Below are positions 1-64,000 of a stretch of 64,000 nt of DNA, one piece after another. The translations under genes were made by a program, and so were the position numbers. Below the pieces are notes generated by a model, which saw only the letters and a program-made list of their open reading frames with translations, did no database searches and had not been told where the DNA came from. This DNA comes from Terriglobia bacterium (GTDB lineage Bacteria; Acidobacteriota; Terriglobia; UBA7540), in the NCBI GenBank assembly GCA_035712365.1, contig DASTAW010000020.1, positions 1 through 64,000 on the forward strand, given 5' to 3'. The first letter of the stretch is position 1; the number at the start of each line of letters is the position of its first letter.

Positions 1-477
1 CGCCCTGTCATCCGTCCCGGCGACGACAAGGATCTGGTGATCCAGGTCAAGGGCATCGACGACCTGATGACCTATCGCGCCAAGTGCTGCAATCCCATCC
101 GTGGCGAGCCGATCGTGGGATATATCACGCTGGGGAAAGGCATTTCGGTCCATTCCAGGACCTGCCCCAACGTCCAAAACCTGATGTACGACGCGGAGCG
201 GCGCATCGAGGTCGAATGGACTGGGCCGAAATATACCTTCTACCCAGTCCGGTTGACCCTGGTAACTACGGACCGCCAGGGGATGCTGGCTGAGATCACG
301 GCCGTGATCAGCAGTGATCGCTCCAATATCCAGGACATTGAAGCCAGAACGGGGGATAACCAGGCTTCCATCGATGTCACCGTGGACATCGTTGACAAGG
401 CGCACCTGGAAAAGATCGTGTCATCGCTACGAAAAATAGAGGGCGTCTACCGGGTTGAGCGCGTTCAAAAGAAATGA
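1..477 (+). CDS. rel: RelA/SpoT-family (p)ppGpp synthetase/hydrolase, C-terminal fragment
   Basis: The frame is open from the first base, so the start and the catalytic HD and synthetase domains lie outside the window; 158 codons remain. What is seen is the regulatory C-terminus of a long RSH enzyme. A conserved Cys-Cys zinc-finger-like (RIS) region is marked by YRAKCCNP and GYITLGKGISVH around residues 25-55. It is followed by an ACT domain (residues about 80-157, VTTDRQGMLAEITAVIS). In this family these domains contact the ribosome and sense amino-acid starvation, tuning pppGpp synthesis in the cytoplasm. Identification is firm. Whether the enzyme is bifunctional cannot be judged because the catalytic part is missing. 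Confidence 0.93.
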   Translation, partial: RPVIRPGDDKDLVIQVKGIDDLMTYRAKCCNPIRGEPIVGYITLGKGISVHSRTCPNVQNLMYDAERRIEVEWTGPKYTFYPVRLTLVTTDRQGMLAEITAVISSDRSNIQDIEARTGDNQASIDVTVDIVDKAHLEKIVSSLRKIEGVYRVERVQKK

Positions 478-589
478 GGCGGGCGAGCTCAGGCCGCGCT
501 GCCGGGGCAGAGTTCGGCGGCAGCCCGTTGAAGGACTTGTTGGGGAATTCTGGCAGGATGGATTTGCTGCTCAGGGACCGGAGTGATGT

Positions 590-781
590 TCAGGCGGCCT
601 TGGTCACCTTGCCGGCGCGAATACACGCCGTACAGACGCGAAGCGTCTTGCGGGCGCCGTTCACAACGGCGTGGACGCGCTGGAGATTGGGGTTCCACCT
701 CCGGCGGGTGACGTTGTGAGCATGGCTCACGTTATTCCCGTAAGAAGGACTTTTGCCGCAAATTTCACATTGACGCGCCAT
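590..781 (-). CDS. rpmB: 50S ribosomal protein L28
   Basis: A 63-residue protein beginning [12 protein letters not shown], the usual L28 start, with the basic core [11 protein letters not shown] and a C-terminal [10 protein letters not shown]. It is a structural protein of the large ribosomal subunit. This start was chosen because the minus strand carries GAGGAG eight bases upstream, and the extra in-frame codons before it are not L28-like. Two Cys pairs (CEIC, CTAC) suggest the zinc-binding form of L28. It is transcribed divergently from the foldase gene at 798, and the two 5' regions overlap. Confidence 0.95.
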
Positions 782-797
782 CAAAAACTCCTCAAGA

Positions 798-1964
798 ATG
801 GACAATATCTCAAATATGCAAACTGTAATTCTATCAGATGTACACCGTCTTGCCTATCGCCTCCTGACTGCCCTCACTGGCCGCGGCCGCGAGCTTCGGG
901 GCAAACTTGCAGGGCCATCACGCGCACGGGGCCGCCGGTCTCGGGCGTGGTTAGCTTGGCCGCTGGCGTTTACGGGCGCGATGCTATTGATGCCCGCGTG
1001 TAAATCCAAAAACGCGGTTTCGGCAGACGTCTGGGCGCAGGTTGACGGACACGACATCTTCCAGTCCCAGGTGGAAAAGATTTACAGAAGCCGCGCCGGC
1101 TCGACGGGCGAGGCCGGAGATCCTGAGGAGGCGCTCAGCTACAAGCTCAATATCCTGAACGAGCTTATCAACAATCAGATCCTGGTGGCGCACGCTGCCC
1201 GTTCCGGCATCACTGTGTCCGAGTCAGAAATCGACACCAAGATGGCCCAGCTAAAAAGCCCCTACTCGCAGGAGCAGTTTGAGCAGAAGCTGAAAGAACG
1301 CGGCATTTCCGAAGACGACCTCCGCGACGAGGTGCGCACCACTCTCACCGTCAATAAGCTGATCAACCGGGACATCAGCGCCCGGGTTTCGGTGAGCGAC
1401 GCGGATATTTCCACGTTCTACCAGAACAACCGGGCATCGTTCGATGTCCCGGAAACCGAATATCACCTGGCCCAGATCCAGGTGACTCCGGGCTCGAACA
1501 GCGACGTGCACAACCTGAAAAACGACGACGCCAAGACGCCCCAGATGGCGGAGCGGAAAATCCAGGCGCTTTACGCCCAGCTTCGTTCGGGGCAGGACTT
1601 TGCCGCCGTCGCCCAGAACTATTCCGAGGACCCTGCAACCGCCATGAGCGGCGGCGACATGGGCTTTGTTCCGGAATCGTCGCTTGCAGCCAATCCCGCC
1701 CTCGACCAGGTTGTGAAAAGGCTCAAACCGGGCCAGATTTCCGGAATTATCACTTCCGAGGGAGGTTACCACATCATCAAGCTGCTGGGTGTTGAACAGG
1801 CCGGACAACATCCCCTGACAGACCCCAAGGTGCAGAGCCAGATCCGCAAGACCCTCCAGAATGAAAAGGAGCAATTGCTCAAGGCGGCTTACATTGAGAC
1901 TCTGCGCGACGGCGCCAAGGTGAAAAACCTGTTGGCGGAGCAGATTGTGAAAGCAGCGCAGTAG
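798..1964 (+). CDS. PpiC/SurA-type peptidyl-prolyl isomerase lipoprotein
   Basis: The protein has 388 residues. After a basic N-terminus ([10 protein letters not shown]) comes a hydrophobic stretch ending in the lipobox LMPAC with Cys68, so it is probably a lipoprotein facing the periplasm. Residues about 75-200 resemble the SurA N-terminal chaperone domain ([18 protein letters not shown]). Residues about 210-325 form one parvulin domain ([28 protein letters not shown]-like). Such proteins help fold outer-membrane proteins. The N-terminal extension before the hydrophobic core is unusually long and overlaps the rpmB promoter. No in-frame ATG, GTG or TTG start lies between Met7 and the signal core, so Met1 or Met7 is used. 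The stop faces the biotin carrier gene with a 19-base gap. Confidence 0.88.
828..856 (-). promoter_or_regulatory. Candidate sigma-70 promoter of rpmB
   Basis: On the minus strand, TAGGCA (851-856) and TAGAAT (828-833) are separated by exactly 17 bases, about 45 bases upstream of the L28 start. The -10 is good and the -35 matches TTGACA at four of six positions. It lies inside the first codons of the divergent foldase gene. Confidence 0.45.
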
Positions 1965-1983
1965 AAAGCTGCCGGGGCGGCCA

Positions 1984-2529
1984 CTATTCCAATCGCAGCA
2001 GCTTCGCTCCTGCCTCAATTCCGACGCCTTCCTTGACGTGCAATTCGGCGATGCGGCCGGGGCGCGGCGCCCGCAGTTCATTCTGCATCTTCATGGCTTC
2101 AATCACCACGAGCCCCTGGTCCTGGGCGACTTCTTCGCCGCGGCCCACGAGTACCCGAACAATTTTCCCAGGCATTGGCGCGAGCACTTCGAGCGGTCCA
2201 TCGTGCGCAAGGGCCTGCCCGGCAAAGCGGCGCGTGCGCGGGTCGCGGACTTCAACATGGAAGTCGTACTCGGCGAGGGTGACAACCCATGCCTCAGCCT
2301 GGCCCGGGCGGCTGTCCGGCGCAGGCTGGACACGGACTTCATACGATTGACCACCAATCAGAATCGAATAGTGGCCGGGCCGGATTTCGGCCCAGTCGGC
2401 CTCGATCGCTTTCCCGTCGATGAGGTACTGCGGCATTTCCTGCCCGGCAGGTCCGCCGGGCCTGCTCTCCACGGTGAGCTTGTGCTGGCTGGTCCGTGAA
2501 TCTTCCCGCAACTCGATTTCGAAATTCAT
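1984..2529 (-). CDS. Biotin carboxyl carrier protein of acyl-CoA carboxylase
   Basis: This 181-residue protein ends in a biotinyl/lipoyl attachment domain (residues about 110-181) with the biotinylation motif EAMKMQNE, Lys147 being the modified residue. The N-terminal half (YEVRVQPAP, YDFHVEVRDPR) resembles the linker region of propionyl-CoA-type carboxylase alpha chains. Here that region is a separate polypeptide rather than fused to the biotin carboxylase. The start at MNFEIELRED was chosen because the upstream codons look non-conserved and the biotin carboxylase stop lies only 20 bases away. It acts with the two neighbouring carboxylase subunits to carry CO2 to an acyl-CoA. Confidence 0.9.
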   Translation of the reverse strand: MNFEIELREDSRTSQHKLTVESRPGGPAGQEMPQYLIDGKAIEADWAEIRPGHYSILIGGQSYEVRVQPAPDSRPGQAEAWVVTLAEYDFHVEVRDPRTRRFAGQALAHDGPLEVLAPMPGKIVRVLVGRGEEVAQDQGLVVIEAMKMQNELRAPRPGRIAELHVKEGVGIEAGAKLLRLE

Positions 2530-2549
2530 GAGTAGCTGTCCCGCTGTTT

Positions 2550-4067
2550 TCAGCGGCCCGGCCAGCGGTCCAATTCCTCGCTGCGGCCTGCGGCTTTCCA
2601 AGCAGACGCGCGGCCGTTCGTCCGAGTTTCGCTGCGGAGATGCTGCCGCCTGCTTTTCATTTCAAGCGCCACCGCCAGAATGGCCACGCGCCCTAGTTCC
2701 GGGGGCGGGGGAGTCTTGAGCGTGCCCTCCGCCAGCATCCGGTCAATAAAGCCCGTGTCGAGTTGCCCCTCCACGAATTCCGCATGCGCCAGTAGTTGCC
2801 GGAAGAATTGCAGGTTCGTCTGGGGGCCGGCCACTTCATATTCGCTCAGTGCTCGCCGCATGCGCGTCACAGCCTGCCCGCGGTCGGTTCCCCACACCAC
2901 CAGCTTGGCCAGCAGCGGATCGTATTCGAGCGGCACCCGCCAGCCTTCGTAAACACCGCTGTCACTGCGGACGCCCGGCCCGGACGGTATGGCCAGCCGC
3001 GTGATGAGCCCGGGAGAAGGGAAGAAGCCCCGTGCGGGATCTTCCGCATAGATGCGGACTTCGATAGCCGCCCCGCGAAGCTGCACGTCTTCCTGCCGCC
3101 ACTCGAGGGGCTCGCCGGCTGCGATGTGGAACTGTTCCTTCACCAGGTCGATGCCCACAACCAGTTCGGTGACGGGGTGCTCCACCTGGAGGCGCGCATT
3201 CATTTCGAGGAAGTAAAAGTTGCGGTCCTGATCGACGAGGAATTCTGCAGTACCGGCGTTGGTGTAGCCGGCCAGCTTGCCGATGCGCACGGCCGTTTCG
3301 CCCATGCGGTCCCGCAAGGCGGGATCGAGCAGGGGTGAGGGGCATTCTTCCAACACTTTCTGATGACGTCGCTGCAAGGAACACTCGCGTTCGCCAAGGT
3401 AGATCAGGTTGCCATGCGCGTCGCCTAATAACTGAATCTCCACATGGCGCGGGCGTTCGATCCATTTTTCGAGGTAGACCGACGGATCGCCAAAGGCATT
3501 CTGCGCTTCCGAGCGAGCATTGCGCCACGCGGACTGGAGTTGCTCCTCCCTTGCCACCTTCCGCAGTCCCTTGCCGCCGCCTCCCGCTGCGGCCTTCAGC
3601 ATCACTGGGAAGCTGATCTCACGTGCCACGCGAGCCACTTCCTCGAAGGTGTCGAGATTGGCATCCGTGCCGGGAACTACCGGCAATCCGGCGTTCATCA
3701 CCAGGCGCCGGGCGGCCGTCTTGGATCCCATCAACTCCATGGCCTCGGGCGTGGGGCCGATAAAAACGATGCCGGCATCGCGGCAGGCGCGGGCGAAATC
3801 AGGATTTTCGGCCAGAAATCCGTAGCCGGGATGGATGGCCTCAGCGTCCGAGCGCCGGGCGGCATCAATGATGCGGTCAATGCGCAGGTAGCTCTCGACC
3901 GCGGGCGCGGGGCCGATTGGGAGTGCTTCGTCCGCGTAGCGCACGTGCAGCGCCTTGCGGTCCACTTCCGAATAAACCGCGACGCTGCGAATGCCCATCT
4001 CGCGGCAGGCGCGCATCACCCGCACCGCGATCTCACCACGATTGGCAATGAGGATCTTTTTGAACAA
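2550..4067 (-). CDS. Biotin carboxylase subunit (acetyl/propionyl-CoA carboxylase)
   Basis: A 505-residue ATP-grasp biotin carboxylase that carboxylates the biotin of the carrier protein using ATP and bicarbonate. Visible motifs are ILIANRGEIAVRV at the N-terminus, the glycine-rich ATP loop KAAAGGGGKGL, and EMNARLQVEHPVTE in the active site. The C-terminal 50 residues after the catalytic core are not recognised. The TTG start (giving MFKKILIANRGE, the usual family start) is preferred over an ATG at 4136, because a TATAAT box sits directly upstream of that ATG and would place the transcript start inside the extension. The gene forms an operon with the carrier protein downstream and follows the HicBA pair. 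Confidence 0.92.
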   Translation of the reverse strand: MFKKILIANRGEIAVRVMRACREMGIRSVAVYSEVDRKALHVRYADEALPIGPAPAVESYLRIDRIIDAARRSDAEAIHPGYGFLAENPDFARACRDAGIVFIGPTPEAMELMGSKTAARRLVMNAGLPVVPGTDANLDTFEEVARVAREISFPVMLKAAAGGGGKGLRKVAREEQLQSAWRNARSEAQNAFGDPSVYLEKWIERPRHVEIQLLGDAHGNLIYLGERECSLQRRHQKVLEECPSPLLDPALRDRMGETAVRIGKLAGYTNAGTAEFLVDQDRNFYFLEMNARLQVEHPVTELVVGIDLVKEQFHIAAGEPLEWRQEDVQLRGAAIEVRIYAEDPARGFFPSPGLITRLAIPSGPGVRSDSGVYEGWRVPLEYDPLLAKLVVWGTDRGQAVTRMRRALSEYEVAGPQTNLQFFRQLLAHAEFVEGQLDTGFIDRMLAEGTLKTPPPPELGRVAILAVALEMKSRRQHLRSETRTNGRASAWKAAGRSEELDRWPGR

Positions 4068-4137
4068 GCGTTCTCGCGTTTGTTGAAGCGGGGGTGCTCC
4101 CACCGCCAGGGTTTTCGGCGCATCCACTGAAAACATG

Positions 4138-4143
4138 ATTATA
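4138..4143 (-). promoter_or_regulatory. -10 element (TATAAT) before biotin carboxylase
   Basis: A perfect TATAAT on the minus strand, with no clear -35, about 70 bases upstream of the preferred TTG start. It suggests that the biotin carboxylase and carrier genes have their own promoter after the HicBA pair. Confidence 0.4.
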
Positions 4144-4234
4144 CACGTCCGGAGCGGTCGATAAAGCTCTCGTGCTCCCGGGGTTGTGGAATGTCATTCA
4201 ATCAGTAAACGAGCGAGGGTTGTGGTTCGTAGTT

Positions 4235-4423
4235 TCATTTGGGGAGACGAACGGACAAATCGCGGCAGATCTTGCGGGCTAGAAAATCATCGACCTCTCG
4301 ATGCCGGGGAACGGTGGATGTGAAGTTGTTTTTGGGGTTTACATATACAGAGTGTTTTGCGCCTTCCCGAAGCAGCTTGCAGCCTTGGCCAGTAAGGTGG
4401 CGCACCAGATCACGGCGTTTCAA
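4235..4423 (-). CDS. hicA: HicA-family mRNA interferase toxin
   Basis: A 62-residue basic protein with the HicA/YcfA pattern: an N-terminal helix (RRDLVRHLTGQG), a strand with the conserved catalytic His24 (GAKHSVYVNP), and a C-terminal HREVDDFLARKICRDL. HicA toxins are small double-stranded-RNA-binding-fold ribonucleases that cleave mRNA and are neutralised by HicB. The gene follows its antitoxin with a six-base gap. This antitoxin-first order is common in HicBA-type pairs. It sits between subunit genes of one carboxylase, which suggests insertion of the pair into an existing operon. Confidence 0.85.
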   Translation of the reverse strand: MKRRDLVRHLTGQGCKLLREGAKHSVYVNPKNNFTSTVPRHREVDDFLARKICRDLSVRLPK

Positions 4424-4429
4424 GCGCCC

Positions 4430-4648
4430 CTAGACCTCAACCGTTATGGGTTCGCGGCGGGCGCCTGATAGCGGTGGTTCCGCTCTTAATTCGCGGTTGG
4501 CTTCGAGAATGATCTGCAGGGCCTCACGCAGATTTCCCCTGGCTTCAGCAAGAGTTTTCCCTTGTGTGTTAACACCGGGAATCTCTTCGATATAGGCAAT
4601 GTACCAACGCCCTCTTTTCTTGATGACCGCCGTAAACTCCCGTTCCAT
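4430..4648 (-). CDS. hicB: HicB-family antitoxin
   Basis: This 72-residue protein has the HicB partial RNase-H fold signature: FTAVIKKRGRWYIAYIEEIPGVNTQGKTLAEARGNL, then EALQIILEANREL. It lacks the C-terminal helix-turn-helix or ribbon-helix-helix DNA-binding domain of longer HicB proteins, so autoregulation would need another route. GGAG lies ten bases before the ATG. It is expected to bind and inhibit the HicA encoded just downstream. Confidence 0.85.
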   Translation of the reverse strand: MEREFTAVIKKRGRWYIAYIEEIPGVNTQGKTLAEARGNLREALQIILEANRELRAEPPLSGARREPITVEV

Positions 4649-4667
4649 AGACCATTACTCCGGATTG

Positions 4668-4676
4668 AGTATACCA
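4668..4676 (-). promoter_or_regulatory. Extended -10 promoter of hicBA
   Basis: The minus strand carries TGGTATACT, an extended -10 (TG-N-TATACT), about 20 bases before the hicB start. No strong -35 is seen, as is typical of extended -10 promoters. Confidence 0.45.
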
Positions 4677-4691
4677 GATCGTAGGCTGACG

Positions 4692-6242
4692 CTACAGCGG
4701 GATGTTGCCGTGTTTTTTGGGAGGCAGGGTGTCGCGCTTGTTTTCGAGCATGTGCAGGGCCTGAATTAATTGCGGACGGGTGTCGCGCGGAGCGATGACG
4801 GCGTCCACGTATCCGCGCTCGGCGGCGATGTAAGGATTGGCGAAGCGGTTGCGGTACTCCTCGGCTTTTTCCTTGCGCACCTGCTCCGGGTCTTTGGCGC
4901 GCTGCATCTCGCGCCGGTTGACGATGCTGACGGCGCCCTCCGGCCCCATGACAGCGATTTCGGCCGTGGGATACGCGAGATTTACATCCGTGCGGATGTG
5001 CTTGGACGACATCACACAATACGCCCCGCCGTAGGCCTTCCGCGTGATCACCGTGAGCTTGGGGACGGTTGCTTCGGCGAAGGCGAACAGGAGCTTTGCG
5101 CCGTGACGGATGATGCCGCCGAATTCCTGCTGGGTGCCGGGAAGGAATCCGGGCACGTCCTCGAAAGTAATCAGCGGAATGTTGAAGGCGTCGCAGAAGC
5201 GCACGAATCGGGCGCCTTTGACCGAGGCGTCGATGTCGAGGCATCCGGCGAGCACGGCGGGCTGGTTGGCTACGATGCCCACGCAGTAGCCGCCCAGTCG
5301 CGCAAATCCTACCACCAGGTTTTGAGCAAACCTCTCGTGGACTTCCAGGAAATAACCTTCATCCACTACGCGGCGGATAATGTCCTTGATGTCGTAGGGG
5401 CGGTCGGATTCGGCGGGAACCAGGCTGTCGAGTTCGGGATCGCGGCGGTCAGCGGGATCGTTCGATTCGGCGAAAGGAGGGTCCTCGCGGTTGTTTTGCG
5501 GCATGAAGGAGAGCAACTCGCGCACCAGAGCCAGGCATTCGGGATCGTCACGGGTCACGAAATGGGTCACACCGCTGGTGGAGCTGTGAGTGCGCGGCCC
5601 GCCGAGGTCTTCTTTGGTGACGTCCTCGTGCATCACGGTGCGGATGACATCGGGGCCGGTGACAAACATGTAGCTGGAATTTTCAACCATCAGGACGAAG
5701 TCGGTGATGGCAGGGGAGTAGACCGCTCCGCCCGCGCAGGGGCCCATGACGGCGGAAATCTGCGGCACCACGCCGGAAGCCAGGGTGTTGCGCAGAAAGA
5801 TGTCAGCGTAACCCGCCAACGAGGCGACGCCTTCCTGGATGCGGGCGCCGCCGGAATCATTAAGGCCAATGAGCGGCGCTCCAACCTTCAGCGCCAGATC
5901 CATAATCTTGCAGATCTTGGCTGCGTTGGCTTCACTGAGCGAACCGCCGAAGACGGTGAAGTCTTGGGCAAAGGCGTAAGCAAGGCGCTTGTTGATCTGG
6001 CCGTAGCCGGTGACGACGCCATCGCCCGGAATGCGCTGCGCATCCATTCCGAAATCGCGGCAGTTATGCTCGACGAATTCGCCCATCTCCTCGAACGTTC
6101 CCTCGTCAAACAGAAGCTCCAGGCGTTCGCGGGCGGAAAGCTTGCCTTCGGCGTGCTGCCGGGCGCGGCGCTGTTCACCGCCACCGGCTTCGGCCTGAGC
6201 GCGCCGCCGATGAAGCTCTTCGAGTTTTTGTTTAAGGTTCAC
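4692..6242 (-). CDS. Acyl-CoA carboxylase carboxyltransferase (propionyl-CoA carboxylase beta type)
   Basis: A 516-residue protein of the usual length for PccB-like carboxyltransferases, with both crotonase-fold halves. The first half carries [17 protein letters not shown] and [13 protein letters not shown]; the second carries [14 protein letters not shown] and [15 protein letters not shown]. It transfers the carboxyl group from carboxybiotin to an acyl-CoA, probably propionyl-CoA or acetyl-CoA, in the cytoplasm. The start is GTG. It is the first gene of the carboxylase cluster, and its partners (biotin carboxylase, carrier) lie downstream beyond the HicBA pair. Substrate preference cannot be read with certainty. 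A separate AccD lies at 14 kb for fatty-acid synthesis. Confidence 0.93.
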
Positions 6243-6386
6243 ATTCTAACCATTGGAATTGCCGGCCCTTACTGATGCTCTCTGTTCGCCACCCTTCGGT
6301 TGAGAAACGAACAACCTCCATCGGCCGCGGAGTTCCTGCTGAAGCCTTTTTCGTCCTCGCACACTAACCCGCAAGCGATAGATGCC

Positions 6387-6824
6387 CTACGGCTCGACGA
6401 CGGCGACCCCCCTTATTCCTGACCATACCTCGCACGCCGCGATGGAGTTGCTGGGATGCTTTGTTTCATACTTGACGCTGATGCCTTTGGCGATCAGGTG
6501 ACGAGCTTCAGCGGCAACGGCGGGCATCGCCGAAATGTCCTGCATCACTTCGTAAGTCACGCCCGCCACATCATAGCGATAGACGAGCATCAGCGCCGAG
6601 TCATCGCCTGCCGGCTCAACCAGTCCTGTGACTTCTGCAGCAGCGATGCGGCCCGTCCGGCCCAGCCACAATCGGCGAAGCCGCTCGATTTCAGCAGGAC
6701 TCTTTCTCCGGCGCAGCCTGACATAAGCGAATGCGCCGCAGCCGAACAGAACTACGACCACGGCGACAGCCGTTCCAATCTCAAGTGGCGACCCGAACCT
6801 CACTGCCGATTCGACCTCTTTCAT
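6387..6824 (-). CDS. Single-pass membrane protein, possibly DUF3592-like
   Basis: This 145-residue protein has one hydrophobic helix near the N-terminus (IGTAVAVVVVLFGCGAFAYV) followed by a basic RLRRRK stop-transfer. The soluble C-terminal domain contains LVYRYDVAGVTYEVMQDISAMP, a pattern seen in DUF3592-type proteins. Function is unknown. The ATG of MKEVESAV was chosen because a TGGTATAAT extended -10 sits at 6903-6911, inside a longer possible reading frame whose GTG overlaps the stop of the preceding lipoprotein gene. If that GTG at 6944 is used, 40 undistinguished residues are added. Confidence 0.6.
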   Translation of the reverse strand: MKEVESAVRFGSPLEIGTAVAVVVVLFGCGAFAYVRLRRRKSPAEIERLRRLWLGRTGRIAAAEVTGLVEPAGDDSALMLVYRYDVAGVTYEVMQDISAMPAVAAEARHLIAKGISVKYETKHPSNSIAACEVWSGIRGVAVVEP

Positions 6825-6902
6825 CGCTGGAGTTTCCCGAACCAGCGAATACTTCGTCCCGCAATCCGTCGCGAGCGCGTGGCCGCTCCGAATTCCGGCG
6901 GA

Positions 6903-6911
6903 ATTATACCA
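6903..6911 (-). promoter_or_regulatory. Extended -10 promoter upstream of the small membrane protein
   Basis: TGGTATAAT on the minus strand, a consensus extended -10, about 80 bases before the preferred ATG. It is one of several TGN-TATAAT-like boxes in this window. Confidence 0.4.
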
Positions 6912-6940
6912 TTTTGCGCCGAGTGGCGCGTCGCGTGCGA

Positions 6941-8116
6941 TCACTGTGCGCCGGCCGAAGGCGTCGTGACGCTGGCAGGCTTTGATTTTTCGCTTTCGTT
7001 GCCTGCCAGATCGACGGCCGTAACGGCGTACTCGTAAACCTGGCCGGGCGCCACCGAGGCGTCATGGAACACCGGCGTGGGCGCAAGGTCCTTGCTGATG
7101 CGCTGGAACGGGCCACTGCCAGCGCTTCGGTAGACGTTGTAGCCGGCAAGGTCGTTGCCGGAGCTCGCGTTCCATAGCAAATCGACTGCCCCCGCGGTGT
7201 TCACCGCCGTAAGTCCCGTGGGAACGGGCGGCGGAAAAATGTCGCGCGGGGTGATGCTGACCGGCGCCGAGGGCTGGCTTTCGGCCGTCTCCTTGGCGAC
7301 GCTGGTAACGGCGCTGACGCTGAAGTAATATTGCCTGCCGAACTGGAAGCTCCTGTCCTCGAATCGACTTGCGGGAGCCTGGCCCAACAACTTGAAAGAG
7401 CCGGGCTTGCCGGTGTCGCTCTGATAGACGCGATAGCCGGAAATGTGCGAGGGTGAAGCATCTGTGAGCGTCTCGGCCGGCGTGTCCCAGGTGAGCAGCA
7501 GCGCGTCCTGGGTGGGTTTCACCGCCAGGTTCGATACGGGCATAGTGGCATCGAGCAGAGTGGCGTGTGCAACGTTCGAAGGCGCGCTCTTGCGCGGGCG
7601 CCCGCGAAAACCGTGCGTCAGCCCGACCACCAAAAATGTGAAAGTGGAGCCGACCTCCTGCCTGACCTCCTGGGGCGAAAGCTCGAATGGGTAGTCGGCC
7701 TTGCCGCCGCGCACGTACGCGGGCAGTTGCTTCGCGGTGAGAGAAATCCACGGCTTGCCGCTGAGATCGGGTGTCGCGGACTGAGCGCCGGCGGGAGAGA
7801 TGTTGCGAAAAACATCAAGCTGGACCGGCTTGCTGAGCAGTTCGCCGTCGGTAGCGAGGGTAGGCAAGGTGAAAGTAATGTGGAGCGTCGCGCCCACCTG
7901 AGTCAGGGCAAGGTCCTTGATTTGTTGCGGAATCTCGATGCGCGGAGGTTCTGGCGGCGCCTGCACGCCACAAGCTGCAACGAGAAAGGTCAACGCGGCG
8001 GGCAATAAACCGCGCAGAAGCCTGGCCCACCGGCGTGGCGGAAGCGGTCTGATTGTGCAAATTTCATTCGGGGCGGAGCAGCCGCCGAAGTGGGACGTTC
8101 GCAATTGAGCGCTCAC
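6941..8116 (-). CDS. Fibronectin type III domain lipoprotein
   Basis: This 391-residue protein has an N-terminal signal with lipobox FLVAAC (Cys49) after a basic RRWARLLRG, so it is probably membrane-anchored outside the cytoplasm. At least two fibronectin III repeats follow: about 190-290 ([20 protein letters not shown]) and 295-385 ([19 protein letters not shown]), each with the YRVY/YNVY strand. An earlier beta-rich domain spans 55-180. No catalytic motif is seen, so a structural or adhesive role is the best guess. The GTG start overlaps the hslU stop (GTGA), implying translational coupling to an ATPase it has no known link with. Confidence 0.8.
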
Positions 8117-9513
8117 AGAATATAGCGGCTGAGGTCCTGGTCCTTCACGATTTCGGCGAGCTGCTTTTTGACATAAGCGCCATCGATCCGCACCGTTTTC
8201 TTCTTCAGGTCAGGTCCCTCAAATGAAATCTCGTCCAGTAGCTTTTCCATGATGGTGTGCAGGCGCCGCGCGCCGATGTTTTCCGTCTGCTCGTTAACCC
8301 TGGCGGCATAATTAGCGATTTCGTCGAGAGCGTCGTCAGTGAAGGAAAGCTTGATTCCCTCGGTTTCAAGCAGCGCCACATACTGCTTGACCAGCGCGCT
8401 TTTCGGCTCCTTGAGGATGCGAACAAAATCATCCACGTTGAGCGACTGCAGCTCGACCCGGATGGGAAAGCGGCCCTGGAGCTCTGGGATCAGGTCTGAG
8501 GGCTTGCTGACGTGGAAGGCGCCGGCGGCAATAAAGAGTATGTGGTCTGTACGGACCATGCCGTAACGCGTGTTGACGGTGGTGCCCTCCACGATGGGCA
8601 GGATGTCGCGCTGCACACCCTCGCGGCTTACATCAGGACCGGCCCCGCGCTCTCGCCCGGCAATCTTGTCAATTTCATCCAGAAAGATAATGCCGGACTG
8701 CTCGGCGCGCTCCACTGCGGTGCGCGTTACCTGGTCCATATCGATCAGTTTGTTCTCCTCTTCCTGGACAAGATAATCCATCGCTTCAGAGACGGGCATG
8801 CGGCGCTTCTTGCTGCGCTGGCCAAACAGGCCGGGGAGCATGTCCTTGATGTTGATGTCCATCTCCTCAATGCCCTGCGAGGAGACGATTTCGAAGGCAG
8901 GGAAACTGCGTTCGCGTGTTTCGATTTCCACCTGGCGCTCGTCGAGCTTGCCTTCCCGGAGCTGGGCCCGAAGCTTTTCGCGCGTGCGCTTGAACTGCTC
9001 GAGCGCCGTCCGATAGCCGTCGTCGGGCTGCGTTTTGTCGGCATGGGGTGGCGCGGGCGCCGGCAGCAGAAGGTCCAGCAGGCGTTCTTCGGCGTTGGTC
9101 TCGGCTTTTTCCGCCACCTCCTCGATCTTTTCTTCGCGCACCATATCGATGGAAATTTCTACCAGGTCGCGGACCATGGACTCCACGTCGCGGCCGACGT
9201 AGCCAACTTCTGTAAACCGCGACGCCTCCACTTTGATGAACGGTGAATTGGCCAGGCGGGCCAGGCGGCGGGCAATTTCCGTTTTGCCCACGCCCGTGGG
9301 CCCGATCATGATGATGTTCTTGGGCAGGATTTCTTCCGCCAGCTCGGCCGAAAGCTTCTGCCGCCGCATGCGGTTGCGCAGGGCAATGGCCACGGCGCGC
9401 TTGGCCTCCCGCTGTCCGATCACGTGCTTGTCGAGTTCGGTAACAATCTGGCGCGGCGTCAGTTCGTCCAGCATGGTGGCTGTTTCGATGTTCTCAGGTA
9501 AATAGAAAACCAT
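8113..9513 (-). CDS. hslU: ATP-dependent protease ATPase subunit HslU
   Basis: HslU is the AAA+ unfoldase that feeds proteins into the HslV peptidase in the cytoplasm. The 466-residue protein shows [15 protein letters not shown], Walker [10 protein letters not shown] at 71-79, the pore motif GYVGRDVES, Walker B FLDEIDKI and the C-terminal DLSRYIL tail that docks into HslV. GAGGA lies ahead of the ATG, supporting the slightly extended N-terminus ([10 protein letters not shown]). HslV is 26 bases upstream in the same operon. Confidence 0.96.
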
Positions 9514-9539
9514 TCCAGATTCCTCAAAGGCCGGGAGCG

Positions 9540-10082
9540 TTATAGCTCCTCGACGCTGCTTTGCTCATTCGTATAAATGCAGGTCTGCCCTGCGATCTGC
9601 ATCGCTTCCTCGACGATTTCACGGGCGGTCATTTTGGTGTGCTTGGCGAGGGCGCGCGCCGCGGAAATCGCGTAAGGTGCGCCGGAACCAATGGCTACGA
9701 TGCCATCATCGGGCTCGATGACATCGCCGTTGCCGCTCACCAGATAGGTGGCTTTCTTATCCGCAACCAGCAGCAGGGCTTCCAGGTGGCGCAGCGCGCG
9801 ATCGGTCCTCCACTCCTTGGCCAGCTCTACGACGGCCCGGCTGAGGTTCCCGTGAAATTCTTCGAGTTTCTGCTCAAACCGTCCGAAAAGTGAGAGCGCG
9901 TCTGCGGTACTGCCGGCAAACCCGGCCACCACCTTGTCGTTATACAGGCGGCGGATTTTTCTGGCTTTGTGCTTGATGATGCTCTCGCCCATCGTGACCT
10001 GGCCGTCGCCAGCCATCACCAGGCTGCCATTCCGTCGGACGCAAAGGATTGTGGTTGATCTGATGAACCGTTGGCGCGCCAA
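9540..10082 (-). CDS. hslV: ATP-dependent protease peptidase subunit HslV
   Basis: This is the threonine peptidase partner of HslU. The catalytic N-terminal Thr is in [11 protein letters not shown], and GDGQVTMG follows, as in all HslV. The preferred start is a TTG placed four bases after GGAGG, giving a nine-residue propeptide (MARQRFIRS) that must be removed to expose Thr. An ATG at 10100 would overlap a TATAAT box and is unlikely. [15 protein letters not shown] and [21 protein letters not shown] confirm the family. It is the first gene of hslVU. Confidence 0.95.
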
Positions 10083-10098
10083 ATGTCCTCCGCCCGTC

Positions 10099-10107
10099 AT
10101 TATAGCA
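10099..10107 (-). promoter_or_regulatory. Extended -10 promoter of hslVU
   Basis: TGCTATAAT on the minus strand ends about 16 bases before the hslV TTG start, so the mRNA leader would be only about ten bases long, just enough for the GGAGG. This box rules against the upstream ATG that overlaps it. Confidence 0.5.
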
Positions 10108-10121
10108 GAAGGGGCTGGGTA

Positions 10122-10934
10122 TCACTGGGACGGCTGGAAATAGTTCGCGGGGACACTCACGTTATAGCTGGCACGGTTCCTGTAGGCAGCGCCGATCCGC
10201 TCATCGTTCAGGGTCCGGACGATGTTCATGGGCGTCATGATGCCGTCGAAGCGCTGGTAGTCGCTGTAGTCATCGACGTATTCATCCCGGTCCTGAGTAC
10301 GAGGGTTCTCGAGACTATAGGTGACGCGCAGCGGCAGGTAGTTGTCCTTGCGAAGATACAGCCGGAGCTGGACATTCTGGGCGTCCGTGATGTCGATTAC
10401 GTAGGCGGGCTGGTTGGCGACGAAATCGACCCCGTGGTCAAGGACCAGCACTCCGTTCTCTTTGATGATGGAGCGCAGAAGATTATCCAGGCTGTAATGG
10501 TTGGAGAGTTTCCATTGCCGGACCTGGTCAGGAAGTTGATGAGTGAGGCCGTACTGGTCCAATTCCCAGCCGTCATCACCATTGTTGATCAGGGTCACGG
10601 GCTTGCCCTTGCCATAAGTGAAGCGGCGCTTGTCGGGTGGCGCGTAGATGCTTTTGAAAGGCTGGACCCCGGCCATCTCGCCGTTGGAGAAGCCGAACAC
10701 CCGCCCCGAGGTTGATATGTTCTTAAAGTTCAGGAATGCCGGACCTCCCAGCGCCTGGATCGCCTGGTCGAGCAGTTGCTGGGCCTTGGGACTGATACGC
10801 GAAGGCAACGCTGTTGACGGCGCGGCCGCCGGGGCCTGCTGAGAGCGTAATCCTCTGGCGGCGGTTAAAAAAGCGAACGCGCCCAAGCCAGCCAAGGCAA
10901 GGGTTCCGAGCACTGCTTTCCTTTTATCATCCAC
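10122..10934 (-). CDS. Exported LolA-like / outer-membrane lipoprotein-sorting-like protein
   Basis: About 270 residues. An N-terminal hydrophobic segment (VLGTLALAGLGAFAFLTAARG) acts as signal or anchor. It is followed by AQQLLDQAIQALGGPAFLNFKNISTSGRVFGF and a beta-rich domain (YLRKDNYLPLRVTYSLENP, DYSDYQRFDGIMTPMNIVRTL) typical of periplasmic proteins with a half-barrel LolA-like fold. A role in lipid or lipoprotein handling is inferred only from fold resemblance. The GTG start after GGAGG inside the end of the preceding gene was chosen; it gives an eight-base overlap with that gene. Confidence 0.65.
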   Translation of the reverse strand: MDDKRKAVLGTLALAGLGAFAFLTAARGLRSQQAPAAAPSTALPSRISPKAQQLLDQAIQALGGPAFLNFKNISTSGRVFGFSNGEMAGVQPFKSIYAPPDKRRFTYGKGKPVTLINNGDDGWELDQYGLTHQLPDQVRQWKLSNHYSLDNLLRSIIKENGVLVLDHGVDFVANQPAYVIDITDAQNVQLRLYLRKDNYLPLRVTYSLENPRTQDRDEYVDDYSDYQRFDGIMTPMNIVRTLNDERIGAAYRNRASYNVSVPANYFQPSQ

Positions 10935-11694
10935 AGAGGACGCTCCCTCCATTGATATTGATGATTTCTCCGGTCAAATAGGTTGACATGTTCGAGGCCA
11001 GAAAAAGGATCGGCATGGCGACTTCCTCGGGCCTGCCGAATCGGCGAAGCGGAATCGAGCTAATCGCCTTTCGCTTCTCCGAGGCGTTGCGCAGGACCGG
11101 CTCTGCCATGTCCGTAATGACCCAGCCGGGCGCCACAGCGTTCACCAGAATGTTGTGCGGGGCCAGTTCAGTGGAAAGGCTCTTCACCAGGCTGATCAGG
11201 CCGCCCTTGGCCGCTGCGTAATGCGTGTGAAAGGCTTCGCCGCGCTGCCCGGCGGTGGAAGAGACCGCAATGATGCGTCCCCGCCTGTGCCGAACCATGT
11301 GTGGGACAGCGCACCGGATGACCGCATAAACGCCCTTCAGATTCACGGCGACCATTCTGTCCCAGTCTCGCTCCGTGATCTGGTCGATGCGCTGTGGCTC
11401 GGCATTCCAGATGCCGGCGTTCGCCACCAGGATGTCGATCCGCCGGTAGCGGCGGATTACTGAATCGACCAGCTTTCGCACGTCTCCCTGTTTTGAAACG
11501 TCGGCGCGGATAGCCGACGCGGAGCCTGGCGTTTTGCTGCACGACTTCTCGATTCCCTGCGCAGCCTTCGTTGCCCGCTGATAGCTGAATACCACGTTAC
11601 ACCCGGCTTCGGCAAAAAGCTTGACGGTCGCCGCACCAATTCCGCGCGAACCTCCCGTCACTACCGCAACCTGGTTTTCAAGGCTGATTGTCAT
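10927..11694 (-). CDS. SDR-family 3-oxoacyl-ACP reductase-like dehydrogenase
   Basis: This 255-residue short-chain dehydrogenase has a TGGSRGIG nucleotide-binding motif at residues about 13-20, NAGIWN, the catalytic Ser in VSSTAG, and YAAAK. The C-terminal GEIININGGSVLCG is FabG-like. It probably reduces a 3-oxoacyl thioester with NADPH in the cytoplasm, but SDR substrate calls are weak. The start MTISLENQVAVVTGG was preferred to a longer form. It lies after the acyltransferase and FolC genes in a lipid and cofactor-flavoured operon. Confidence 0.85.
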   Translation of the reverse strand: MTISLENQVAVVTGGSRGIGAATVKLFAEAGCNVVFSYQRATKAAQGIEKSCSKTPGSASAIRADVSKQGDVRKLVDSVIRRYRRIDILVANAGIWNAEPQRIDQITERDWDRMVAVNLKGVYAVIRCAVPHMVRHRRGRIIAVSSTAGQRGEAFHTHYAAAKGGLISLVKSLSTELAPHNILVNAVAPGWVITDMAEPVLRNASEKRKAISSIPLRRFGRPEEVAMPILFLASNMSTYLTGEIININGGSVLCG

Positions 11695-11732
11695 GATCGG
11701 TGGTCCTCGCCACGCGAGGCCTCGCATTGGTC

Positions 11733-12518
11733 CTAAGGTCTCTGTTTCTGGTCCAGCCCCGAAACAATCACGTCCCGCACGTGGTTTGACAGTTCACTCA
11801 CGTCGTGGACCGAGAGGCCGGCGGTTGAGATGGCTTTGTGAATCACCACCCGCACGCGGCCAGGCCGGATGTGGAGCGAGTCCGGTGCCAGGACTTCGCG
11901 CGAACCGTTCACCGTGATGGGAACGATGGGGACGCCGGAAAGGATGGCCAGGTAGAACGTTCCGCTCTTGAAGGGAAGCATTTCACAGGTCCGACTTCGG
12001 CTTCCTTCGGGAAAGACCACCACAGGACGGCCTTCCTTGATCCTTTGGGCGGCCTGGTCAAATCCTTTCAACGCCTCGCGTGGGCGGCCGCGGTCAACCG
12101 GGATGTGTCCGGAACGGCGCAAGTGCCAGCCGAGAAATGGGACGCTGAAAAGCCCTCGCTTGGCCAGAAAGCGGAACTGTACCGGAAGGCTGACGAACAG
12201 GATGGGAATATCCATGGCGCTGGGGTGGTTGGAGCAGAAGATAACCGTTTGGTTGGGGTCAAAGTTCGCAATGCCTTCTATGCTGAGTCGTATTCTGCTG
12301 GTCTTGAGAATCAGCCATGACCATGCGCGGGCGCACCCGTGCTGCCAACGGCCGTGGGCGTCAAAGAATGACCCGCAAATGGAGAAAGTTCCGCAAACTG
12401 CGGTGTAGAGATAGATCAGGAGATCGGTGAAAAGCAGCGAGCGGGCATAATCCAGAAAATTCCAAATGCGCGCCATGCTGGATGGCTGGCGAATGGGCGT
12501 CGGCAGGGTGGGATTCAT
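11733..12518 (-). CDS. plsC: 1-acyl-sn-glycerol-3-phosphate acyltransferase
   Basis: A 261-residue membrane-associated acyltransferase with the catalytic HX4D motif (NHPSAMD), substrate-binding FPEGSRSR, and PIVPITVNGSREVL. A hydrophobic N-terminal segment (SLLFTDLLIYLYTAVCGTFSI) anchors it. It transfers an acyl chain to the sn-2 position to form phosphatidic acid in phospholipid synthesis. It starts six bases after the folC stop, so the two are probably translated from one message. Confidence 0.9.
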   Translation of the reverse strand: MNPTLPTPIRQPSSMARIWNFLDYARSLLFTDLLIYLYTAVCGTFSICGSFFDAHGRWQHGCARAWSWLILKTSRIRLSIEGIANFDPNQTVIFCSNHPSAMDIPILFVSLPVQFRFLAKRGLFSVPFLGWHLRRSGHIPVDRGRPREALKGFDQAAQRIKEGRPVVVFPEGSRSRTCEMLPFKSGTFYLAILSGVPIVPITVNGSREVLAPDSLHIRPGRVRVVIHKAISTAGLSVHDVSELSNHVRDVIVSGLDQKQRP

Positions 12519-12524
12519 GTTAGA

Positions 12525-13910
12525 TCAGCAGAGCTCCGAGAACACTTCCGGCTCCGCCATCGCATCGGGCGCGAGTCGCCCTTCCAAAATCGCCTTCTTG
12601 ACAGCGCCCACCAGAAACAGTGATCCAGCCACCAGCACGACGTCTTCGGGCAGGGAACAGGAGACGGACTGCTCGAGGGCGCGCACCGGATCAGGTTCGA
12701 CAAAAGTCTGCGGGGGTAAGGCCACTGCCGCCTCGAGGACCGCTTCTGGCGCGGCGGCACGGTCAAGACCGGGCCGCGTGAGATAAACGGCCTGGGCGAG
12801 GGGAAAAAGGATGCTGCTGATTTCGCCGATGGCTTTGTCGCGCATGCTGGCGTAGACAAGGCGGAGCGTTCGTCCACTAAGATGCCGTCGAACAAATTCG
12901 GCCACTTCGCGCGCCCCGGCGGGATTGTGAGCGCCGTCCAGCAGGATAAGCGGGCGCCGCCGGATGACCTCCAGCCTGCCCGGCCAGGCCGCGGCCCGCA
13001 GGCCGTTGCGGATGGCTTCCAGCGGGACCCGGAAACCCGCGCGGGCCAGTTGCCGCGCCGCTGCTGCCGCCGTAACAGCATTTTTCACCTGGAACATCCC
13101 GGCCATCTGGAGCGAGACCCTGGGAAGATTGAGGCCATCCATTTTCAGGTCGAATCCATAGCAACCATCCGAATGGAAAACGTTGACCGCGGACACCATG
13201 CTCCCGGTTTCGATCAACTCAACTCCCGCGTCCCGGCACTTCTGCCGGATGACCTCGCGCACTTCTGGATGCTCGCACCCCGAGACCACTGGTCTACCCG
13301 GCTTGATGACGCCCGCCTTTTCCGTGGCAATGGCGGTGAGCGTGTTTCCCAGGAATTCCTGGTGATCGAGATCGACGTTGGTGACGACGGCGACGGATGC
13401 GTCGGTCACGTTAGTAGCGTCAAGGCGGCCGCCCATTCCAACCTCCAGGACAGCAAAATCCACCCCGGCCCGCGCGAAGTGCTGGAAGGCGACGGCGGTC
13501 AGGTATTCAAAGAAGCTGGGGCGCTGGGGAAGCACAGCGGCCTCAACCAGCTTTTCCACCGCGTCGTGGACCGTAGTGAAGGCAGCTGCGAATTCGCTAT
13601 CCGAAATTTCCTGCCCGCTGACGCGAATTCGCTCATTGACGCGAATGAGATGCGGAGAACTGTAGAGGCCCGTGCGATAGCCGGCGCTTTCCAATATGGA
13701 CGCCAGCATGGCGCAAGTCGACCCTTTGCCGTTGGTTCCCGCAATGATAGCCGTGGGATAGCGGCGCTCCGGGCGCCCCAGGGTTGAGAGGATAGCTCTG
13801 ATCGCATCGAGATCAAACTTCCTGCCGTGCAGTTCGTGCCCGAGGTCCCAGAGAATCCTGAGGCATTCGTCAAAAGGAATGGCACCCTGAGGTGGAATCG
13901 GTTCGATCAT
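12525..13910 (-). CDS. folC: Bifunctional folylpolyglutamate synthase/dihydrofolate synthase
   Basis: This Mur-ligase-family enzyme of about 461 residues has ATP-binding IIAGTNGKGSTCAML, then SPHLIRVNERIRV and the VLEVGMGGRLDATNV magnesium site. It adds glutamate to dihydropteroate and folates in the cytoplasm. The start giving MIEPIPPQGAIPFDE overlaps the accD stop as ATGA, implying translational coupling. An in-frame ATG eight codons earlier has GGGAG too close to be a good ribosome site. Confidence 0.93.
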   Translation of the reverse strand: MIEPIPPQGAIPFDECLRILWDLGHELHGRKFDLDAIRAILSTLGRPERRYPTAIIAGTNGKGSTCAMLASILESAGYRTGLYSSPHLIRVNERIRVSGQEISDSEFAAAFTTVHDAVEKLVEAAVLPQRPSFFEYLTAVAFQHFARAGVDFAVLEVGMGGRLDATNVTDASVAVVTNVDLDHQEFLGNTLTAIATEKAGVIKPGRPVVSGCEHPEVREVIRQKCRDAGVELIETGSMVSAVNVFHSDGCYGFDLKMDGLNLPRVSLQMAGMFQVKNAVTAAAAARQLARAGFRVPLEAIRNGLRAAAWPGRLEVIRRRPLILLDGAHNPAGAREVAEFVRRHLSGRTLRLVYASMRDKAIGEISSILFPLAQAVYLTRPGLDRAAAPEAVLEAAVALPPQTFVEPDPVRALEQSVSCSLPEDVVLVAGSLFLVGAVKKAILEGRLAPDAMAEPEVFSELC

Positions 13911-14779
13911 TTGAGGGGTGTGGGGGAATTCCATGCTCCCATAAAATCCAATGTCTTTGCCATGTAGACCTTTAACTCGGTTCGAGGGACGATGGCATCG
14001 AGCATCCCGTGCTCCAGCAAAAACTCCGCAGTCTGGAAGCCGTCGGGCAGCTTCTGTCGGATGGTCTGCTCGATCACGCGAGGGCCGGCAAACCCGATCA
14101 GCGCGCCGGGTTCGGCAATGTTCAGGTCGCCGAGCATCGCGAAGCTTGCTGTGGTGCCGCCGGTGGTGGGATTGGTCAGGACCGATATGTACGGCTTCCG
14201 CACCTCGTCAAAGCGGGCCAGCGCGGCGCTGATTTTTGCCAGTTGCATCAGGCTGATGGTGCCCTCCATCATGCGCGCTCCGCCGGAGCACGATACGATC
14301 ACCAGCGGCAGCTTTTTTTCTATGCACCGGTCAATCGCCCGCGTGATTTTTTCTCCCACCACCGCGCCCATGCTCCCGCCGATAAAGCGGAACTCCATGG
14401 CGCAGGCGATGAGCGGCCTGCCCTCCAGCCTGCCCTCTGCCACGCGAACGGCATCTTTGGCGCCCGTCACAATTTCGGCAGCCGTCAGGCGGTCGCGATA
14501 GCTTTTCCGGTCCACAAACTGCAAGGGGTCGGGCGAGGTCATGCCCGCGTCGTACTCGACATACTTGCCGTCGTCAAACAGCATGGCCAGACGGGCCTCA
14601 GAGGTCATCTTGAAATGGAAATTACACTTGGGACAGCAGAAGAGGTTCTGTTCGATGTCTTTTTTCCAGAGGATGCGCTTGCACGATTCGCATTTGGTCC
14701 ACAAGCCTTCCGTCTGGGCGCCACCCTTTTTCGAAGGCGTCGTTTCCAAGGGCTTCTTTTCTTTACGAAACCAGGTCAT
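13907..14779 (-). CDS. accD: Acetyl-CoA carboxylase carboxyltransferase subunit beta
   Basis: A 290-residue protein with the AccD N-terminal zinc ribbon (CESC and CCPKC, residues about 30-52) and a crotonase-type core (SCSGGARMMEGTISLMQLAKI, TNPTTGGTTASFAMLGD). It works with AccA, not present here, to make malonyl-CoA for fatty-acid synthesis. It is distinct from the propionyl-type carboxylase at 2-6 kb. Pairing accD with folC is a widespread bacterial arrangement. Confidence 0.95.
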   Translation of the reverse strand: MTWFRKEKKPLETTPSKKGGAQTEGLWTKCESCKRILWKKDIEQNLFCCPKCNFHFKMTSEARLAMLFDDGKYVEYDAGMTSPDPLQFVDRKSYRDRLTAAEIVTGAKDAVRVAEGRLEGRPLIACAMEFRFIGGSMGAVVGEKITRAIDRCIEKKLPLVIVSCSGGARMMEGTISLMQLAKISAALARFDEVRKPYISVLTNPTTGGTTASFAMLGDLNIAEPGALIGFAGPRVIEQTIRQKLPDGFQTAEFLLEHGMLDAIVPRTELKVYMAKTLDFMGAWNSPTPLK

Positions 14780-14835
14780 GGATTGTTCGATTCCCCGGGC
14801 AGCGGTCGCCGGCTGTTGTTCGGCGGGCGCGAAGT

Positions 14836-15375
14836 TCAGTACTCGATGCCGCGCTGGGCGAGGATGCCTTTCTGATAAGGGTGCTTTACCTCGCGCATTT
14901 CCGTCACCAGGTCAGCGCATTCAACCACGGCAGCATGGGCGTTGCGTCCGGTAAGCACCACATGGACCCTCTCAGGCTTTCGCTTTAGCGTTTCCACAAC
15001 TTTTGCCGGGTCAAGCATCCTGTAACTGATCGCGTAATTCACTTCATCCAGAATCACCAGGTCGTATTCCCCGCCGCTAATGGCGTGGCTTGCATATTGC
15101 CATGCTTCATCCACCATGCGGACATCTTCCGGGTCTGGTTTTTCCACCCCGACTTTGACGAACCCTCGCCCCATGGGCAGAATCTTGATATTGTCTTCAC
15201 CCAGCATTCTGCAAGTGTCCAGCTCTCCGTAGTGCCAGGAACCTTTGATGAATTGTACCATCAATACCTTCATTCCCTGGCCTATAGCTCGAAAAGCCGT
15301 GCCCAGGGCCGCGGTGGTCTTGCCCTTGCCGGGGCCAGTGAAGACGATGATTAATCCCTTTTTGGCTTCAGACAA
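14836..15375 (-). CDS. cobO: Cob(I)yrinic acid a,c-diamide adenosyltransferase
   Basis: A 179-residue CobO/BtuR-type enzyme with P-loop TGPGKGKTTAALG at residues about 13-25, VQFIKGSWHYGE and DLVILDEVNYAISY. It adenosylates corrinoids to make adenosylcobalamin, using ATP. The TTG start follows AAAAGGA. No cobalamin riboswitch or other cobalamin gene is visible nearby, so it may serve salvage. Confidence 0.92.
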   Translation of the reverse strand: MSEAKKGLIIVFTGPGKGKTTAALGTAFRAIGQGMKVLMVQFIKGSWHYGELDTCRMLGEDNIKILPMGRGFVKVGVEKPDPEDVRMVDEAWQYASHAISGGEYDLVILDEVNYAISYRMLDPAKVVETLKRKPERVHVVLTGRNAHAAVVECADLVTEMREVKHPYQKGILAQRGIEY

Positions 15376-15400
15376 CGCGAGTCCTTTTCCTGATGGTGGA

Positions 15401-15447
15401 GTAGCGGCGGTCCCGCCGGGGCGGGACCGCCCTGTGGCGGCGTGACG
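15401..15447. repeat. GTAGCG-type palindromic repeat
   Basis: GTAGCGGCGGTCCCGCC followed at once by its near-complement GGGCGGGACCGCC, then a second short G+C palindrome. It lies between rlmH and cobO and belongs to the same family as the repeats near 31.1, 38.1 and 49.2 kb. Confidence 0.6.
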
Positions 15448-15480
15448 GCGCCCTAACTGGCCGCCCTAACTGACCTCTGC

Positions 15481-15945
15481 TCAGCGGGCGTAGGGAAAGC
15501 CCCGCAGGATGGTGAACGCCCGGTAAATCTGCTCCAGCAACATGGCCCGCGTCCAGTCGTGGGTCAGCGTCATCCGGGAAAGGGACAGCAGGATGTTGGC
15601 GTGGCCCCGGAAGGACGGGGAAAATCCATCTGCGTCGCCCACCACAAAAGCTATCTCGCGCGTCCCGTGCACTCCCTGGTCGCCCAGCCACAGGGCAAAT
15701 TCCTTTGACGTCCACTCGGCGCCCTCCGGGTCCAGAAAAACCCGGGTGCTCCTGGCCGTTTTATCCAGCATGCTTGCTTCGGCAGGTGATTCCCTTTTCG
15801 CACTCTGCCTCCTGGACTTTCGCGCTTCGGGCAATTCTTCGATGACGATTTCAGTAAATTTGGCAATCCGACTGGCGTAATCGGCCGCCAGCGCGCGCAG
15901 ATGCGCGTCCTTTGTTTTGCCTTCCCAGAATACTCGAATGCGCAT
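15481..15945 (-). CDS. rlmH: 23S rRNA (pseudouridine1915-N3)-methyltransferase RlmH
   Basis: This 154-residue SPOUT methyltransferase is of standard length. The SAM-binding knot is seen as FVVGDADGFSPSFR, and the C-terminal signature YRAFTILRGFPYAR is nearly invariant in RlmH. It methylates pseudouridine in helix 69 of 23S rRNA on assembled ribosomes. It lies downstream of rsfS and nadD in a ribosome-maturation cluster. Confidence 0.94.
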   Translation of the reverse strand: MRIRVFWEGKTKDAHLRALAADYASRIAKFTEIVIEELPEARKSRRQSAKRESPAEASMLDKTARSTRVFLDPEGAEWTSKEFALWLGDQGVHGTREIAFVVGDADGFSPSFRGHANILLSLSRMTLTHDWTRAMLLEQIYRAFTILRGFPYAR

Positions 15946-15990
15946 GGCGCCTGCCTGCTACCGTGCTGTATACTCCAACGGCGATGGCCG

Positions 15991-16344
15991 CTAATCGGTC
16001 GGCCCGCTGGGGACGAGGACGCGCGGAGCGGCCTTCCAGAGCCTTTCAAGATTGTAAAACTCGCGTGCCCGCTCCGAAAATATGTGGACCACGAAATCGA
16101 AGTAGTCCATCAGAATCCATTCGGACTGCGTGTAGCCTTCCAGGTGGGCGGGATTAAGGTTCCATTGCTTTTTCAACTCTTCCTGAATGGCGTCAGAAAT
16201 GGCGCGAGTGTGGCGGGTTGAAGTGCCGCTGCAAATCACAAAATAGTCCGCAAAAGAACAGATTTTGCCAACGTCCAGCACGGTCAGGTTCACCGCCTTA
16301 CGGTCCTGGGCGGCCCGGATGGCCTCACGCAAGTTCGCCGTCAT
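15991..16344 (-). CDS. rsfS: Ribosomal silencing factor RsfS
   Basis: A 117-residue RsfS/YbeB/Iojap protein with the core VGKICSFADYFVICSGTSTRH and LEGYTQSEWILMDYFDFVVHIF. It binds L14 and blocks subunit joining when nutrients are low. The start codon overlaps the nadD stop (ATGA), the usual coupling between these two genes. Confidence 0.95.
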   Translation of the reverse strand: MTANLREAIRAAQDRKAVNLTVLDVGKICSFADYFVICSGTSTRHTRAISDAIQEELKKQWNLNPAHLEGYTQSEWILMDYFDFVVHIFSERAREFYNLERLWKAAPRVLVPSGPTD

Positions 16345-17012
16345 TTTCCTCCGCGGAGCTTGATGGCTGCCCGGTACAGCCCTTCTTTCAGTATATATTG
16401 TTCGACCAGGGGGGGCGCCAGGCCCGAAATGTCCTGACGTTGCTGGACGGCCCGGCGCAGACCGGTGGACGCCAGGGGAACCTCGACGTTCGGTAGAATG
16501 TATACGGTGCTATGCCGCAAACGGACTTGTTGCGAACCTCTCCGTGGCCGGGATCCCAGCATCTCGCGCGGCAGGGCCTTTTCAACCTCACTGATTTCAA
16601 AGCCCGGCCGTGACACGACAATAAAATCTGTGAAGTCGAGAAGCTGCCGAAATTTCTTCCAGTGGCGAAGGTCGAGCAATGCGTCAAGGCCAATCAGGAA
16701 GTAAAGCTTATCGCTGGGCTTCAGCATTCGCTTAACGCGCCGCACGGTGTCAATCGAGTAATGCGGTCCGGGGTGCAAATCGGGACTTTCCAGCGTGGAA
16801 GGAACAAAACGCGCATCTTCCGCGCAGGCCAGTGCCACCATGGCAAAGCGGTGATGGTAATCGGTGAGGGAGTTGCAAGTCTTATGGGGCGGGCATCCCG
16901 TAGGGACAAACAATATTTTATTCAGATGGAGCCGCCGGGCGGCAGCCTTTGCCGCCTGCATGTGGCCGGAGTGAATCGGGTCGAAGGTTCCACCAAAGAT
17001 GGCAATTTTCAC
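16341..17012 (-). CDS. nadD: Nicotinate-nucleotide adenylyltransferase
   Basis: A 223-residue nucleotidyltransferase with GGTFDPIHSGHMQAA (the HxGH motif) at the N-terminus and STGLRRAV (the ISSTxxR-like motif) near the C-terminus. It makes deamido-NAD from nicotinate mononucleotide and ATP in NAD synthesis. The start is GTG. It sits between obgE and rsfS, a common order. Confidence 0.94.
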   Translation of the reverse strand: MKIAIFGGTFDPIHSGHMQAAKAAARRLHLNKILFVPTGCPPHKTCNSLTDYHHRFAMVALACAEDARFVPSTLESPDLHPGPHYSIDTVRRVKRMLKPSDKLYFLIGLDALLDLRHWKKFRQLLDFTDFIVVSRPGFEISEVEKALPREMLGSRPRRGSQQVRLRHSTVYILPNVEVPLASTGLRRAVQQRQDISGLAPPLVEQYILKEGLYRAAIKLRGGK

Positions 17013-17068
17013 GCGGTCGTCAGTCCTGCCTGCCGTCGGGCCGAATTCTCACTTCCAAATCACAGACC

Positions 17069-18106
17069 TCACATTTCAGAGACAGCGTTTTCGGGAAGAC
17101 CGGGCCGCGGAATCTCCTGGAGTCTGGCCCATGCCGCGCGTTTCAACTCTTCCAGGCCTTCTCCAGTCACGGAGGAAATCTCATACAGAGGACGCTTCTG
17201 CCCCCGGCAAAACTCCCTGAGCGCGAACAGGCGATTGCTGTCGCCCGCGGCGTCAATCCGAGACGCTACCATCATCATCGGCTTTCCCGCAACCACCGGG
17301 CTGAAGCTTTCCAGCTCTTTGACAATGACGTGATAGTCCTCGACGGGATCGCGGCTTGAAATCTCCGCCACGTCGATCAGGTGGAGCAGCAAGCGGGTCC
17401 GCTCCACGTGCTTCAGGAAGCGGTCACCCAGGCCCCGGCCTTCATGCGCGCCGGCGATCAGCCCAGGTATGTCGGCCATCACGAAGGACTCTTCCTCATC
17501 CACGCCCACGACGCCTAGGGAAGGTTCGAGAGTCGTAAATGGATAATCAGCGATGCGCGGCCGGGCGGCGCTGAGCCTCGAAATCAGCGTGGACTTGCCG
17601 ACATTAGGAAAACCCACCAGGCCAACATCTGCCAGAAGCTTCAGTTCCAGCCGCAGATCTCGTTCCTCGCCGGGATTCCCGGGATCAGCCCGTCGGGGCG
17701 CCTGGTTCGTCGAAGTGGCAAACCGGGCATTGCCGCGTCCGCCGCGCCCGCCTTTGGCCACCAGGAAGCGCATGCGTTCGGCCTCAAAATCAACCAGCTT
17801 GTCGCCGGTAGCGTCGTCATAGATCACAGTTCCCACGGGGACCTCGATCACCAAATCTTCACTGTTTTTGCCGTGCCGGTTTGAACCCTCGCCGTGGCCG
17901 GCGCGCCGGGCGCGGAACTCTTTATTGAAGCGGAATTTCAGCAAGGTATTGAGGTGGGCCGTGGATTCCAGGTAGACGCTGCCGCCGTTGCCGCCATCGC
18001 CGCCGCTGGGACCGCCGCGCGGCACGTACTTCTCCCTGCGGAAGGCGACACAGCCGTTTCCGCCACCCCCGGCCGCAACATGGATTCGGGCTTCGTCAAC
18101 AAACAT
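17069..18106 (-). CDS. obgE: Obg-family GTPase
   Basis: This 345-residue GTPase binds the large ribosomal subunit. The glycine-rich Obg domain ([20 protein letters not shown]) fills residues 1-160, and the G domain follows with G1 GFPNVGKST, switch [12 protein letters not shown] and G3 [12 protein letters not shown]. The start [10 protein letters not shown] follows AGAAGG and matches the family; a longer frame adds 14 unlikely residues. It follows L27 after a 146-base gap. Confidence 0.95.
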
Positions 18107-18252
18107 CAGAAAACCTTCTGTGGCTATAAAAACAAGAATACGCCGCACGCGGCTGTCAGACCAGCATGAAATTTACAGTTGCTTGTTGATGCCTGAAACT
18201 GAAAATCGGCAAGGAAGCCCCCTGTGCGGACTTCGCCCGCCGCGTGCAGGAT

Positions 18253-18516
18253 TCAATTTGCTGACGGGATCAGGATGCTGACATATCGGCCTGCGCGGCC
18301 CTTGTCTTCAAACTTGACGATGCCGGAGACCTTGGCAAACAGCGTATCGTCCTTGCCGACTCCCACGTTGTCTCCGGGCTTCAACCGAGTACCGCGCTGG
18401 CGAACCAGGATCGATCCTCCTGTGACCATCTGCCCGTCAAAGCGCTTGACGCCAAGCCGCTGTGCGTTCGAATCCCGGCCATTCCTCGAGCTGCCTAAAC
18501 CTTTTTTATGTGCCAT
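18253..18516 (-). CDS. rpmA: 50S ribosomal protein L27
   Basis: An 87-residue protein starting [16 protein letters not shown], the classical L27 N-terminus that reaches the peptidyl-transferase centre, then [12 protein letters not shown] and [13 protein letters not shown]. There is no cleavable N-terminal extension of the Firmicutes type with this start. Confidence 0.96.
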
Positions 18517-18553
18517 TCCAAATGCCTCGTGTGTGTTCTTGCCCAGGGCCCGA

Positions 18554-18865
18554 TTAAGGGATGACGATTTCGTTGATCCGGACTTCGCTGTAATTCTGGC
18601 GGTGGCCAATCGTCCGGCGGTATTGCTTCTTCCGCTTGTACTTCAGCACGCGGACCTTTCGCGCGCGATCATTGGCCAGGATGGTTGCCGTCACTTTGGC
18701 GTTTTCCACCAGCGGCGTACCCACCACCAATTCCTTCTTGCGCACGGCAAAAACATGGTTGAATTCCACGCCCGCACCCGGCTCGCCCGGAAGCCTTTCG
18801 ACCCGCACCACGTCTCCCGGCGAAACTTTGAACTGCTTGCCGCCGGTCCGAATGATCGCATACAT
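18554..18865 (-). CDS. rplU: 50S ribosomal protein L21
   Basis: A 103-residue protein with the family start [14 protein letters not shown] and the conserved basic segment [24 protein letters not shown] lies eight bases upstream of the ATG. It is the first gene of the L21-L27-Obg-NadD-RsfS-RlmH run. Confidence 0.96.
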
Positions 18866-18902
18866 GTACAGTCACCTCAGCTTTATTGACAGAAATCAAG
18901 TT

Positions 18903-18932
18903 ATTCTAGCGTTGATGGCTGCGTGGTGTCAA
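18903..18932 (-). promoter_or_regulatory. Sigma-70 promoter of the rplU operon
   Basis: TTGACA (18927-18932) and TAGAAT (18903-18908) on the minus strand with an 18-base spacer, about 37 bases upstream of the L21 start. It is a near-consensus promoter well placed for the ribosomal and housekeeping operon. Confidence 0.7.
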
Positions 18933-18971
18933 CGCGCCCAGCCCGTTGCACACCGCTTTGATGGACAAGTC

Positions 18972-19118
18972 CTAACGCGAAGGGCCTTTGGGATCGGCGG
19001 CCTTCACCGGCCTTTTGGATTTGATCGGCGGCTGAGCCTTCAGCCGCGCTTTGAGCAGCTCAGACTTCCGGTCCGTCCGCTTGCCGAGCTTTTGATTAAC
19101 AAATCTGCCCTTGCTCAT
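18972..19118 (-). CDS. Possible small basic protein of 48 residues
   Basis: A short open frame on the minus strand encodes a very Lys/Arg-rich protein beginning MSKGRFVNQKLGKRTDRKSE and ending with PVKAADPKGPSR. It contains one Asn-Gln-Lys segment and no Cys. Codon choice is GC-rich at third positions, like real genes here. The ribosome site is weak (GTAGAAG). It might be a ribosome- or nucleic-acid-associated peptide given its charge and its position upstream of rplU, but that is inference, and it could be chance. Confidence 0.4.
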   Translation of the reverse strand: MSKGRFVNQKLGKRTDRKSELLKARLKAQPPIKSKRPVKAADPKGPSR

Positions 19119-19327
19119 GCTTCTACCGTCAGTTCATTTTACACCGTGAACTCGGCTGACTGTCGCGGTCCTCGCTTTCCAGTGCCTGCCTGGCCGTTGT
19201 GTTCGGCGTGTTTGTACGTCTGCCCTGCCTCGTCCCATGAAACTTGATATCCTGAAAGAGAAGCAGGTTGGTACGGTGGCTGCCCGGCATTTAGGGAACA
19301 AGTCTGTTGGTCGAGAGGGGGTGGCGC

Positions 19328-20266
19328 TTGGAGACGAAGGACAATCGGTTGGAGGCGCTGAAAGCAGTAATTCGCAAAACCACGATTGTTGAATCCAGCC
19401 GGCTTTCGAAAGCCCTGGGAGCAAGGATCATTCTGGCCAATGAGTCCTTCCAGCACACCGGCAGCTTTAAGTTTCGCGCGGCGTACAACGTGGTGATGCA
19501 TGCCGAGGCAGACCTGTTCCTCACAGCGTCGTCAGGAAATTTTGGGCAGGCGCTGGCCTTTGCGTGCCAGTTGCTGGGGAAGTCCTGCGTCGTGGTGATG
19601 CCCTCGAATTCGTCCCAGGTAAAAGTGAATGCCGTGCGAGGTTATGGGGGTAAGGTGGAACTGGTTGACGTAACAGCCCAGCCACGCTGGGACCGGGTTT
19701 GGGAACTGGCGAAGGAACATCCGGACGCCTATGTCGCCAGTCCGTATGACGATCCGTACGTGATTGAAGGGAACAGCAGCCTGGGAAGGGAACTGGCCGC
19801 CCTGGAATACAACCTAGACGGCATCGTCGTTCCGATCGGTGGCGGCGGGCTGGCGTCAGGGGTCGTGGCAGGACTCCGGGAAGCGAAGCACTCCGTTCCG
19901 GTGATCGGAGCGGAGCCGCTTCTGGCAAACGATGCCGCACTCTCGCTCAAAGAGGGTCAGATTGTTTCCAACGAAAGCGAGCCGCAGACGATCGCTGACG
20001 GTGCGCGGACTATTTCCCTCGGCGACCGCAACTGGGAGATCCTAAGTACCGGCCTGCAGAAGATTGTAGAAGTTCCCGAGGAAAAGATCGCGGAAGGATT
20101 GCGCGTGCTCTTCAGTCTGGCCAATTTGAAGGTGGAACCGACGGGAGCGCTTGCCGTCGGGGCAATCCTGACGGAGCCCAAAAGCTTTGCGGACCAGACT
20201 GTCTGCTGCGTGGTGAGTGGCGGGAACGTTGACCCGCAGGTCTATTCGCGGCTGTTGCTGGAGTAG
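19328..20266 (+). CDS. PLP-dependent threonine/serine dehydratase-family protein
   Basis: About 312 residues of fold-type II PLP enzyme. The Schiff-base Lys is in HTGSFKFRAA, phosphate is held by the loop PIGGGGLASG, and SSGNFGQALAFACQLLG binds substrate. The likely reaction is deamination of Thr or Ser, though related racemases share these motifs. It lacks the C-terminal ACT domain of biosynthetic IlvA. The TTG start after AGGGGGTGG was chosen over a TTG seven codons earlier. Confidence 0.85.
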   Translation: METKDNRLEALKAVIRKTTIVESSRLSKALGARIILANESFQHTGSFKFRAAYNVVMHAEADLFLTASSGNFGQALAFACQLLGKSCVVVMPSNSSQVKVNAVRGYGGKVELVDVTAQPRWDRVWELAKEHPDAYVASPYDDPYVIEGNSSLGRELAALEYNLDGIVVPIGGGGLASGVVAGLREAKHSVPVIGAEPLLANDAALSLKEGQIVSNESEPQTIADGARTISLGDRNWEILSTGLQKIVEVPEEKIAEGLRVLFSLANLKVEPTGALAVGAILTEPKSFADQTVCCVVSGGNVDPQVYSRLLLE

Positions 20267-20339
20267 AGGGAGCGTCGCCAACAACCCTGCGTGGCCACGG
20301 CGCGGCAACCCATGGTCAGAGGACCAATTGACTGGCGTT

Positions 20340-21443
20340 TTAATATCGGTTGCTGGGAACAACGAAAGTCCGGGACATCCGATCATGCCAGGTGAGCCCC
20401 TCGGCATCCACGGCTGCCCATATAAATCCCAACATCAGGGCAGACATTGAAACCAGATACCCGAAGCCCCGCCAGACGCAGTCGGAAAACCGCGGTGGAT
20501 TGCCGTCGAAAGTTATCACCTCGAGCCCGGTCCACATCAGCCCAGGCGTGGCCGAGGCCATCGCCGTACAGCCGGTGAAGTACACGAAGACAAAAAAACC
20601 GGCAGCCAGAGCGGTTATGCCTGTCGATAGTGGCCCGAAAGAAAATTTCCCGCCCACTTTCCAGACGATCAACCCGTATACAACTGCTCCCGCCAGGAGA
20701 ATAAGGGCGTCAATCAGCCCGGCATAAAATCGAGTTTTCATTTGGGCGATGGACACCCCTGACGGCTCAGGTTCTTCCACGGCTGAGGAGGAATCCACGA
20801 ACGGCCCGAGTTCAATTTCCAAAGGAGCTGTCTCGGAGCGAAGGACTGGAGGCGGCGCGGGCGGAGCGGCGGGGGCCTCAACTTCTTCCTCCATAAAAGC
20901 TGACTCAAAGCTGCGCATTCCAAAGGAAGGGGGCGCCGATCCTATTCTGGGCCTCAGCCGGTCATCCGAGCCGCCCCCGCGGAAGTCCAGAATGTGAGGC
21001 CGGACGTCTTCCGGCTTGGAAACTGTCGGCCCAAAATCCAGATTGAGCGCGTTACTCCGGCTTTCCTCTTCCTTTTGAAGCCGGGCGCGCCGCTGACGAT
21101 ACTCCTGTACGCGGTCCGCGAGATCGGAGTGCCAGGGAGACGCCCCCTGGTCTGGTGGAGGCGGCTCGATCGGTTTTTCAGGTTCAGGTTTAATCGGGTC
21201 AGGAGGCAGGGCTTGGGGTTGCAGTTCTACATCCAGGCTCCCGGGTTCCTCTCCCCTCAGATCGGTCTGGTCCAGGGGAGACTCGGATTCCGGCGTCTCC
21301 GGCGGTCTTGATCCATTGCCCGCGCGGTGGAACAGCGGCGGAATTCCCTCAGTCTGGCCGTTGACCTGGGTGAACTCGTGCCCGCATTTCTTGCACTGTT
21401 CATTACCGGGAAAACTGATAAACCCACACGTAGGACATTTCAC
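20340..21443 (-). CDS. Zinc-ribbon and RDD-domain membrane protein
   Basis: This protein of about 367 residues has three parts. At the N-terminus is a zinc ribbon with two CxxC pairs (CPTC, CKKC). The middle, about 200 residues, is Pro/Glu-rich and probably disordered. The C-terminus is an RDD domain with hydrophobic helices (LIDALILLAGAVVYGLIVWKV, GITALAAGFFVFVYFTG, SMSALMLGFIWAAV) and the family Arg/Asp residues (RFYAGLIDA, WHDRMSRTFVV). Function is unknown; RDD proteins are often suggested to be transporters. The GTG start after GGGGTG was chosen. Confidence 0.8.
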   Translation of the reverse strand: MKCPTCGFISFPGNEQCKKCGHEFTQVNGQTEGIPPLFHRAGNGSRPPETPESESPLDQTDLRGEEPGSLDVELQPQALPPDPIKPEPEKPIEPPPPDQGASPWHSDLADRVQEYRQRRARLQKEEESRSNALNLDFGPTVSKPEDVRPHILDFRGGGSDDRLRPRIGSAPPSFGMRSFESAFMEEEVEAPAAPPAPPPVLRSETAPLEIELGPFVDSSSAVEEPEPSGVSIAQMKTRFYAGLIDALILLAGAVVYGLIVWKVGGKFSFGPLSTGITALAAGFFVFVYFTGCTAMASATPGLMWTGLEVITFDGNPPRFSDCVWRGFGYLVSMSALMLGFIWAAVDAEGLTWHDRMSRTFVVPSNRY

Positions 21444-21554
21444 TGCGACCGGACACCCCTTTCGAGCATCCAACTAAAGTTCCCACAACATCTTAACAAA
21501 TTCATGCGCGTCAAGAAAGCTTTTGCGGGTAGAATACGAGCTTTGATAAACGTG

Positions 21555-23903
21555 ATGGGACCTATTGGCCGTTTTCCCAACCGACAAACATCTCACCAAA
21601 TCAGGCCGCTAATCCTCGCCGTCTGGCTCCTGTTTTCACTTTCCTCCAATCTGTTGGGTCAATCGCTGCCGGCCGTCCCTTCCACGCTGTCGGACCAGTC
21701 GCCTACGGTCACCGTGCATGCAGACTCCCAGGAAATACAGGGGAACATCTATCTGTTGCACGGTCACGTAATTGTGACTTACCAGGACATGCAGGTCACA
21801 TCTGACCAGGCTTCGTATGACCAGTCAACCGGCCAGGTGACTGCCACCGGTCATGTGGTTTACAACGACTCGACGGCCCACCTGGAAGCGGCCGAACTTC
21901 ACTACAACGTCCCAACCGGAAAGGGCTGGTTCCTGAACGGCAAAGGTTACATCCGCCGCCCGCATCTGAAGCATCGCCCGGGCGTCATAGAGACAGAAAA
22001 CCCATTTTTTGTGCAGGCCAGGATTGTTGAGAAACTGAACCAGGCCGCCTACAAGATTTCCGATGGCCGTGTCACCACCTGCCCGTGCGAGAACACGGGA
22101 TGGTCCATCAGCACCGGCAGCGCGTCGATCAAGGCCGGGGACAAAGTGATTGCCCACAACAATGTGTTTCGTTTTCTTCGCGTGCCGGTGCTTTATTTTC
22201 CCGTGCTGGTAGACTCCATCGCCCCCCGGCCCCGGCAAAGCGGTTTCTTGCTGCCGACCGTCGGCAACTCCTCGCAGAAGGGATTCACTTTTGGCGACGG
22301 TTTTTATTGGGCCATGAATCGCAGTGCGGACCTGACGCTGGGCGTGGTGAATTACAGCACGCGAGGCCTGGGAGGAAGCGGAGAATTCCGCGCGCGCCCA
22401 AGCGCCGACAGCAGCTTTGACGTCAGCGCTTTCGGCGTAAGCGATCGAGGGCCGGCGGGTTCCCCGGAACTGGCGGCGCCGGGGGAGAGCATCAGGGCCA
22501 TCGGCCAGGCGGACCACGTCTGGGCGGGATTTCGCGGCGTGGTCAACGTGGATTACGCCAGTTCGCTGGCCTTCCGGGAAGCCTTTGCCAACAACTTTAC
22601 GCAGGCCGTCACTTCAGAGGCGCGGCAAACGGGGTTCCTGACGAAGAACTTTGATGCCTACAGCGTCAATTTCTATCTCTCACGCTACCAGAACTTTCTG
22701 TCCACCACCGGCGGCGGCGCGAACTCCATCACCATCCGCCACACGCCCAGCTTTTCTTTGTCCGGCATGGACAGGCAGGTCGGCCACACACCCCTGTTTT
22801 TCTCTTTCGACACATCCGCCGGAGCGGTATCCCGGACCCAGCCCGATTTCGAAACTCCTAATTTTTCCGAACGGTTCAATTTTCATCCTGAGCTGACTTT
22901 GCGGATGAAACCCTTCCTGCATTTTCATGTGACGCCCTCGGGTGGTGTTTGGCTCACGCGATATGGCACCAGCCGAAAGCCGGGCGCCGCGGCCGTAGAC
23001 CGCTTCATGGGCGATTTCTCGCTCGATGTCCGGCCGCCATCCCTGGAAAAAGTATTTGCCCATCCCATCGGCGGCTACCTGGTAAAACATCTGATCGAGC
23101 CGGACATTCAATATCACCTGGTACAGGCCACTGATCCGCAGGACATCATGGACGTTGTGCGGTTCGACGCTCTGGACACCATGGCCGAAACGAATGAGAT
23201 TGAGTATTCACTGACGAACTCGATTCTGGTCCGCAAAGATGTCGCCCCCGGCCAGCCGATTCCCCAGGCGCATGAACTGGTCTCCCTGCGGCTTTCGCAA
23301 ATCTATTATTTTGATCCTACCTTCGGCGGCGCTCTCCAGCCGGGCAAGGACATCGTGTGGCAGCCCACCACGGGATTGACGGGCTTTGCTTTTGCGCAGG
23401 GCCGCAATCTTTCACCGCTGGTTTCAGTGCTCAAGCTGGCGCCTTCGTCGAGCTATGACACCGAACTGCGCGCGGACTTCAGCCCCAATGGCGGCGGCGT
23501 ATTGAACGCCGGGATCACGTCCAACATGCACCGGGGACTCCTGGGACTGTCGCTGACGGATTTTTTCATCAGCCGCACGGCGGCGCAGTTGACTCCCGTT
23601 CTGCCGACCGTACCGCTATCTCAGATTCCGTCGGTCAACCTGCTGCGAACGCTGGTGACTTACGGGAACGTAGACCATAATGGTTTCAGCGGCGCGGCCG
23701 GAGTTGACTACAACTTCGTGGAGCGTATCGCACATCAGACCGTTGGACAGGCAGGTTACCGTTTCTCCTGCTTTGCCGTGAATGTCGAGTATCGAAGGTT
23801 CTCGCTGGGTCCGCTGCGGCGCGAAAACGAATTCCGCGTGGCCATTTCACTGGCGAATGTCGGGACCTTCGGAAATCTTCGCCAAAACGAGCGCTTGTAT
23901 TAG
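21555..23903 (+). CDS. lptD: LPS-assembly outer-membrane protein LptD
   Basis: About 782 residues, close to the usual LptD length. A signal peptide (LILAVWLLFSLSSNLLGQ) is followed by the periplasmic OstA/LptA-like domain (VTVHADSQEIQGNIYLLHGHVIV, residues about 45-140). The rest is a large beta-barrel region (FRFLRVPVLYFPVLVDSI, SGFLLPTVGNSSQKGFTFG). It inserts lipopolysaccharide into the outer leaflet, so the organism is a true diderm. The ATG giving a standard signal length was picked; one 51 bases earlier is possible. Neither has a good ribosome site. Confidence 0.9.
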   Translation: MGPIGRFPNRQTSHQIRPLILAVWLLFSLSSNLLGQSLPAVPSTLSDQSPTVTVHADSQEIQGNIYLLHGHVIVTYQDMQVTSDQASYDQSTGQVTATGHVVYNDSTAHLEAAELHYNVPTGKGWFLNGKGYIRRPHLKHRPGVIETENPFFVQARIVEKLNQAAYKISDGRVTTCPCENTGWSISTGSASIKAGDKVIAHNNVFRFLRVPVLYFPVLVDSIAPRPRQSGFLLPTVGNSSQKGFTFGDGFYWAMNRSADLTLGVVNYSTRGLGGSGEFRARPSADSSFDVSAFGVSDRGPAGSPELAAPGESIRAIGQADHVWAGFRGVVNVDYASSLAFREAFANNFTQAVTSEARQTGFLTKNFDAYSVNFYLSRYQNFLSTTGGGANSITIRHTPSFSLSGMDRQVGHTPLFFSFDTSAGAVSRTQPDFETPNFSERFNFHPELTLRMKPFLHFHVTPSGGVWLTRYGTSRKPGAAAVDRFMGDFSLDVRPPSLEKVFAHPIGGYLVKHLIEPDIQYHLVQATDPQDIMDVVRFDALDTMAETNEIEYSLTNSILVRKDVAPGQPIPQAHELVSLRLSQIYYFDPTFGGALQPGKDIVWQPTTGLTGFAFAQGRNLSPLVSVLKLAPSSSYDTELRADFSPNGGGVLNAGITSNMHRGLLGLSLTDFFISRTAAQLTPVLPTVPLSQIPSVNLLRTLVTYGNVDHNGFSGAAGVDYNFVERIAHQTVGQAGYRFSCFAVNVEYRRFSLGPLRRENEFRVAISLANVGTFGNLRQNERLY

Positions 23904-24007
23904 TCTCGTCGATCCGATATAGGTGGTAATGATTCGGCGGCGGGATTTCCAATCGCCGTGGCGTCTGGGTCGAAGAAATTCGCATAACCGTAGCGAGGGT
24001 AGGCACC

Positions 24008-24982
24008 ATGGCATTTCCAATTCATCGGCCCCGGCGGCTGCGGCGGACAGCGCCCATCCGCGAACTGGTGAAAGAGAACCGGCTGTCTCCGCGCTCGCTG
24101 GTCTATCCGCTTTTTGCCTGCCCCGGTTCACAGGTGAAGGAAGAGATCCATTCCATGCCGGGCAACTACCGCTGGTCCGTTGACCTCCTGCTGGAAGAGT
24201 GCAAGTCTGTTTTTGATCTCGGAATTCCCGCCGTGATTCTCTTTGGAATTCCCGAGACTAAAGATGACGTCGGTTCCGGCGCCTGGGACCCGGACGGGAT
24301 TGTGCAGCGCGCCGTCCGCGCCATCAAGAAGGGCTTGCCCGATTTGCTGGTGATCTGTGATACGTGCCTCGACGAGTACACCAGCCACGGCCATTGCGGG
24401 GTGGTCAAAGATGGGGAAGTGGACAACGACTCAACGCTGGAGTTGCTGGCCAAAACTGCGCTGACCCAGGCGCAGGCCGGGGCCGACATGGTGGCGCCGT
24501 CCGACATGATGGACGGACGTGTAGGCCACATCCGGGACGAACTGGACTCGCAAGGGTTCAGCGCCATTCCCATCATGGCTTATTCCGCCAAGTATGCTTC
24601 TGCGCTCTACGGGCCCTTTCGCGAGGCAGTCGATTCATCTCCGAAGTTTGGCGACCGCCGTTCTTACCAGATGGACCCGGCCAACCAGCGGGAAGCGATG
24701 CGCGAAATCGCGCTCGACATCGAAGAGGGCGCCGACATCATCATGGTGAAACCCGCGCTCGCCTACCTGGACATTCTTGCGCTTGCTCGCCAGGCCTTCG
24801 ATGTTCCCTTTGCGGCCTACCAGGTGAGCGGAGAATTCTCCCTGGTCGAGGCCGCCGCCCGCGCCGGCTGGATTGACCGGAAGCGCACCGCCCTCGAGAT
24901 GCTGCTGTCCATCCACAGGGCAGGCGCGGACATGATTCTCACTTACTTTGCCAAGGATGTCGCTCGATGGCTGGCAAGCTGA
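24008..24982 (+). CDS. hemB: Porphobilinogen synthase (delta-aminolevulinic acid dehydratase)
   Basis: A 324-residue HemB that condenses two aminolevulinates into porphobilinogen for tetrapyrroles. The zinc-site cysteines are present in [14 protein letters not shown], and the Schiff-base lysines lie in AYSAKYASA and [18 protein letters not shown] precedes the ATG. It belongs to a plus-strand group with lptD and dacB. Confidence 0.96.
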
Positions 24983-25028
24983 TTCGGCCTTCCGTCCATC
25001 TGATTCCACACTTCAAGGACTGCCGCTG

Positions 25029-26618
25029 ATGGCGCCTCTGCGATGCGTGCCTGGCGGGCGGTCTTCACACGCCCTGCTGCATCATTCAACCTTGCGCCTG
25101 TTCCGCGTTGCTCTCGCGATCACCGTTGTAGTTTGCGCGCTGCTCGTTCCGCTCCAGGCCGCTGCACAGTCCGACACCTTAGCTGGAAAGATCGAGTCCA
25201 TTCTTGAATCTTCGCCTGCCGGCCGGGGATTCTGGGGGATTGAAGTCGTGCGGCTTTCCGATGGCGAAATTCTCTACATGCGGAACCCGCAGCACCTCTT
25301 CCAGCCGGCCTCCAATATGAAGATGTTCACCACCTCGGCGGCGCTCAGCACGCTGGGGCCGGATTTCATTTTTCGAACCACGGTGGAGAGTTCAGCACCG
25401 CCGGACCCCCAAGGCCGCGTGCCAGACCTCATCCTCGTGGGGCGAGGCGATCCGAACCTTGGCAGCCGCGTTGTGCCTTATCAGTACAACTCACCGGAGC
25501 GCCTTCCGGCTGACCTCGACTTTGAAAAACTTGCTGACCAGATTGCGGCCAGTGGCATTCGCGAAGTCAGCGGCAATCTTTACGCGGATGACACTTATTT
25601 CGTCCATGAGCCCTACGGGACCGATTGGGCCGTGGATGACCTTGCCTGGGATTACGGAGCGCCGATCACTGCCCTGGCGTTCAATGACAATTCCTTGAGG
25701 CTCAAAATCCGTCCGGCAGCCTTCCCTGGCCCCAGGGCGCAAATCGTGATGGATGCGGGCGATGGCTACTACAAAATCGCTAGTGATGTGACGACCACGG
25801 CTTCAGGAATTCCGGCCAAAATTGAGATCAGCCGGTTTCCAGGCTCCATGGAACTTGACATCTGGGGCCACATTCCCGTGGGTTCACACGACGTGGACGA
25901 ATACATATCCATTGAGGGCCCGCCGCTGTTCATCGGTGAAATGTTCCGCAAGCTTCTGGAGCAGCGCGGCGTGAAGGTGGACGGCAAAGTGGTGGTCAGG
26001 GAGGTCATGCCTGAGGAAGCCGCCCACCGACCAGAAGCCCGAGCCCCGGAGCAGCGCGTAGTTCTGGCTGAGCATGATTCCCTCCCGCTGAGCCAGGATG
26101 TGAAGGTCACACTCAAGGTCAGCCAGAACCTGCACGCTGAAATGCTGCTGCGGACCATGTCGCAGGTTGAGCATCATCAGGGAAGCGCTGAAGACGGACT
26201 GAAGATTCTCGGTGGATTTCTGCAGAAGGTTGGGATTGCCCCCGAAGAAGTCCAGTTTGAGGACGGGTCAGGCCTGTCACGCGGAACGCTGGTGACTCCC
26301 GACGCAGTGATGAAACTCCTGCAGTTTGACGCGCGCCAACCCTGGTTTCAGGCATTTTATGATGCGCTGCCGGTGGCCGGGGTTGATGGCACCCTGGCGG
26401 ACCGGTTTCGCGGCACTCCGTTGCAAGGCCGCGTCCACGCCAAAACCGGCTCGCTCGAACACGTGAACGCGCTTTCCGGCTATATGAATTTGCCGGGAGA
26501 CCGCCGTCTGGCTTTCGTAATCATCGGAAATCAATATGCCGTCAACTGGACCGAGGCGACGAAAGTGCTTGACCAGATCGCGCTGGAGATTTACCGCCGG
26601 TACGCAGATACGCGATAA
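25029..26618 (+). CDS. dacB: D-alanyl-D-alanine carboxypeptidase/endopeptidase (PBP4 family)
   Basis: A 529-residue peptidase S13 protein with a hydrophobic signal (ALAITVVVCALLVPLQAAAQ). The active-site SxxK is PASNMK (Ser95, Lys98). The second motif lies in FEDGSGLSR, and HAKTGSLEHVNA is the KTG box. It trims or cuts peptidoglycan cross-bridges in the periplasm. The start after AGGA was chosen over one that overlaps the hemB 3' end. Confidence 0.92.
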   Translation: MAPLRCVPGGRSSHALLHHSTLRLFRVALAITVVVCALLVPLQAAAQSDTLAGKIESILESSPAGRGFWGIEVVRLSDGEILYMRNPQHLFQPASNMKMFTTSAALSTLGPDFIFRTTVESSAPPDPQGRVPDLILVGRGDPNLGSRVVPYQYNSPERLPADLDFEKLADQIAASGIREVSGNLYADDTYFVHEPYGTDWAVDDLAWDYGAPITALAFNDNSLRLKIRPAAFPGPRAQIVMDAGDGYYKIASDVTTTASGIPAKIEISRFPGSMELDIWGHIPVGSHDVDEYISIEGPPLFIGEMFRKLLEQRGVKVDGKVVVREVMPEEAAHRPEARAPEQRVVLAEHDSLPLSQDVKVTLKVSQNLHAEMLLRTMSQVEHHQGSAEDGLKILGGFLQKVGIAPEEVQFEDGSGLSRGTLVTPDAVMKLLQFDARQPWFQAFYDALPVAGVDGTLADRFRGTPLQGRVHAKTGSLEHVNALSGYMNLPGDRRLAFVIIGNQYAVNWTEATKVLDQIALEIYRRYADTR

Positions 26619-26682
26619 CGATCATTGAGATTGCGCCGCAGTTCGCTTTCCCTTTCCGCAGATGCGCATCAGAATTTTATTT

Positions 26683-27240
26683 ATGAAAACGGTCACTATC
26701 TTTGGCAGTTCGCTTCCCGGAGAAGGCACGGAGATGTACCAGCAAGCGCGACAACTGGGAGGACGTCTGGCGCAGGCGGGCTTCGCCATCTGTAACGGCG
26801 GTTACGGCGGACTGATGGAAGCGTCGGCCCGCGGAGCGCGAGAGTCCGGCGGACACACCATCGGCGTCACCTGCGACGTGTGGACCACCACGGCAAACCG
26901 CTGGATTGTGGAAGAAGTCCGCACCGCGACGTTCATGGAGCGCCTGCTCACGCTGATTGAGCGAGGTGATTCTTACGTTGTGCTGCCCGGCGGCACGGGA
27001 ACGCTGGCGGAATTAGCGCTGGTGTGGGAGATGATGAACAAGTCGGCCCTCTGCCGGGCCGTGGGCGGGCCAAAGCCGCTGCTGGTGATGCTCCCGTACT
27101 GGCGGCCAGTGATCGATTGCCTGAATCAGGAAGCCGAACTTGCCGGGCAATCAAACAGGGCAAGAGGCCCCGCCATTGAAATGATCACCACCGTCCATAC
27201 GGTGGATGAAGCTGTCGCGCGCGTGATAAAAGAGATTTAG
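26683..27240 (+). CDS. LOG-family protein (TIGR00730-type, possible cytokinin riboside phosphoribohydrolase)
   Basis: A 185-residue Rossmann-fold protein with the two LOG signatures: GGYGGLMEASARGA and PGGTGTLAEL. Family members release bases from nucleoside monophosphates or act as lysine-decarboxylase-like proteins; the substrate here is unknown. The start MKTVTIFGSSLPG matches the family, and an upstream ATG seven codons earlier is less likely. Confidence 0.85.
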   Translation: MKTVTIFGSSLPGEGTEMYQQARQLGGRLAQAGFAICNGGYGGLMEASARGARESGGHTIGVTCDVWTTTANRWIVEEVRTATFMERLLTLIERGDSYVVLPGGTGTLAELALVWEMMNKSALCRAVGGPKPLLVMLPYWRPVIDCLNQEAELAGQSNRARGPAIEMITTVHTVDEAVARVIKEI

Positions 27241-27275
27241 GAGCCCTTCTCGATGGGTGGGGTTGCATCGCTGAC

Positions 27276-29693
27276 ATGAACGATTCTGGCTCTTCTTCCG
27301 CAACGCTCGATCGCTATTCCTGCCGCGTTCTCGAATTCGACGCGGTCAAGGAGCTTCTGCGCGAATATCTTTCCGGTCCCATCAGCCACCCTCTGATTGC
27401 GGCGCTCGCTCCCGATGACGATCTCGATAACATCAGGGTTGCGCTTGAGCGCGTGCGCGAGGCCGGGAATTATCTCCGCCAGGGGACGCGGCCGTCGCTC
27501 GGAGGGCTGGAGGACCCGGGCCCGATTCTTGGCCGCCTCCGCGTGGAGGGAATTGCCTGCACCGCGCGCGAAATCCTGACCGTCCTGGCCGTGATGGGGA
27601 AAGGCCAGGAACTGAGAAAGAATTTCGCCGCGGATTCTTTTCCTCATCTGGCGAGTCTGGCGGGCGCGCTGCCGGATTTTCGCTCGCTGCTTTCGGCGCT
27701 TGATGGCAAGATCCACCCGGACGGCTCCGTCGATTCTTCCGCCAGCCCGGAGCTTGCGCGGCTGCGCCGATCCATTGAACGCCTGCGGCATGAAATCGAG
27801 AAGACGCTGGAAACCCTGATGCGGCGGCTCAGCCGCGACAAGGTGCTGCAGGATGCCGTGGTCACGCTGCGCAATGAGCGGCTTGTGGTCCCCATCCGCG
27901 CGGAAGAAAAGCGGCATGTGCCCGGTGTGATCCACGGCGCCAGCTCTTCAGGAGCTACGGTTTTCCTTGAACCGATGGAGACAGTGCCGCTGAATAATGA
28001 GCTGGTTGAGCTCGAAGACCACGAGTATGCTGAAACGCAGCGAATCCTGGGTGAATATACGGAAAAGCTTCGCCAGCGCCTGGCTGACCTGCTGACCACT
28101 GCTTCCACCCTCGCTGAGTTGGACCTGGTTTTTGCGAAGGCTGATTTTGCGGCGGCTTACGATTGCTGCATACCTCAGCTTGGCGGCGGGCAGGGCATTG
28201 CGCTTGGGGACGTTCGGCATCCGCTGCTTGAAAAATCGCTCCGTCGGGCCGGCCGGAAGTCTGTTCCGCTGCGGATCACCTTGCAGGGTCCCAAGAACAT
28301 GATGGTGATCAGCGGGCCGAACGCCGGTGGCAAGACGGTGGCGCTGAAGACCGTGGGAATTGCCGTGCTGATGGCCCAGGCCGGGCTGCCGGTAGCCGCC
28401 AGCGATGCGCAATTGCCGCTGTTCCATCGCGTGCTGGCGGACATTGGTGATCAGCAATCCATCCAGGCGAACCTCAGCACCTTTTCGGCGCACATCACCA
28501 GCATCCGCAACATGGTTGAGGTTGTGGGGCCGAGTGACCTGGTCCTGCTGGACGAGCTGGGATCGAGCACAGAGCCTGGCGAAGGCGCCGCGCTGGCGAT
28601 AGCGGTCCTTGAGCATTTCAGGAAGTCGCGCGCGCTCACCTTTGTAACCACCCACCACGGCCGGCTGAAAGCCTACGGCAGCGAAACTGCGGAAGCCGAA
28701 AACGCTGCGATGGAGTTCGACGAGGAAACGCTTCAACCCGCTTACAGGCTGCTGGTGGGCCTGCCGGGGAAATCGAGCGCTCTGGATATCGCTGCGCGCC
28801 TCGGATTGCAGGAAGAAATTGTGGCGAAGGCCCGCGAACTGATCGGGACGGAGGAGGCAGATGCCTCGGCGCTTCTGGCCGCTCTGCACGAACAGCGCTC
28901 GCTGGTGGAGTCGCAGTTGGCGAACCTCCAGGCGGAAGAGAACAGGTTGCTGGCACGTGCCGTCGAACTGGAAACCAAAGCCGAGCAGGAACGCCGCGCA
29001 AAGCTGAAAGATCTCGACGCGCGCCTTGAACAAACGCTGCGGGCGATGGAAAAACGCTGGGACGAAGCTCTGGCGGACCTGCGCGCCCGCGTTGAAAAGC
29101 CCCGGCTGCCCAGGGGAGTTGAGCGCAAGGTCCTGGCGCTGAAGCAGGAGGCGCGCGAGGAATGGAACGCGGAGGTGCTGAACGCTCTGTCGGAGCCCTC
29201 CCGCGGTCAGCAAATCACTCCTGAGACGCCGGTTGCCGTGGGCGACCAGGTGCGCGTGCCGAACCTTGCCACGATGGGGACGGTTACAGAGGTTATGGAT
29301 GGCCATCTTCAGGTCCAGGCAGGGAACCTGCGGGTGCGAATTGCCAGGGCTGAGGCGGAGATCGTGGCCAGGAAATCGGCGCCGCCAGAGAACACCCCGC
29401 TCCCCCGAGGCCGCCTGGGTATGAAGATTGAGAATGCTCCCTCGGAGGTGCCGGACGAAATCAATGTGATCGGCAACACGGCGGAGGAAGCGCGCGACCG
29501 GGTGGATGAGTTTCTGGACCGGGCCTATACTGCTGGCCGAACCCGACTGCGGATCATCCACGGATTTGGGAAGGGCATCCTGCGCAGGAGCCTCCATGAA
29601 ATGTTCGCCTCGCATCCGCACGTGGAAAGGTTTTACCCTGCGCCACAGGGCGAAGGCGGCGGGGGCGCCACCATCGTCGAGCTAAGGAATTGA
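27276..29693 (+). CDS. mutS2: Endonuclease MutS2
   Basis: An 805-residue MutS2. Its ABC-type ATPase has Walker A GPNAGGKTVALKT (about residue 347) and Walker B LVLLDELGSSTEPGEG. A coiled coil (residues about 520-620, rich in Glu/Arg/Leu) follows, and a C-terminal Smr nuclease domain (about 725-800) carries IIHGFGKGILRRSL. MutS2 suppresses homologous recombination and, in some bacteria, rescues collided ribosomes. It lacks the mismatch-recognition domain of MutS1, as expected. Confidence 0.95.
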   Translation: MNDSGSSSATLDRYSCRVLEFDAVKELLREYLSGPISHPLIAALAPDDDLDNIRVALERVREAGNYLRQGTRPSLGGLEDPGPILGRLRVEGIACTAREILTVLAVMGKGQELRKNFAADSFPHLASLAGALPDFRSLLSALDGKIHPDGSVDSSASPELARLRRSIERLRHEIEKTLETLMRRLSRDKVLQDAVVTLRNERLVVPIRAEEKRHVPGVIHGASSSGATVFLEPMETVPLNNELVELEDHEYAETQRILGEYTEKLRQRLADLLTTASTLAELDLVFAKADFAAAYDCCIPQLGGGQGIALGDVRHPLLEKSLRRAGRKSVPLRITLQGPKNMMVISGPNAGGKTVALKTVGIAVLMAQAGLPVAASDAQLPLFHRVLADIGDQQSIQANLSTFSAHITSIRNMVEVVGPSDLVLLDELGSSTEPGEGAALAIAVLEHFRKSRALTFVTTHHGRLKAYGSETAEAENAAMEFDEETLQPAYRLLVGLPGKSSALDIAARLGLQEEIVAKARELIGTEEADASALLAALHEQRSLVESQLANLQAEENRLLARAVELETKAEQERRAKLKDLDARLEQTLRAMEKRWDEALADLRARVEKPRLPRGVERKVLALKQEAREEWNAEVLNALSEPSRGQQITPETPVAVGDQVRVPNLATMGTVTEVMDGHLQVQAGNLRVRIARAEAEIVARKSAPPENTPLPRGRLGMKIENAPSEVPDEINVIGNTAEEARDRVDEFLDRAYTAGRTRLRIIHGFGKGILRRSLHEMFASHPHVERFYPAPQGEGGGGATIVELRN

Positions 29694-29838
29694 AGGAGCT
29701 TCGCGAATCTTCTGGCTTCTGTGCGGCATCAAATGTGTGTTGGCGCAAGTTGTAGCTGGTGGGCGCGGCGCCGTACCTTACGGGAAACCATCGCGTGGGA
29801 TTGCCGCATCGTGTCGAGCGCGCAGGGAGGGGATTTTT

Positions 29839-30501
29839 ATGGGATTACTCAGTGACGAAGACGCTGTAGAAATCCGCCGACGGCTGAGCACAATGACGGC
29901 TCCCGTCAAAATCATCCATTTTACGCAGGAATTGAACCTGGAATATGGGCCTGAAACTCGCCAGGTTATCGAGGATCTGGCCGCACTGTCCGACAAGCTA
30001 TCGCTCGAAGTCTACGACTTTATTCTCGACAAAGAGAAGGTGGCCGAGTACGGCGTAGATAAGGCCCCTGCTACAGTGATCCGCAACGGGAAGGACTACG
30101 GTATCCGCTATTACGGCATGCCGGCCGGCTATGAATTTTCCACCGTGCTGGATGCGATTCTCGACGTTTCACAGGGTGATTCCGGCCTGGGCCCGGAGAG
30201 CAAAGAAAGGCTTGCTCAGCTTGACCAGCCAGTCCATCTGGAGGTCTTTGTAACGCCTACCTGACCGCACTGCCCGCGGGCGGTCCGCCTGGCGCACCAG
30301 TTTGCAATGGAAAGCGAGCACATCACGGCCGACTGCATCGAGGCCACGGAATTTCCCGATCTGGTTTCGCAGTATCGCGTCTACGCCGTACCCAAGACGG
30401 TGATCAACCAGACGCAGACGTTTGAAGGCGCGCTGCCGGAAAGCCACTTTCTGGACGCAATCATGACAGTCTTGCAGCCTGATCAGGGCGCGAAACCATA
30501 A
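29839..30501 (+). CDS. Glutaredoxin-like protein disulfide oxidoreductase, probable selenoprotein (in-frame UGA at codon 142)
   Basis: Read through one UGA this is a 220-residue protein with two thioredoxin folds. The N-terminal fold (FTQELNLEYGPETR, DYGIRYYGMPAGYEF) has lost its usual CxxC. The C-terminal fold reads VFVTPT-UGA-PHCPRAVRL, so the UGA replaces the first Cys of a CPxC active site, giving U-P-H-C. The frame is unchanged after the UGA and stays conserved to VPKTVINQTQTFEGALPE, as in intact family members with TPTCPYCPRAV. A SECIS-like hairpin follows the UGA. GGGAGGGG before the ATG fixes the start. Without Sec insertion the product would stop at 141 residues and lack its only redox site. 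Alternatives are a nonsense mutation or a sequencing error. Confidence 0.8.
30269..30301 (+). promoter_or_regulatory. Candidate bacterial SECIS element
   Basis: Directly after the UGA at 30262-30264, the outer stem ACTG (30269-30272) pairs with CAGT (30298-30301). An inner stem CGC/GGC pairs with GCC/GCG around a five-base apical loop GGTCC at 30282-30286. Loop G-G-U starts 18 bases after the UGA, close to the spacing in the E. coli fdhF element, whose loop also contains GGUC. SelB would recognise this hairpin. Confidence 0.7.
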
Positions 30502-30541
30502 AGGGCGTGCGGGCCGAGGCGGCTTGGCGCCGCGCGGTCGA

Positions 30542-31057
30542 TCAATACTTCAGCACCGAGTGCAAATCGTACTTCGTGAGTTTTTCCTTCCCGTTCAGGA
30601 ATTCGAGTTCAATCAGGAAGCCGGCGCCTGCCACGTTGCCGCCGAGTTGCTCCACGAGTTCGGCGACTGCCGCCGCGGTGCCGCCTGTGGCCAGCAGATC
30701 GTCAATGATCAGCACTCGCTGGCCTTGGCTGATCGCGTCCCGGTGGACTTCCAGACTGTCCTTGCCATACTCCAGGCTGTATTCCACACGCGCCGTTTCG
30801 GCGGGAAGCTTTTTCGGCTTGCGCACGGGAACGAATCCAGCATTCAGCCGATAGGCCACCATGGGCGCAAAGATGAAGCCGCGCGCCTCAATTCCCACCA
30901 CGCGATCGATCACCTGGCCAACGTAATGGTCGGCCAGAGAGTCCACAGCCGCGTGCAGGCCCACCGGGTCCTTCAGCAGCGTTGTGATGTCGTAAAACAG
31001 TATTCCTGGTTTGGGAAAGTCTGGAACTTCACGGATCAGCGCCTTGAGATTGTCCAC
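30542..31057 (-). CDS. apt: Adenine phosphoribosyltransferase
   Basis: A 171-residue type I phosphoribosyltransferase with the PRPP-binding motif [28 protein letters not shown] and [11 protein letters not shown]. It salvages adenine to AMP. The GTG start, seven to eight bases after GGAG, gives [21 protein letters not shown], matching the family; the longer frame runs back into the palindromic repeat at 31.1 kb. Confidence 0.95.
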
Positions 31058-31082
31058 GCAACGTCTCCTCTTTCTTGTCGAT

Positions 31083-31148
31083 GTAGCGCCGATCCCGCAG
31101 GAGCGGGACCGGCGCCTGCCCACCCCGTCCTGGCGGGGTGGGCGCTAC
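31083..31148. repeat. GTAGCGCC-type double palindromic repeat
   Basis: Starts GTAGCGCCGATCCCGC and ends GGGGTGGGCGCTAC. Two inner hairpins are CCCGC/GCGGG and CCACCCCG/CGGGGTGG, and the outermost GTAGCGCC pairs with GGCGCTAC, so the whole unit can fold as a three-way structure. It lies between acyP and apt. The copy at 49172-49237 is very similar. Confidence 0.75.
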
Positions 31149-31158
31149 GTCTGCTACG

Positions 31159-31443
31159 CTACCAGTCGCTTTCAATGACAAAGCGTTTGTAGTCGCGGTG
31201 CACCTGCTCTTCAAATTCCTGGATCTGGTCCACGCGCGCGCCGCGCGGGCCTTCCGCCAGACGGGCCTTGAATTCCTCGAGCGCAGCCGCATCGCCGATC
31301 GCGTAAGCTTCCACGGAACCGTCCGCGCAATTCTTAACGTGCCCCGAAAGCCCCAGGCGATTGGCCCAGTTCTCTGCGAAAAACCGAAAACCGACACCCT
31401 GCACGCGCCCGTTAACCACGTATTTTCTGGCCGTCTTTTTCAA
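31159..31443 (-). CDS. acyP: Acylphosphatase
   Basis: This 94-residue protein carries [13 protein letters not shown], with catalytic Arg20, and [16 protein letters not shown], with catalytic Asn38. It hydrolyses acyl phosphates such as acetyl phosphate or 1,3-bisphosphoglycerate. It lies between glpD and apt, separated from apt by the palindromic repeat. Confidence 0.93.
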
Positions 31444-31468
31444 GCGGGCCTCGATATCCGCAGGCGGT

Positions 31469-33142
31469 TTAACTCACGCCTTCAAAGCTGAAATGGCCGG
31501 CACGATGAAAATCTCGAACGGCGGTCTCGCGCCGCGCCGAGTCCCATCCGAGTCGATCGGCAAAAATCTCCGCCACGGCCGGCACGGCTTCGCGAAGCGC
31601 GTCAGCAGCGTACCAGCTCAGCCCGGAGCGGCGCAGGAGAAAGTCATCAATCTCGCGGGCCATCTCCTGCTCAACTGCAAATGCGGCCTCCGCGCCCAGG
31701 CAATCCGCGGCGCCGGGAAGCGGGTCGGCCAGCTTGCGGTCTGAGCGGACAGGCTCCAGCACCTGCTGCCAGCGCGTGCCATAGGTCCTCACGATGCGCT
31801 CAGCCGCGGCCTGCGGAATATCAAAAAGTTGCACTGCATCCTTCGCAGCATCCCTCGAATACTTTTCGAAATTATCCGTGTGGCCGCCGGGCAGTGGTGT
31901 GCTGCGCGTCGGGTGCGCTGTCCATCCGGACGGTGCATCGCCCGGCAGGCTGGCCGCCACGTGATCGACAAGTTTTTCTGCCAGCGAACGCGAAGTGGTC
32001 AGTTTACCTCCGCAAACAGTGATCAGATTGTCGGCCCAAGGGTCCTGGTGCAGGCGATACTCGCGGGTGTTTTCCGACGGGCTTGCGCCAGGCTGGATGG
32101 CCAGCGCCCGCAGGCCCGCATACGCGCCGATCACGTCGGTTTCGTGCAGCGGCTGGCGCAGCACCCGATTCACCGCTCCGAGAAGATATTCAACGTCGCC
32201 AATATCCGGACGCACCTGGGCTGGATCTCGATCATAGTCGGTGTCCGTGGTTCCCAGCAGGCCATGGCGGTGCCATGGCATCATCAAAAAAATGCGCTTG
32301 CCCGGCAGGATGGCCGCGAACAGGGCAAAGTCGCCCGCGACGGGCGGGACCACAATGTGTGTACCCTTGGTCAGCCGCACCGTTTTTGACCCGTCATAGC
32401 CCGGCAGCATTGCCCTCACACCGTCCACCCAGGGGCCGGTTGCGTTTACCCAGAATCGCGAGGAGATTTCAAACCGGCGGCCGGCCCGGCGGTCTTCCAC
32501 CTCGGCAGTGGTCACGGTGGGACAACCGTTTCCTTTTCGCGTACCCAGCATGAAACCGCGGACTTCCGCATAGTTGGCGACCGCCGCCCCGTGTGCTGCG
32601 GCGTCCACAATGTTTTCAATGGTCAGCCGCGCGTCATCCGTCAACGAGTCGTGATAGAGCGCGCCCTCGCGCAGGCCCTCCGGCTCGAGCCTTGGGATGC
32701 GCCGCAGCATCTCCTCCTTGCTCAGCGTCTGGTGGCGGTCGGCCGCTCCAAGATTGCCCAGCAGATCGTAAATGCTCAGCCCCAGCCGGACCTTCAGCGG
32801 GGAATACGGATCCCCGCGGTAGATGGGAAACAGAAACGGCACCGGCCACGCCAGATGGGGCGCGAGTTTGCAGAGCAGCCGCCGTTCGCGCCGGGCTTCG
32901 TGCACCAGCCGGAATTCGAACTGGTCGAGGTATCGCAGCCCGCCGTGGATCAGTTTCGAAGACCGGCTGGAGGTGCCGGCCGCGAAATCGCCCGCGTCCA
33001 CCAGCGCGACTTTCATGCCGCGCAAGGCCGCTTCACGCGCTGTAGACGCTCCGTTGATGCCGCCCCCGATGATGGCCAGGTCGAATTGCGTCTCCGACAG
33101 CGCATCCACATTGCGTTTCATGGCTTCATGTCCCGCAGTCAT
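31469..33142 (-). CDS. glpD: Aerobic glycerol-3-phosphate dehydrogenase
   Basis: A 557-residue FAD enzyme with the dinucleotide motif [21 protein letters not shown] at the N-terminus, [20 protein letters not shown] (FAD-dehydrogenase signature) and a C-terminal DAO_C domain ([33 protein letters not shown]). It oxidises glycerol 3-phosphate to dihydroxyacetone phosphate at the inner membrane and passes electrons to quinone. No glycerol transporter or kinase is adjacent. An internal ATG seven codons in could also start it. Confidence 0.93.
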
Positions 33143-33426
33143 TTGTCCATCAGCAAACGTGAAGAAGGTCCCAACAGGCCAAGGATTTTACATCATAGCG
33201 CAAACAGGCGGGTCCGCACCGGCTGCGGTTGCCGGATTCTGTCGCGGCTGTCGGGCGCATCCACCTGGAAGGCATGCAACTCAAAACATTACGAGGGGGA
33301 ACTGCTGGCTGGGCAGAGCTGCCTGCAATCCTGACCGGAACCTGCCAACCGACACCTGCACTCTGACCTGGCCCGCGCAGGCCTGTCGTGTCGATGAGGC
33401 CCTTTCTGCCTGGCAGCCCCTTGAGG

Positions 33427-33861
33427 CTAACGCCTGCCCACGATGTAATCTTCCAGACTTTCGGCAAGCGCCTTGTTTTGAAACGCAATGATCTTCAGCA
33501 AGTCCTGGATCGAAATCATGCCGCGGTACGCGCCGTTTTCGGCAATCACCAGCAGATGGTAAATGCCATACATTTCCATCAACTCAAAGCATTGCTCGAT
33601 CGATTCTTGCGGAGAGACCGTAACCAGGCGTGTGCTCATGATCTCTGATGCGCGGACCCATTCAGGACATTTATTCTCAGCAGCAACTTTGTCAGAGATG
33701 TCGCTCTGCGATACAACGCCGACTACTTTCCCCTGGCTGTCGCACACGGCAACGGCGCGGACCTGCTTTTCCCGGAGGTAGCGAGCTGCTGCATAAACTG
33801 TGGTAGCTTCAGCAATCGAAAAAACTTCCCCCCGCGACTCGGTCAAGGTTGAAACCGTCAT
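33427..33861 (-). CDS. CBS-domain pair protein
   Basis: This 144-residue protein consists of two CBS motifs: FSIAEATTVYAAARYLREKQVRAVAVCD (first) and MSTRLVTVSPQESIEQCFELMEMYGIYHLLVI (second). Stand-alone CBS pairs bind adenosine nucleotides and regulate partner proteins. The target is unknown, and the neighbours (ispF, ispD) give no clue. The start was chosen because GAGGTG precedes that ATG; upstream ATGs are not supported. Confidence 0.85.
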   Translation of the reverse strand: MTVSTLTESRGEVFSIAEATTVYAAARYLREKQVRAVAVCDSQGKVVGVVSQSDISDKVAAENKCPEWVRASEIMSTRLVTVSPQESIEQCFELMEMYGIYHLLVIAENGAYRGMISIQDLLKIIAFQNKALAESLEDYIVGRR

Positions 33862-33984
33862 GGTCTTCACCTCGGAAAGGGATTTTAGCTTTAACCCCAT
33901 GCTAAGCCGGGGTCCGACGCATTTCAAGCGGTTTCGAGAAGAAATGCTCCGCTGGGGATTTGCCTGAATCTTTGCGGTTGGGTC

Positions 33985-34527
33985 CTATATGGAATGCGCC
34001 TGTGGCCGCCTGTTCTGCTGCTGCGGGAATGCGGCGGCCAGCGGCTCAATCAGGACCACAGCGTCGGCGCGGATGGCCTCGCCCCTGCCGACGGCGTCAA
34101 CGCCTTCGCCAGTTTTCGCCTTGATGCTTACCTGCTGCGGCTCGATGCCAAGCGCTTCGGCGATTTTTTCCTTCATCTGCGGGATAAAAGGCGCCAGCTT
34201 GGGGCGCTCCAGGCTGATGGTGGAATCGACGTTGACAATCCGGTATCCTTCCTGGTCGAGCAATTCCTGCGCGCGACGCAGAAACATCAGGCTCGAGGCA
34301 TTGTGCCACTCGGGCGAAGTATCGGGAAAGTGCCGGCCGATGTCGCCGAGCGCGGCCGCCCCCAGCAGGGCATCACACACGGCGTGGGCCAGCGCATCGC
34401 CATCGGAATGGCCCACGGGACCCATCTCGAAGGGAACGTGGACTCCGCCGAGAATGAGCTTCCTGCCCGCGGCCAGCCGGTGGACGTCGTTGCCAAAACC
34501 GATCCGGTGCGCGCATCTCGAGTTCAC
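33985..34527 (-). CDS. ispF: 2-C-methyl-D-erythritol 2,4-cyclodiphosphate synthase
   Basis: A 180-residue IspF with the metal ligands in GNDVHRLAAG (Asp14, His16) and GHSDGDALAHAV, then DIGRHFPDTSPEW and KAKTGEGVDAVGRGEAI. It forms the cyclic diphosphate in the MEP isoprenoid pathway. The start is GTG. ispD lies just upstream. Confidence 0.95.
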   Translation of the reverse strand: MNSRCAHRIGFGNDVHRLAAGRKLILGGVHVPFEMGPVGHSDGDALAHAVCDALLGAAALGDIGRHFPDTSPEWHNASSLMFLRRAQELLDQEGYRIVNVDSTISLERPKLAPFIPQMKEKIAEALGIEPQQVSIKAKTGEGVDAVGRGEAIRADAVVLIEPLAAAFPQQQNRRPQAHSI

Positions 34528-34597
34528 AGTCTTGTCTCACAGCCTTCGCGGCCCATGGGGGCCGGGTGATTGATGTCCATTGCAATGAGGCTTGCTC

Positions 34598-35314
34598 TTA
34601 CATGAGCAATTTCTCGCGGCGTTCGGCCTGTTCGTGCTCCTGCGCAAGAAAGAGGCGGGCCAGCGGCAGGTCCGAAGGCTTGGTGATTTTGATGTTCCGG
34701 TCCGAGCCCATCAGAACGGTGACCGCGCCACCCAGCCTTTCCACCAGACTGGCCTCATCCGTCCCATCGTAGCCGTCTGCTTCCGCGCGGTCGCAGGCTT
34801 CTTTAATGATGTTGAAGCGAAAGGCCTGGGGTGTCTGCGCCAGCACAATCCGTTCGCGCGGAATGGTTCCCAGAATGGTTTGCCGCTCCACCTGCTTTAC
34901 CGTGTCCACACTGGGAACGCCAAAAATTGCCGCGCCCGACTTGCGCGCCGCCTCGACCGAGAGATGGATCATCTCCGGGCTCACAAAAGGGCGTACGGCA
35001 TCGTGTACCACGACGATGTCGGTGTCCGGAGAGGCTTTCTGAAGGGCCAAGGAAACGGTCTGCTGGCGCGTTGAGCCGCCGGCAACCAGGCGAACGGGTT
35101 TTTGGAATTGTTCCCGTTGAAGCTCGACGTGGGCGCGCTCCATATCCTCAGGCCGCAAGCCCAAATAGATTTCGTCAATTGATTCGGCGTCGTTGAATTT
35201 CCGCAGAGTGTGCACCACGATCGGCACGCCGTCGATGGAAAGAAACTGTTTGGGCGTTTCACTGCCCATGCGCACGCCCGCGCCCGCAGCGGGAATAATG
35301 GCTAACACTCTCAT
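34598..35314 (-). CDS. ispD: 2-C-methyl-D-erythritol 4-phosphate cytidylyltransferase
   Basis: A 238-residue nucleotidyltransferase with IIPAAGAGVRMGSETPKQF (CTP-binding), VVHDAVRPFV and TDEASLVERLG. It activates methylerythritol phosphate with CTP, two steps before IspF in the same pathway. The separate ispD and ispF genes are adjacent, not fused. Confidence 0.95.
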   Translation of the reverse strand: MRVLAIIPAAGAGVRMGSETPKQFLSIDGVPIVVHTLRKFNDAESIDEIYLGLRPEDMERAHVELQREQFQKPVRLVAGGSTRQQTVSLALQKASPDTDIVVVHDAVRPFVSPEMIHLSVEAARKSGAAIFGVPSVDTVKQVERQTILGTIPRERIVLAQTPQAFRFNIIKEACDRAEADGYDGTDEASLVERLGGAVTVLMGSDRNIKITKPSDLPLARLFLAQEHEQAERREKLLM

Positions 35315-35360
35315 CGCAGAAATGTGCCCCGTTCAACCGGGCGGACACGCCGCGGCGGTC

Positions 35361-36395
35361 CTATGACCCCGCCGAGCCCTGAGGCTGGACGACCTCGGCC
35401 CTCTGTTTGCTGTTCTCGTACTTCCCGAAGATCATCTTGCCCGCAGTCGTCTGCAGGACGCTAGTCACGGAGATATCGATGGTCTTTGAGATCATCTTCT
35501 TGGCGTTGTCTACGACGACCATCGTGCCGTCGTCAAGGTAGGCAACCCCCTGGTTAAATTCCTTGCCTTCCTTGAGGATGAACACCCGCATGATCTCGCC
35601 GGGAAGAACCACCGGCTTCAAGGCATTGGCCAGTTCGTTGATATTCAGCACCGGCACGCGCTGAAGCTGGGCAACCTTGTTCAGGTTGAAGTCGTTGGTC
35701 AGGATTTTTCCTTCAAGTTTCTTGGCCAGTTCGATCAGCTTCAGGTCCACCTCACGGATGTGAGGAAAGTCTTCTTCTACAATCTGCACCTGGACGGTAG
35801 CTATTTTCTGAATGCGATGCATGACGTCCAGGCCCCGCCGGCCGCGATTGCGCTTCATGGGGTCCGTCGAGTCGGCCACCAGTTGCAATTCGCGCAGCAC
35901 GAACTGCGGCAGGATTAGCGGGCCCTCGATAAATCCCGTTTCGCAGATGTCGGCAATCCGGCCGTCGATGATCACGCTGGTATCCAGAATCTTGCTGCTC
36001 TTCCTGCCTTGCCGCTCCGCAGCGAATATTCCGCCCATCGCCGCCAGGTTCAGCAGATCGCCCTTCGACGCGCCCACGACGATGCCCACGTAACCCAGCA
36101 GCAGCAGGAGAATGATCTGGACGTACGAAATCGACATTCTCTCCAGCGAAGTGAGGTTCAACAGATGGCTGATGATGAGCGCGCCCACGACGCCCAGGGT
36201 TCCGCCCACCGCAGCGCCAATCAGGCGCTTAAGGCTGGCCTGCCTCAGGCGCATCTCGATAAACACGAAGGCAAATGCCAATACCGCGCCAACCAAAGAA
36301 GAAACCAATGAAGACCAATGAAAGGGCCGCAGGTGGTAGCCGGCGGCAATGACTGAAATGATAAAGATTACTCGAATCGCCATTTCCCAGGCCAT
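35361..36395 (-). CDS. PIN/TRAM-domain membrane protein (YacL-like)
   Basis: A 344-residue protein with four hydrophobic helices in the first 120 residues, then a PIN nuclease domain ([17 protein letters not shown], residues about 140-270, with [14 protein letters not shown]) and a C-terminal TRAM domain ([22 protein letters not shown]). It resembles Bacillus YacL, whose gene also sits near ispD in many genomes. A role in RNA handling at the membrane is plausible but unproven. The ATG after GGAAGGGAG was chosen over an upstream GTG. Confidence 0.88.
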
Positions 36396-36595
36396 GTAAT
36401 TCGAGCTCCCTTCCACTTACATTTTGAGACGAAGTGACAAGCATGTTGCCTCGTTCACGCGGGGCATCCATACCTTTGCGCGAGGTAAAGTATAGCATTT
36501 CTCAGGCTATGGCTGCCAACTAAGAAACGCCTGTTTTTACAGCGAATTAACGGCCTTGGCCGCGTATCCTGGCAAGTCCTGAATTTGCTCGATGT

Positions 36596-37912
36596 TCACT
36601 TGTGGGGGCGCGACCGGATGACGATCGGGCTGCCCATGAACCCAAACTCTTCCCGGATGCGGTTTTCGAGATAGCGCTCAACGGAAAAGTGCAGCTTGCC
36701 GGTGCGGTTGGTGAAGGCAACGAAGGTAGGCGGGGATACGGCTGCCTGGGTCAGATAATAGATGCGCAACGGTCGTCCGCGCTGGCTGGGAAGCCTTCGC
36801 AGATCGAGTCCTTTCAGGAAGACGTTTATACGGGCGGTGGGCACGCGGACCTTCCGGGCCGAGGCAACCTCGGCGATCAAGCTCCACAGGCTGGGAAGGC
36901 GCTGGCCCCTCAGCGCCGAAATAAAGGCAATCGGCGCATAGTCCAGGAATTTCATTCGCTGCCGCAACTCCTGCGTGTAGTCGCGCGTAACGGTGGGGCC
37001 CTTCTGGATGGCGTCCCACTTGTTGACCACCAGGATGACGGACCGGCGGCTTTCATGCGCGTAGCCGGCAATGTGGGTGTCGAGCGCCGTCACACCTTCT
37101 TCAGCGTCAACAATAAACAGGGCGATGTCCGCCTGTTCGAGGTGCTTGCGCGCCTGGATCACGCTCAGCTTTTCGGCCAGCAGTTTGGTTTTCCCTTTGC
37201 GCCGGATGCCCGCCGTGTCAATAAAAACGTATTTTGCGCCGTCACGCTCCACCTCCGCATCCACAGCATCGCGGGTGGTGCCGGGGATGGGAGTCACGAT
37301 GGAACGTTCCTCTCCGGCCAGCCGGTTGAGCAGCGTCGATTTGCCCACGTTGGGCCGCCCGATGATCGCAATCCTGACGGGCGCTTCCGGGCTGGCAGGA
37401 ACCTCTTCTGGCGCCTCGAAGCCCGCCGTGACGTGGTTGAGAAGCTGATCGACTCCGAGGCCGTGTTCAGCCGAGACGGCGAAAGTGTGTTCCACGCCCA
37501 GCCTCGCGAACTCCGCGGCCAGCGGGTCGTGCATGGGCAGGTCGATCTTGTTCACGGCCACTGAAAAGGGCTTGCCGGTTTTCCGCAGCAAATTCGAGAG
37601 TTCCTGGTCAAGCGGCAGCACCCCGTCGCGCCCGTCAACCACCAGAATCAGATGCGCAGCCCGGTCGATGGCCATCCGCGCGTGCCGAAAGATTTCGGTG
37701 GCCATCAGGTCGCGGTCCTGCGGAACGATGCCGCCTGTGTCCACCAGCTTAAAGCGCGCGCCCGCCCACTCGGCCGTCCCTTCGATGCGGTCGCGCGTCA
37801 TGCCGGGCTCATTGCCCACCAGCGCACGGCGGCTTCCCACAATGCGGTTGAACAACGTGGATTTGCCCACGTTGGGGCGTCCGAGAATTACGATGAGCGG
37901 CAACTGCGGCAT
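36596..37912 (-). CDS. der: Ribosome biogenesis GTPase Der
   Basis: A 438-residue EngA/Der with two tandem G domains. The first has [15 protein letters not shown] and VDTGGIVPQD; the second has [15 protein letters not shown] and IDTAGIRRKGK. A C-terminal KH-like domain follows. It acts in 50S assembly. The start MPQLPLIVILGRPNVGK fits the family; a longer frame adds 21 residues. Confidence 0.95.
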   Translation of the reverse strand: MPQLPLIVILGRPNVGKSTLFNRIVGSRRALVGNEPGMTRDRIEGTAEWAGARFKLVDTGGIVPQDRDLMATEIFRHARMAIDRAAHLILVVDGRDGVLPLDQELSNLLRKTGKPFSVAVNKIDLPMHDPLAAEFARLGVEHTFAVSAEHGLGVDQLLNHVTAGFEAPEEVPASPEAPVRIAIIGRPNVGKSTLLNRLAGEERSIVTPIPGTTRDAVDAEVERDGAKYVFIDTAGIRRKGKTKLLAEKLSVIQARKHLEQADIALFIVDAEEGVTALDTHIAGYAHESRRSVILVVNKWDAIQKGPTVTRDYTQELRQRMKFLDYAPIAFISALRGQRLPSLWSLIAEVASARKVRVPTARINVFLKGLDLRRLPSQRGRPLRIYYLTQAAVSPPTFVAFTNRTGKLHFSVERYLENRIREEFGFMGSPIVIRSRPHK

Positions 37913-38063
37913 AGGTTGCTCAATTACGACGGTTGCGGCATTCGGCCTGAAAGCCATCTGTGCTATCCTTGCCAATGAGCATTCAGTTTGGATTTCCAGT
38001 CTAACGGAGGTTGCGGATTCCCGCCAGACTGGTCCTCAAGCGATAATGACCCGTTAGGGTTCT

Positions 38064-38123
38064 GTAGCGCCGGGCTTCAGCCTGGCATAATTCCCAAATG
38101 CCGACCTGAAGGTCGGCGCCACG
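38064..38123. repeat. GTAGCGCC-type repeat with two hairpins
   Basis: Begins GTAGCGCCGGGCTTCAGCCT and holds a second hairpin GCCGACCTGAAGGTCGGC, ending GCGCCAC. It sits in the gap between der and dinG, which diverge here, and shares its GTAGCGCC edge with the other copies. Confidence 0.6.
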
Positions 38124-38136
38124 TTGCAGCATACAC

Positions 38137-40080
38137 ATGGGTGGCAAGAGTCAGAAAACAACGGAAAAGGCGCCGCTCGAACGGATCTTCGGGGCCTCGG
38201 GCTGGCTGGCCCGCCATCATCCCAGCTTTGAGTACCGCCCGGGCCAGTTGGAAATGGCCGAGGCGATCGAGTCCGCTGTCGAGAACGGCCAGCACCTGAT
38301 TGTCGAAGCGGGTACCGGGACCGGGAAGACGCTGGCTTACCTGGCGCCGCTCGTCCGCAGCGGACAGCGGGTGGTTATTTCCACCGGGACAAAGAACCTG
38401 CAGGAGCAGCTTTTCTACAAGGACATTCCTTTCATCCGCAAGCTGTTTCCAACCCTCCGCGCCACTCTGATGAAGGGCCGGCAGAACTACCTTTGCCGGC
38501 AGAAATTGTACGACATTGAACGGCAGCCGGTGCTGAGCGGCTTGGAAGAAGTGGACCTTTACGCGCGCCTGCGGGACTGGGAATCGCACACCGAAACCGG
38601 AGACCGCACGGAAGTGGAGGGACTCCAGGACTCGAGCGAACTCTGGTCGCGCGTGGACGCCCGGCGGGAAACCTGCACGGGACAGAAATGCCCGCAGTTC
38701 GAGCGATGCTTCATCACCTGGATGCACCAGCGCGCCGCCGAGTCGGACCTGATCATCGTGAACCACCACCTGTTTTTCGCGGACCTGGCCCTGAAGCAAT
38801 CCGATTACGCCGGCCTGCTGCCGGATTACACAGCCGTGGTGTTTGACGAGGCCCATGAGATCGAGGATGTCGCCACGCAGTATTTCGGCCTGAAGGTTTC
38901 CAATTACCAGATGGAAGAGCTGGCGCGCGACACTGAAGCCACCCTGAAAGCGAAGTCCATTGAGAACTCCGAAGTGCCGAGCGCCGTCCGCGAGCTTCGC
39001 CGGCGAAGCGAACTTTTCTTTGAGCTCTTCCCGGCAGGCGATGGCCGGACGAATTTCGACAACCGCGAGAGTTTTCTGGATGTTCGCCGCGGCACATACT
39101 CGGCGCTTGTCAACGCTCTCATCCGGCTGGAGACGGACTTGCTGGGCGTCAAGGATCGGCCCGAAGAGATCAACAACCTGGCGCGGCGGGCGGCAGAAAT
39201 CCGCCAGGCGCTCGAGGTGGTGATGGAAAGCCGCGACCGCACTCTGGTTTACTGGTGGGAAAGGCGCGGGCGCGGAGTGTTTGTTGAAGCCTCGCCCATC
39301 GACGTTTCGCCCATCCTGCGGGAGCGCCTCTTCGGGCAGGTGCGGACCGTCATCCTCACTTCCGCCACGCTTGCCGTCAGCGGAAAGTTTGATTTTCTAA
39401 AGCGCCGCCTGGGACTAGAGACGGCGCGCGAAAAAATCCTGGAATCGCATTTTGATTTCGCCCGCCAGGCGATCCTTTACACGCCGCTGCATCTGCCGGA
39501 TCCGCGCAGTGCGGAGTTTGCCTCGCGCGCGGCCGCTGAAATTGTGAATCTGCTGAAGGCTACGGAGGGCAGGGCTTTCGTGCTGTTTACGTCCCATCAG
39601 CAGATGCGGACCGTTTACGAGCTGGTTCGCCGCCGCCTTCGCTATCCCCTGATGATGCAGGGCTCGTCGCCGCGCACCGCGTTGCTCGACAGGTTCCGCT
39701 CAACCCCGCACGCCGTGCTGTTTGCCACCAGCTCGTTCTGGCAGGGCGTGGATGTCCAGGGCCAGCAACTGAGCGCCGTTATCGTTGACCGGCTGCCCTT
39801 CGCCGTGCCGACGGACCCGGTGGTGGCCGCCCGCATCCGGCAGATCAATGAAGAGGGCGGCAACGCCTTTGTCGAGTACCAGATTCCCGAAGCCGTCATC
39901 GCCCTCAAGCAGGGCTTCGGGCGGCTGATTCGCAGTGAGACCGACCGCGGAGTGCTGGGCATCCTCGACCACCGCATTGTCAAGAAGCCGTACGGAAAGA
40001 TTTTTTTTGAAAGCCTTCCGCCCTACCGCCGCGCTGGCCGGCTGGATGAGGTCAGCGAATTTATGCAAGAATGTTCGTAG
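38137..40080 (+). CDS. dinG: DinG-family ATP-dependent DNA helicase
   Basis: A 647-residue XPD-like helicase with Walker A EAGTGTGKTLAYLAP, four iron-sulfur-cluster cysteines (YLCRQK, then CTGQKCPQFERC), the DEAH box VVFDEAHEIED, and motif VI QGFGRLIRSETDRG near the end. It unwinds DNA with 5'-3' polarity, including R-loops. No exonuclease domain is fused, unlike the Bacillus form. The ATG lies 14 bases after the palindromic repeat and has no clear ribosome site. Confidence 0.92.
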   Translation: MGGKSQKTTEKAPLERIFGASGWLARHHPSFEYRPGQLEMAEAIESAVENGQHLIVEAGTGTGKTLAYLAPLVRSGQRVVISTGTKNLQEQLFYKDIPFIRKLFPTLRATLMKGRQNYLCRQKLYDIERQPVLSGLEEVDLYARLRDWESHTETGDRTEVEGLQDSSELWSRVDARRETCTGQKCPQFERCFITWMHQRAAESDLIIVNHHLFFADLALKQSDYAGLLPDYTAVVFDEAHEIEDVATQYFGLKVSNYQMEELARDTEATLKAKSIENSEVPSAVRELRRRSELFFELFPAGDGRTNFDNRESFLDVRRGTYSALVNALIRLETDLLGVKDRPEEINNLARRAAEIRQALEVVMESRDRTLVYWWERRGRGVFVEASPIDVSPILRERLFGQVRTVILTSATLAVSGKFDFLKRRLGLETAREKILESHFDFARQAILYTPLHLPDPRSAEFASRAAAEIVNLLKATEGRAFVLFTSHQQMRTVYELVRRRLRYPLMMQGSSPRTALLDRFRSTPHAVLFATSSFWQGVDVQGQQLSAVIVDRLPFAVPTDPVVAARIRQINEEGGNAFVEYQIPEAVIALKQGFGRLIRSETDRGVLGILDHRIVKKPYGKIFFESLPPYRRAGRLDEVSEFMQECS

Positions 40081-40115
40081 TGCGTTTTTAAAAAGATTTA
40101 GGCGGTAGCGGTAGC

Positions 40116-40158
40116 GCAGACCGTCCCGCCTCGCGGGATCTGCGGGTTTTCGGTTTTT
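40116..40158 (+). terminator. Probable terminator after dinG, made from a palindromic repeat
   Basis: GCAGA and TCTGC flank an inner stem CCCGC/GCGGG, followed by GGGTTTTCGGTTTTT. The hairpin lies about 35 bases past the dinG stop and is preceded by GTAGCG, so it appears to be a family repeat doing the work of a terminator. Confidence 0.5.
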
Positions 40159-40247
40159 GCCCGGGCGACAGGGAGGGGCCGCGAATCTCAGGACCTGAGG
40201 CGCGCTACTCGCTGACGGGCCAGGCGGATTAGAGAGCGAGAGGACCC

Positions 40248-40697
40248 ATGTTTGAGGTTTCGGTTGAATATTCCTTTGCCGCCGGCCACGCGCTGCGCGG
40301 TTATAAAGGGAAGTGCGAGAACGTCCACGGGCACAACTACAAGGTGCGGGTGACGGTCGGGGGCGAAAAGCTGAACTCGATTGGGCTGCTGATCGATTTT
40401 TCCGAGCTGCGGGCCGCACTCAAAGGTTTGGCGGAGCGCTTCGACCACCAGTTCCTGAACGAGCTTGACCCCTTCACCGAAACCAATCCGTCCGCCGAAA
40501 ATCTGGCGTGCTATCTGGGGGCCGAACTCCAACGGAAATTGAAGGACCAGGGACTGAGGGTGAGCAACGTCACCGTGTGGGAAACCGATACAACTTCGGC
40601 CAGCTATCGGCCGTCTGAGAATTCTTCCTCAGCGGAGAATGGGGAAGGAAAACTGAGCAAGGGTGGCCGGCTCAGTGCGACCAGAAGGAAACGGTAG
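40248..40697 (+). CDS. queD: 6-pyruvoyl-tetrahydropterin synthase / 6-carboxytetrahydropterin synthase
   Basis: A 149-residue QueD-like protein with zinc ligands His14 (AAGHAL), His27 and His29 (ENVHGHNY) and the nucleophile Cys23. LIDFSELRAALKGLAERFDHQFLNEL confirms the family. It probably makes 6-carboxytetrahydropterin for queuosine, but no other que gene is nearby and a biopterin role cannot be excluded. A basic tail of about 30 residues (SSSAENGEGKLSKG) is unusual. It overlaps the convergent Cys-rich gene by 26 bases. Confidence 0.9.
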   Translation: MFEVSVEYSFAAGHALRGYKGKCENVHGHNYKVRVTVGGEKLNSIGLLIDFSELRAALKGLAERFDHQFLNELDPFTETNPSAENLACYLGAELQRKLKDQGLRVSNVTVWETDTTSASYRPSENSSSAENGEGKLSKGGRLSATRRKR

Positions 40698-40914
40698 GGT
40701 GCAGATGCGAGTTGTGCTCGTGCATACACTCACCCGGGCACAGGTAGACATCCTCACACCACGGGCAGCGCAGAAGGAGGTTCCTCTCGCGCACCGTGCT
40801 GCAGGCCGAGCAGCCTTCAAGAAGGTCAGCAACCACATGGCGTGAAACTTTTCGCCACGTATCCATCACTTCCTGTTCTTCCTGCAACCGGTGAAGGTCG
40901 TCCTGATCCATCAT
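40672..40914 (-). CDS. Small Cys-rich, zinc-ribbon-like protein under a sigma-54 promoter
   Basis: This 80-residue protein starts with a charged helix (DQDDLHRLQEEQEVMDTWRKV). Its C-terminal half holds six Cys at 35, 38, 50, 53, 59 and 63 (CSAC, CPWC, CPGEC), likely one or two zinc or metal sites, plus a His-rich tail. The family is not recognised. GGGGGAT five bases before the ATG sets the start. The gene is alone and ends inside queD. Its promoter is the best sigma-54 match noticed in the window, so it is probably switched on by an enhancer-binding protein in response to a specific signal. Confidence 0.75.
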   Translation of the reverse strand: MMDQDDLHRLQEEQEVMDTWRKVSRHVVADLLEGCSACSTVRERNLLLRCPWCEDVYLCPGECMHEHNSHLHPTVSFWSH

Positions 40915-40942
40915 GGCAGATCCCCCTTCGCAACCCGTATAG

Positions 40943-40960
40943 AGCAACCGGCGTGCCAAT
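40943..40960 (-). promoter_or_regulatory. Sigma-54 (-24/-12) promoter
   Basis: The minus strand reads TTGGCACGCCGGTTGCT, matching the consensus TGGCACG-N4-TTGC-W at every conserved base, with GG and GC ten bases apart. Transcription should start near 40932, about 18 bases before the ATG of the Cys-rich protein. Confidence 0.8.
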
Positions 40961-41270
40961 TAGGCATTGAAATCGAACACTTTACCGTCGCCATTAAGCC
41001 CTTTTAATTCAATGCAAACCCTTTTCAGAAAAAATCATTCGTTTCCACGCACCGGAAAATCCTTTCGGGTCTGTCACTTCACCGGCCGATAAGAGTCACA
41101 TTTTGGTGTCAGGACCCGGCATCAAGGGTTGGAGCAAGAGATTGAAATAGCAAGGCCTTCAGGGTCCTTGGGGCCATTCGGCCCCAGATCTCGCAGGAAA
41201 CGGTTCTGCGAATCAGGGTGCCGGTTTCCGGTGCCTGCTTCGAAACCGCTGCCGAAATTTCTTGGCTGCA
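40961..41270 (-). promoter_or_regulatory. Upstream region of the sigma-54 promoter with possible enhancer sites
   Basis: No gene is seen in these 310 bases. Between 41067 and 41116 is an imperfect inverted repeat (GGGTCTGTCAC against GTGTCAGGACCC) with a further GTCAC at 41095. This is 110-170 bases upstream of the -24/-12 element, the usual distance for enhancer-binding-protein sites. A separate perfect hairpin TGGGGCC-ATTC-GGCCCCA lies near 41170-41187, close to the lemA end. Confidence 0.4.
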
Positions 41271-41840
41271 TCAGGCGAATTTTACCTGGACGTCCTGCCG
41301 GTCTTCTTCCGTGGCCTTAAAGAAATCCCGCGGCAGCAGGTGCATGAGCCCTGCCAGAATCATGTCGGGGAATTGCTGGATGCGAATGTTATAGGTGTTG
41401 ACGCTGTCATTCAGGAACTCGCGCCGGTCGGCAATCCTTTCTTCGATCTCGGTGATTCGTCCCTGAAGCTGCATAAAGTCGTTATTGGCTTTTAATTCCG
41501 GGTAATTTTCCGCCACAGCAAACAGGGTTTTCAGGGCGCCCGTCATCATGTTGTCGGCCTGGGCTTTTTCCGGACCCGTGCTGGCTTTCTGATAGGCGCT
41601 GCGGGCTTCGGTGACTGCCTCGAAGGTCTTCTGTTCGTACTGCATGTAACCCTTGCAGGTGTCAATCAGCTTCGGCAGCTCGTCGTGCCGCTGCTTCAGC
41701 AGGACGTCGATATTGGCCCAGGCCTTGTCGATATCGTTCTTCAGCCGCACAAGGCTGTTGTAGATGCTGATCGTGTAGACCACAATGGCAATGATAATCA
41801 GCAGCAAAATCAGCAGAACCAGAATCGCCACTCCCACCAT
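41271..41840 (-). CDS. lemA: LemA family protein
   Basis: A 189-residue protein with one N-terminal membrane helix (ILVLLILLLIIIAIVVYTI) and the LemA coiled-coil domain (YNSLVRLKNDIDKAWANIDVLLKQRHDELPKLIDTCKGYM, FPELKANNDF-like). Its function in bacteria is unclear. AGGAGG overlaps the first ATG, so the second ATG two codons in is the likely start. It is cotranscribed with a GIDE-domain membrane protein, a frequent pairing. Confidence 0.92.
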   Translation of the reverse strand: MVGVAILVLLILLLIIIAIVVYTISIYNSLVRLKNDIDKAWANIDVLLKQRHDELPKLIDTCKGYMQYEQKTFEAVTEARSAYQKASTGPEKAQADNMMTGALKTLFAVAENYPELKANNDFMQLQGRITEIEERIADRREFLNDSVNTYNIRIQQFPDMILAGLMHLLPRDFFKATEEDRQDVQVKFA

Positions 41841-41861
41841 TGTCATCCTCCTGATCCAGAT

Positions 41862-42656
41862 TTATAGAAAGCCATGCCGGGTCATAAATAGCGCGGCGCA
41901 AAAAACGGCCAGGGCCGCCCCGCCGATCACCATCATCGTCGAGCGCCATCCCATGCCGCGCTTGAGTTCGTCCACCGATTTGGAAGAAATCAGGAAAGTT
42001 GGGTTGTGAGTTCCCTTGGTAATCAGGTTTCTGTCGAGTTCGTCCTCGGGCCGGGCATTTTCCACGCAGGTGCCCAGCACGTCATACTCGTGGTCCGGCT
42101 TGATGCAGTATTCGGTAAAGCGGAAGGGATCGGTGCAGCCATAACCAACGCCCGAATATTCCAGCAGTTCATCCTCGGTCTTGGCGTTGACGGAGAGGCC
42201 GGAGCCGTCTGAGGCGTCCGCCTCCATAGGCCGGAAAAGGTTCATCAGCGAGAAGCCGGGAGCGCCGTCCCCAATCTGGCGGCGGCAATTCACCGGCAGG
42301 TCAAACTCGGCTTCGCGCGGCTCCACATGGATGCGGCCCGAGTCATCAGAAAGATAGAAGCGGCTGCCGTTCTGGTCGGTCCGGTGGTGTTGCCAGCCTT
42401 TCTGGTTGACATAGCGGTCAATCACCACTCGAAAGGCATAGCAGGGAGATCCGCTCACGGGGCTGGGAAACGGCGTGTCCCCGCCCGCGTGGCCGTGCAC
42501 CTGAACGATACCCATGGGAACGCTCCGGATGGGCATAATCGGCGTGTCGGCTACCACCAGGCCCTTCCGAAAAGTCCGCAGCCCCCTGAAAAACAGGAAC
42601 AGCCCCAGTCCGAACCCTGCCGCTAGCCATGCGTCAATGTTTCCGTTGGGCTGCAT
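41862..42656 (-). CDS. GIDE-domain (bacterial E3-ligase-like) membrane protein
   Basis: About 264 residues. It has an N-terminal helix (WLAAGFGLGLFLFFRGLRTF), a middle beta-rich GIDE domain as in the mitochondrial E3 ligase MUL1 (PVSGSPCYAFRVVIDRY, GRIHVEPREAEFDLP, DHEYDVLGTCVENA), and a C-terminal membrane helix (MMVIGGAALAVFCAALFM). Bacterial members lack the RING finger, so ligase activity is not expected. It precedes lemA by about 20 bases. The internal ATG before the first helix was chosen; a frame 28 codons longer exists, and neither has a good ribosome site. Confidence 0.8.
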   Translation of the reverse strand: MQPNGNIDAWLAAGFGLGLFLFFRGLRTFRKGLVVADTPIMPIRSVPMGIVQVHGHAGGDTPFPSPVSGSPCYAFRVVIDRYVNQKGWQHHRTDQNGSRFYLSDDSGRIHVEPREAEFDLPVNCRRQIGDGAPGFSLMNLFRPMEADASDGSGLSVNAKTEDELLEYSGVGYGCTDPFRFTEYCIKPDHEYDVLGTCVENARPEDELDRNLITKGTHNPTFLISSKSVDELKRGMGWRSTMMVIGGAALAVFCAALFMTRHGFL

Positions 42657-42890
42657 CGCCGAAAGAGCCAAAAATCGCCCAATCGTAGCTCGGAGCCCTG
42701 CAAAAGGCAAGTCAAAACGGAGGGCCCTCGTGTCTCGCATCGACTTGTGGCACGGGTGTGCTCGTTCCCACCTGAGTGGGACTATGATGCCGATGCCACG
42801 GCATGGGAACCAAACCGGGTCATCAGCCGGAGGACTGACCAGCCGGGGAGGAATATTCCTTAGCCAGGGCTAGGGCGTTTTCTGAAGCCG

Positions 42891-43088
42891 ATGCGTATTT
42901 CTGCCCGCGGACGCTCAGGTTTCCAGGGACTCGCACTCTTCTGCTGCCTGCTTTTCGTCGCGCAATCCGATGCGCAACCGCGAACCGTTTTGCAGGGCGC
43001 TTGTAGCACAGGCACTCTTGCCTGTGTTGCAGTTCTTTCCCTCACAGCCACGAGCGGCTGTGCTACTTTCGCCGGTGGCGTCCCGTAA
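42891..43088 (+). pseudogene. Possible truncated secreted protein interrupted by palindromic repeats
   Basis: The first 29 codons encode a convincing signal peptide (GLALFCCLLFVAQSDAQ) and then run straight into GTAGCACAGG-type palindromes at 43003, after which the frame is repeat sequence and soon stops. This looks like the 5' stub of an exported protein whose body was lost. It may instead be chance. The flanking 42657-42890 and 43089-43178 hold nothing else recognisable. Confidence 0.3.
43003..43066. repeat. GTAGCACAG palindromic repeat pair (inverted)
   Basis: GTAGCACAGGCACTCTTGCC at 43003 faces CACAGCCACGAGCGGCTGTG and GCTAC at 43043-43066. Each half is a hairpin (ACAGGCA/TGCCTGT and CACAGCC/GGCTGTG), and the pair is bounded by GTAGC and GCTAC. 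The same two hairpins make up the cluster at 49.8-50.1 kb. Confidence 0.75.
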
Positions 43089-43178
43089 ATCGGGATTCCG
43101 CAGTTTGGAATCTATGCGTCGGCAGCGAACTCCTTGCCCCCTGCTCACGGCTCTACGTTGCGAGGTAACTGCCCGTCC

Positions 43179-43724
43179 TCAGTTCAGGAGTTTTCTATTT
43201 GCGGTGATGACGCTCAACCCAAACCCTTTGAAGTCACCATCGTCAGTAACAAAACTGAGATCTTGGCTCCTACAAAGCTCGGCAAGGATCTGGTCATTGA
43301 AGTCTGATTCGCCCTTCCCATACTCGTTGATGAGGGATCCAATATCGACCGATGCGAAGCCCGATTCCGTACGAGAGCAGGTCCTCAAGACGCGTCTTAC
43401 CATTTCTGCAATCTCTTGTGCAACTGGCTTGAAATCCGCGCCGTTTCGAAAGGTTTTGAAGTTGTCGGGCACCCGTCCGCTGCCGCGCGCGATATTGTAT
43501 CTCAGGCGAGCGTAGCGGTTGATGAACTCCGAGAGGATCACCACATCAATGTATATGATACTCCCCGCCGCGATAATGTCTGCAAGGGCCCTGGAATAAG
43601 TCGCGGCACGCGTGTCTCCCGGTTTGTTCGGCCCGTAAACAAACAGCCACACATTTGCGTCGAATAGAAGCCGGTCGTTACCAGAAAAAGCATATGATGT
43701 GATGTCTTGAGCGTTACTTGGCAT
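43179..43724 (-). CDS. PIN-domain protein, putative ribonuclease effector
   Basis: A 181-residue PIN-like nuclease. The first acidic residue is in LLFDANVWLFVYG, a second in VVILSEFINRYAR, and further ones in GESDFNDQILAELC and FVTDDGDFKGFG, the standard order for a PIN active site. PIN proteins usually cleave RNA. The start after AGGTGA overlaps the STAS-like gene by 11 bases, so the two are translationally coupled. As the last gene of the cassette it is the likely effector. It is not a typical VapC, being longer and lacking an adjacent VapB. Confidence 0.8.
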   Translation of the reverse strand: MPSNAQDITSYAFSGNDRLLFDANVWLFVYGPNKPGDTRAATYSRALADIIAAGSIIYIDVVILSEFINRYARLRYNIARGSGRVPDNFKTFRNGADFKPVAQEIAEMVRRVLRTCSRTESGFASVDIGSLINEYGKGESDFNDQILAELCRSQDLSFVTDDGDFKGFGLSVITANRKLLN

Positions 43725-44079
43725 CGGCTTCGTCACCTAGCACTTCGTTGACCGCGCGATTGAAGCCTTCGCGGTCCTTGAAATAAGTTTTGGCGGTTTC
43801 TACCACCCGCTTCAACAGTGCTAGGTCGTCTTGGGCCATATCCGCGACTTGTAAGCCAGCGCGTATGGCATCTTCGGAGAATTCCCCGTATAGCTGGCCA
43901 ATGGCGGCGTTTAGGAAGGCGGAAGTTACGCTTGTAATGTTGAGAAACGAGAGAATCACTTTCCGTTTATCTTTCAGAGCGGCTGCGATGCGGTCGTGCA
44001 CACGCTGCCCGTCATCGGACGCGACGCAGAGAGGGGTTCCGACAATTTCGAAAACCGACAGACTCAGGTCTTGGGTCAT
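43714..44079 (-). CDS. STAS-like (DUF4325-type) domain protein
   Basis: A 121-residue protein with a STAS-like core: KRKVILSFLNITSVTSAFLNAAIGQLYGEF, the region where the switch Ser/Thr lies in SpoIIAA-like anti-anti-sigma factors (here SVTSAF). AGAGGAAGT precedes the ATG. Such proteins are commonly found next to a GHKL ATPase, as here, and may be phosphorylated by it to switch partners. Overlap with the PIN gene suggests it controls that nuclease. Confidence 0.75.
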   Translation of the reverse strand: MTQDLSLSVFEIVGTPLCVASDDGQRVHDRIAAALKDKRKVILSFLNITSVTSAFLNAAIGQLYGEFSEDAIRAGLQVADMAQDDLALLKRVVETAKTYFKDREGFNRAVNEVLGDEADAK

Positions 44080-44101
44080 GCTGACTTCCTCTCGCGCCGT
44101 C

Positions 44102-44977
44102 CTAGAAGATGTCGGATTCGGATACTTCAGACTTCAGTATGTATGAATGTTTGTCCGATGTGTTGATCTCTATATTTACCACAGTTCCCGGAAATGGATT
44201 GTCAAAAAGCGCGGTCTGGACTGCGCCGTTTGAAAGCATCCAATGGCCAGCGTCAGAGACAATCCGTAGGACGCCTTCATTAAGTTTAATAAATTCTCGC
44301 AACAATTTCAGTCCCAATCCCCCTGGGATGCTCCCGTTTTTGGTCGTATTCGTTCCTTCCGTGGCCCACGATATCGCCTCGTCTGGGGCCATGGCGAGGC
44401 CTCTACTTTCCTCAACATTTCTGCGAATTCCGATTCCGAGGTCTGCCACCGTGAAGACGAGTTGCTGCTTCTTGGGAAAGAACTGCCCGCAACTAAAAAT
44501 CCCCATCTTCGTCTGAGAGTGGATTACGGCATTGCTGAAAATCTCGAAAACACTTTCCCTGAATTTTTTTTCCAGGGCGGTCGACATGGCTGGCATCTCA
44601 GATCGCCCAATGAACTGGTTCTCGATGTACGTGGCAAAGTAACGGTCGTCTTTGACCTCGAACCTTTGGTAAGGGATGGTCGTCCCGTAGCGATCCGGCA
44701 TTTTTTCCCTTCCGTAATGGCTTAAGAAACCATTTCGGCAGAGGATTCCTTCCACGGATGGCTTGATATTCGTTAGCTTAATCTCATTCAGATTGGCACC
44801 CAGCTTATACAGGACTGCTCCAAGCGCGGCGCACATATCGGCGTCCAGCCATCCTACGGATCCCATTTCAAGTTCTATTTCTTCGAAGAAAAAATCGTCG
44901 GCATTTGAATTGAGATCGACCAGACAGCGAAAACCGTTTAAGTCGTGCCTTATCTCGGCTGGCAATCGAAATTTCAA
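44102..44977 (-). CDS. GHKL ATPase (histidine-kinase-like ATP-binding protein)
   Basis: A 291-residue protein. The N-terminal 110 residues look STAS-like (VGWLDADMCAALGAVLYKL). The C-terminal part is a HATPase_c domain with N-box FRESVFEIFSNAVIHSQ, G1 VADLGIGIRR and G2 PGGLGLKLLREF. No membrane helix and no phospho-acceptor His domain are seen, so it is more like SpoIIAB/RsbW-type kinases than a two-component sensor. The TTG start follows GGAGAAGAG. DNA here is visibly richer in A+T than its neighbours. It is first in the cassette, 22 bases ahead of the STAS-like gene. Confidence 0.8.
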   Translation of the reverse strand: MKFRLPAEIRHDLNGFRCLVDLNSNADDFFFEEIELEMGSVGWLDADMCAALGAVLYKLGANLNEIKLTNIKPSVEGILCRNGFLSHYGREKMPDRYGTTIPYQRFEVKDDRYFATYIENQFIGRSEMPAMSTALEKKFRESVFEIFSNAVIHSQTKMGIFSCGQFFPKKQQLVFTVADLGIGIRRNVEESRGLAMAPDEAISWATEGTNTTKNGSIPGGLGLKLLREFIKLNEGVLRIVSDAGHWMLSNGAVQTALFDNPFPGTVVNIEINTSDKHSYILKSEVSESDIF

Positions 44978-45477
44978 GCTCTCTTCTCCAAGATTCTCTT
45001 GTTGCGGTTCACAGGAGCACCGACAACAGCGATTTGCCGGATGTCGCCCCTATGCGTCCTACGGTATGCTCCGCTGGTTGCAGAGTGCTGCTCGATATAA
45101 AGAATACAAGCTATAACACCGGATCAACAACCAAATGATGAACTCGGGTCATGTTAGTGCGGTGAAATTGTCCGATGCCCCGGCAGAAGCATTACTGATT
45201 TTCTGATCGGGAACATCCCGCAAAGCGGGACCGGGCGCGGCTGTTTGATTCAGAAAAATTCCGCTAGCGCTAGGTCGAAACACTGGGCGAACTGCCGCGC
45301 GGACTGGCTTTCAAGATCATCGGCTCCTCCGAATGCCCCGTCGCGTCGCGGGCCTTGCGCATTTGAAGTATGATATTCGGTGCCATCGAGCCAGCACGAT
45401 GAACTCGACCGGCGGGCAGGAGATTGGCCTGCCCTGCCAGGGTCAGTCAGCCCATGATCAACGAGCGGGGAGGACGC
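44978..45477. other. Intergenic region between the ATPase cassette and the phosphoesterase
   Basis: About 500 bases with no convincing gene. It contains a short palindrome CCCGCAAAGCGGG near 45216. A stretch (about 45279-45365) in one plus frame reads like the end of a protein (LGELPRGLAFKIIGSSECP) and then stops, possibly a gene remnant. It must hold the promoters for both divergent units, but none is clear. Confidence 0.35.
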
Positions 45478-47121
45478 ATGAGTTGGAGAAGAGGAATTTT
45501 CGGAATTTTATGTATCCTGGTCGTTAGCGGGGCCCGTGTTGATGCGGCGGGCCCGCAACCGCCTGCAAAGCTCCAGCAGGCGCGGGAGGCCATCCGGCAC
45601 GTTGTGGTGCTATTTCAAGAGAACGTCTCCTTTGATCATTACTTCGGGACGTATCCGCGCGCGCTTAATCCCAAAGGCGAGCCTTCGTTCACTGCGCTGC
45701 CCGGCACTCCCAAGGTGGATGGCTACACCAGACGGCTGCTTCATCACAATCCCAACATGCGCAATCCATTGAACGGAGCAGGGCGCTCCAATCCCTTCCG
45801 GCTTGACCGCAGCCAGGCGGCCACCGCCGACCAGAGTCATGAGTACACCGCCGAGCAGCAGGCTTATAACCACGGCAAGATGGACCTGTTTCCCGCATCG
45901 GTTGGCCATCCGGACGGTCCACGTGTTCCGGGCGAGCATCCGGGCGTACTCGCCACCAGCGGACTCACCATGGGGTACTTTGACGGCAACACCGTCACGG
46001 CTTACTGGAATTACGCGCAGCATTACGCCATGAGCGACCATCAGTTTGACGTCGTCTTCGGGCCTTCCACGCCCGGCGCCATCAATCTCGCGTCCGGCCA
46101 GACCAATGGCGTGGTGAATGACCAGAATGCGCAAGGACACATGGTGCCCGACGGCCACGGCGGCTTCACGCTGATTGCCGATCCCAACCCGGTTGGCGAC
46201 CTCTGCTCCAGCACTTCGGATTCTCTGGTCCACATGACCGGGCGAAATATTGGCGACCTGCTGACCGCCGCCAACGTCTCCTGGGGATTTTTCCAGGGAG
46301 GTTTCGACCTCAGCATTGTGAACCCGAACGGCAGCAGCGGCTGCCGCCGCAGTTCAATGTCGCCATGGACCAAGGTGCTTTCGCGCGATTACGTCCCGCA
46401 CCACGAGCCTTTCCAATACTACAAATCGACGGCAAACCTCCGGCACCTGCGCCCATCGTCGCCCCAGGTGGTGGGCAGCAATCAGGACGGCGGGGCAAAC
46501 CATCAGTACGATACGCACGATTTCTTCGACGCCATCAAGGCGGGAAATTTTCCCACCGTCAGCTACATCAAGGCCCCCGGCTATGAGAATGGGCACGCCG
46601 GCAATTCCAGTCCGCTCGATGAGCAGAAGTGGATCGTCAAGGTAGTCAATTTCCTTGAACGGCAGCCGGAATGGGAGCATACAGCGGTCATCATTGACTA
46701 CGACGATTCCGATGGCTGGTATGACCATGTCATGGGGAAAATCGCGAACGGTTCTGCAACGCCAAAGGATGCGCTTGACGGTCTCGGTAAATGCGGCGAC
46801 GGAGCCACAGCCCTACCCGGCGTCAATCCGGGCACAGCGCACGCGCAAGGGCGCTGCGGACCCGGGCCGCGGCTGCCGCTCCTGGTCATCTCGCCCTGGG
46901 CCAAGGCAAATTATGTTGATCACACGAAAACGGACCAGACCTCGATCTTGCGCCTCATCGAAGACCTTTATCTGAATGGCGAGCGTATTGGCGGAGGGTC
47001 GTTTGACGCGCAGTCCGGGTCGCTGCTCGGCATGTTTGACTTCAGCGACGGCAAGCCGCAGAACACCGCCCGGCTGATTCTTGATCCCAATACGGGCCAG
47101 GTGGTCCAGGACCAGAAGTAG
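45478..47121 (+). CDS. Exported phosphoesterase (phospholipase C / acid phosphatase family)
   Basis: This 547-residue protein belongs to the PF04185-type phosphoesterases of the alkaline-phosphatase superfamily. Its signal peptide is GIFGILCILVVSGARVDA. Metal-site residues appear in VVVLFQENVSFDHYFGTYP, YDDSDGWYDHV and ISPWAKANYVDHT. It probably cleaves phosphate mono- or diesters outside the cytoplasm. The ATG four bases after GGGGAGG was chosen. A multicopper oxidase gene begins nine bases after the stop, indicating an operon. Confidence 0.88.
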   Translation: MSWRRGIFGILCILVVSGARVDAAGPQPPAKLQQAREAIRHVVVLFQENVSFDHYFGTYPRALNPKGEPSFTALPGTPKVDGYTRRLLHHNPNMRNPLNGAGRSNPFRLDRSQAATADQSHEYTAEQQAYNHGKMDLFPASVGHPDGPRVPGEHPGVLATSGLTMGYFDGNTVTAYWNYAQHYAMSDHQFDVVFGPSTPGAINLASGQTNGVVNDQNAQGHMVPDGHGGFTLIADPNPVGDLCSSTSDSLVHMTGRNIGDLLTAANVSWGFFQGGFDLSIVNPNGSSGCRRSSMSPWTKVLSRDYVPHHEPFQYYKSTANLRHLRPSSPQVVGSNQDGGANHQYDTHDFFDAIKAGNFPTVSYIKAPGYENGHAGNSSPLDEQKWIVKVVNFLERQPEWEHTAVIIDYDDSDGWYDHVMGKIANGSATPKDALDGLGKCGDGATALPGVNPGTAHAQGRCGPGPRLPLLVISPWAKANYVDHTKTDQTSILRLIEDLYLNGERIGGGSFDAQSGSLLGMFDFSDGKPQNTARLILDPNTGQVVQDQK

Positions 47122-47130
47122 GGTGCCGCC

Positions 47131-48750
47131 GTGGGGCGATGGACGCGAAGAAAATTCCTCTGGCAGGGCGGCCTGGCGTGCGCCGGGCTGCTCGGCGCGC
47201 CCGGATGGGCGCAGGCTGGCCCGCCGCAAAATTGCCCTCCCGGCAATCGCGGTCCGCGGGCAAAGACCCTCGATGCCATGAAGCTGGCGTCGTTTGTCGA
47301 TCCCCTGCCGCTGCCGGTGCTGCAAACCCCGCAGGGCCGAAGGTCCTCAGTGGCGCTCGGGGCAAGCGGCGCGCCTTATTATCCGGTCCACGTCCGCGCC
47401 ATCGAGGGCTGCCTTCATCGCGATCTTCCACCTTCGCGCCTTTGGGGCTACGGGGCGACTTCGGCCCCGGTGCTGTTCGAAGCGTCGAGCGGCCAGGGCG
47501 TTCTGATCGACTGGATCAATGAACTGCCGCCGCAGCACATCTTTAAGTTGAACCCGCCCCGGCCCGGCATGGAGAACGCACCGCCCACGCGGCTCGCCAC
47601 GCACCTGCACGGCGCGCGGGTGCCCTCGGTGAGCGACGGCTATCCCGACAATTGGTACGGCCCGGGCGAACACCGGCTGTGCTATTACCCCAACCCCCAG
47701 GAAGCGATGGCGCTCTGGTGCCACGATCACGCGATGGGCGCCAGCCTCTTCAACATTTTCGCCGGCCTCATGGGCTGGTACCTCATCCGCGACCAGGTGG
47801 AGCAGGCGCTCAACCTTCCCTCCGGCAAGTATGAGCTGCCCATGCTCATCTACGACCGCAGCTTTACCCCGGAAGGCCAGTTGTACTATCCGAATCCGCC
47901 GGACGAGGGCGTATGGGCGCAGGAATTTCTCGGCGACGCGATGGTGGTGAACGGCAAAGTGCGGCCTTACCATGAGGTCGAGCCGCGCAAATATCGATTG
48001 CGTATTGCCAACACCGCCAACTCGCGCTTCTTTTCTCTCTCGTTTTCGAATGGCCAAAGCTTTCACGTCATCGGCTCAGACCAGGGGTTCCTTGCCGCGC
48101 CCGTCGAGATGACCAGGCTCGTCCTCGCTCCCGCTGAGCGCGCGGACGTGGTGGTCGATTTCAGCGGCGCCCGCGGCGAGCGCCTGGTCCTGGCCAGTGA
48201 TGAACTCGAGTTGATGCAGTTCCGCGTCGGCAAAAATCCGGTAAGCGACGACAGCGTGCTGCCCCGGACGCTGCGGCCCATCCAGCGCATGCCTGAATCC
48301 CAGGCCACGCGCACGCGCCTCATGACCCTGAATGAATTTGACTACGACAACGGAATGCCGATGGTGATGCTGCTGGACCGTAAACACTGGAGCGATCCCG
48401 TCTCGGAGCGCGTCAAGCTAAACTCGGTGGAGATCTGGAGCCTCGCCAATCTCACCCAGGATACCCACCCCATCCATCTGCACATGGTCCGCTTCCAGGT
48501 GCTCGACCGCAGAAACTTCGCCGTGGATGATTACCTTGCCACGAACTCGCTGCCGCTGCGCTACACCGGGCCGGCCCTGCCTCCGGGGCCGCATGAAATG
48601 GGCTGGAAGGACGTCGTCGAGTGCCCGCCCGGAACAGTGACCCGCATCATCATTCCCTTCGCCGGCTATGCAGGCCGCTACGTGTGGCACTGCCACATCC
48701 TCGAGCACCAGGCCAACGATATGATGCGCCCCTACGACGTGCTTTTGTAG
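47131..48750 (+). CDS. Tat-exported multicopper oxidase (CotA/CueO-like)
   Basis: A 539-residue enzyme with a Tat signal (TRRKFLWQGGLACAGLLG). All four copper-binding segments are visible: HLHGAR, WCHDHAMG, HPIHLHMVRF and WHCHILEHQAND. The last supplies type 1 Cys and His; the axial position is probably Met in NDMM. It oxidises a substrate such as Cu(I), Mn(II) or phenolics with O2 in the periplasm. The substrate is unknown, and no Met-rich insert like that of CueO is seen. The start is GTG. The stop codon lies at the edge of a palindromic repeat. Confidence 0.9.
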   Translation: MGRWTRRKFLWQGGLACAGLLGAPGWAQAGPPQNCPPGNRGPRAKTLDAMKLASFVDPLPLPVLQTPQGRRSSVALGASGAPYYPVHVRAIEGCLHRDLPPSRLWGYGATSAPVLFEASSGQGVLIDWINELPPQHIFKLNPPRPGMENAPPTRLATHLHGARVPSVSDGYPDNWYGPGEHRLCYYPNPQEAMALWCHDHAMGASLFNIFAGLMGWYLIRDQVEQALNLPSGKYELPMLIYDRSFTPEGQLYYPNPPDEGVWAQEFLGDAMVVNGKVRPYHEVEPRKYRLRIANTANSRFFSLSFSNGQSFHVIGSDQGFLAAPVEMTRLVLAPAERADVVVDFSGARGERLVLASDELELMQFRVGKNPVSDDSVLPRTLRPIQRMPESQATRTRLMTLNEFDYDNGMPMVMLLDRKHWSDPVSERVKLNSVEIWSLANLTQDTHPIHLHMVRFQVLDRRNFAVDDYLATNSLPLRYTGPALPPGPHEMGWKDVVECPPGTVTRIIIPFAGYAGRYVWHCHILEHQANDMMRPYDVLL

Positions 48751-48823
48751 GGACAGGGCTTGCCCTGTCCTCCGAGGGCGCAGCAAGCCGCGCCCCTACA
48801 CCGGAACAGGCAAGCCTGTGTCC
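48747..48823. repeat. GTAGGGAC palindromic repeat at the oxidase 3' end
   Basis: Reads GTAGGGACAGGGCTTGCCCT, then GCGCCCCTAC, then ACAGGCAAGCCTGTG: three small palindromes in tandem. The leading TAG is the stop codon of the multicopper oxidase, so the repeat begins at that gene's end. Confidence 0.6.
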
Positions 48824-48867
48824 GCAGATATGGTTTATAATGTGGTATAGCAAGAAAGTGAACGGGC

Positions 48868-49134
48868 ATGATCTTCTCCACGAAATTCTTTGTGGCGGCT
48901 GCCGTTCTTGGCATTGCGCTTGCAGGCATTTCTATCGATCCTGCATTGCTGGATCTTGTGTCTCAGTTTGAGTATGCCAGGCTTCTCGGTCCACACTACC
49001 GGGCCGTTTCTGTTTCCGTCGTGTTGGTGGTTGGACTCTTGGGACTGCGGCAATACAGGAAGGGAAGAAATCGCAGGCGGGGCCAGGGTCCGGAGGATGA
49101 TTTGTACCGCTCCTCACACCCTTTCAACAAGTAA
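48868..49134 (+). CDS. Small membrane protein, unknown function
   Basis: An 88-residue protein with two hydrophobic helices (FFVAAAVLGIALAGISI and AVSVSVVLVVGLLGLRQY) and a basic C-terminus (KGRNRRRGQG). No family is recognised. A TATAAT at 48836-48841 lies 26 bases before the ATG, which gives some support for expression. It sits alone between two palindromic repeats. Confidence 0.5.
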   Translation: MIFSTKFFVAAAVLGIALAGISIDPALLDLVSQFEYARLLGPHYRAVSVSVVLVVGLLGLRQYRKGRNRRRGQGPEDDLYRSSHPFNK

Positions 49135-49171
49135 TCTATCGCCCCGGCTGTGCGGGGAACAGCCGGGTCAC

Positions 49172-49237
49172 GTAGCGCCGATCCCGCCGCAGCGGGATCG
49201 GCAAAATGCCCACCCCGCCCTGGCGGGGTAGGCGCTA
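49172..49237. repeat. GTAGCGCC-type double palindromic repeat
   Basis: Starts GTAGCGCCGATCCCGC and ends GGGGTAGGCGCTA, nearly the same sequence, length and fold as the copy at 31083-31148. This is good evidence for a dispersed repeat family rather than chance hairpins. Confidence 0.75.
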
Positions 49238-49371
49238 AAAGAGCACTTGCCGGGTATGGTGGATGCGAGGACCAAGGCCATCGGCAACGGGCCGGAAACA
49301 TTGCGCGCGGAAAGCAGTCGCGCAGAACAACAAGCGGGCGATTCATTAACTCTATAGTTAAGTGAGCGACT

Positions 49372-49818
49372 ATGAATATCCTGGGCGCCGTCGCAGCCGC
49401 GGGCGTTGGATCGTCATGTATTTTCCTGCTCACCATCGTCACCGCAATGGTCCATGAAGCCGGCCATGCGATTGCCTGGACTTTGGCGGGGGCCCGGGTC
49501 CGGGAGGTTGGGTTCGCCCGGCCCCATGGACCTGCCCTGCGGGTCAAGATCGGCAAGTTGACCATAGCTTTCAATCCGTTCACTGTTTTTGCCTACACGC
49601 TGATTGAGGGTTCAAACGAACAACTAACTCCGTCCAGATCCCAGCGGCTTCTCCTGCACGGAGCAGGCATCGGCGCCAACCTGCTGGCAGCCGCGCTGGG
49701 ACTGGCTTTCAACGATCCCATGGTGCACCTTTTCGCCGTGTCCTCCGCTGTCCTGGCTTTTCAGAACATGTTTTTCAAGGATGGGGAAAGGATGCTGGCA
49801 GCCCTTTCCAACTCCTGA
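49372..49818 (+). CDS. Minimal M50-type (site-2 protease-like) membrane protein
   Basis: A 148-residue membrane protein. Helix 1 contains HEAGH (VHEAGHAIAW, His28, Glu29, His32), the zinc motif of intramembrane proteases. The last helix ends FQNMFFKDGE, resembling the N-x-DG motif that supplies the third ligand (Asp137). It lacks PDZ or CBS domains and is shorter than known M50 enzymes, so it may be a core-only protease or a relic. AAGTGAG precedes the ATG. The stop is two bases before the repeat cluster. Confidence 0.6.
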   Translation: MNILGAVAAAGVGSSCIFLLTIVTAMVHEAGHAIAWTLAGARVREVGFARPHGPALRVKIGKLTIAFNPFTVFAYTLIEGSNEQLTPSRSQRLLLHGAGIGANLLAAALGLAFNDPMVHLFAVSSAVLAFQNMFFKDGERMLAALSNS

Positions 49819-49820
49819 AA

Positions 49821-50084
49821 GTAGCACAGCCACTCCTGGCTGTGGGTTATGGAATTCACACAGCGGCAAGACACAGGCAAGAGTGCCTGTGCTACGGATA
49901 CCGAAGTAGCACAGCCACTCCTGGCTGTGGGTTATGGAATTCACACAGTGCCAAGACACAGGCAAGAGTGCCTGAGTAGCACAGCCACTCCTGGCTGTGC
50001 AGGTGGGGAAAGTAGCACAGCCACTCCTGGCTGTGGAGGCTGTGGAGAAAGCGGCCAAGACACAGGCAAGAGTGCCTGTGCTAC
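49821..50084. repeat. Cluster of GTAGCACAGCC and ACAGGCA palindromic repeats
   Basis: Four exact copies of a 24-base unit (GTAGCACAGCCACTCCTGGC plus TGTG) start at 49821, 49906, 49976 and 50012. Three copies of a second unit (ACACAGGCAAGAGTGCCTGT, then GCTAC in two) lie at about 49871, 49956 and 50060. Each unit is a perfect short hairpin (CACAGCCA/TGGCTGTG, ACAGGCA/TGCCTGT). A larger block including TTATGGAATTCACACAG is itself duplicated. The inverted pair at 43003-43066 belongs to the same family. Confidence 0.9.
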
Positions 50085-50206
50085 GGGAAGAATGTAAGCT
50101 TCAATCCCATTAACCATTTTGTAATAGCTTTTTTTCGTGTAATTTGGCCCATTTCGTGCGACACTAAATCTCGAACAGGGCCCAATCGAAGAAAATTCAC
50201 CTTGAG

Positions 50207-50224
50207 TGTCACCTCCTTGTGACA
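50207..50224. promoter_or_regulatory. Palindromic operator-like site TGTCAC-N6-GTGACA
   Basis: A perfect 6+6 inverted repeat with a six-base centre, about 90 bases upstream of the first TadE-like gene. It could bind a dimeric regulator of the pilus genes. TGTCAC also occurs upstream of the sigma-54 promoter at 41 kb. Confidence 0.4.
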
Positions 50225-50311
50225 AAACACAGGAGCAGGGAGGCAACTAATGTGAACAAGGAACTTGCCAGCGAGCTGGCGAGCCTGGCGAATTGAATCT
50301 CGGAGGGGAGC

Positions 50312-50893
50312 TTGAATTCGTGCAGCGCTGAAACGCAGCGGCGGAGCCCGGTCCGCAAGCGCAGTGAACGCCCCGGATTGCACATCCATTCCCGCCTCGG
50401 CCGCCTGCGTGAAATTGCCGTTGCTGAGTTGGGCGCGGAGGTGTTCGAGTTCGCGATAGTCGCGCCCATTTTGCTGATGCTTCTCATCGGCATTTTCTGG
50501 CTTGGGCGCGCCTTCAATGTCTACGAAACCATAACCCGCGCGGCCCGCGAGGGCGCCCGCTATGCCGTGCTGCCGAGTTCCGCTGCGGCGGGCAACGTTG
50601 AAGCGGACACGCCCAACTCTTCCTGCTCGACCAATACTAACGCCTACAACAACTACATTGTGCCGGCGTTGAAGGCTGACAACCTCGATCCGAAAAACGT
50701 CAAAAATTACTGCCAGAAGGCGGACTGGCTGGAAAACACCTACCCGAAGCAGTGCGGCATTTCCATCAGCTTCAAATACCAGGTGCAGATGACGATTCCA
50801 TTTACGTCGGTCAATGCCACCACCATCAATATTCCTGCCAACGCCCAGATGCGGCTCGAAAACCAGCCGACAGGAGCAAAATGCCCACAATGA
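50312..50893 (+). CDS. TadE-like pilus assembly protein
   Basis: A 193-residue protein with the TadE signature: Glu-containing EVFEFAIVAPILLMLLIGIFWLGRAFNVYETITRAAREGAR (one membrane helix followed by a conserved AAREGAR), then a variable exported domain with four Cys. TadE proteins are minor pseudopilins of Flp/Tad pili. The TTG start is five bases after GGAGG. It heads a three-gene operon; no Tad ATPase or pilin gene is present here. Confidence 0.85.
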   Translation: MNSCSAETQRRSPVRKRSERPGLHIHSRLGRLREIAVAELGAEVFEFAIVAPILLMLLIGIFWLGRAFNVYETITRAAREGARYAVLPSSAAAGNVEADTPNSSCSTNTNAYNNYIVPALKADNLDPKNVKNYCQKADWLENTYPKQCGISISFKYQVQMTIPFTSVNATTINIPANAQMRLENQPTGAKCPQ

Positions 50894-51507
50894 GCAGCCT
50901 AACGTCTGAAACCAGAAAAAATTTGCGCATCGTGCTGCAACGGCGTTCGTCCGCGCAAACATCTGCACGCATGCGGATCTGGCGCGCCGCCGCTGGAACG
51001 GAAGGATCGCAACTCCTGGAGTTGGCTCTAGCGCTGCCGCTGCTGCTGGTCTTCGTGGTCGGCATCATCCAGTTTGGCGGGGCTTTCAATCTGAAACAGA
51101 AAGAGGCCAATGCCGCGCGCGAGGGCGCGCGCGTGATGGTCTCAACGAATCTCAGCGACACCAATTGCGCGTCCGGTTACTGCTCCGTACAGGCCGCCGC
51201 CGCGGCGATCGCCAACTACATGACCAACGCCGGGGTTGACTCCTCGTGCCTCAGTTCGGCTTCGCCTTCACCCACGGGGCCTCCCACGTGGACATATTCG
51301 TGCAAAGGCATCACCGTGACCATCAATAATCAATTCGGGTATACCGCCGGAGGAAGTCCGGTCACAGGCACCCAGGTCACGGTGACCTATCCTTTCAACT
51401 GGTTTTTTAACGACATCATCAAGCTGCTGGTTCCGGGCGCCAGGCTCAGCATTCCGAACAGCTTAACCGAGACCGCAGTCATGCAAAATATTGCCACCGG
51501 AAGTTGA
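50881..51507 (+). CDS. TadE-like pilus assembly protein
   Basis: A 208-residue second TadE-like protein: SQLLELALALPLLLVFVVGIIQFGGAFNLKQKEANAAREGAR, then a Ser/Thr-rich exported domain with several Cys. It begins within the end of the first TadE gene, with AGGAG five bases ahead of the ATG; an ATG nine bases later forms an ATGA overlap. The two TadE-like proteins probably form a pair, like TadE and TadF. Confidence 0.85.
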   Translation: MPTMSSLTSETRKNLRIVLQRRSSAQTSARMRIWRAAAGTEGSQLLELALALPLLLVFVVGIIQFGGAFNLKQKEANAAREGARVMVSTNLSDTNCASGYCSVQAAAAAIANYMTNAGVDSSCLSSASPSPTGPPTWTYSCKGITVTINNQFGYTAGGSPVTGTQVTVTYPFNWFFNDIIKLLVPGARLSIPNSLTETAVMQNIATGS

Positions 51508-51518
51508 GGAGGAAACGT

Positions 51519-52793
51519 ATGTTGAACCGGGGAACGGCCCGCCGCTCATTCGGCGCAGAAGAGGGTTCGGTGCTGGTGATGGTTGCTGCTGCCTTGGTGA
51601 TGCTGCTTGGAGTGTGTGCTATCGCGATTGACATGGCCAATCTCTATCTGGCGCGTGCCCAGGCCCAGCGGGCCGCAGACGCTGCGGCCATGGCCGGCGC
51701 CAAGTCCTTCCTTACGACGGGGTGTGCAACGAGCGGCTGCACGGCGGGTGGAGTGCAGGAGACAGGTGGTCGCCAGCAGGCCGAGGCTGCGGGCGCCCAG
51801 AACTACATTGCCGGCCGGCCTGCCAGCATTGCGGACAGCGACATCACTTTCAGTTATCCCAACGCCCTGGAACCCCAGATTACCGTCGTCGCCAAGGCCA
51901 CCGTCTCGACCTTCTTCGCCAAAATTTTTGGGATTAGAACGTCCAACGTACGCGCCACGGCCACCGCAGAGGCTTACAATCCGGCAGGTGGAGGTGGCGC
52001 CCCTCTTGCGGCCGCATGCTTGAAGCCCTTCCTGGTGCCAAATTGTGACCCGACAAACGCGTCGCCGGTCAATTCTTCTTGCCAGTCGGGTTCAGGCAAA
52101 GGCAAGGGCGGGGGCGGAACCAGCAGCGCAGGTTACTTTTTTGACCCCACCACCGGCGCGATTGCGCACCCAGGGACGTACCCATCCGGTGTCATCGGCA
52201 TGCCCTGGACTCTCCACAGCGTGGCCGGCCCCAGCCAGTGGTATCTGGTGGGTTTCGGCGGTGCGCCTCCCTCGAGCGGCTCCGCGCTGAGGAACCATAT
52301 TAAGGAATGTACTCCCGCTCCGCTTTCCTGTGGCGATACGCTGCAAACCGCCAACGGGAAAATCCTGGGTCCGACGAACCAGGGAACCAATGCTCTGATC
52401 AATGCCAATGGCGACCGGCTGAATCAAGGTCAGGATTCGATTGATACAACCATCGGCCCGCCTTTTGCCATCACCGGAGGAGCAAACAACCCCAATCCCG
52501 CCCTGGTCGGCAAGACATTTTTCGATTACAGCCAAAGCCCCTCGGTGGTCACCGTTCCTGTCTATACAGGAAACAGCTTGCCGCCGGGAGGAACCACCGT
52601 CAGCATTATTGGCTATATGCAGGTCTTCATCAAAGACGCGAATCATAATACCAACAGTGATGACATTGATGTGGTCATTCTGAACATCAGTAGCTGCGGC
52701 GGGGCGCCCCCCGGCGGCGGCCCTAGCGGTACGCCTCCGATCATTGCAGCAGCAGGATCGCCGGTCCCCATCCGGCTGATTCGAACAAATTAG
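51519..52793 (+). CDS. TadG-like pilus assembly protein
   Basis: A 424-residue protein with the TadG N-terminal helix (VLVMVAAALVMLLGVCAIAIDMANLYLARAQAQRAADAAAMAGAK). A large exported domain rich in Gly, Ser and Pro follows, with a GKGKGGGG linker. No von Willebrand A MIDAS motif is evident, unlike some TadG. GAGGAGG six bases ahead of the ATG fixes the start. It is the last gene of the operon. Confidence 0.85.
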   Translation: MLNRGTARRSFGAEEGSVLVMVAAALVMLLGVCAIAIDMANLYLARAQAQRAADAAAMAGAKSFLTTGCATSGCTAGGVQETGGRQQAEAAGAQNYIAGRPASIADSDITFSYPNALEPQITVVAKATVSTFFAKIFGIRTSNVRATATAEAYNPAGGGGAPLAAACLKPFLVPNCDPTNASPVNSSCQSGSGKGKGGGGTSSAGYFFDPTTGAIAHPGTYPSGVIGMPWTLHSVAGPSQWYLVGFGGAPPSSGSALRNHIKECTPAPLSCGDTLQTANGKILGPTNQGTNALINANGDRLNQGQDSIDTTIGPPFAITGGANNPNPALVGKTFFDYSQSPSVVTVPVYTGNSLPPGGTTVSIIGYMQVFIKDANHNTNSDDIDVVILNISSCGGAPPGGGPSGTPPIIAAAGSPVPIRLIRTN

Positions 52794-53125
52794 CCAGCGG
52801 CTGCCCTCTGTTATTTACCTTCGCTCCTCCGGGGCTTTGTTGGGTTTTGATGGTGCGCTTTCCCATCCCGCAAGGCGGAATGGGCTAAAGTCTTCCGCCC
52901 CAGTCCGGGGGCTGGTTTGGCGAGTAGCCACCGTCGGGGCTTTTCGGACTATCGGCCTTTCGTGTGAGTAAGAACCGCAGACCTCAAGGCCGGGGGCCAC
53001 GCTACTTGTTCTCTCCTGACTCCTGATTTCTGCCTACTGCCCACTGCCGCCTGCCTACTGCCTTCTAAGGCCCGGAGGGCCGAAAGACTTTAGCCCACAG
53101 CGTGAGCCTTGGGATTCGAATCGCG
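52794..53125. repeat. Intergenic element bounded by a 17-base inverted repeat
   Basis: No gene is seen. TGGGCTAAAGTCTTCCG (52881-52897) and CGAAAGACTTTAGCCCA (53081-53097) are inverted copies with one mismatch, 183 bases apart. The space between is C+T-rich near 53010-53065, with CTGCCTACTGCC-type near-repeats. It resembles a small non-autonomous element lying between the tad operon and the polymerase cassette. Confidence 0.5.
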
Positions 53126-55324
53126 TTACCATCCTCCCCAGCCCCGAACAATCGGTTCTCCAAATGGCTCGAAGGCTTCGATCAGTGTACGCTGATAATC
53201 TTTCACATCATACCCACGCCAGCCTTCCCAAAGTGGCCAGGCGCGCACGCGGTAGTCAGGCAGCTTGGCATCCGCGTCGGTGATGATGTACTGAACATTT
53301 TCGCCGGGCCGAAGGTCCACCCCGCTCCCGTAGAGCTGTTGCGCCGCAATTGCTGTCTGGGCTGCTTTCTGGTAATCGCAAGGGGCGCGTGTAAGCCGCT
53401 TGTTGATGACCAGCTCTTCAGGGCGCACCTTGCCGTCTTCAAGCCGTTCGAGATAGCCAGCCAGGATGGCACGAGCTTCTTCCAGCTTCCGGCAGTAGCT
53501 CTCCCAGTCCCAAGCTTCAGATAACACGGTCAGCACTTCCTTTTGCATTCGGGACACAAGAGGTGGTGTGTCATGCTTGCGACATTCCAGACCGCGCACT
53601 TTTAGCTTGCCTGATTCCGAGACAGCAAAGAACCTGTTGGGAACGGGAATCCCTTCAAATCGCTTCGAGGGCAGGAACACGATGTAGCGATGAATGGTAT
53701 CCAGGGAAATTGTCAGACCCGTTACTTGTCCGATCATTTCTGCCAGGCGCTCAAAATCCAGGCGTGTTGCTCCTTCTTTTTGCACATACATCGAATCCAC
53801 GATAGCGTGCAGGATGCGAAAACCAGCAGACTCAGCAACCTCTTTCGCTCTCAGCAGACTTTCGCGGGCAATGGCATTGATGGCTTCGTGTGCCTCAATC
53901 TTTCCCATTCTGGCATTTTTGTAGCCGAGATAACCGAAGCAACATACCAGCATCCACTTGGCGGCATCGCAGCGGCGCTCATAGGTTTCTTGCAGGTTAG
54001 CCGGGCAACCAGCCTGAATTCGTTGTTTGTATTGCTGTCTTTTCGCAATCAGCGGGGCAACCGTCCGGCCCGCAATTCCAGCGCGGCGCTTGCAAATCCG
54101 ATAGCCCAATTCAGGAATCAGGGGGCCCTCTGAGCAGCAACGGCAATTGACAGTTTCGGAAGACACGTTGAATTTCGCCATGATGGTCGGAAACATGGAA
54201 GGCCAGTCAAGCTCGGCAACGTTTTCATGGAAGCCCACGATAGGCGGGAAAATCAGCCCGCCACGGTCCGAGAGTAATAGCTGGTCCGGGCGCTTGAAAT
54301 CTTCCGGCTCGCTTTTCTGTTCGGGAATCAGGATGCCATCGCGGTACATCACTTCCATTTGCATATAGCTGATTCCTGTCCCCGTGGTGGTACGTGCGGC
54401 ATATTGAATTGGCAGCTTAGTGAGACGCACCAATTCCCAAAGTCCAGCCAGATCGCACTTATCCGCAACGAAGGAGTTGTGGGTGTCCACATGCAGCCTG
54501 CCGAAGAGCGTTGTCGCGCTATCCTTGAAGAGAACCCGGCCATAGGATGTATAACTGCGCGATTGGGAGCGATGGAAAGATTGGGCGGGGTCGCGGCTCA
54601 AAGGGAGCGGGATGTCGCATTGACGCGCCTGTCGAAGAAGTCCGGGCAGGATGACAGAATCACCCCGCTCCGAAACCAGCACGTCAGGATCGTAACGCTT
54701 GAGCAATCGGCTGAAAGTTTCCGCCGCAGGCTCGTCATGCCCGAAAATTTCACAACACTCGCCTTCAATTTCAACTTCCAAATGCGCTCGCTCTGGGCAG
54801 GTCGAGTTTCCGTTGTTCGGTTGCCGCAGTTTCAACCACATAATCTGGAACGGTGGCAATTCGTAGTCGAGCGCCCATTCATCATCCCGGCCCTGGATAG
54901 CCAGCACACGGCCTTCGGGGTCCGCTTCAATCCAACATTTGGCGAGCGGAAATAGCCGCTTCTCGAAGCAGTAAAGGGTCGCAAGGATGAAGTCGCTATT
55001 GAACAGCCGCAACATGGGATTAGTTTTCCGCACGAACCTGCACACCGACGCAAAAATAGTGGGCCGGTGTACTGACACCTGTAGCACTTTCCACGCATTT
55101 CCATCCCACAGGTTAACGCGTTCCGTAAACTGACAAGCGAGTGGCCAATGGCGACCCTCAAGGACCTGTTTAAGATGGCGGAGAGGCGCTTCCGGACCGT
55201 GAACGTAGAAGGCGGGGGAAAAGGAATCAATCAACCGATGCCTTGTGAGGTTTGGCTCAATCACCCACAGCGTCATCCCCTGGGGGCAGGGGTAAAGGTC
55301 GAACAGCCATCCCGTAATTTGCAT
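53126..55324 (-). CDS. B-family DNA polymerase, divergent type
   Basis: A 732-residue polymerase. Palm motif A is LDWPSMFPTIM (about residue 373), the fingers motif is AAKWMLVCCFGYLGYKNAR (about 455), and motif C is IVDSMY (about 509), where the usual second Asp of DTDS is missing and one Asp remains. A degenerate exonuclease-like region (YDPDVLVSERGDSVILPGLL) lacks clear catalytic acids. The start after GAAGGGA is within the preceding small gene, a 68-base overlap. It may be a translesion or accessory polymerase with weak or altered activity. It is unlike E. coli Pol II in its motifs. Confidence 0.8.
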   Translation of the reverse strand: MQITGWLFDLYPCPQGMTLWVIEPNLTRHRLIDSFSPAFYVHGPEAPLRHLKQVLEGRHWPLACQFTERVNLWDGNAWKVLQVSVHRPTIFASVCRFVRKTNPMLRLFNSDFILATLYCFEKRLFPLAKCWIEADPEGRVLAIQGRDDEWALDYELPPFQIMWLKLRQPNNGNSTCPERAHLEVEIEGECCEIFGHDEPAAETFSRLLKRYDPDVLVSERGDSVILPGLLRQARQCDIPLPLSRDPAQSFHRSQSRSYTSYGRVLFKDSATTLFGRLHVDTHNSFVADKCDLAGLWELVRLTKLPIQYAARTTTGTGISYMQMEVMYRDGILIPEQKSEPEDFKRPDQLLLSDRGGLIFPPIVGFHENVAELDWPSMFPTIMAKFNVSSETVNCRCCSEGPLIPELGYRICKRRAGIAGRTVAPLIAKRQQYKQRIQAGCPANLQETYERRCDAAKWMLVCCFGYLGYKNARMGKIEAHEAINAIARESLLRAKEVAESAGFRILHAIVDSMYVQKEGATRLDFERLAEMIGQVTGLTISLDTIHRYIVFLPSKRFEGIPVPNRFFAVSESGKLKVRGLECRKHDTPPLVSRMQKEVLTVLSEAWDWESYCRKLEEARAILAGYLERLEDGKVRPEELVINKRLTRAPCDYQKAAQTAIAAQQLYGSGVDLRPGENVQYIITDADAKLPDYRVRAWPLWEGWRGYDVKDYQRTLIEAFEPFGEPIVRGWGGW

Positions 55325-55580
55325 CGAGGATTCCCTTCTGCCGCAGTTGCCGTTCGATGGTGTCGAGGCGCTTTTCCTGGTCAACCGCCAGGGCAAGCAA
55401 AATGGCTTCCAGCGGGTTGTCTTGAACCTGGTAAGTTGCGGCCTGGGTGTAGATGCGAACACGTTGGAAGATGCGGTCGAAATAAATCTGGTCTTCATGG
55501 CGAAGGGCACGCCGGAACTTTGACCAATGCTGGATGGTCTCTTCAATAAGCTGGCGAAACGTAGGAATAGTTCGGCCCAT
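55257..55580 (-). CDS. Small protein of the polymerase cassette
   Basis: A 107-residue protein, mostly helical (FRQLIEETIQHWSKFRRALRHEDQIYFDRIFQRVRIYTQAATY, then LLALAVDQEKRLDTIERQLRQK). GAGGAC precedes the ATG. No family is recognised. It lies between the RecA-like gene (13-base gap) and the polymerase, which it overlaps by 68 bases, so the three are probably made together. It may be an adaptor or subunit of the polymerase. Confidence 0.65.
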   Translation of the reverse strand: MGRTIPTFRQLIEETIQHWSKFRRALRHEDQIYFDRIFQRVRIYTQAATYQVQDNPLEAILLALAVDQEKRLDTIERQLRQKGILDANYGMAVRPLPLPPGDDAVGD

Positions 55581-55593
55581 AGGTTGTCCTCAG

Positions 55594-56214
55594 TTAAGAA
55601 GCCAGCCGTGTTTGCTCCGGTTTCTCAATAGCAAACGCAAGCTCGTGGTCCTCTTTGACGCTGAATCTCCACACGCAATCGGCCTGGCGCGCAAGTTGCG
55701 GCAGGAAGTTCCGTCGCGGTGTGAGCGAAGGGGATGCGCCGGAGAAAACAGCCACAGGTAATAGCTGCGCGAGCCTTTTCAGGTCCAGCAGGGCACAACG
55801 AAATGAAGCAAAGGCGTCGCCGTCCCGCACGTCCTCGTCGAAATACAAATCCGGCAAAGCTGTGACGATCAAGAAATCAGCCGGAAAGCTCTCAAGCAGG
55901 CGTGGCGCGCGCACTAGCAGTTCTGTAAGCTGAAAACAGGTGAAGGCGCGGGCACAGCGCAGGCGCTCGTTGAATGCGGAAGGCTCGCACCCCCGTTGCC
56001 GGGCAAATCGGGCAATCAGTAATGAGTCAAACCGATTGGCCCCGTCCAGGCATACAATGTTTTTCCCTTGTATGAGAGCATGAGGAAGGAAATAGTGCGA
56101 CAGCCGGGGCATCTCCGCGCAACCATAAAACACCGTCAGGCCCCGTGTGGGAAGTATCCACGGTTTCGGTGGCGACGGCACTGCCACGTGTGCTGGAATA
56201 GCATTTATACTCAT
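55594..56214 (-). CDS. RecA/RadA-like protein without a P-loop
   Basis: About 206 residues. The strand-helix order looks like a RecA core: NIVCLDGANRFDSLLIARFARQ, RLRCARAFTCFQLTELLVR, PADFLIVTALPDLYFDED. The Walker A lysine loop is absent (GLTVFYGCAEMPRLSHY at the expected place), so ATP binding is doubtful. This recalls ImuA-like proteins, which are inactive RecA relatives partnering accessory polymerases, but that is inference. The ATG about ten bases after AGGG was chosen. It is the first gene of the polymerase cassette. Confidence 0.6.
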   Translation of the reverse strand: MSINAIPAHVAVPSPPKPWILPTRGLTVFYGCAEMPRLSHYFLPHALIQGKNIVCLDGANRFDSLLIARFARQRGCEPSAFNERLRCARAFTCFQLTELLVRAPRLLESFPADFLIVTALPDLYFDEDVRDGDAFASFRCALLDLKRLAQLLPVAVFSGASPSLTPRRNFLPQLARQADCVWRFSVKEDHELAFAIEKPEQTRLAS

Positions 56215-56289
56215 GGGTTGACAGCCCTCAAAGGCAGAGGATAGCATAGGCGAATAAAAAGCGAAAGTAATAGTATCGAAAGGTCTGAG

Positions 56290-57234
56290 ATGGCGCCTGC
56301 TCATCAAGGGGGATTGCTAGAAACAATACCCAAGCCGGCTATCCGAATTGGGCCTGCCGGTTGGTCTTATCCTGATTGGAGAGGCATCGTGTATCCGCAA
56401 CGGCAGCCACACGATTTCCATGCCGCCGCGTACCTGGCTGACTACTTTGATACCATCGAGATCAACGTTACTTTCTACCGTCCAGTAACCGCGTCAACTG
56501 CACACGGGTGGATCGAGCATGTAGCTCATAATCCCCGCTTCATTTTCACGGCGAAGCTCTGGCAGAAGTTGACGCATGAAAGAGAACTGAGCGCGGCTAA
56601 CGAACGGGAGTTCCGACCGGCGCTAGAAGCATTGCGCGACGCCGGGAAGCTGGGCGCATTGCTCGCACAATTCCCCTGGTCATTCAAAAACACGCCCGAA
56701 AATCGAGAGTACCTGATAAAGCTGGCAGACCGCTTTGGAGACTTTCCGTTGGTTGTCGAAGTTCGTCACGCCTCATGGGACAAAAAGGATTTCTACAGTT
56801 GGCTCGCCGAGCGGGGTATCGGTTTTTGTAATCTCGATCAGCCCGTGATTGGAAAATCCATGAAGCCGACAGAACGAGTGACGGCCCCAGTGGGGTACGT
56901 TCGACTTCACGGGCGCAATTACGCGGCTTGGTTTCGTGAGGCGGAGGGCACAGAGAGCGCAGCCGAGAGATACAACTACCTTTACTCTGTCGAGGAACTG
57001 AAGCCCTGGGCCATGCGAGTGAGAAATGTTGCTGACAAAACGAAGTCACTATTCGTCATCCTGAATAACCATTTTCGAGGAAAGTCGATTGCCAATGCCG
57101 CTCAGCTCATCCATATCCTGACTCACCAGCCGGTCAGAGTTCCACGTGACCTGTTTCGGCACTACCCAGAACTTCGAGCCATTGCTTTGCTTCCTGACGA
57201 GGAGCAATCACTTTTTCAGGATGAACTCTTCTGA
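56290..57234 (+). CDS. DUF72 domain protein
   Basis: A 314-residue TIM-barrel-like DUF72 protein: IRIGPAGWSYPDWRGIVYP, DTIEINVTFYRPVT, VEVRHASWDKKDFYSWLAERGIGFCNLD, GYVRLHGRN and LFVILNNHFRGKSIANA are all family blocks. Biochemical function is unknown. It starts 75 bases from the divergent RecA-like gene, so both share one promoter region (A+T-rich, 56215-56289). AAAGGT lies before the ATG. Confidence 0.9.
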   Translation: MAPAHQGGLLETIPKPAIRIGPAGWSYPDWRGIVYPQRQPHDFHAAAYLADYFDTIEINVTFYRPVTASTAHGWIEHVAHNPRFIFTAKLWQKLTHERELSAANEREFRPALEALRDAGKLGALLAQFPWSFKNTPENREYLIKLADRFGDFPLVVEVRHASWDKKDFYSWLAERGIGFCNLDQPVIGKSMKPTERVTAPVGYVRLHGRNYAAWFREAEGTESAAERYNYLYSVEELKPWAMRVRNVADKTKSLFVILNNHFRGKSIANAAQLIHILTHQPVRVPRDLFRHYPELRAIALLPDEEQSLFQDELF

Positions 57235-57842
57235 AAAATAAGTGGCCACCCACAAGTCAAAAGCAAGATAGTGCCTGGAGTTTGATAGGGGTGACCTGCT
57301 CCCCAAAAGCTGTCCCTCGAGCAAATAGCGCTGGCCACGGGCACAAACGATTAAGCAGAAAGAGCGGATATCTCACCGCGAGATTGGCGGTTCTTCAGGC
57401 GACGGTTGCACACTGCTCTTTTTGCGGAGCCAAGACGCTGCGCCGGCGTCGCCACCAGCATCGCTACCCGCGGAAATTTCCAAAACAGTGATTAGCCTTG
57501 ATAACTAGGCTACTCATCGTAAATCGCCCTGAAATGAGACAAATGGGATTTTCCCAGCACAATTTCAGAATTTTCCATCTGCTAGATAATAAATTAGTTA
57601 TTGATTACTCCTCGTCTCTTTTCTAAAAATGTGTTTCAGCGATGAACACTGGGTAAGATTTACATCATCGTATCGAATCACGATTTGGTTGCGTCCGGAA
57701 TCACACCTCGACCGGCCCAGGAGTTCCCATTGCCCAGCGAGCTAATGTGAATCGGCACGATTTGTGATATGGTGTTGCCGCTCCATGCAGCCACATTCTG
57801 ATTAGCTCTGCTCTGCAGCCGATCTGCCTGACGGAGGATGCG
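57235..57842. other. Intergenic region before the sugar-metabolism genes
   Basis: About 608 bases. A small plus-strand frame at 57282-57491 is not supported by codon pattern or ribosome site. The stretch 57530-57640 is strongly A+T-rich (ATAATAAATTAGTTATTGAT) and may hold promoter elements. Nothing else is recognised. Confidence 0.4.
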
Positions 57843-59372
57843 ATGCCTGACCGGGACGACGAGATGCGATCATCACTCTTGACGAGGCGTGAATTCCTTG
57901 AAGGCAGCGCCGCTTCGGTGGCGGCGCTCACGCTGCTTCCGCGGTCTTCGAGTGCGGCGGCTGCTCCCGTTCCTGCTGGCAAGCCCGTCACGCTTGGCTG
58001 TATCGGTGTTGGCGCGCAGGGGACGCGCGTAATGATGGACTTCCTGAAGATTCCCGACGTACAGGTGGTTGCCGTCTGTGACGTGAACCGCGAGAGCAGC
58101 GACTATTCCGAATGGGGCAAGGATGAACTGGTGAACAAGGAGCGGAAGCTCTTGAATGATCCATCGTGGGGCTCCGACTGGAAAGGTCCCACCTGCGGAC
58201 GCGCGCCGGCTGCGCGCCTGGTAGACGCCTATTATGGCAACGTCCGCAAGCTTGCGAACTATCGCCCCTGCGGGAGCTACAACGATTTTCGAGAACTGAT
58301 TGCCGAAGAGCATGACCTCGATGGCGTGGTGGTTTGTACGCCAGACCATTGGCACGCTCACGTCGCCATTTACGCTCTACAGCACGGGAAACATGTCTTC
58401 TGCCAGAAGCCGATGGGCCACTCCGTCCACGAGTGCGCCCTGATGGCCAAGGCGGCGCGTGAGACGGGGCTGGCCACCCAGGTCGCCGTGATGAACGAGG
58501 CCTCCGACGCCACGCGCCATCTCACCGAATGGGTGGCCGCCGGGGTCATCGGCCAGGTGCGCGAAGTTCACAACTGGTCGCAACGTCCGTACTGGCCGCA
58601 GGGCATCGAACGTCCCAAGGAAGCCGAACCGGTTCCCGACGGCCTTGATTGGAACATGTGGCTGGGCCCTGCGCCTGAGCGACCGTTCAATCACGTCTAT
58701 CTTCCGTTTGTGTGGCGCGGCTGGAACGACTTTGGCGAGGGTTCGATCGGCGACATGGGAAATTACAGTTTCGATACGATGTTCCGTGTGCTCGAACTGA
58801 CTGCGCCCAGCAATGTGGACGGCAGCTCAACGCCTCTGTTTCCGGAGACGTTTCCGCTGGGTGAACTCGTACACTGGGAATTTCCGGCGCGTGGGGACCG
58901 GGCGCCGGTCACGATCCATTGGTACGATGCGCATCTGCGCCCGCCACGCCCGCCCGAGCTCCTTGCCGGTGAGCTGATGAGCGACCGCGGCGACGGAGAA
59001 GGGATGTTGCTGGTGGGCGACAACGGCAAGATCCTGGGCAGCTTTGAAGGCCAGCACGCGCGTTTGATTCCGTCAAGCCGCATGACGAGTTTTACGCCGC
59101 CGCCCGACGATCTGCCGAAATCCCCGGGAGCCTACCGCGAGTGGCTCGACGCCATCCGGGGCGGCCCCAAGCCGCGCGCCAACTTTGAATTCGAGCAGAA
59201 TGTAGTGGAAGCTCTGCTCCTCGGCTGCATCGCTGTTCGCATGGGGACAAAACTCGAATGGGACGCCGTGAACAAGCGCATCACGAGTCTCGCGGAGGGA
59301 AAGCCGGAAGACCTCGCTGCCGCGAACGCCCAGCTTAATCCGCCAGCACGCGATCCCTGGAAGCTCGATTGA
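57843..59372 (+). CDS. Tat-exported Gfo/Idh/MocA-family oxidoreductase
   Basis: A 509-residue NAD(P)-dependent oxidoreductase with a Tat signal (LTRREFLEGSAASVAALTLLP) and the Rossmann motif LGCIGVGAQGTRVM. The substrate-side motif FCQKPMGHSVHECALMAKAA contains the family EKP-like lysine. The DHWHAHVAI block and the Trp-rich insert are typical of the many exported paralogues in Acidobacteriota and Planctomycetes. The substrate is probably a sugar or inositol derivative. GGAGG precedes the ATG. An isomerase follows in the same direction. Confidence 0.9.
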   Translation: MPDRDDEMRSSLLTRREFLEGSAASVAALTLLPRSSSAAAAPVPAGKPVTLGCIGVGAQGTRVMMDFLKIPDVQVVAVCDVNRESSDYSEWGKDELVNKERKLLNDPSWGSDWKGPTCGRAPAARLVDAYYGNVRKLANYRPCGSYNDFRELIAEEHDLDGVVVCTPDHWHAHVAIYALQHGKHVFCQKPMGHSVHECALMAKAARETGLATQVAVMNEASDATRHLTEWVAAGVIGQVREVHNWSQRPYWPQGIERPKEAEPVPDGLDWNMWLGPAPERPFNHVYLPFVWRGWNDFGEGSIGDMGNYSFDTMFRVLELTAPSNVDGSSTPLFPETFPLGELVHWEFPARGDRAPVTIHWYDAHLRPPRPPELLAGELMSDRGDGEGMLLVGDNGKILGSFEGQHARLIPSSRMTSFTPPPDDLPKSPGAYREWLDAIRGGPKPRANFEFEQNVVEALLLGCIAVRMGTKLEWDAVNKRITSLAEGKPEDLAAANAQLNPPARDPWKLD

Positions 59373-59453
59373 GCACTACGCGCCCGTCAGTGGCTTGACA
59401 GACTTTGGACTGCTGCAGATACTCACGTTGCTTATGAAGAGAAGGAGGAATCG

Positions 59454-60317
59454 ATGTCTACCGTTTCGAGAAGAGATTTTTTGAAACTTGCGGCCACCAG
59501 CGCGGCCGTGACTGGATTCATGTCGGCTGGCGCATCGGAGCTTCACGCGGACCCCCTGGGATTGCCCATCGGATGCCAGACGTGGCCCGTCCGGCAGATG
59601 ATCGCCAAGGATTTTCCCGGAACCATCAAGACGCTGGCCGGCGCCGGGTTTCAATCTATTGAGCTGTGCTCGCCGATTGGTTATGCCGATTCCGGCTTTG
59701 GCGGCCTCAGCAAATACTCGGGAGCTCAACTTCGTGGAATCCTGAACGATGCGGGAGTCACCTGTGTCAGCTCGCACTTTGGGCTTGATGAACTGAGGAA
59801 AGACCAGGAGCGCAGTATCGCCTGGGCCAAGGACGTCGGTTTGACGCAGATGTTGGTCGCCAGCCTCGAAGGACCAAAAAATCCCACGATGGACGACGTT
59901 AAGCGCGCCGCCGACGAATACAATCACATTGCAGAGCGCGCCCACCAGGCGGGACTGCAGCAGGGTCTTCACAATGAGGGTTGGTTGGTCGGCCATGTTG
60001 ATGGCCAGCGCATCTACGATGTGCTGTTCAAGCTGCTCGACCCGAAACTGGTCAAGTTCCAATTCCAGGTTTCGACCATCGAGCAAGGCTTCCATGCTGC
60101 CACGTATTTCCGCAAATACCCCGGTCGCTTCATCTCGATGCACGCGCAGGGATGGGACGCCAAAACGCGCAAGATCGTGCCCATCGGGCAGGGAACTCTC
60201 AACTGGAAGGATATTTTCGAAGCAGCCAAGGTCGGCGGCATCAAGAATTATTACGTCGAAATGGCGCTCCCGATGATGGAGGCCAGCGTTCCTTACCTTC
60301 GCAAACTGAAGGTGTGA
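59454..60317 (+). CDS. Tat-exported sugar phosphate isomerase/epimerase
   Basis: A 287-residue AP-endonuclease-2-type TIM barrel with a Tat signal (SRRDFLKLAATSAAVTGFMS). Barrel motifs are GCQTWPVRQMI, AGFQSIELCSPIG, GLQQGLHNEGW and KVGGIKNYYVEMALPM, with Glu and His metal ligands. It likely isomerises a sugar or keto-sugar made by the neighbouring oxidoreductase. GGAGG precedes the ATG. The gap after it (60318-60595) holds no gene. Confidence 0.9.
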   Translation: MSTVSRRDFLKLAATSAAVTGFMSAGASELHADPLGLPIGCQTWPVRQMIAKDFPGTIKTLAGAGFQSIELCSPIGYADSGFGGLSKYSGAQLRGILNDAGVTCVSSHFGLDELRKDQERSIAWAKDVGLTQMLVASLEGPKNPTMDDVKRAADEYNHIAERAHQAGLQQGLHNEGWLVGHVDGQRIYDVLFKLLDPKLVKFQFQVSTIEQGFHAATYFRKYPGRFISMHAQGWDAKTRKIVPIGQGTLNWKDIFEAAKVGGIKNYYVEMALPMMEASVPYLRKLKV

Positions 60318-60595
60318 CCGTGCGCTCGCGGTGGATATCGATTCCGCGGCGATGTGCGGAGAACGACCAGGTTGCGAAGACGTTCTTCCATCAGAGACCC
60401 TGCAGCGTTAGGGCGATTTGGGGCGGCAGGGATCTGCCGTTACGTTTAGTCGGACGGAACTTTTTATTTGTTGAAAATCGCAGAGCTTGATACCTACTTC
60501 AAGCTCTGCGCTGCCCGCCTCTTCGCGATAATGCAGAACCCGATACGCTTGCTCCGGCGATTGCCCGGAAATCGTTAAGCATAGGAGACAATCTC

Positions 60596-62803
60596 ATGGA
60601 GGGGATGACGAGAAGGGAATTCATCGCGGCGTCGGCGGCATCTGTGATGGTCAGCCAAACAGGGACAGCGGCAGCGCAGGCTTCTGAGCCGGCGAAGCCC
60701 TGGTACACCACGATGCGGCGTTGCGGGCAACTCAACTTGAATGAGCGCGACCCTCTCACGCTCGACGTCGATGCCTGGATGGACTACTGGGCGTCTCTGA
60801 AGGTGAACGCAATCCTTATTAACGGTGGTGGAATCCTCGCCTTTTATCCTACCGAGGTGCCCTATCAGCATCGCAGTGAGTTCCTGGGCGCCCGCGATCT
60901 CTTTGGTGAATTGGCCGCCGCTGCCCGCAAGCGCAACACCAGAATAGTCGCCCGGATGGACTGCAACTATGCCTACCAGGAGGCGCTGCACGCGCATCCG
61001 GAGTGGTTTGAGAGAAATCCCGACGGATCTCCGCGGCCTCAGGACGAGTGCCCCTGGCTGTTCAAGACCTGCATGTTCAGCACCTACTTCACTGAGCAGA
61101 TGCCCGCCATCTACCGCGAGATGAACGAACGCTACAGTCCCGACGGTTTTTTCACCAACGGATGGCCAAGCACCGGTTCCCTTGAAGTGTGTTATTGCTC
61201 CGCCTGCCAAAAAATCTACCAGGAAAAAACCGGCGGAGTTCCACCGGAAACAACCGACGCGCAAAGTCCCGTCTATAGAAAATACTACGAAGTTTACATG
61301 GACCGCATCTCGGAGGTATGGAGTTTATGGAACCGCGTGGCGAGGGAAAAAAATCCCGATTCGGTTTACGTTGGCAACCTTGGAGGCGGAATCCGGACGG
61401 TGAAAGACCTCAAGCGGCTCGGCGAAGTTGCCGCCTGGTTCAACGCCGACCATCAGGGTCGTTCCACCGAAGACCCGATCTGGATTTGCGCCCAGCAGGG
61501 CCGCGTGGCGCAGTCGGTCATGGACGGCCGCACGATCACGAACGTGATTGGGTCCTACAGCACGAGCGATCCGCTATGGCGCCATGCGAGCAAGCCCGCT
61601 GCGGAAGCGACGCTCTGGATGGCTCAAATAACGGCCAGCGGCATGGTCCCGTGGTATCACCGGCTGGGTGGCGTTGTGCTGGACAACCGCTGGAGGGAAA
61701 CCGGACGCGCGTTCTATGACTGGCTGGCCGCGAACGAAGCTGACTTCCGCAACCGGCGGTCCCTTGCCACGATCGCGGTGCTTTATCCCCAGAGCACGAT
61801 TGCTTTCTATGGCTCAAACGGGACGCGAGAGCGTCGGCTGAACGGCGAGCGGATCGACTCCGCCGATTATCTGCAAGGGCTTTACTATGCCCTGCTGGAG
61901 GGCCGTTTCCTATTTGACTTTGTCCACCAGGAAAATCTCACATCGGAAGCGCTCAAGCCTTATAAGGCATTGCTGATTCCCAACGCAGCCTATCTTCGAG
62001 ACGGTGAGTGCCAGGCCATTCGGCGGTACGCAGCGTCAGGCGGTTCTGTCTGGGCGACGTTCGAAACGTCCCTTTACAATGAATGGGGAGTGCGCCGCGA
62101 AGACTTCGGGCTATCGGACGTTTTCGGAGTTCACACGGCAGGCGATCTGGTCGGGCCTGTTCGCAACAGCTACATGCATATCGACCGGCCGCATCCGATC
62201 TCGGATATTTTCAAGAACACGGAAATTCTTCCCGGCACGGAATTTCGTGTCCCCGTCAGTCACCTGAATTCTGGATCGAGTTTCCTCAATCTTATTCCGC
62301 AGTATCCCGCGTATCCGCCGGAAATGGTCTATCCGCGCATTGCGAAAACGGAAGAACCCACGGCGGTGTTCCGCGAAGGTTTCGGAGGGTCCGGGAGGGT
62401 CGTGTATTTCCCAGGTGACATTGCCCGCACAGCGTGGAAATCGGGCAACCCGGACCTGAACCGCCTCGTCATCAGTTCCGTCAACTGGCTGATGAAAAGC
62501 CAGCCTCGTCCCGCGACGGTTGACGGAGAAGGCCTGCTCGAACTCTTTGCGTGGGAAACAGAGACCGGATGCGCCCTCCATATCCTCAACTACACGAATC
62601 CCAACGCCATGCGTTCTTCTATTCGGCGGTTCTATCCAATCGGGCCGCTCCGTGTTGCCATCAGGGTGCCGGAAGGGAAAAAGATTTCCGGAGCGCAGGC
62701 GCTTCGCGCCGGCCGCAGCCTTTCCTTCAAACAGACGAACGAAATCATGACGGCGGATCTCCCCACCGTAAGAGATTACGAAGTCGTTGCCTTGAGGTAC
62801 TGA
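60596..62803 (+). CDS. Tat-exported GHL6/GH42-like glycosidase-family protein
   Basis: A 735-residue protein with a Tat signal (MTRREFIAASAASVMVSQ). The catalytic-like barrel (RIVARMDCNYAYQEALHAHPEW, DGFFTNGWPSTGSLEVCYC, residues about 40-400) resembles hypothetical glycoside hydrolase family 6. It is followed by a beta-galactosidase trimerisation domain (ALLIPNAAYLRDGECQAIRRYAASGGSVWATFETS, about 430-640). The substrate is unknown and catalytic acids were not assigned. GGAG precedes the ATG. It closes the group of three Tat genes. Confidence 0.8.
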   Translation: MEGMTRREFIAASAASVMVSQTGTAAAQASEPAKPWYTTMRRCGQLNLNERDPLTLDVDAWMDYWASLKVNAILINGGGILAFYPTEVPYQHRSEFLGARDLFGELAAAARKRNTRIVARMDCNYAYQEALHAHPEWFERNPDGSPRPQDECPWLFKTCMFSTYFTEQMPAIYREMNERYSPDGFFTNGWPSTGSLEVCYCSACQKIYQEKTGGVPPETTDAQSPVYRKYYEVYMDRISEVWSLWNRVAREKNPDSVYVGNLGGGIRTVKDLKRLGEVAAWFNADHQGRSTEDPIWICAQQGRVAQSVMDGRTITNVIGSYSTSDPLWRHASKPAAEATLWMAQITASGMVPWYHRLGGVVLDNRWRETGRAFYDWLAANEADFRNRRSLATIAVLYPQSTIAFYGSNGTRERRLNGERIDSADYLQGLYYALLEGRFLFDFVHQENLTSEALKPYKALLIPNAAYLRDGECQAIRRYAASGGSVWATFETSLYNEWGVRREDFGLSDVFGVHTAGDLVGPVRNSYMHIDRPHPISDIFKNTEILPGTEFRVPVSHLNSGSSFLNLIPQYPAYPPEMVYPRIAKTEEPTAVFREGFGGSGRVVYFPGDIARTAWKSGNPDLNRLVISSVNWLMKSQPRPATVDGEGLLELFAWETETGCALHILNYTNPNAMRSSIRRFYPIGPLRVAIRVPEGKKISGAQALRAGRSLSFKQTNEIMTADLPTVRDYEVVALRY

Positions 62804-62815
62804 CTCGTAAAGCCG

Positions 62816-62844
62816 TTGACATTCAAGGCGTGCTTCGTTAGAAT
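62816..62844 (+). promoter_or_regulatory. Strong sigma-70 promoter of the sulfite reductase
   Basis: TTGACA (62816-62821), a 17-base spacer, then TAGAAT (62839-62844). This is the best housekeeping promoter noticed in the window. It starts 12 bases after the previous stop codon. Predicted transcription start is about 62851, only some seven bases before the leader ATG. Confidence 0.8.
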
Positions 62845-62857
62845 AGCTTTTAGTCCT

Positions 62858-62926
62858 ATGGGCAAGAGACTCCACAGCGGCGATTGCATGTGTTGTTGCA
62901 CATCCGCGCCGGCGTGTGGTGGGTAA
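62858..62926 (+). CDS. Polycysteine leader peptide (candidate cysteine attenuator)
   Basis: A 22-codon frame beginning MGKRLHSGD with Cys at 10, 12, 13, 14 and 20, including a Cys-Cys-Cys run, and ending Gly-Gly-stop. It starts about seven bases from the predicted transcription start and has no Shine-Dalgarno, so it is nearly leaderless. Five Cys in 22 codons upstream of a sulfur-assimilation enzyme is the pattern of a cysteine-sensing leader; polycysteine leaders of this kind are known in mycobacteria. The last codons (TGGTGGGT, 62917-62924) can pair with the first arm of the downstream terminator. Confidence 0.75.
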   Translation: MGKRLHSGDCMCCCTSAPACGG

Positions 62927-62959
62927 TTTTAACCGTTATTTAGATCAGGAATAATACGA

Positions 62960-63000
62960 ACCCACCGTCGGAACAAACACTGGCGGTGGGTTTTTGATTT
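62960..63000 (+). terminator. Attenuator terminator before sulfite reductase
   Basis: ACCCACCG (62960-62967) pairs perfectly with CGGTGGGT (62984-62991), an eight-pair stem with a 16-base loop, followed by TTTTTGATTTTT. It lies between the leader peptide stop and the reductase start, so it must be bypassed for expression. The first arm is also complementary to 62917-62924 inside the leader frame. Confidence 0.8.
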
Positions 63001-63016
63001 TTGGAGCGGCGACACG

Positions 63017-64000
63017 ATGAAAGTTTCGAATCCATTGTGGAGGGAGCGTCTGGAGGGAAGGATGCCGCCGGCGCTCGCGCGCGAGCTTGACATTTTCGAG
63101 GCCGAAATCAGCCTGAAGAAGCTAGGCAAGCTCGAAGACCGCGTATTTGCGGAAACGCGCCTGCGCAGAGGCGCCTACGGACAGCGCTATGACAACGGCG
63201 AGCGGCATGACGGGACGAAGGTCCAGCAGATGGCTTACGCCCGGCGCGAATTGACCAAAGGGCCGAACACGCTGTGGGACGCCCCAGGGATGCAGCGCAT
63301 CAAGATTCCAGGCGGGGGCCTCGACGCCGCGCAGCTTGAAACTTTGGCTGATCTGGCCGAAGAATATTCCGACGGCATCGCACACATCACCACCCGCCAG
63401 GACGTACAACTGCACTACGTCCATATCGAGGATACGCCCTCGATCATGCGCAGGCTCGCCGCTGCCAACATCACGACGCGAGAGGCTTGTGGCAACTCCG
63501 TGCGGAACGTGACGGCCTGCCCGTACGCCGGCGTCTGCGAGGATGAAGTTTTTGACGTGACGCCATATTCCAAAGCGCTTTCAAGATTCCTTTTGGGGCA
63601 TCCGGACACCCAGCAATTCGGCCGGAAGTTCAAGCCGTCATTCAGCGGCTGCTCGCAGCACGCCTGCGCTCTCGCCAATTTGCACGACATGGGCCTGGTG
63701 GCCGCAATACGTGTGGAGAACGGGGAAGAGAAGCGCGGCTTCGCCCTGTATGTAGGAGGAGGCCTTGGGGCCGTTCCTTATCAGGCAAAGCTGTTTGATC
63801 CGTTCGTCCCTCTGGAGGAGCTGCTGCCGCTGGCGCAGGCCATCTCGAGGGTGTTTGCACGGCTTGGAGAGAAGAAGAACCGCAGCCGCGCCCGCCTGAA
63901 GTTTCTGGTCCAGGATTTGGGAATCGAAAAATTCCGCGAACTAGTTCTGGAGGAGCGCAAGATATTGGAGCCGGACCCGCGATGGACGGGTTACATCACA
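63017..64000 (+). CDS. Nitrite/sulfite reductase, N-terminal part
   Basis: The frame runs off the right edge; 328 codons are present. The first half shows the NIR/SIR ferredoxin-like domain (YSDGIAHITTRQDVQLHYVHIEDTP), then RNVTACPYAGVC and FSGCSQHACALANLHDMGLVAA from the catalytic siroheme half. The missing C-terminus should hold the rest of the iron-sulfur ligands. The leader context favours assimilatory sulfite reduction to sulfide for cysteine, over nitrite. GGAG lies nine bases before the ATG. Expression probably depends on the upstream attenuator. Confidence 0.88.
   Translation, partial: MKVSNPLWRERLEGRMPPALARELDIFEAEISLKKLGKLEDRVFAETRLRRGAYGQRYDNGERHDGTKVQQMAYARRELTKGPNTLWDAPGMQRIKIPGGGLDAAQLETLADLAEEYSDGIAHITTRQDVQLHYVHIEDTPSIMRRLAAANITTREACGNSVRNVTACPYAGVCEDEVFDVTPYSKALSRFLLGHPDTQQFGRKFKPSFSGCSQHACALANLHDMGLVAAIRVENGEEKRGFALYVGGGLGAVPYQAKLFDPFVPLEELLPLAQAISRVFARLGEKKNRSRARLKFLVQDLGIEKFRELVLEERKILEPDPRWTGYIT

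Follow-up and report, generated by a model that had tools for sequence, protein, structure and literature searches.

A probable selenocysteine-containing disulfide oxidoreductase with a single U-P-H-C centre in a Terriglobia bacterium

The 64,000-nucleotide stretch of a Terriglobia bacterium genome analysed here (the window) carries a gene that we read, with a probability of about 0.94, as a selenoprotein gene, in which an in-frame UGA specifies selenocysteine (Sec) and the product is a two-domain disulfide oxidoreductase of the PDO family with a single, C-terminal U-P-H-C centre, which would act as a reductase and not as an isomerase. In this reading an acidobacterium very probably uses Sec in a thioredoxin-like enzyme. 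A probable selenoprotein with this active site had been proposed by the first-pass annotation of the same DNA, and the proposal is supported by the Sec machinery of the genome, the alternation of TGA and Cys codons among relatives, the constraint on the sequence after the TGA and the enrichment of a hairpin across the set of TGA forms. The features concerned are as follows.

29839..30501, plus strand: putative Sec-containing PDO gene (TIGR02187), 220 residues with TGA read as Sec, stop codon TAA (translation, family score, alignment, model)
29824..29833, plus strand: Shine-Dalgarno-like purine run agggagggga before the ATG at 29839 (sequence read directly)
29935..29949, plus strand: place of the former N-terminal CxxC, now NLEYG, residues 33-37 (alignments)
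30262..30264, plus strand: in-frame TGA, predicted Sec 142, opening the U-P-H-C centre (translation and alignments)
30271..30273, plus strand: TGC, the presumed resolving Cys 145 of U-P-H-C (sequence; C145 invariant in 16 of 16 aligned sequences)
30277-30281 / 30287-30291, plus strand: SECIS-like hairpin with loop GGUCC at 30282-30286 (set of TGA forms; window alone p 0.14, z -0.20)

The frame 29839-30501 contains a single in-frame TGA, at codon 142, is otherwise open and terminates at TAA. This TGA aligns with the first Cys of TPTCPYCP in Pyrococcus PDO, and with the Cys of homologues across 88 sequences, the sequence being conserved on both sides; the corresponding claims of the first-pass annotation, including an intact 3' half, which is constrained in six relatives, and the loss of the N-terminal CxxC, are borne out by the alignments. 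A standard-code ORF finder ends the protein at residue 141, which makes it easy to overlook or misannotate a conserved redox enzyme in this lineage.

The read-through product matches the NCBIfam family TIGR02187 (PDO_seleno_TRX) over residues 6-210, scoring 274.6 bits where the cut-off is 185 (E 4.2e-82), and also the solved Pyrococcus PDOs 1j08 (E 2.3e-55) and 1a8l (E 5e-54). An AlphaFold2 model, built from 16 aligned sequences with the TGA read as Cys, has a mean pLDDT of 91.4 and consists of two fused thioredoxin folds. It superimposes along its full length on the Pyrococcus furiosus PDO 1a8l (Z 33.0, rmsd 1.1 over 213 residues, 46% identity), although the active-site motifs differ, being CQYC and CPYC in Pyrococcus and LEYG and UPHC in the window protein. 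The same double thioredoxin fold is found in the N-terminal domain of AhpF (1zyn, Z 26.4; 5h29, Z 29.0), which has one active CxxC, located in its C-terminal half. At 22 and 23% identity, however, this domain is a piece of a larger reductase, whereas the window protein is free-standing and has a predicted Sec. Compared with the two CxxC motifs by which the available text of PMC7465337 characterises classical PDOs, the N-terminal fold has LEYG instead and the C-terminal fold literally departs from CxxC as well, having UxxC with TGA in place of the first Cys; if the TGA is Sec, UxxC would be chemically the same kind of centre. Plasmid sequences gave 72 matching records, all below 60% identity; among the five that were listed, the annotation is ahpF in three, FAD-dependent oxidoreductase in one and thioredoxin family protein in one.

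The relatives were compared as a set of 88 sequences, comprising 73 over-cut-off matches (the window included) from 72 genomes out of the 396 in the phylum sample, and 15 named loci. The active-site codon is TGA in 39 of them, TGC in 29 and TGT in 20, and neither TAA nor TAG occurs at this site in any of the 88, so that UGA alternates with Cys codons, as the first-pass annotation had suggested should be checked, and the unrelated stops that would have spoken against Sec are absent. In two of the sequences (L056 and L062) the script read past a TGA near the C-terminus that we take to be the true stop; the active-site codon is unaffected. The nearest six relatives found (L088-L093, from assemblies labelled Acidobacteria and Terriglobia), 87 to 66% identical to the window protein, all combine TGA with NLEYG, and the next one (L094, 3002-3655), 61% identical, combines TGC with NLEYG. 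A quick maximum-likelihood tree, computed with the site masked and with SH-aLRT as its only support (stars on 32 of the 85 inner branches, flags on several long ones), requires at least 10 switches between Sec and Cys and offers seven independent pairs on starred branches. Both forms occur even within one genus (g182), a TGA form in genome G331 and a TGC form in G323. In the phylum sample selA is present in 29 of the 30 genomes with a TGA form versus 18 of the 42 with a Cys form (Fisher p 8e-7, kinship ignored). The exception, G341, has a TGA form and tRNA-Sec, but its selA match is only weak (E 4.4e-5). Seven of the eight named TGA loci likewise lie in genomes with selA over the cut-off, and no selA match was obtained in the 2.0 Mb assembly G397, home of the TGA form L089; selA is also present in the genome that carries the Cys form L094. 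One genome (G391) carries two TGA-form PDO genes, L081 and L083.

The host genome (G000; 4.67 Mb, 98.9% complete; the window belongs to its contig C20) contains selA, selB, selD and the gene of tRNA-Sec, all of which the first-pass annotation had named as the test of its proposal. The tRNA-Sec gene lies on the same contig as the window (C20:141469-141559, 68.9 bits), and ARAGORN calls it SeC with the anticodon tca; it is the only place used for the call, as Sec-less controls also match, below the cut-off, and a second place in the genome (C50:74506) scores 48.1 bits, barely above the cut-off of 47. The other genes are selB at C50:17405-19297 (353.7 bits), selA at C29:53445-54791 (580.5 bits) and selD at C33:124245-125168 (L014; 377.6 bits). 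The latter has one in-frame TGA of its own, within KAAGUAAK near the protein start, which we take to be the usual Sec/Cys site of SelD; judged by its sequence, this SelD is very probably a selenoprotein itself. None of the nine FdhA matches in the host genome has an internal stop, and the best of them, at 344.9 bits, falls short of the cut-off of 666.25.

With TGA being a stop in the standard code, and with the N-terminal CxxC also gone, as might be expected of a decaying gene, the TGA could be a true stop that leaves a pseudogene or a 141-residue N-terminal fragment. The dN/dS values on the 3' side of the TGA, between the window and L088-L093 in order, are 0.24, saturated, 0.19, 0.17, 0.23 and 0.09, and on the 5' side 0.05 in both unsaturated pairs. 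With 0.09-0.24 after the TGA against 0.05 before it, the 3' part evolves faster than the 5' part, yet is under clear purifying selection. This constraint, seen in five of six pairs, the TGA kept by six relatives whose 3' half is intact as well, and the Sec machinery in the genome together make a true stop very unlikely. Decoding as another residue, for example Trp through a reassigned code or a suppressor, is somewhat less probable still: TGA is reassigned in some lineages, but the catalytic place holds only TGA or Cys codons in the 88 sequences, L088 and L093 terminate the same frame at TGA by the rule of our script, and a tRNA-Sec is present. Finally, a sequencing or assembly error, for which a single base change from TGC or TGT would suffice, is practically refuted by the TGA at the same codon in the six separate assemblies of L088-L093 and in 39 of the 88 sequences.

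The Sec reading draws further support from RNA structure, at the level of the set. The hairpin in the window has its stem at 30277-30281 / 30287-30291, and the first base of its loop GGUCC is the 18th after the TGA; an alternative scoring adds one pair and gives the loop GUC. In the fdhF element of E. coli the loop is GGUCU, at nearly the same distance from the UGA. Position and loop are as the first-pass annotation had described them, whereas the window hairpin taken alone is not significant, with p 0.14 against synonymous recoding and z -0.20 against dinucleotide shuffles of its 22 bases (79 of 200 shuffles being as good). Moreover, the lowest-energy fold of the UGA and the following 48 bases (51 bases in total) is a different hairpin, with its loop closer to the UGA.

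Across the set, the picture is clearer. By rules that were self-made and fixed after sight of the first-pass hairpin and of the free folds (loop start at base 19 to 22, counting the T of TGA as 0; loop length 3-10; a G as first or second base of the loop; 4 pairs or more and no more than one mismatch), a hairpin at -5 kcal/mol or below with the loop G is present in 38 of the 39 TGA forms versus 16 of the 49 Cys forms; L050 is a TGA form that has none by these rules. The mean z against synonymous recoding is -1.66 for TGA forms and -0.15 for Cys forms. Taking one value per family group, with the window clade as one group and four groups counted on both sides, the means fall below zero in 17 of 18 TGA groups versus 12 of 25 Cys groups (p 4e-5). 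Free folding of the UGA and 48 bases separates the two forms poorly (mean z -0.66 versus -0.27, p 0.054), and TGA forms are set apart from Cys forms only when the hairpin is specified by the position of its loop and the G within it, it being noted that a conserved Val codon (GTN) gives one loop G regardless of structure. The place is conserved and the pairs are not: stem registers vary by lineage, and no column-wise covariation is therefore claimed. A cmscan of positions 29700-30600 gave no Rfam SECIS match; the sole Rfam match up to E 10, to an lncRNA family, scored 12.6 bits where the gathering score is 60 and was taken as chance. One Cys form, L023, sister of the TGA form L038 in the genus g182, has a strong hairpin (z -2.69), which may be either a remnant of a recent Sec-to-Cys change or the ground from which Sec arose.

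The sequence and alignments also reveal how far the window protein departs from the usual architecture. Its N-terminal motif is NLEYG, where most relatives have xCxxC, leaving U-P-H-C as the only active-site motif. The N-terminal motif is missing in 19 of the 39 TGA forms versus 4 of the 49 Cys forms, a raw count inflated by kinship. On the tree the motif undergoes a minimum of four changes, whose direction the count does not give, and the association between Sec and loss of the motif yields three independent pairs on starred branches and is not significant. The motif-less clades, all or mostly of the TGA form, are that of the window (8 rows, with one Cys form, L094), that of f41/f87 (4 rows, with one Cys form, L075) and that of f26 (9 rows); the remaining Cys forms without the motif are L054 and L087. 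Nested in motif-less TGA clades, L094 and L075 are probable Sec-to-Cys reversals, which would have produced a PDO with a single Cys centre. It is tempting to suggest, tentatively and as a possibility to which we give rather less than even odds, that single-centre Sec PDOs form a functional class of their own: Sec would have made the N-terminal CxxC dispensable, the motif would have been lost separately in the three acidobacterial TGA clades (window, f41/f87 and f26), and a two-centre isomerase/oxidase would have turned into a dedicated Sec reductase mimicking the N-terminal domain of AhpF, with L094 and L075 later reverting to Cys and not regaining the motif. If Sec indeed makes the second centre dispensable, this could be tested on two or three purified proteins. 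More broadly, the set, in which a single genus has both TGA and Cys forms and some TGA clades keep the N-terminal motif while others lack it, offers a natural series in which to ask what a thioredoxin-fold enzyme gains from Sec.

The likely function can be approached through the Sulfolobus PDO, in which, according to the available text of PMC7465337, the C-terminal centre is fundamental to thiol transfer, isomerase activity requires both centres, and the protein is reduced by thioredoxin reductase and regenerates Bcp peroxiredoxins. From these roles, and from the retention of the C-terminal centre only, we infer a reductase chain and the loss of isomerase activity. The UGA at 30262-30264 would be decoded as Sec by the ribosome with SelB, tRNA-Sec and the downstream hairpin, giving a two-domain PDO with an N-terminal fold devoid of CxxC and a C-terminal fold bearing U142-P-H-C145. 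The selenol of U142 would attack a substrate disulfide, C145 would resolve the mixed selenide-sulfide, and thioredoxin reductase, for which the genome has one over-cut-off gene (C29:43597-44496), would return the Sec-PDO to its reduced form. Electrons would thus pass from NADPH through thioredoxin reductase and Sec-PDO to the target disulfide, and the protein probably serves to reduce disulfides (or peroxiredoxins) with thioredoxin reductase as its electron source, and not as an isomerase.

The novelty of the finding was overstated by the first-pass annotation, as published lists of selenoprotein families already include this one. In the parts of these sources available to us, it has been so listed since 2006, for Carboxydothermus and Symbiobacterium (PMC1794560), its UxxC is given as predicted in 2022 (PMC9312934), four sequences of the family are reported from Asgard archaea in 2024 (PMC11227280), and the family is described as "predicted with high confidence" in 2026 (PMC13188914). 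The window protein shares with these the NCBIfam family and the UxxC motif, and is well supported as a further member of the already predicted Sec-PDO family, the loss of the N-terminal CxxC being its unusual feature. As far as their available text goes, none of the four papers places the family in Acidobacteriota, the word Acidobacteria occurring twice in PMC1794560. The use of Sec as such is already known from this phylum: for the acidobacterium Occallatibacter riparius, the available part of PMC12013277 tabulates three known selenoprotein genes. Among the open-licence papers listed by our searches, no title or abstract opening describes a Sec-PDO in Acidobacteriota or one that has lost its N-terminal centre.

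The surroundings of the gene are partly shared among relatives. In L088 and L089 the PDO is preceded by what we take to be mutS2 and a LOG-like gene. Six of the seven loci, L088-L092 and L094 (L093 being on a short contig), have a presumed apt downstream on the opposite strand, separated from the PDO by about 2 kb in L088, and the same six have a gene that we regard as acyP. A presumed glpD is found near the PDO in L088, L089, L091 and L092. Some named relatives have titles that point to bog or soil as their source (bog_367; 20 cm below a trench), and the occurrence of over-cut-off PDOs in 72 of the 396 sampled genomes stands against the statement, in the available text of PMC7465337, that PDOs are confined to thermophiles. 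One relative, a Cys-form PDO 47% identical to the window protein (L116), lies on a putatively viral contig of a viral collection (IMGVR_UViG_3300005855_000003).
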